A DNA stretch of 15,961 bases. Origin: Limnohabitans sp. Lineage in GTDB: Bacteria; Pseudomonadota; Gammaproteobacteria; Burkholderiales; Burkholderiaceae_C. A model generated the notes under the pieces. That model saw only the letters and a program-made list of their open reading frames with translations. It made no database searches and had not been told where the DNA came from. The stretch is taken from positions 1 to 15,961 of the forward strand of contig JAKFXJ010000065.1 of assembly GCA_021731425.1 (NCBI GenBank). The letters run 5' to 3'. The position numbers and the translations under genes are program-made. This document shows, piece after piece, positions 1-15,961 of the stretch; position 1 is the first letter of the stretch, and each line of letters begins with the position of its first letter.

Positions 1-139
1 ACGCTTTGGCAGCACCGCCGAACTTGGCAGCCAACACGGTGGTGATGGCGGCAGTCAGGGTGGTTTTGCCGTGGTCAACGTGACCGATGGTGCCCACGTT
101 CACGTGGGGCTTGGTCCGTTCGAATTTTTCCTTAGCCAT
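1..139 (-). CDS. tuf: Elongation factor Tu, N-terminal fragment (cut by window edge)
   Basis: EF-Tu is the GTPase that carries aminoacyl-tRNA to the ribosome. Only the first 46 codons lie in the window; the gene runs off the left edge. The start [20 protein letters not shown] is typical, and the P-loop GHVDHGKT (residues 19-26) is complete. The ATG at 139-137 follows AAGGA about seven bases upstream, a good ribosome binding site. It is the last gene of the str operon, 207 bases after fusA, a longer gap than usual that carries several inverted repeats. Bacteria of this group often have a second tuf copy elsewhere; that cannot be seen here. Confidence 0.97.
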
Positions 140-162
140 TTTTCAATCCTTAAAAAGAGCAA

Positions 163-218
163 TGCCCGTGTGTTGGTTTAATGTTTGCATCAGGTTGCTT
201 GATCACTCCGCACGGGCA
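163..218 (-). promoter_or_regulatory. Stem in the tuf leader followed by a short U-rich stretch
   Basis: TGCCCGTG at 163-170 is the exact reverse complement of CACGGGCA at 211-218; one G-U and one G-C pair extend the stem to ten pairs (163-172 with 209-218). The loop is long, about 36 nt. Read on the minus strand, the stem is followed by TTGCTCTTTTT and then the tuf ribosome binding site. It could be an attenuator-like or mRNA-stabilising element in the tuf leader. The long loop weakens the case for an intrinsic terminator. Confidence 0.35.
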
Positions 219-298
219 CAGAGTGGCACTTGATCGCAGACAGTTTCTGAACTTTCAGATCTGACTATGGCTTGCTTTTCGCTTGCTTTTAATCAGAG

Positions 299-338
299 GT
301 GCCCGAGCAAATTCGCTGGGGCGAATTTGGTCCGGCAC
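299..338 (-). promoter_or_regulatory. Long imperfect hairpin in the fusA-tuf spacer
   Basis: The core is a perfect 9-bp stem, CAAATTCGC (308-316) with GCGAATTTG (321-329), closed by a 4-base loop. Outside it, one mismatch (307/330), two pairs (305-306 with 331-332), one mismatch (304/333) and five pairs (299-303 with 334-338) extend it to 16 pairs with two single mismatches. It begins eight bases after the fusA stop. No T-run follows on the minus strand, so it is not a standard intrinsic terminator. An mRNA processing or stability element that sets tuf output apart from fusA is a reasonable inference. Confidence 0.55.
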
Positions 339-346
339 ACATGCAT

Positions 347-2449
347 TTACTTGGCTCTTGCGGCAACAATGGCTTCTGCCACGTTGCGAGGCGCTTCAGC
401 GTAGTGCTTGAATTCCATCGTGTAGGTGGCGCGACCTTGCGACATGGAGCGCAATGTGGTCGAGTAACCGAACATTTCGGACAAGGGCACTTCGGCCTTG
501 ATGGCTTTGCCGCCACCGACCATGTCGTCCATACCCTGGACCATGCCACGGCGTGATGACAAGTCGCCCATCACGTTACCGGCGTAGTCTTCTGGGGTCT
601 CGACTTCCACAGCCATCATCGGCTCCAGAATGACGGGATTGGCTTTACGACAACCTTCTTTGAAACCAAAGATGGCGGCCATCTTGAAGGCCATTTCGTT
701 CGAGTCCACATCGTGGTACGAACCGAAGTGCAGGGTGACCTTGACGTCGACCACAGGGTAGCCAGCCAAAACGCCTTGACCCAAAGCTTCGATCACGCCT
801 TTTTCCACCGCAGGGATGTATTCGCGAGGAACCACACCGCCCTTGATGGCGTCGACGAATTCGAAGCCCTTGCCAGGCTCCTGGGGCTCAACCTTCAGAA
901 CCACGTGGCCGTACTGACCCTTACCACCAGACTGACGCACGAACTTGCCTTCGGCTTCGTCAACGGTCTTGCGGATGGTTTCGCGGTAAGCCACTTGAGG
1001 CTTGCCGACGTTGGCTTCCACACCGAATTCGCGCTTCATGCGGTCCACGATGATTTCCAGGTGCAATTCGCCCTGGCCGCCAATGATGGTCTGACCGGAT
1101 TCTTCGTCGGTTTGCACGCGGAACGATGGGTCTTCAGCAGCCAGACGCGACAGGGCCATGCCCATCTTTTCCTGGTCGGCTTTGGACTTGGGCTCGACAG
1201 CTTGACGGATCACGGAGTCAGGGAACACCATGCGCTCGAGGGTGATCACGGAGTTCGGATCACACAGGGTTTCGCCGGTGGTCACGTCTTTCAAGCCCAC
1301 GCAAGCGGCGATATCGCCCGCACGGATTTCGTCGACTTCTTCACGGTTGTTGGCATGCATCTGCACAATACGGCCGATACGCTCTTTCTTGCCGCGCACC
1401 GCGTTGTATACGGTGTCGCCTTTTTTCAGAACGCCCGAATAAACGCGCACGAAAGTGAGCTGACCCACAAACGGGTCGGTCATCAGTTTGAACGCCAAAG
1501 CGGCAAACTTTTCATCGTCGTCTGCCTTGCGGGTGATTTCTTTTTCGTCTTCGTCAAAGCCCTTGATGGCTTTCACGTCCAAAGGAGAAGGCATCAATTC
1601 GATGACCGCGTCCAACATGCGCTGCACGCCTTTGTTCTTGAAGGCGGTACCGCACAACATGGGCTGAATTTCGCCAGCGATGGTGCGCACACGCAGACCG
1701 TGTGTGATTTCTTCTTCGGACAAGTCGCCTTCTTCAAGGTACTTGTTCATCAGGTCTTCAGAGGCTTCGGCAGCAGCTTCGACCATCTTCTCGCGCCACT
1801 CTTTGGCCACTTCGACCAAGTCGGCTGGGATCTCTTCGAAGGTGAACTTCATGCCCTGGGAAGCTTCGTCCCAGATGATGGCCTTCATCTTGCGCAGATC
1901 AACCACGCCGGTGAAGTTTTCTTCAGCGCCGATTGGGATCACGATTGGCACGGGGTTGGCCTTCAGACGCAACTTCATTTGCTCAACGACTTTGAAGAAG
2001 TTGGCACCGGTGCGGTCCATCTTGTTCACAAAGGCCAAACGTGGCACTTTGTACTTGTTGGCCTGACGCCACACAGTTTCAGACTGGGGCTGCACGCCGC
2101 CCACAGCGCAGTAAACCATGCAAGCGCCGTCCAGCACGCGCATGGAACGCTCAACTTCAATGGTGAAGTCAACGTGGCCGGGGGTGTCGATGATGTTGAT
2201 GCGGTGGTCTTCGAAAGAGCTGTCCATGCCCTTCCAGAAGCAGGTGGTGGCAGCCGAGGTTATCGTGATGCCACGCTCTTGCTCTTGCTCCATCCAGTCC
2301 ATGGTGGCAGCGCCGTCGTGCACTTCACCAATCTTGTGGTTCACGCCGGTATAAAAAAGAATACGCTCTGTCGTTGTGGTCTTGCCAGCGTCGATGTGCG
2401 CCGAAATACCAATGTTGCGATAGCGCTCGATGGGGGTAGTGCGAGCCAT
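347..2449 (-). CDS. fusA: Elongation factor G
   Basis: EF-G is the GTPase that drives tRNA-mRNA translocation and, with the recycling factor, splits ribosomes after termination. The 700-residue length is normal for the family. GTPase motifs are all visible: P-loop AHIDAGKT (17-24), switch I RGITI (59-63), DTPGH (88-92), NKMD (142-145) and a G5-like CGTAF near 265. The remainder matches EF-G domains II-V. The frame is open to a TTG at 2461, but the ATG at 2449 is chosen because GGAG lies six to seven bases before it and [14 protein letters not shown] is the usual start. It is the third gene of the str operon, 99 bases after rpsG. Confidence 0.98.
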
Positions 2450-2475
2450 ATATTTCTCCAATGATTAAGTACCAA

Positions 2476-2506
2476 AGCCCGCCACCCCAAATGGGGCCAG
2501 CGGGCT
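2476..2506 (-). promoter_or_regulatory. Hairpin in the rpsG-fusA spacer
   Basis: AGCCCGC (2476-2482) pairs with GCGGGCT (2500-2506), and inside it CCCC (2485-2488) pairs with GGGG (2493-2496) around the loop AAAT. The two stems are separated by a small asymmetric internal loop. On the minus strand only TTTGG follows, so at most it is a weak terminator. A partial terminator or RNase processing site between rpsG and fusA is possible. Confidence 0.4.
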
Positions 2507-2548
2507 GGCTTCTGACAGTGTCGGGCTTCTGTGTGAAACCCGTGTGAA

Positions 2549-3019
2549 TCAGAAGCGGAAGTGCGAGAACGCCTTGTTGGCTTCGGCCATGCGGTGAACT
2601 TCGTCACGCTTTTTCATGGCACCACCACGGCCTTCATTGGCCTCGAGCAGTTCGTTGGCCAAACGCAGGGCCATGGACTTCTCACCGCGCTTGCGGGCGG
2701 CTTCTTTGATCCAGCGCATCGACAGGGCCAAGCGGCGAACAGGGCGCACTTCAACAGGCACCTGGTAGTTCGCACCACCCACGCGGCGGGATTTGACTTC
2801 CACCATGGGCTTGACGTTGTTGATGGCGATGGAGAACAGCTCGACAGGGTCTTTGCCTGTTTTCTTTTCCATGGTTTCCAAGGCACCATAAATGATGCGC
2901 TCAGCAACCGCTTTTTTGCCGCCTTCCATGATCACGTTCATGAACTTGGACAACTCGACATTGCCGAACTTGGGATCCGGCAGGATTTCACGTTTAGGGA
3001 CTTCGCGACGACGTGGCAT
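2549..3019 (-). CDS. rpsG: 30S ribosomal protein S7
   Basis: S7 is a primary assembly protein of the 30S head; it binds the 3' domain of 16S rRNA and contacts tRNA at the exit site. The product is 156 residues, the usual length. It starts [20 protein letters not shown] and contains typical S7 blocks such as [29 protein letters not shown] and [16 protein letters not shown] lies a few bases upstream of the ATG and fixes the start. It is the second str operon gene, 165 bases after rpsL and 99 before fusA. In E. coli S7 represses str operon translation by binding the rpsL-rpsG spacer. Whether that holds here is not shown. Confidence 0.98.
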
Positions 3020-3137
3020 ATTTCACCTCATATTGCTTCAGTTGGTATCTTTTCAGACACCGCGAGCGTTATTCAAAACAGCTCACTTACTCGACCCACC
3101 TGGACAATTCCAAGCTTCGGGTCACTTCGCTGATTCA

Positions 3138-3150
3138 CCGCGCCACGCGG
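3138..3150 (-). promoter_or_regulatory. Small GC hairpin in the rpsL-rpsG spacer (possible S7 target region)
   Basis: CCGCG (3138-3142) pairs with CGCGG (3146-3150) around a 3-base loop, about 35 bases downstream of the rpsL stop on the minus strand. GCTG and CAGC flank it and could extend the structure with internal loops. The rpsL-rpsG spacer is where E. coli S7 binds its own mRNA, so this 165-base gap is the natural place for such a site. The match to that structure is not established. Confidence 0.25.
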
Positions 3151-3184
3151 GAAACAGCACCGAAAAATTTCAACCCAAAAGGGC

Positions 3185-3562
3185 TTACTTGGCCTTTGGT
3201 TTTTTCGCGCCGTACTTGGAGCGCGACTGCTTGCGGTCTTTCACGCCTTGCAGGTCCAAAGAACCGCGGACGATGTGGTAACGCACACCGGGCAAGTCTT
3301 TGACACGACCACCGCGCACCAGAACCACAGAGTGCTCTTGCAGGTTGTGGCCTTCACCACCAATGTAGGAGATGACCTCAAAACCGTTGGTCAAGCGCAC
3401 TTTGGCAACTTTACGCAGAGCGGAGTTAGGTTTTTTTGGCGTTGTGGTGTACACACGGGTGCAGACACCACGACGCTGTGGAGAGTTTTGCATCGCAGGG
3501 CTTTTGGACTTGATCGTTTCGACCTCGCGCCCCTGACGCACCAATTGATTGATGGTTGGCAT
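3185..3562 (-). CDS. rpsL: 30S ribosomal protein S12
   Basis: S12 lies at the decoding centre of the 30S subunit and influences reading accuracy. The product is 125 residues, as expected. The signature stretches [21 protein letters not shown] and [13 protein letters not shown] are present. Lys43 and Lys88, the positions where known streptomycin-resistance substitutions occur, are both lysine, so this looks like the ancestral allele. Asp89, the residue methylthiolated in E. coli, is kept. AGGGA about ten bases upstream supports the ATG at 3562. It is the first gene of the str operon, with a 5' UTR of roughly 65 bases from the promoter at 3635-3664. Confidence 0.98.
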
Positions 3563-3623
3563 TGTTTGTAACGTCCCTAAACGTTGAATTTAGACAAAAG
3601 AAACTTCCCCGCCCCAAAAGCGG

Positions 3624-3654
3624 AAAAGCCCGCCAGTATAACCGTATGGCGGGC
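3624..3654 (-). terminator. Probable intrinsic terminator of the carboxypeptidase gene, overlapping the str promoter
   Basis: GCCCGCCA (3628-3635) is the exact reverse complement of TGGCGGGC (3647-3654), giving an 8-bp GC-rich stem with an 11-base loop. On the minus strand four Ts follow (3627-3624). It lies about 58 bases after the stop codon of the upstream gene. The T-run is short, so it may be leaky. The str operon -10 box is inside the loop and one base of the stem. Confidence 0.55.
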
Positions 3655-3664
3655 CGTGTGGCAA
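3635..3664 (-). promoter_or_regulatory. Sigma70-type promoter of the str operon
   Basis: Read on the minus strand, TTGCCA (3664-3659) and TATACT (3640-3635) are separated by 18 bases. Transcription would start near 3628, leaving a leader of about 65 bases before rpsL. It is the best promoter match upstream of rpsL and is nested in the hairpin at 3628-3654. Confidence 0.7.
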
Positions 3665-3665
3665 G

Positions 3666-3674
3666 TTATCCACA
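3666..3674 (+). promoter_or_regulatory. Consensus DnaA box next to the str promoter
   Basis: TTATCCACA matches the strong E. coli DnaA box exactly. It ends one base from the -35 hexamer of the str promoter, on its upstream side. A single 9-mer can occur by chance, but its placement is that of a regulatory site. Binding is not shown. Confidence 0.4.
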
Positions 3675-3712
3675 ATTTCGCGGTATGAAAGGGGGATCGG
3701 TGGGCTTTCGCT

Positions 3713-4885
3713 TCACTTGATCCACAGCCGCACAGCATCCCAGGCGCGGCCCAGGACACCGGATTGCTCCACCGGCTCCAGCACCAGCAAAGGCACCTCA
3801 AACAAGGCTTTGTCGCCCTGCAACACCTTCAGGCTCCCAACTGCCTGTCCTTTGGTGAACGGCGCCACCAAGGGGTCTGGGCGCACCACTTGGGTTTTGA
3901 GCTGCGCCGCGCTGCCTGCGGGAACCGCCACCACCAAAGGTCGCACCGAACCGAGTTTGAGCACCGGCTGTTTGCCTTTCCACACGGGTGGCGTGACCAC
4001 GGCCTGGTTGGCATCAAAAAGTTTCACCGCGTCAAACGCCGAATAACCCCAGTTCAGCAGCTTCTGGCTCTCGTTGGCGCGGGCATTTTCACTGTCGGCC
4101 CCCAACACCACACTCAGCAAGCGGCGTGTCCCCACATTGGGCAGCTCTCGCTTGGCCGAGGCCACCAGGCAGTAGCCCGCAGCCTGGGTGTGGCCGGTTT
4201 TGAGGCCGTCCACACTGGCGTCGCGAAACAGCAACAGGTTGCGGTTGGTGTCGTTGGCCGCCGGAGTCCCTTCGTAGCGGTATTTTTTGATGGCGTAATA
4301 AGGCACGTAATCTGGGAAGTCGCGCATCAGGCGCGTGGCCAGCAGGGCCAAGTCACGGGCGGTGGTGGAGTGACCTGGGGCCGTCAAGCCTTCCGGATTT
4401 TTGTACTGTGTGTTGTGCATGCCCAAAAAGACCGCCTGGTCGTTCATCAGCTGCACAAAGCGCTCGACACTGCCCGCCACGCCTTCGGCCAGGGCTACCG
4501 TCGCGTCGTTGCCCGATTGGACAATCATGCCCTTGATCAAGTCCTCCACGGGCACTCTCATCTTGGGGTCGATGAACATGCGCGATCCTGGCATCTTCCA
4601 AGCGCGCTCGGACACCGGCAAGGTCTGCTTGATGTCGATTTTGCGGTTTTTCAGGGCGTCAAAGACCAAATAGGCCGTCATCAGCTTGGTCAGCGAGGCC
4701 GGCTCTACCGCCATATCGGGGTCTTTGGCCGCGAGCACCTGGTTGGCCGTCACATCCATCAACAAATAAGCTTTGGCTGCGATTTCAGGCGCTTGTGGCA
4801 TCTGGGCCTGGGCAGCCCAAACGGTGGCGGCAAGCCAAGTTCCCAGCAAAAATTTCAAAAATGTGTTCATGCGCTTGTCTGTCAT
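3713..4885 (-). CDS. dacA: D-alanyl-D-alanine carboxypeptidase (PBP5/6 type)
   Basis: This periplasmic enzyme removes the terminal D-alanine from peptidoglycan pentapeptides and so limits cross-linking. The three serine-peptidase S11 motifs are in order: SLTK (64-67, catalytic serine and lysine), SGN (124-126) and KTG (229-231). A signal peptide ending near AQA/Q (about 28) precedes the mature protein. The C-terminal 100 residues fit the PBP5 beta-rich domain, and the end GRAWDAVRLWIK can form the amphipathic helix that anchors the family to the inner membrane. The length of 390 residues is normal. Two starts are possible, ATG 4885 or ATG 4870 (MNTFLKFLLG); neither has a clear ribosome binding site, and both keep the signal peptide. 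It lies 87 bases after the hydrolase gene. The symbol could equally be dacC. Confidence 0.9.
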   Translation of the reverse strand: MTDKRMNTFLKFLLGTWLAATVWAAQAQMPQAPEIAAKAYLLMDVTANQVLAAKDPDMAVEPASLTKLMTAYLVFDALKNRKIDIKQTLPVSERAWKMPGSRMFIDPKMRVPVEDLIKGMIVQSGNDATVALAEGVAGSVERFVQLMNDQAVFLGMHNTQYKNPEGLTAPGHSTTARDLALLATRLMRDFPDYVPYYAIKKYRYEGTPAANDTNRNLLLFRDASVDGLKTGHTQAAGYCLVASAKRELPNVGTRRLLSVVLGADSENARANESQKLLNWGYSAFDAVKLFDANQAVVTPPVWKGKQPVLKLGSVRPLVVAVPAGSAAQLKTQVVRPDPLVAPFTKGQAVGSLKVLQGDKALFEVPLLVLEPVEQSGVLGRAWDAVRLWIK

Positions 4886-4972
4886 GCGTGGATGGTTTGT
4901 CCATAGCGACCCGTTTCGGGTGGGGCACTGGGCGTATTGAACAAATGAGGCCCTGGGCTCCAGCCTGAGGGG

Positions 4973-5599
4973 TCAAGTCCTCAAGTGGCGCACCACCAAG
5001 GATTTGAGCAGGGGCAATTGTCCGTGAAAGAAGTGCTCACACCCCGGAATCACGGTGATGGGCAAGGATTGAGGGCGAGCCCACTCCATCACGCTGGCCA
5101 GCGGCACCGTATCGTCCTGCTCACCATGCAACACCAGGCAGCGCTCGTGCAACTCGGGGGCCACCGGAGCCACCTCAAAACGCGATGCGGCCGTGCCCAC
5201 CAACACCAGTTGTTGGGGTGGCCGTTGATGACCCAGGGCCTGCACCACATGGCTGGTGACAAATGCACCAAACGAAAACCCAGCCAGCGCCAGCGGCCCT
5301 GCGGGTGCCACCTGGGTGATGACTTGCTGCATGTCGATGGCTTCGCCGCGGCCTTCGTCGTAAGTGCCCTCGCTCGCACCCACACCTCTGAAATTGAAGC
5401 GCACGGCTCGCCAGCCGCTTTGCACAAAAGCACGCGCCAAGGTTTGCACCACTTTGTTTTGCATGGTGCCGCCAAACAAAGGGTGAGGGTGGGCAATCAC
5501 GGCCGTGCCTTGCGCTGCGCCATCGATGGGCTCGTCCAGCAAGGCCTCAATCTGCCCAGCTTGGCCTTGCAAGCTGAGCGTGCGGGTCGTGGGGTTCAT
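4973..5599 (-). CDS. Alpha/beta hydrolase of unknown substrate
   Basis: This is a 208-residue single-domain alpha/beta hydrolase of the small bacterial type that carries a HPHPLFGGTMxNKVV block after strand 3 (residues 37-51). The nucleophile elbow is GFSFG with Ser109. The acid is probably Asp162 or Asp163 in GEQDDTVP, and the base His189 in GCEHFFHG. No signal peptide or membrane segment is visible, so it should be cytoplasmic. Its ATG overlaps the ferredoxin stop by one base (TGATG), which points to translational coupling. The substrate cannot be told from sequence; an esterase or thioesterase is likely. Confidence 0.85.
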   Translation of the reverse strand: MNPTTRTLSLQGQAGQIEALLDEPIDGAAQGTAVIAHPHPLFGGTMQNKVVQTLARAFVQSGWRAVRFNFRGVGASEGTYDEGRGEAIDMQQVITQVAPAGPLALAGFSFGAFVTSHVVQALGHQRPPQQLVLVGTAASRFEVAPVAPELHERCLVLHGEQDDTVPLASVMEWARPQSLPITVIPGCEHFFHGQLPLLKSLVVRHLRT

Positions 5600-5943
5600 C
5601 AGCGTCCCAGGTGCTCGGGTGTCAGCAATCGCTGGACCACTTGGCCATTTTTCAGGTGCGAATCGACGATTTCGTCGATGTCATTCGTGTCCACAAAGGT
5701 GTACCAAACGCCTTCCGGGTACACCACGGCCACAGGCCCACCGGCGCAGCGGTCCAAGCAACCGGCCTTGTTGACCCGAACCGCGCCGGGACCGTTCAGT
5801 CCGAGATCTTTCACTCGGGACTTGCAATGGTCAAAGGCGGCTTGGGCGTTGTGTTGTGCGCAGCAGGCTTCGTTGTTTTTGCGCTCGTTCAGGCAAAAAA
5901 AGATGTGGCGCTTGAAATAAGGGCTGGGGGTTTCGGTACTCAT
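5599..5943 (-). CDS. Thioredoxin-like [2Fe-2S] ferredoxin domain protein
   Basis: The 114-residue product fits the thioredoxin-fold [2Fe-2S] ferredoxins, the family related to the NuoE subunit of complex I. The opening RHIFFCLNER (Cys17), then Cys27/Cys28, and the CLDRC pair (Cys62 and Cys66, spaced CxxxC) followed by AGGPVAVVYPEGVWY provide the cluster ligands. It is probably a small soluble electron carrier or regulatory iron-sulfur protein; its partner is unknown. It overlaps the start of the hydrolase gene by one base and follows the VanZ gene by 44 bases. The surrounding leftward group hemJ-vanZ-ferredoxin-hydrolase-dacA may be one transcript. Confidence 0.88.
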   Translation of the reverse strand: MSTETPSPYFKRHIFFCLNERKNNEACCAQHNAQAAFDHCKSRVKDLGLNGPGAVRVNKAGCLDRCAGGPVAVVYPEGVWYTFVDTNDIDEIVDSHLKNGQVVQRLLTPEHLGR

Positions 5944-5987
5944 CCGGCAATTTTAGGCCTCCGCCTGAAAGCCGGGGTTCAACCCAC

Positions 5988-7094
5988 TCATGAAAGGCCA
6001 GGCCAAGCCAGTCGGCGCACCAAATACGCCAGCAAGGCATAGGGCCACAGCCAGCCCAGCCACTGAATCAAACCATGAAAACGGATGAAGCGCCCCTGCT
6101 CCCAAGTCTGCAGCGTCAAGGAAAAATACACATCGGCCGATGCGCTGTTGAGCAAGCTCAGCTGCAACACCAAAGCCGCCAAAGCCAGCACCCAGCACAG
6201 CCGGGGTGGGCACAAAGACAGCAGCGCAGCCCCCACCACAGCCCAGATCAATCCCATCAGCACCTCGGGGCTGATCCACCCCCATGCATGCACGGGGCCA
6301 TAAGTCAAAGTGGCCGACAAAGCGCTGGCCAACAAGCCCACCGTCAAGCACACCCCAGCCAGAACCCAACGCTGCGGTCTGCGGCGGACCACACCAAAGG
6401 CCAGCAAACAGGGCAAGAGCAAACCGATGGCCACACACAATGTCTCCATCAAGGGCAACAAGGGCTGAAGTTCAGCCGTGCGAACGGGCCACCAATCGAG
6501 CCAAGGGGTGTCTTGCAACCACTCGATCCAGGTGGTCTCCACGCGCTCAAACACATGGCCCAGACCAAAAGGCACGGGAGCCGGAAACAACAAAGCCAAG
6601 GGCCACAGGGCCAACAAGGCCAGCGCACCCGTGGCCTCGGATTCAAACCACCGGTCCCTGAACCGGCCCCAGAGCTCAATCAGCCCCGCCCAAGCCAGGC
6701 CACTGGCCACCACGGCACCGGCCCAAGCGCCGCCCACGTTCAGCAACCAATCGAGGTTGGAGGGCACGCGCACCGGCAGGAACATTTGCAGCGACTCCAT
6801 CGCGAAAGACAAAGCCGCGGCCACCAAAGTGGCCAGGGTGATGGCAGGCCAGTCTCGGCGGCTGCGGTGCACAGCCAGTGCCAGCAAAAAGCCCAAGGGG
6901 GCATAACCCAGCACGTTGGACAACACGTCAAACCCGGTCCAGTAACGCGGCCAAGATGCCGTCAAGAATGACCAGGACAACACACCCTGAAAGCGCCAGC
7001 TGTCAAACGGGTACAGGCTGGCATAGGCGATCAGGGCCGCATACAGCCAGAACAAAGGCCAAGCGGTGGTTTTGCGCCAGGTTGACTTGCGCAT
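5988..7094 (-). CDS. VanZ-family integral membrane protein
   Basis: The 368-residue product is largely hydrophobic, with roughly eight to ten predicted membrane spans. The N-terminal 130 residues match the VanZ-like domain: an opening span with YASLYPFDSW, then DVLSNVLGYAPLGFLLAL, and AMESLQMFLPVRVPSNLDWLLNVGGAWAG in sections, with the conserved acidic and asparagine residues of that family. The C-terminal half adds more spans with no recognisable motif. VanZ proteins raise teicoplanin tolerance in enterococci, but the broad family has no established function. The ATG at 7094 follows AAGG at close spacing and lies only 19 bases after the hemJ stop, so the two are probably cotranscribed. Confidence 0.85.
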   Translation of the reverse strand: MRKSTWRKTTAWPLFWLYAALIAYASLYPFDSWRFQGVLSWSFLTASWPRYWTGFDVLSNVLGYAPLGFLLALAVHRSRRDWPAITLATLVAAALSFAMESLQMFLPVRVPSNLDWLLNVGGAWAGAVVASGLAWAGLIELWGRFRDRWFESEATGALALLALWPLALLFPAPVPFGLGHVFERVETTWIEWLQDTPWLDWWPVRTAELQPLLPLMETLCVAIGLLLPCLLAFGVVRRRPQRWVLAGVCLTVGLLASALSATLTYGPVHAWGWISPEVLMGLIWAVVGAALLSLCPPRLCWVLALAALVLQLSLLNSASADVYFSLTLQTWEQGRFIRFHGLIQWLGWLWPYALLAYLVRRLAWPGLS

Positions 7095-7113
7095 AAGCCT
7101 TGATTGCCAGGCC

Positions 7114-7542
7114 TTAAAAAGGCTTGACCACCACCAACATGACAGCGGCCACCATCATCAACACCGGCGCTTCGTTGAACCAGCGGAACCAGACATGGCT
7201 GCGCTGCATCTGCCCGTTTTCAAACTTGCGCAAAAGGACACCACAACTGTGGTGGTAACCCAACAAAGCCAGCACGATCAGCAATTTCGCATGCATCCAG
7301 CCTTGGCCAGGGCCCATGCCGATACCGTAATAAAGCCAAAGCCACAGGCCCAGCGCCAAGGCCGGAACGGCCAGGATGGTCATGAAGCGGTACAGCTTGC
7401 GGGCCATCAGCAACAAGCGCTCACGTTCAGCGGTCGAGTCGGCCGGCACCATGGCCAAGTTGACATAAATGCGCGGCAAATAAAACAGGCCAGCAAACCA
7501 GCTGGCGATGAAAACAATGTGAAGGGCTTTGATCCAGAGCAT
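7114..7542 (-). CDS. hemJ: Protoporphyrinogen IX oxidase, HemJ type
   Basis: HemJ oxidises protoporphyrinogen IX to protoporphyrin IX, the next-to-last step of protohaem synthesis, in the inner membrane. The product of 142 residues has about four membrane spans and the family blocks LWIKALHIVFIASWFAGLFYLPRIYV (residues 2-27, in two parts), RKLYRFMT, and GWMHAKLLIVLALLGYHH. His8, the later histidines and the arginine/tyrosine pair of the first block are typical of HemJ. The frame is open to a TTG at 7593, but ATG 7542 is chosen because homologues begin MLWIKALHIV and the longer start lies in a terminator T-run. Its 5' side carries a structured RNA (7592-7693). Divergent hemB supports the haem role. 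Confidence 0.9.
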   Translation of the reverse strand: MLWIKALHIVFIASWFAGLFYLPRIYVNLAMVPADSTAERERLLLMARKLYRFMTILAVPALALGLWLWLYYGIGMGPGQGWMHAKLLIVLALLGYHHSCGVLLRKFENGQMQRSHVWFRWFNEAPVLMMVAAVMLVVVKPF

Positions 7543-7591
7543 GCTTCGAGTGTAGCCAGTGAAGGCCGAGGCAAGGGCCTGTTCGCAGGGC

Positions 7592-7620
7592 AAAAAAAAC
7601 CCCCGACCAGAGGCCGAGGG
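7592..7620 (-). terminator. Intrinsic terminator upstream of hemJ
   Basis: On the minus strand, bases 7620-7612 pair with 7608-7600 to give a 9-bp GC-rich stem (two G-U pairs) with a 3-base TCT loop. Eight Ts follow directly (7599-7592). It is the best intrinsic terminator in the window. It faces leftwards and ends about 50 bases before the hemJ ATG, so it cannot end any protein gene here and must serve the RNA upstream. Confidence 0.85.
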
Positions 7621-7693
7621 CAGGAAGCCTTTTTGCTTTCACACATCAAGGCGCCCGCTCAGGGAGGAAAAGCGGGAGGCAGCAAGCTGCCCG
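7592..7693 (-). ncRNA. Predicted ~100-nt structured RNA: small RNA or hemJ attenuator leader
   Basis: A good promoter (7700-7728) and a strong terminator (7592-7620) bracket this stretch, and between them hairpins are packed with almost no gaps. Hairpin 1 pairs 7691-7687 with 7682-7678 (GGCAG, loop CUUG, CUGCC). Hairpin 2 pairs 7676-7671 with 7659-7654 (CCCGCU with AGCGGG) around an 11-nt loop containing CCUCCC. Hairpin 3 pairs 7652-7648 with 7631-7627 (GCCUU with AAGGC). The terminator is the fourth. No convincing open reading frame fits. It is either a free small RNA or a transcription-attenuation leader of hemJ. The CCUCC loop complements Shine-Dalgarno sequences, as in anti-SD small RNAs known from Alpha- and Betaproteobacteria. 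It has not been compared with any database here. Confidence 0.7.
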
Positions 7694-7699
7694 AGAGGG

Positions 7700-7728
7700 A
7701 ATTTATCAAATAACAAAACCAATAACAA
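7700..7728 (-). promoter_or_regulatory. Sigma70-type promoter for the hemJ-upstream RNA
   Basis: On the minus strand TTGTTA (7728-7723) and TAAATT (7705-7700) are separated by exactly 17 bases in an AT-rich patch that stands out from the GC-rich surroundings. The start site should fall near 7693, just before the first hairpin. Confidence 0.65.
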
Positions 7729-7805
7729 GGTCGTGTTTGTTTTTTATGTTGTTTTTATCATTTATGGTCGGCGGGCCTTTCTTGTGAGCCGAAACTGCCA
7801 CCTGA

Positions 7806-10045
<2,240 letters not shown>

Positions 10046-10054
10046 TCGGCCAGA

Positions 10055-10744
10055 TCAGCCCAAGTGCTGCTTGAAAAATGCCAGTGTGCGTTCCCGCGCC
10101 AGCTGGGCCGAGGGTGCATGCCATGAACCGCGCTGGTCGCAGTTGAAGCCGTGGTGGGCGGCATAGGTGAACACCTGCACGGAGGGGTGGGTCTTTTTGA
10201 AAGCCTCCACCGTGTCCAGTGGAATCCACTTGTCTTCGTCGGCAAAGTGCGCCATGACGGGCACCCGAGGTTGGCGAGCGATTTCGGCTTCTGTGGTGAC
10301 ACCGCCACCGTAATAAGGCGCTGCTGCACTCAAACCGGACAGCGTGCAGGCCGCACGCCAGGTCAGCAAGCCGCCCCAGCAATACCCCACCATGCCCACC
10401 TTGCCGCCCGACACCTTGGCGGCATGGTTAATCGCCGCCTGAATGTCCTGCAGCACACCGGGTGCAGGCAAGGCCTCTACGGCCGTTTTGTAGCCAAAAC
10501 CCTCACCCATGTCGGCATCGGTGTAACCCAGCTCGACCCCTGGCTTGACCCGGTGGAATGCGGCCGGGGCCACCGCCAGATAACCGTCGGCGGCATAGCC
10601 ATCGGCCACGGCGCGAATGTGGATATTGACGCCAAAAATCTCCTGAATCACCACCACGGCCCCTTTGGGGGTGCCTGCAGGGCGGGCTTCGTAGGCTGGC
10701 AAGGCTGTGCCGTCAGCGCTTTGGAGTTCAATCATCGTTCCCAT
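10055..10744 (-). CDS. Dienelactone-hydrolase-family protein
   Basis: This 229-residue cytoplasmic alpha/beta hydrolase belongs to the dienelactone hydrolase family (carboxymethylenebutenolidase type, chlorocatechol branch of aromatic degradation). The nucleophile is Cys122 in GYCWGG, Glu35 sits in QEIFGVN, the acid is Asp171 (or Asp169) in ADEDKWIP and the base His198 in AAHHGFNC. The Cys nucleophile and the glutamate are hallmarks of true family members. ATG 10744 is chosen since AAAGG lies about seven bases before it; the frame is open to TTG 10765. It is 27 bases after the HCCA-isomerase-like gene and converges on corA with only nine bases between stops. The in vivo substrate is unknown. 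Confidence 0.88.
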   Translation of the reverse strand: MGTMIELQSADGTALPAYEARPAGTPKGAVVVIQEIFGVNIHIRAVADGYAADGYLAVAPAAFHRVKPGVELGYTDADMGEGFGYKTAVEALPAPGVLQDIQAAINHAAKVSGGKVGMVGYCWGGLLTWRAACTLSGLSAAAPYYGGGVTTEAEIARQPRVPVMAHFADEDKWIPLDTVEAFKKTHPSVQVFTYAAHHGFNCDQRGSWHAPSAQLARERTLAFFKQHLG

Positions 10745-10771
10745 GTTTTGGCCTTTCAGGTTCAAATGTGT

Positions 10772-11374
10772 TCAACCGACCAGCACACGCTCGACGAAGT
10801 CGAGTCGGTCTTGGCCCCAAAAAATCTCGCCATCGACCACATAGCTGGGCGCTCCAAACACCCCCGCATCGATGGCCGACTGGGTATAGGTCTCGTAACG
10901 CTCTTGCACCGCCTGGGTGCGAGATGCCTCCATCAGCGAACCCGGCAAGTCCTGCTCGCTCAGCAGCTCAGCCAACACCTTGTCATCGGCCATGTTGCGC
11001 TCTTGCGCCCAGCAAGCCGCCAAAATCGCACCCGCGATCTTCATGGCCGCCTGAGTACCTTGGGCCAGATCGGCGGCAATGATCAGGCGGGCCGAATCGT
11101 CACCACCAACGGGGAAATACCTGGGCTTGAGGTTCAAAGGCACTTTCAGGTGCTGGCTGAAACGCTGCAACTCCATCAAGCGGTAAGCCTGCCGCTGCGG
11201 CGCCCGCTGCCCAAGTGGCAAGCCCCCCGAAATGGGAAACACCTTGCCGCCCAAGTCGATCGGCATGACACGCACCGCAGCGCCCGTGCGCTGCACGAGG
11301 TCGGCCAAGCGCTGGTGGCCCAGATAAGCCCACGGGCTTTGCGGGGCGAAGTAATAGTCCACTGTGCGACCCAT
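10772..11374 (-). CDS. 2-hydroxychromene-2-carboxylate isomerase / DsbA-like family protein
   Basis: The 200-residue product has the thioredoxin-like fold with an inserted helical domain shared by HCCA isomerases, kappa-class glutathione transferases and FrnE-type DsbA relatives. The start MGRTVDYYFAPQSPWAYLGH carries a serine (Ser13) where HCCA isomerase uses one for glutathione and where DsbA has its CxxC; no CxxC is present, so it is not a disulfide oxidase. The C-terminal GVFGAPSYVVDGEIFWGQDR is typical of the family. ATG 11374 is preceded by AGGAGA. It begins a probable two-gene operon with the dienelactone-hydrolase-like gene, divergent from the SDR gene. Glutathione-dependent isomerisation is likely; the substrate is open. 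Confidence 0.87.
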   Translation of the reverse strand: MGRTVDYYFAPQSPWAYLGHQRLADLVQRTGAAVRVMPIDLGGKVFPISGGLPLGQRAPQRQAYRLMELQRFSQHLKVPLNLKPRYFPVGGDDSARLIIAADLAQGTQAAMKIAGAILAACWAQERNMADDKVLAELLSEQDLPGSLMEASRTQAVQERYETYTQSAIDAGVFGAPSYVVDGEIFWGQDRLDFVERVLVG

Positions 11375-11390
11375 GCTGTCTCCTGGTGTG

Positions 11391-11419
11391 TTGTGTAATC
11401 TTTGAAGCAACGGTTTTAA
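11391..11419 (+). promoter_or_regulatory. Candidate promoter of the SDR-MaoC pair with a small palindrome
   Basis: TTGTGT (11391-11396) and TTTTAA (11414-11419) are separated by 17 bases. The -10 overlaps a short inverted repeat, CGGTT/AACCG at 11411-11422, in a 77-base spacer between two divergent genes. A shared repressor site is possible. The promoter match is moderate. Confidence 0.35.
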
Positions 11420-11451
11420 CCGCAAGCGAACATTTTTGCAGGAGATACGCG

Positions 11452-12198
11452 ATGAACAAGGTCTTGTTGGTGACCGGTGGCAGTCGGGGCATCGGGGCCG
11501 CTACCGCCCTGTTGGCCGCACAAAATGGCTGGTCGGTGGCGGTGAACTACACCGCCAACTCATTGGCCGCCGACGAAGTGGCACGCCAAATCCGCGCCGC
11601 GGGTGGCCAAGCCATGTCAGTGCAGGCCGATGTGGCCGATGAAGGGCAAGTGCTGCGCATGTTTCAGCACATCGACGCCAAATTCGGCCGCCTGACCGGG
11701 CTGGTCAACAACGCAGGGGTGGTCGATGTGACCGCCCGCGTCCAAGACATGAGCGTGGCCCGCTGGAAACGCATGTTCGACATCAACGTGATCGGCAGCA
11801 TGATCTGCGCCCGTGAAGCCGTGCGCCGCATGAGCACCCAACACGGCGGCGAAGGCGGCAGCATCGTCAACGTGTCCAGTGCCGCGTCACGCCTGGGCTC
11901 GCCCGGCCAGTATGTGGACTACGCCGCCGCCAAAGGGGCGATTGACGCTTTCACCATCGGCTTGGCCAAAGAAGTGGCTGCCGAAGGCATCCGCGTGAAC
12001 GCCGTACGCCCAGGCCTGATCGAGACCGAGATCCACGCCTCGGGCGGCTTGCCCAACCGCGTCAAAGAGCTGCAGCACTTGGTGCCTGCCCAGCGCGGCG
12101 GCACCGCCGAAGAAGTGGCAGAAGGCATCGTGTGGCTTTTGTCGGACAAGGCCAGCTACACCACCATGAGTTTTCTCGACATTTCGGGAGGCCGTTGA
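11452..12198 (+). CDS. Short-chain dehydrogenase/reductase (classical SDR)
   Basis: This is a 248-residue NAD(P)-dependent oxidoreductase of the classical SDR type. The cofactor motif TGGSRGIG is at 8-15, NNAG at 86-89, the catalytic serine at 142-143 and YxxxK as Tyr157-Lys161. The C-terminal RVNAVRPGLIETEIH is usual for FabG-like members. Asn32, after the second strand, with no acidic residue at its end, leans towards NADP, though this is weak evidence. ATG 11452 has AGGAGA ahead of it. The stop overlaps the MaoC gene start (TGATG). With a MaoC hydratase partner, reduction or oxidation of a 3-hydroxyacyl-CoA-like substrate is plausible, but SDR substrates cannot be read from sequence. Confidence 0.92.
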   Translation: MNKVLLVTGGSRGIGAATALLAAQNGWSVAVNYTANSLAADEVARQIRAAGGQAMSVQADVADEGQVLRMFQHIDAKFGRLTGLVNNAGVVDVTARVQDMSVARWKRMFDINVIGSMICAREAVRRMSTQHGGEGGSIVNVSSAASRLGSPGQYVDYAAAKGAIDAFTIGLAKEVAAEGIRVNAVRPGLIETEIHASGGLPNRVKELQHLVPAQRGGTAEEVAEGIVWLLSDKASYTTMSFLDISGGR

Positions 12199-12659
12199 TG
12201 GCTGAATTCAAGTACTACTGGGAAGACTTTGCGCCCGGTGAAGTGCGTGACCTGGGTACCATCACGCCCACCCGCGAAGAGATCATCGCCTTCGCCACAC
12301 AGTTCGACCCGCAGCCCTTTCACCTGAACGACGAGGCGGCCAAGGCCTCTGTGTTTGGCGCCCTGTCGGCCAGTGGCTGGCACACCTGTTCGATGGCCAT
12401 GCGGCTGATGGTGACCAACTTTTTGTGCGACACCTCCAGCCTCGGCTCGCCAGGCCTGGAAAATATCAAATGGCTCAAACCGGTTTACCCGGGCGACACC
12501 CTGCGTCTGCAAAGCACCATGCTCGAGACCAAACCCATGGGCAAGCGACCGGATGTGGGCATGACACGCAACCTGTGGGAAATGTTCAACCAGCACGGCG
12601 ACAAAGTGCTGCACATGGAAGGCTGGGGCATGTTCAGAAGGCGCCACCCAGCGGCCTGA
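12198..12659 (+). CDS. MaoC-like hotdog-fold dehydratase/hydratase
   Basis: The 153-residue product is a single-hotdog MaoC-domain protein. The hydratase residues Asp37 and His42 lie in QFDPQPFHLNDEAA, matching the R-specific enoyl-CoA hydratase pattern, followed by GALSASGWHTCSMAMRLM. Such enzymes add water to or remove it from enoyl-CoA thioesters as dimers. Its ATG overlaps the SDR stop by one base, so the two are translated as a pair. A role in side-chain or branched acyl-CoA metabolism fits both genes; PHA precursor supply is an alternative, without support from neighbours here. The next gene starts 29 bases later and may have its own promoter. Confidence 0.9.
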   Translation: MAEFKYYWEDFAPGEVRDLGTITPTREEIIAFATQFDPQPFHLNDEAAKASVFGALSASGWHTCSMAMRLMVTNFLCDTSSLGSPGLENIKWLKPVYPGDTLRLQSTMLETKPMGKRPDVGMTRNLWEMFNQHGDKVLHMEGWGMFRRRHPAA

Positions 12660-12676
12660 GCAAGCGCCTAAAGGGG

Positions 12677-12682
12677 CACAAT
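12677..12682 (+). promoter_or_regulatory. Possible -10 box at the marC start
   Basis: CACAAT lies six bases before the marC ATG, within GGCACAAT, the same octamer as at the hemB promoter. There is no Shine-Dalgarno sequence. No convincing -35 is found 16-18 bases upstream, so this is weak. Confidence 0.3.
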
Positions 12683-12688
12683 GGCGTG

Positions 12689-13327
12689 ATGGACTTCAAA
12701 CCGCTCATCACCCTGCTGGCCATCGTCAACCCATTGGCGATCGTCCCGTTTTTCATCCACTACACCCAAGGTTTCAGCGCTGCCCAGCGCAAAAAAACCA
12801 TTTGGGTGTCGTCCTTTTCTGCCTTTGTGGTGATTGCAGCCAGCGCTTTACTAGGCCTGCAAATCCTGGAGTTCTTCGGCATCTCGCTGGCCAGCTTTCA
12901 AGTCGGCGGCGGCATGCTGCTCTTGACCGCCGCGCTGTCGATGCTGAATGCCCAGCCCGCTGAAGCCCGCGCCAGTGCCGACGAAGTGCATGACGCCGAA
13001 GCCAAAGCCGCCATGGGCGCCAGCATCGCCGTGGTGCCGCTGACCATCCCGCTGCTGACCGGCCCGGCCACCATGTCCACCGTGGTGATTTACGCCGAAA
13101 AAGCCAAGAACTTTGCCCAGCTGGGCACCCTGGTCGGCTACGGCGTGGTCATTGCGCTGGCCACCGCCCTGTGTTTTTCACTGGCTACGCCCATTGCCCG
13201 AATCTTGGGCAAAACCGGCATCAACGTCATGACCCGGCTAATGGGTTTGATTTTGGCTGCGCTGGCTGTGGAAGTGATGGCCGACGGGCTGCACAAACTG
13301 TTTCCGGTGCTGGCGCGGGGATTGTGA
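12689..13327 (+). CDS. MarC-family integral membrane protein
   Basis: The 212-residue product has about six membrane spans in two blocks separated by a charged stretch (about 85-110), the layout of the MarC/UPF0056 family. The opening FKPLITLLAIVNPLAIVPFF and the later VVPLTIPLLTGPATMSTVV with its GPA motif are the family marks. Its biochemical function is unknown; the old link of marC to multiple antibiotic resistance in E. coli was withdrawn. ATG 12689 is chosen, although the frame runs open from 12425 inside the MaoC gene. There is no Shine-Dalgarno sequence, and GTG 12686 is an alternative. Confidence 0.88.
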   Translation: MDFKPLITLLAIVNPLAIVPFFIHYTQGFSAAQRKKTIWVSSFSAFVVIAASALLGLQILEFFGISLASFQVGGGMLLLTAALSMLNAQPAEARASADEVHDAEAKAAMGASIAVVPLTIPLLTGPATMSTVVIYAEKAKNFAQLGTLVGYGVVIALATALCFSLATPIARILGKTGINVMTRLMGLILAALAVEVMADGLHKLFPVLARGL

Positions 13328-13356
13328 GCGCCCGCCTTGGGACTGCAGGGTGACTC

Positions 13357-13385
13357 TTGCCAATTTTTGCCAAATTCACTAAGCT
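13357..13385 (+). promoter_or_regulatory. parDE promoter with tandem 10-bp repeats
   Basis: TTGCCA (13357-13362) and TAAGCT (13380-13385) are separated by 17 bases, with the parD ATG six bases beyond, so the mRNA could be leaderless. Two copies of a 10-bp unit, TTGCCAATTT and TTGCCAAATT, sit head to tail at 13357-13376, one helical turn apart and overlapping the -35. This suits autorepression by a ribbon-helix-helix antitoxin. The -10 is a poor match (3 of 6). Confidence 0.5.
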
Positions 13386-13391
13386 TTCCAC

Positions 13392-13643
13392 ATGAGCACC
13401 ATGAACATTTCCTTGCCTGAAACCTTGAAGACCTTCGTGGATCTGCAAGTCAGCGAGCGCGGCTACGGCACCAGCAGCGAGTACGTGCGTGAGTTGATCC
13501 GCAAAGACCAGGATCGCCTGCAATTGCGTGAAAAACTCTTGGCCGGAGCCAGCTCTTCCCCCACAGCATCCATCGATGAAACCTACTTTGATGGTTTGCG
13601 TGACCGGGTTCACCAAGCCACCCGGACCACCTCACCCCGGTGA
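13392..13643 (+). CDS. parD: ParD-family antitoxin
   Basis: This 83-residue protein is the antitoxin of a type II parDE module. The N-terminal 45 residues form a ribbon-helix-helix DNA-binding domain: MNISLPETLKTFVDLQV, then GYGTSSEYVRELIRKDQ. The variable C-terminal part should wrap the toxin. It probably also represses its own promoter. Two ATGs are in frame, 13392 and 13401 (MNISLPE); neither has a ribosome binding site, and the first suits the predicted +1. Its stop overlaps the toxin start by four bases (GTGA). Confidence 0.9.
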   Translation: MSTMNISLPETLKTFVDLQVSERGYGTSSEYVRELIRKDQDRLQLREKLLAGASSSPTASIDETYFDGLRDRVHQATRTTSPR

Positions 13644-13966
13644 AAACAAAGCCAGTCATCCCGCGTGAATTGGCCCTTCGGGATGTTGAGCAAGCTGTTG
13701 CCTACTATTTAGACGAGGGGGCACCATCTGCCGCACTCGGTTTGATTGATGCGTTGGAAAAAGCCTATTCCCACATCAGCCGTCACCCCGCAACGGGATC
13801 TCCGCGATACGCCCACGAACTGAACCTGCCGGGTCTTCGGTTTTGGCCACTGACCCGCTACCCACACGGTGTTTTTTACATCGAAAAAGCAGACCACATC
13901 GATGTTTGGCGCGTGTTGCACGGTCAACGCGATCTACCTGCCTGGCTTCAAACCGAACCCGATTGA
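13640..13966 (+). CDS. parE: ParE/RelE-superfamily toxin
   Basis: The 108-residue product has the RelE/ParE fold pattern: an N-terminal helix pair (ELALRDVEQAVAYYLDEGAPSAALGLIDALEKAYSHI in parts, residues 10-46), then PATGSPRYAHELNLPGLRFWPLTRYPHGVFYIEK and the final strand DVWRVLHGQRDLP. The arginines before the last strand and the VLHGQRD ending are typical of ParE. ParE toxins poison DNA gyrase, though some members of the superfamily cut mRNA; the target here is inferred from the ParD partner. It starts at GTG 13640, overlapping parD, so antitoxin is made first. It ends 54 bases from the convergent LysR gene. No frameshift or truncation is seen, so the module looks functional. Confidence 0.88.
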   Translation: MKTKPVIPRELALRDVEQAVAYYLDEGAPSAALGLIDALEKAYSHISRHPATGSPRYAHELNLPGLRFWPLTRYPHGVFYIEKADHIDVWRVLHGQRDLPAWLQTEPD

Positions 13967-14020
13967 GTTCACCTTGAAGGCATTGAAACAGCGGTGCCAA
14001 GTCTCAGCGGTAAAGGAAAA

Positions 14021-14959
14021 TCACACCCCAAACCCGCTTTCAAGCCCCTTCTTTAAGTGACCCACCAAGGCCGCGACCGCCCGGGGCACATGCGGCGCAT
14101 AAGGGCGGATGGCATAAATGGTTTCGGCAAAGGCACCCACAGGTTTCCAAGCCGGCAGCACACGCACCAATTGGCCTTTGCGCAACTCGGCCTGGGCGCT
14201 GAAGTCGGGCATCAGGGCAATGCCTGCGCCCGTGAGTGCAGCTTCGCGCAGGGCTTCGCTGTTGTTGGCGGCAAAGCGGCCACTCACGGGCACGGTGATG
14301 CGCTCGCCCGGTTCTGAGGGTTCGCGCGGCTCAAATGTCCAGGCCGGTGTGTCTTGCGAGCGGGGGTAATGCAGGCAGTTGTGGGTTTGAAGCTCGGCCG
14401 GGTTTTGCGGTTCGCCAAATTGACCGATGTAAGCACGGGTGGCCACCAGCACCGATTCGGTGGCGCACAGCGCCCAAGCCACATGCGTATCCGGCGGGCG
14501 GGCAGTATGGCGGATGGCCAGGTCATACCCTTCTGTGGCCAAGGCGCTCAGGCGGTCGGACAGGTCCAGCTCGATGCGCACATCCGGAAAATCTTTCAGA
14601 TAAGCGGCGAACAAGGGCACGAGTTGCTGCCTGGCCAGCGCCACAGGCGCGGTCACGCGCAGCAAGCCACTGGGCTGTTCAGCCAAATCACGAACCTGGG
14701 CAAAGCTTTGCGCGATCTGCTCGAACGACGCGCGGGTGTCATCCACCAGCCTTTGGCCCGCCTCGGTCAGGCGCAAGCTGCGGGTGGTGCGCTGCACCAA
14801 GGTGACCTTGGCCGCACGCTCGAGCTCGGCGATGCGCTGGCTCATGGCGGCCTTGCTCACACCCAGCCGTGCGGCGGTGGCCGTGTAACTGCCCTGCTGC
14901 GCCAGCACGCTCAGCCAATGCAGATGCGTCCACAGGGCGGTGATTTTTTTCTCTTCCAT
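14021..14959 (-). CDS. LysR-type transcriptional regulator
   Basis: The 312-residue product has a winged helix-turn-helix at about 8-66 (HLHWLSVLAQQGSYTATAARLGVSKAAMSQRIAELE in parts) and a periplasmic-binding-protein-like effector domain from about 90 on. It resembles the single-gene LysR regulators that sit divergent to a target gene. It is divergent from mmsA with a 105-base spacer holding a strong inverted repeat, so it probably controls mmsA and itself, with an acyl or amino acid catabolite as effector (inference). ATG 14959 is chosen; the frame is open to TTG 14986 inside the operator, and a GTG at 14965 is possible. No strong ribosome binding site is seen for any. Confidence 0.9.
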   Translation of the reverse strand: MEEKKITALWTHLHWLSVLAQQGSYTATAARLGVSKAAMSQRIAELERAAKVTLVQRTTRSLRLTEAGQRLVDDTRASFEQIAQSFAQVRDLAEQPSGLLRVTAPVALARQQLVPLFAAYLKDFPDVRIELDLSDRLSALATEGYDLAIRHTARPPDTHVAWALCATESVLVATRAYIGQFGEPQNPAELQTHNCLHYPRSQDTPAWTFEPREPSEPGERITVPVSGRFAANNSEALREAALTGAGIALMPDFSAQAELRKGQLVRVLPAWKPVGAFAETIYAIRPYAPHVPRAVAALVGHLKKGLESGFGV

Positions 14960-14965
14960 CCGCAC

Positions 14966-14987
14966 ATTGTTCACTATTTTGAACAAT
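14966..14987. promoter_or_regulatory. LysR-type operator between the regulator gene and mmsA
   Basis: ATTGTTCA (14966-14973) and TGAACAAT (14980-14987) form a perfect 8-bp inverted repeat with a 6-base spacer and contain the T-N11-A LysR motif. Its centre is about 64 bases upstream of the predicted mmsA start site, the usual place of a LysR recognition site, and it lies just before the regulator's own start codon, fitting autorepression. Confidence 0.75.
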
Positions 14988-15005
14988 CAATTCAGGTTTG
15001 CGGGA

Positions 15006-15034
15006 TTGCGGGGAGGAATGTGGGTGCCTAAACT
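15006..15034 (+). promoter_or_regulatory. Candidate mmsA promoter
   Basis: TTGCGG (15006-15011) and TAAACT (15029-15034) are separated by 17 bases; +1 would be near 15041, leaving a short leader with GGAG before the mmsA ATG. The -35 is weak, as expected for an activated promoter. Confidence 0.5.
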
Positions 15035-15064
15035 GCATCCAAATTCACACACCCGGAGTTCATC

Positions 15065-15961
15065 ATGAGCATTTCCCAAATCGGTCATTACATTGGCGGC
15101 CAAGTCGCCGCAGGCGCTTCTGGCCGCAGACAGCCCGTCACCAACCCTGCCACGGGCGCCGTGACCGGCAACGTGGCCCTGGCCAACAGCGCCGAAGTGG
15201 CCAAGGCCGTGGCCGCTGCGCAAGCTGCTTTCCCTGCCTGGGCTGACACCCCCCCTCTGCGCCGCGCCCGCGTGATGTTCAAGTTCCTCGAACTGCTGAA
15301 CACCCACAAAGACGAGCTGGCCCACATGATCACCGCCGAGCACGGCAAGGTGTTCACCGACGCGCAAGGCGAAGTCTCCCGCGGCATCGACATCGTGGAA
15401 TTCGCCACCGGTATCCCTCAGCTTCTCAAGGGCGACTTCACCGACCAAGTTTCCACCGGCATCGACAACTGGACACTGCGCCAGCCGCTGGGCGTGGTCG
15501 CGGGCATCACGCCCTTCAACTTCCCCGTCATGGTGCCGATGTGGATGTTCCCCGTGGCGATTGCGGCCGGCAACACCTTCATCTTGAAGCCCAGCCCAAC
15601 AGACCCGACCCCTTCGCTATTCATGGCCGAGCTGCTCAAAAAAGCTGGCTTGCCGGACGGTGTGTTCAACGTGGTGCAAGGCGACAAAGAAGCCGTGGAC
15701 GCGTTGCTCGAGCACCCCGACGTGAAAGCCATCAGCTTTGTCGGCTCCACGCCGATCGCCAACTACATTTACGAAACTGGCGCCCACCACGGCAAGCGCG
15801 TGCAGGCCCTGGGCGGCGCGAAAAACCACATGGTGGTCATGCCCGACGCCGACATCGACCAAACCGTCGACGCGCTGATTGGCGCTGGCTACGGCTCGGC
15901 TGGCGAGCGCTGCATGGCGATCTCGGTCGCCGTGCTGGTGGGCGATGTGGCGGACAAGATC
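15065..15961 (+). CDS. mmsA: CoA-acylating methylmalonate-semialdehyde dehydrogenase (cut by window edge)
   Basis: MmsA oxidises methylmalonate or malonate semialdehyde to propionyl-CoA or acetyl-CoA using NAD+ and CoA, at the end of valine and beta-alanine/inositol breakdown. The first 299 codons are present. The start [12 protein letters not shown], the cofactor region [20 protein letters not shown] in two parts, the block [14 protein letters not shown] and the catalytic cysteine Cys283 in AGERCMAIS match MmsA rather than other aldehyde dehydrogenases. GGAG about eight bases before ATG 15065 fixes the start. About 500 residues are expected in total, so roughly 200 lie beyond the right edge. 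It is likely controlled by the divergent LysR regulator. Confidence 0.94.

Follow-up and report, generated by a model that had tools for sequence, protein, structure and literature searches.

The minus strand of positions 7592–7728 in a Limnohabitans contig (JAKFXJ010000065.1; the window hereafter refers to the whole analysed stretch of 15,961 nucleotides) probably carries an anti-hemB small RNA (sRNA) gene of the Rfam family RF02837, with its own promoter and terminator and a predicted product of ∼100 nt that would act in trans with Hfq through a CU-rich loop. We assign this reading a probability of about 75%. The window looks like an additional member of an already catalogued sRNA family. 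The initial annotation had described an unannotated structured RNA that either forms a small RNA or controls hemJ by premature termination. We confirm the underlying observation, i.e. a promoter, three hairpins and a terminator on the minus strand of 7592–7728, and both sequence and conservation support a small RNA of ∼100 nt whose gene has its own promoter and terminator. The term 'unannotated' was wrong in kind, because the element is RF02837 and has a published Burkholderia homologue. The features are as follows.

7728–7723, minus strand: −35 box TTGTTA of the sRNA promoter, from sequence and coordinates.
7705–7700, minus strand: −10 box TAAATT of the sRNA promoter, with a 17-nt spacer to the −35 box and a predicted start at ∼7693.
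7592–7693, minus strand: anti-hemB sRNA, predicted transcript of ∼102 nt; the RF02837 match spans 7592–7679 and the 5′ end is predicted.
7692–7677, minus strand: hairpin 1, from the fold; outside the Rfam model, covarying.
7676–7654, minus strand: hairpin 2, from the fold; its loop (7669–7661) contains a CU-rich, anti-Shine-Dalgarno-like motif.
7652–7627, minus strand: hairpin 3, from the fold.
7592–7621, minus strand: intrinsic terminator, a 10-pair stem (7621–7599) and eight U (7599–7592), the first U being counted in the stem.
7554–7549, minus strand: hemJ −10 box TACACT, 6 nt before the hemJ ATG; a leaderless hemJ is predicted.
7114–7542, minus strand: hemJ, open reading frame (ORF) and flanking gene; HemJ TIGR00701, E 1.7e-31, 109.2 bits, under the curated cut-off of 138.
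7830–7858, plus strand: TTGGCA-17-CACAAT, resembling a promoter for hemB and separated from its ATG by 7 nt.
7866–8870, plus strand: hemB, ORF and divergent flanking gene; porphobilinogen synthase NF006762, 514 bits, over the cut-off.

The anatomy agrees closely with the initial description. The TTGTTA-17-TAAATT promoter is present at 7728–7700, although with 8 of 12 consensus matches it is not listed by our promoter scan, which has a threshold of nine; support for it therefore comes from relatives, as the same boxes and spacing recur within the genus in L211, and L214 has TTGTTA/TACATT. The fold gives the three tightly packed hairpins, with a folding energy of −45.9 kcal/mol that is moderately below that of shuffled sequences (z −1.99; 5 of 200 shuffles are equally stable). 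The terminator with its eight Ts is recovered by both the fold and the terminator scan, where it is one of four terminator-like sites in 451 bases (0.9 expected), and 49 bases separate its U run from the hemJ ATG at 7542, close to the ∼50 first estimated. The main grounds for excluding chance are the Rfam match and covariation; the folding energy alone contributes less.

Family membership was assessed by cmscan against Rfam 15, using the curated gathering score of each family. RF02837, found through the type of search that the initial annotation had suggested, is the one family that reaches its gathering threshold anywhere in the window (7679–7592, minus strand; 59.3 bits vs 49.5). The alignment is full-length (model positions 1–81 of 81; E 6.6e-12), the match adjoins and diverges from hemB, and it is the only RF02837 match in the genome (405 contigs, 82% complete). 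The element almost certainly does not belong to the double-hairpin 'Betaproteobacteria toxic small RNA' family (RF02278), which had also been proposed for checking: those RNAs (ncS03/05/27/62) share with it a CU-rich unpaired stretch complementary to ribosome-binding sites and a terminator hairpin, but they have two hairpins and ∼60 nt, unlike the three hairpins plus terminator found here, and the weak match of 19.4 bits lies far under the gathering score of 50, with five non-standard pairs marked in the alignment. The same genome has a separate RF02278 copy, its one match to that family (L216; G000:C139:949–1010; 56.2 bits).

The Burkholderia cenocepacia anti-hemB homologue, ncS04, is 105 nt long and is documented by 3′ RACE, dRNA-seq and northern blot (PMC5688073); the predicted length of ∼100 nt in the window agrees with this mapped RNA. 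The same source cites Hfq binding of ncS04, and its tables give no significant change in ncS04 level across seven conditions (PMC5688073). Anti-hemB is also listed among known-sRNA homologues in a B. pseudomallei study (PMC3521395). The window copy resembles RF02837/ncS04 (Burkholderia RNA 7) in its full-length covariance match, position beside hemB, own terminator and length. It differs in its sigma70-like promoter, in its hairpin 1, which lies outside the Rfam model, and in its downstream gene, which is hemJ instead of the engB found in the named Burkholderia records of anti-hemB. Our literature search by the number RF02837 returned no match, and the search on anti-hemB returned no named function.

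We then examined how widely the element is conserved. Of 200 family genomes, 167 have an RF02837 match at E <= 0.001 and 157 have one over the cut-off; for 200 order genomes, the corresponding numbers are 154 and 133. Three of 14 control genomes have a weak match and none exceeds the cut-off. Some genomes contain several matches, with a maximum of six (G087, from the window's genus, and also G159). Extra anti-hemB-like copies in G087 (L212 and L213) lie away from hemB, each with a different upstream sequence, and two of the extra copies in this genome are 181 nt apart.

The loop CUCCCUGAGC is kept in all 61 model-chosen, best-scoring loci and in 12 of 20 low-scoring loci, being altered in the other eight; in L062–L179 the invariance of loop and hairpin 2 is by construction, as these copies were exact-pattern finds among the matches listed. 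In L228, L231 and L234 the main loop is altered (CCCCUCUAUGAGC) and the copy still lies beside hemB. The terminator loop of many engB-type copies (L032–L061) contains a second CU-rich stretch, CUCCCCUUUA.

The initial annotation had proposed looking for compensatory changes in relatives, and the stems do covary in 54 family-type and 40 engB-type sequences. The family-type alignment comprises 54 of 57 non-redundant rows (L002, L003 and L072 were left out), 37 of which were found by an exact pattern over hairpin 2 among the matches listed. With the structure of the window imposed, 17 of 31 pairs change on both sides (shuffle mean 12.1; none of 500 shuffles reaches 17), compared with 4–14 pairs for slid versions of the structure, and 85.3% of cells are paired, compared with 36–58% in the slid versions. 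The individual parts contribute differently: (i) in hairpin 1, all six pairs have both-side changes and 72.5% of cells are paired; (ii) in hairpin 2, all seven pairs form in all 54 sequences, an invariance that is partly by construction, and one pair shows a compensatory CG/UA change; (iii) in hairpin 3, 93.2% of cells are paired; and (iv) in the terminator, 8 of 10 pairs have both-side changes and 76.2% of cells are paired. What RNAalifold recovers from this alignment is limited to hairpin 2 plus three hairpin-3 pairs (2 of 10 pairs compensatory), which counts against a clean family-type consensus. From 40 hand-picked sequences among 75 non-redundant order/engB-type rows (Burkholderia-type ones left out), it recovers hairpin 1, hairpin 2 and the terminator, with 11 of 20 pairs compensatory. 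Overall, the two alignments do not show the missing conservation or covariation of the stems that the initial annotation had named as a refutation.

Genomic surroundings are conserved on one side of the sRNA and differ among lineages on the other. In the 61 model-chosen loci (the window and the 60 best-scoring ones, a biased choice), hemB is divergent from the sRNA in 46, at 75–299 nt from the match start, and was not found within ∼1.5 kb in 15; the anti-hemB RNA thus needs no place beside hemB. Wherever both were found, they are divergent; among the 20 low-scoring loci, 17 have a divergent hemB. On the downstream side, the window's family has a co-directional hemJ, and other families mostly have a convergent engB. 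Directly downstream, co-directional hemJ is found in 15 of 20 family loci with hemB (it is 1.2 kb away in one further locus) and in 9 of 11 low-scoring family loci, and it is undetected in the 26 order-level loci with hemB. Among the matches listed, 118 named copies (a second L099 copy was left out) comprise 62 with convergent engB downstream, 43 with co-directional hemJ and 13 with neither. Low-scoring non-family loci have convergent engB in eight of nine cases, the ninth (L229) having engB upstream. As for gene identities, TIGR00701 is the only NCBIfam match of the hemJ protein, and the engB fragment bears a YihA/YsxC name over the cut-off.

The position of the element leads to two other readings, both concerned with haem synthesis. 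The element could be a hemJ leader, so that transcription from 7728–7700 enters hemJ unless it is stopped at the terminator, as the initial annotation had offered with its idea of premature termination. The co-directional hemJ downstream in the window's family, here 49 bases after the terminator, speaks for such attenuation. However, hemJ appears to have its own −10-like box just before the ATG, which occurs in 24 of 28 placeable loci among the matches listed vs 0.34 in mononucleotide shuffles of the same stretches, for a pattern written, like those for hemB and the sRNA promoters, after viewing the sequences (of the 59 loci where hemJ is matched, 28 allow its start to be placed). Because of this box, hemJ need not depend on read-through. 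Moreover, engB stands convergent behind the terminator in the 62 named copies counted above, among the matches listed, and 15 of 61 loci lack hemB nearby. Attenuation of hemJ is thus disfavoured by the promoter-like box of hemJ and by the engB-type arrangement; the element probably does not serve as an upstream switch for hemJ, and we regard the leader reading as highly improbable.

Action of the sRNA on the adjacent hemB, by cis-antisense pairing or promoter interference, is suggested by the family name and by the divergent position beside hemB at most of the model-chosen (46 of 61) and low-scoring (17 of 20) loci. Geometry nevertheless rejects an antisense role despite the name, since the sRNA (7592–7693) and the predicted hemB message (from ∼7866) do not overlap and could not pair. 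In addition, hemB looks leaderless in the hemJ-type/family group, where GCACAATTT-N2-6-ATG precedes it in 27 of 52 loci vs 1 of 83 other hemB-linked loci (among the matches listed), which leaves nothing for the loop to cover. Both the hemJ and the hemB messages are predicted to be leaderless in the window, and a Shine-Dalgarno-like motif precedes hemJ in 2 of 28 placeable loci; leaderless messages would offer no Shine-Dalgarno site for the sRNA loop. Direct control of hemB is accordingly improbable for the window, although it might still operate in the other hemB-linked group, where the leaderless pattern fails. The claim of a new layer of haem control finds no positive evidence here, as the predicted hemB and hemJ messages look leaderless and are free of overlap with the sRNA; both hemJ attenuation and local haem control by the sRNA appear unlikely. 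The strong hemB synteny could reflect an undetected local role. The −10-like boxes directly before the hemJ and hemB ATGs (7549–7554 and 7853–7858) are kept in many relatives.

For the preferred reading, a trans-acting anti-hemB sRNA, we infer a sequence of steps in which a housekeeping-type promoter starts transcription at ∼7693, the terminator (7621–7592) stops it, the resulting RNA of ∼100 nt acts in trans with Hfq, and its exposed CU-rich loop UUUUCCUCCCUGAG pairs with the Shine-Dalgarno regions of target mRNAs, blocking their translation. Beyond the sRNA terminator, transcription of hemJ would begin at a separate promoter belonging to hemJ itself. Few parts of the element are as well conserved as the loop UUUUCCUCCCUGAG, which resembles an anti-Shine-Dalgarno sequence, and an Hfq gene is encoded in the genome (101 bits). 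Alphaproteobacterial cuckoo RNAs, to which the element is likened by description alone, also have an anti-Shine-Dalgarno motif in hairpin loops. A translation block in trans is the most likely action by analogy with the CU-rich Burkholderia sRNAs ncS03/05/27/62, for which Shine-Dalgarno occlusion has been proposed (PMC5688073).

A search for AGGGAGG-N2-11-ATG in the window's genome and in G087 and G189 established no target. It gave nine matches (eight sites) in the window's genome vs none for a reversed-pattern control, 26 vs 6 in G087 and 11 vs 6 in G189. Among seven of the nine own matches that we inspected, two distinct sites stand before an ORF of >100 aa (223 and 501 aa); these ORFs may be RadC-like and ComM-like. 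In 39 of 54 family-type and 6 of 40 engB-type sequences, the loop is followed by an ATG at no more than 20 nt; in 12 of the 39 the frame of this ATG closes ahead of the U run, and in the window it stays open through the terminator. A small ORF is disfavoured by the rarely closed frame and by the scarcity of the ATG in engB-type sequences, and a tiny peptide might at most conceivably be made from it.

The promoter class of the sRNA differs among lineages. Near-identical upstream sequences were removed before counting, mononucleotide shuffles of these stretches served as controls, and the engB-type and named hemJ-type copies are those among the matches listed. A loose sigmaE pattern (G[AG]AAC −35, TC..A −10) occurs in 18 of 26 order-level and 34 of 52 engB-type copies (shuffles 0.06 and 0.18), but in just two of the 19 family copies and none of the 38 named hemJ-type ones (shuffles 0.05 and 0.12), among the matches listed. 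Conversely, a sigma70-like pattern (TTG-N3-(16-18)-TNNANT) fits 25 of the 38 named hemJ-type copies and six of the 19 family copies (shuffles 0.41 and 0.06), and occurs in 0 of 26 order-level and 0 of 52 engB-type copies (shuffles 0.19 and 0.25), among the matches listed. Copies with neither class number 8 of 26 (order-level), 18 of 52 (engB-type), 11 of 19 (family) and 13 of 38 (hemJ-type), again among the matches listed.

Sixteen Burkholderia-type copies with GGTATAT[CG]ATA were set aside, as the loose sigmaE pattern caught seven of them at another distance. With these set aside, RpoE-like boxes stand at one fixed distance in 43 of 62 outgroup copies vs 0.08 in shuffles (among the matches listed), i.e. 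in 18 of 25 order-level and 25 of 37 engB-type copies (shuffles 0.03 and 0.045) and in none of the 19 family or 38 hemJ-type copies, all among the matches listed; the family copies L002 and L003 fit the loose pattern and fail the narrow distance. Upstream of the window sRNA, GGAAC-type −35 and TC-type −10 boxes are absent and TTGTTA-17-TAAATT is present instead. Both kinds of −35 box lie ∼60–64 nt before the loop motif, as if one had replaced the other. In L072, L083, L086, L091, L098 and similar copies (Paraburkholderia, Pandoraea), an inverted repeat GGTATATCATACC lies at the sRNA −10 region; GGTATATCATACC is perhaps a regulator site.

GGAACTT is the published −35 element of enterobacterial sigmaE, and Neisseria sigmaE uses another; the outgroup boxes are presumably recognised by RpoE in this order. 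They resemble those of RybB and MicA, the sigmaE-dependent sRNAs of enterobacteria, a likeness confined to the promoter boxes; unlike RybB and MicA, the window copy lacks such a promoter, and its genus lacks RpoE over the cut-off. We compared promoter class with RpoE presence (profile TIGR02939, cut-off 236 bits) over the sampled loci only. RpoE is over the cut-off in 50 of 61 searched relatives, including all 30 at the order level. It was not found over the cut-off in the window's genome (best 26.8 bits; genome 82% complete), nor in G087 and G189 of the same genus (60.5 and 64.8 bits; both estimated as 100% complete). Each of the 20 hemB-linked loci that the loose pattern assigns to the sigmaE class comes from a genome whose RpoE scores >= 269 bits, and none of the seven hemB-linked loci in genomes with RpoE <80 bits is of this class. 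Many family genomes have RpoE without such a promoter, so that loss of RpoE alone does not explain the promoter switch.

In the course of evolution the sRNA seems to have exchanged one type of promoter for another, and this change may be new: our literature search on RpoE together with betaproteobacterial or Burkholderia sRNAs, or with hemB, covered few subscription papers and returned nothing on anti-hemB. As a tentative history, to which we give somewhat less than even odds, anti-hemB would ancestrally be an RpoE-driven envelope-stress sRNA with an anti-Shine-Dalgarno loop, acting like RybB and MicA of enterobacteria. The promoter would then have been rebuilt to a housekeeping type in the Comamonadaceae-like lineage, TTGAAA/TTGTTA-17-TAAATT standing in the place where GGAACTT once stood. 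Subsequently, the window's genus would have lost RpoE and kept the sRNA, so that the RNA outlived its regulator.

In brief, the window adds one member to a known RNA family and revises the proposal that hemJ is attenuated. What deserves follow-up is how the promoter differs between lineages, and the comparative interest could lie in an sRNA whose anti-Shine-Dalgarno-like loop is strongly conserved and kept order-wide under a promoter class that differs by lineage. Such a pattern would provide a first testable hypothesis for anti-hemB, namely a role in envelope stress, and would be a natural example of rewired sigma-factor control.
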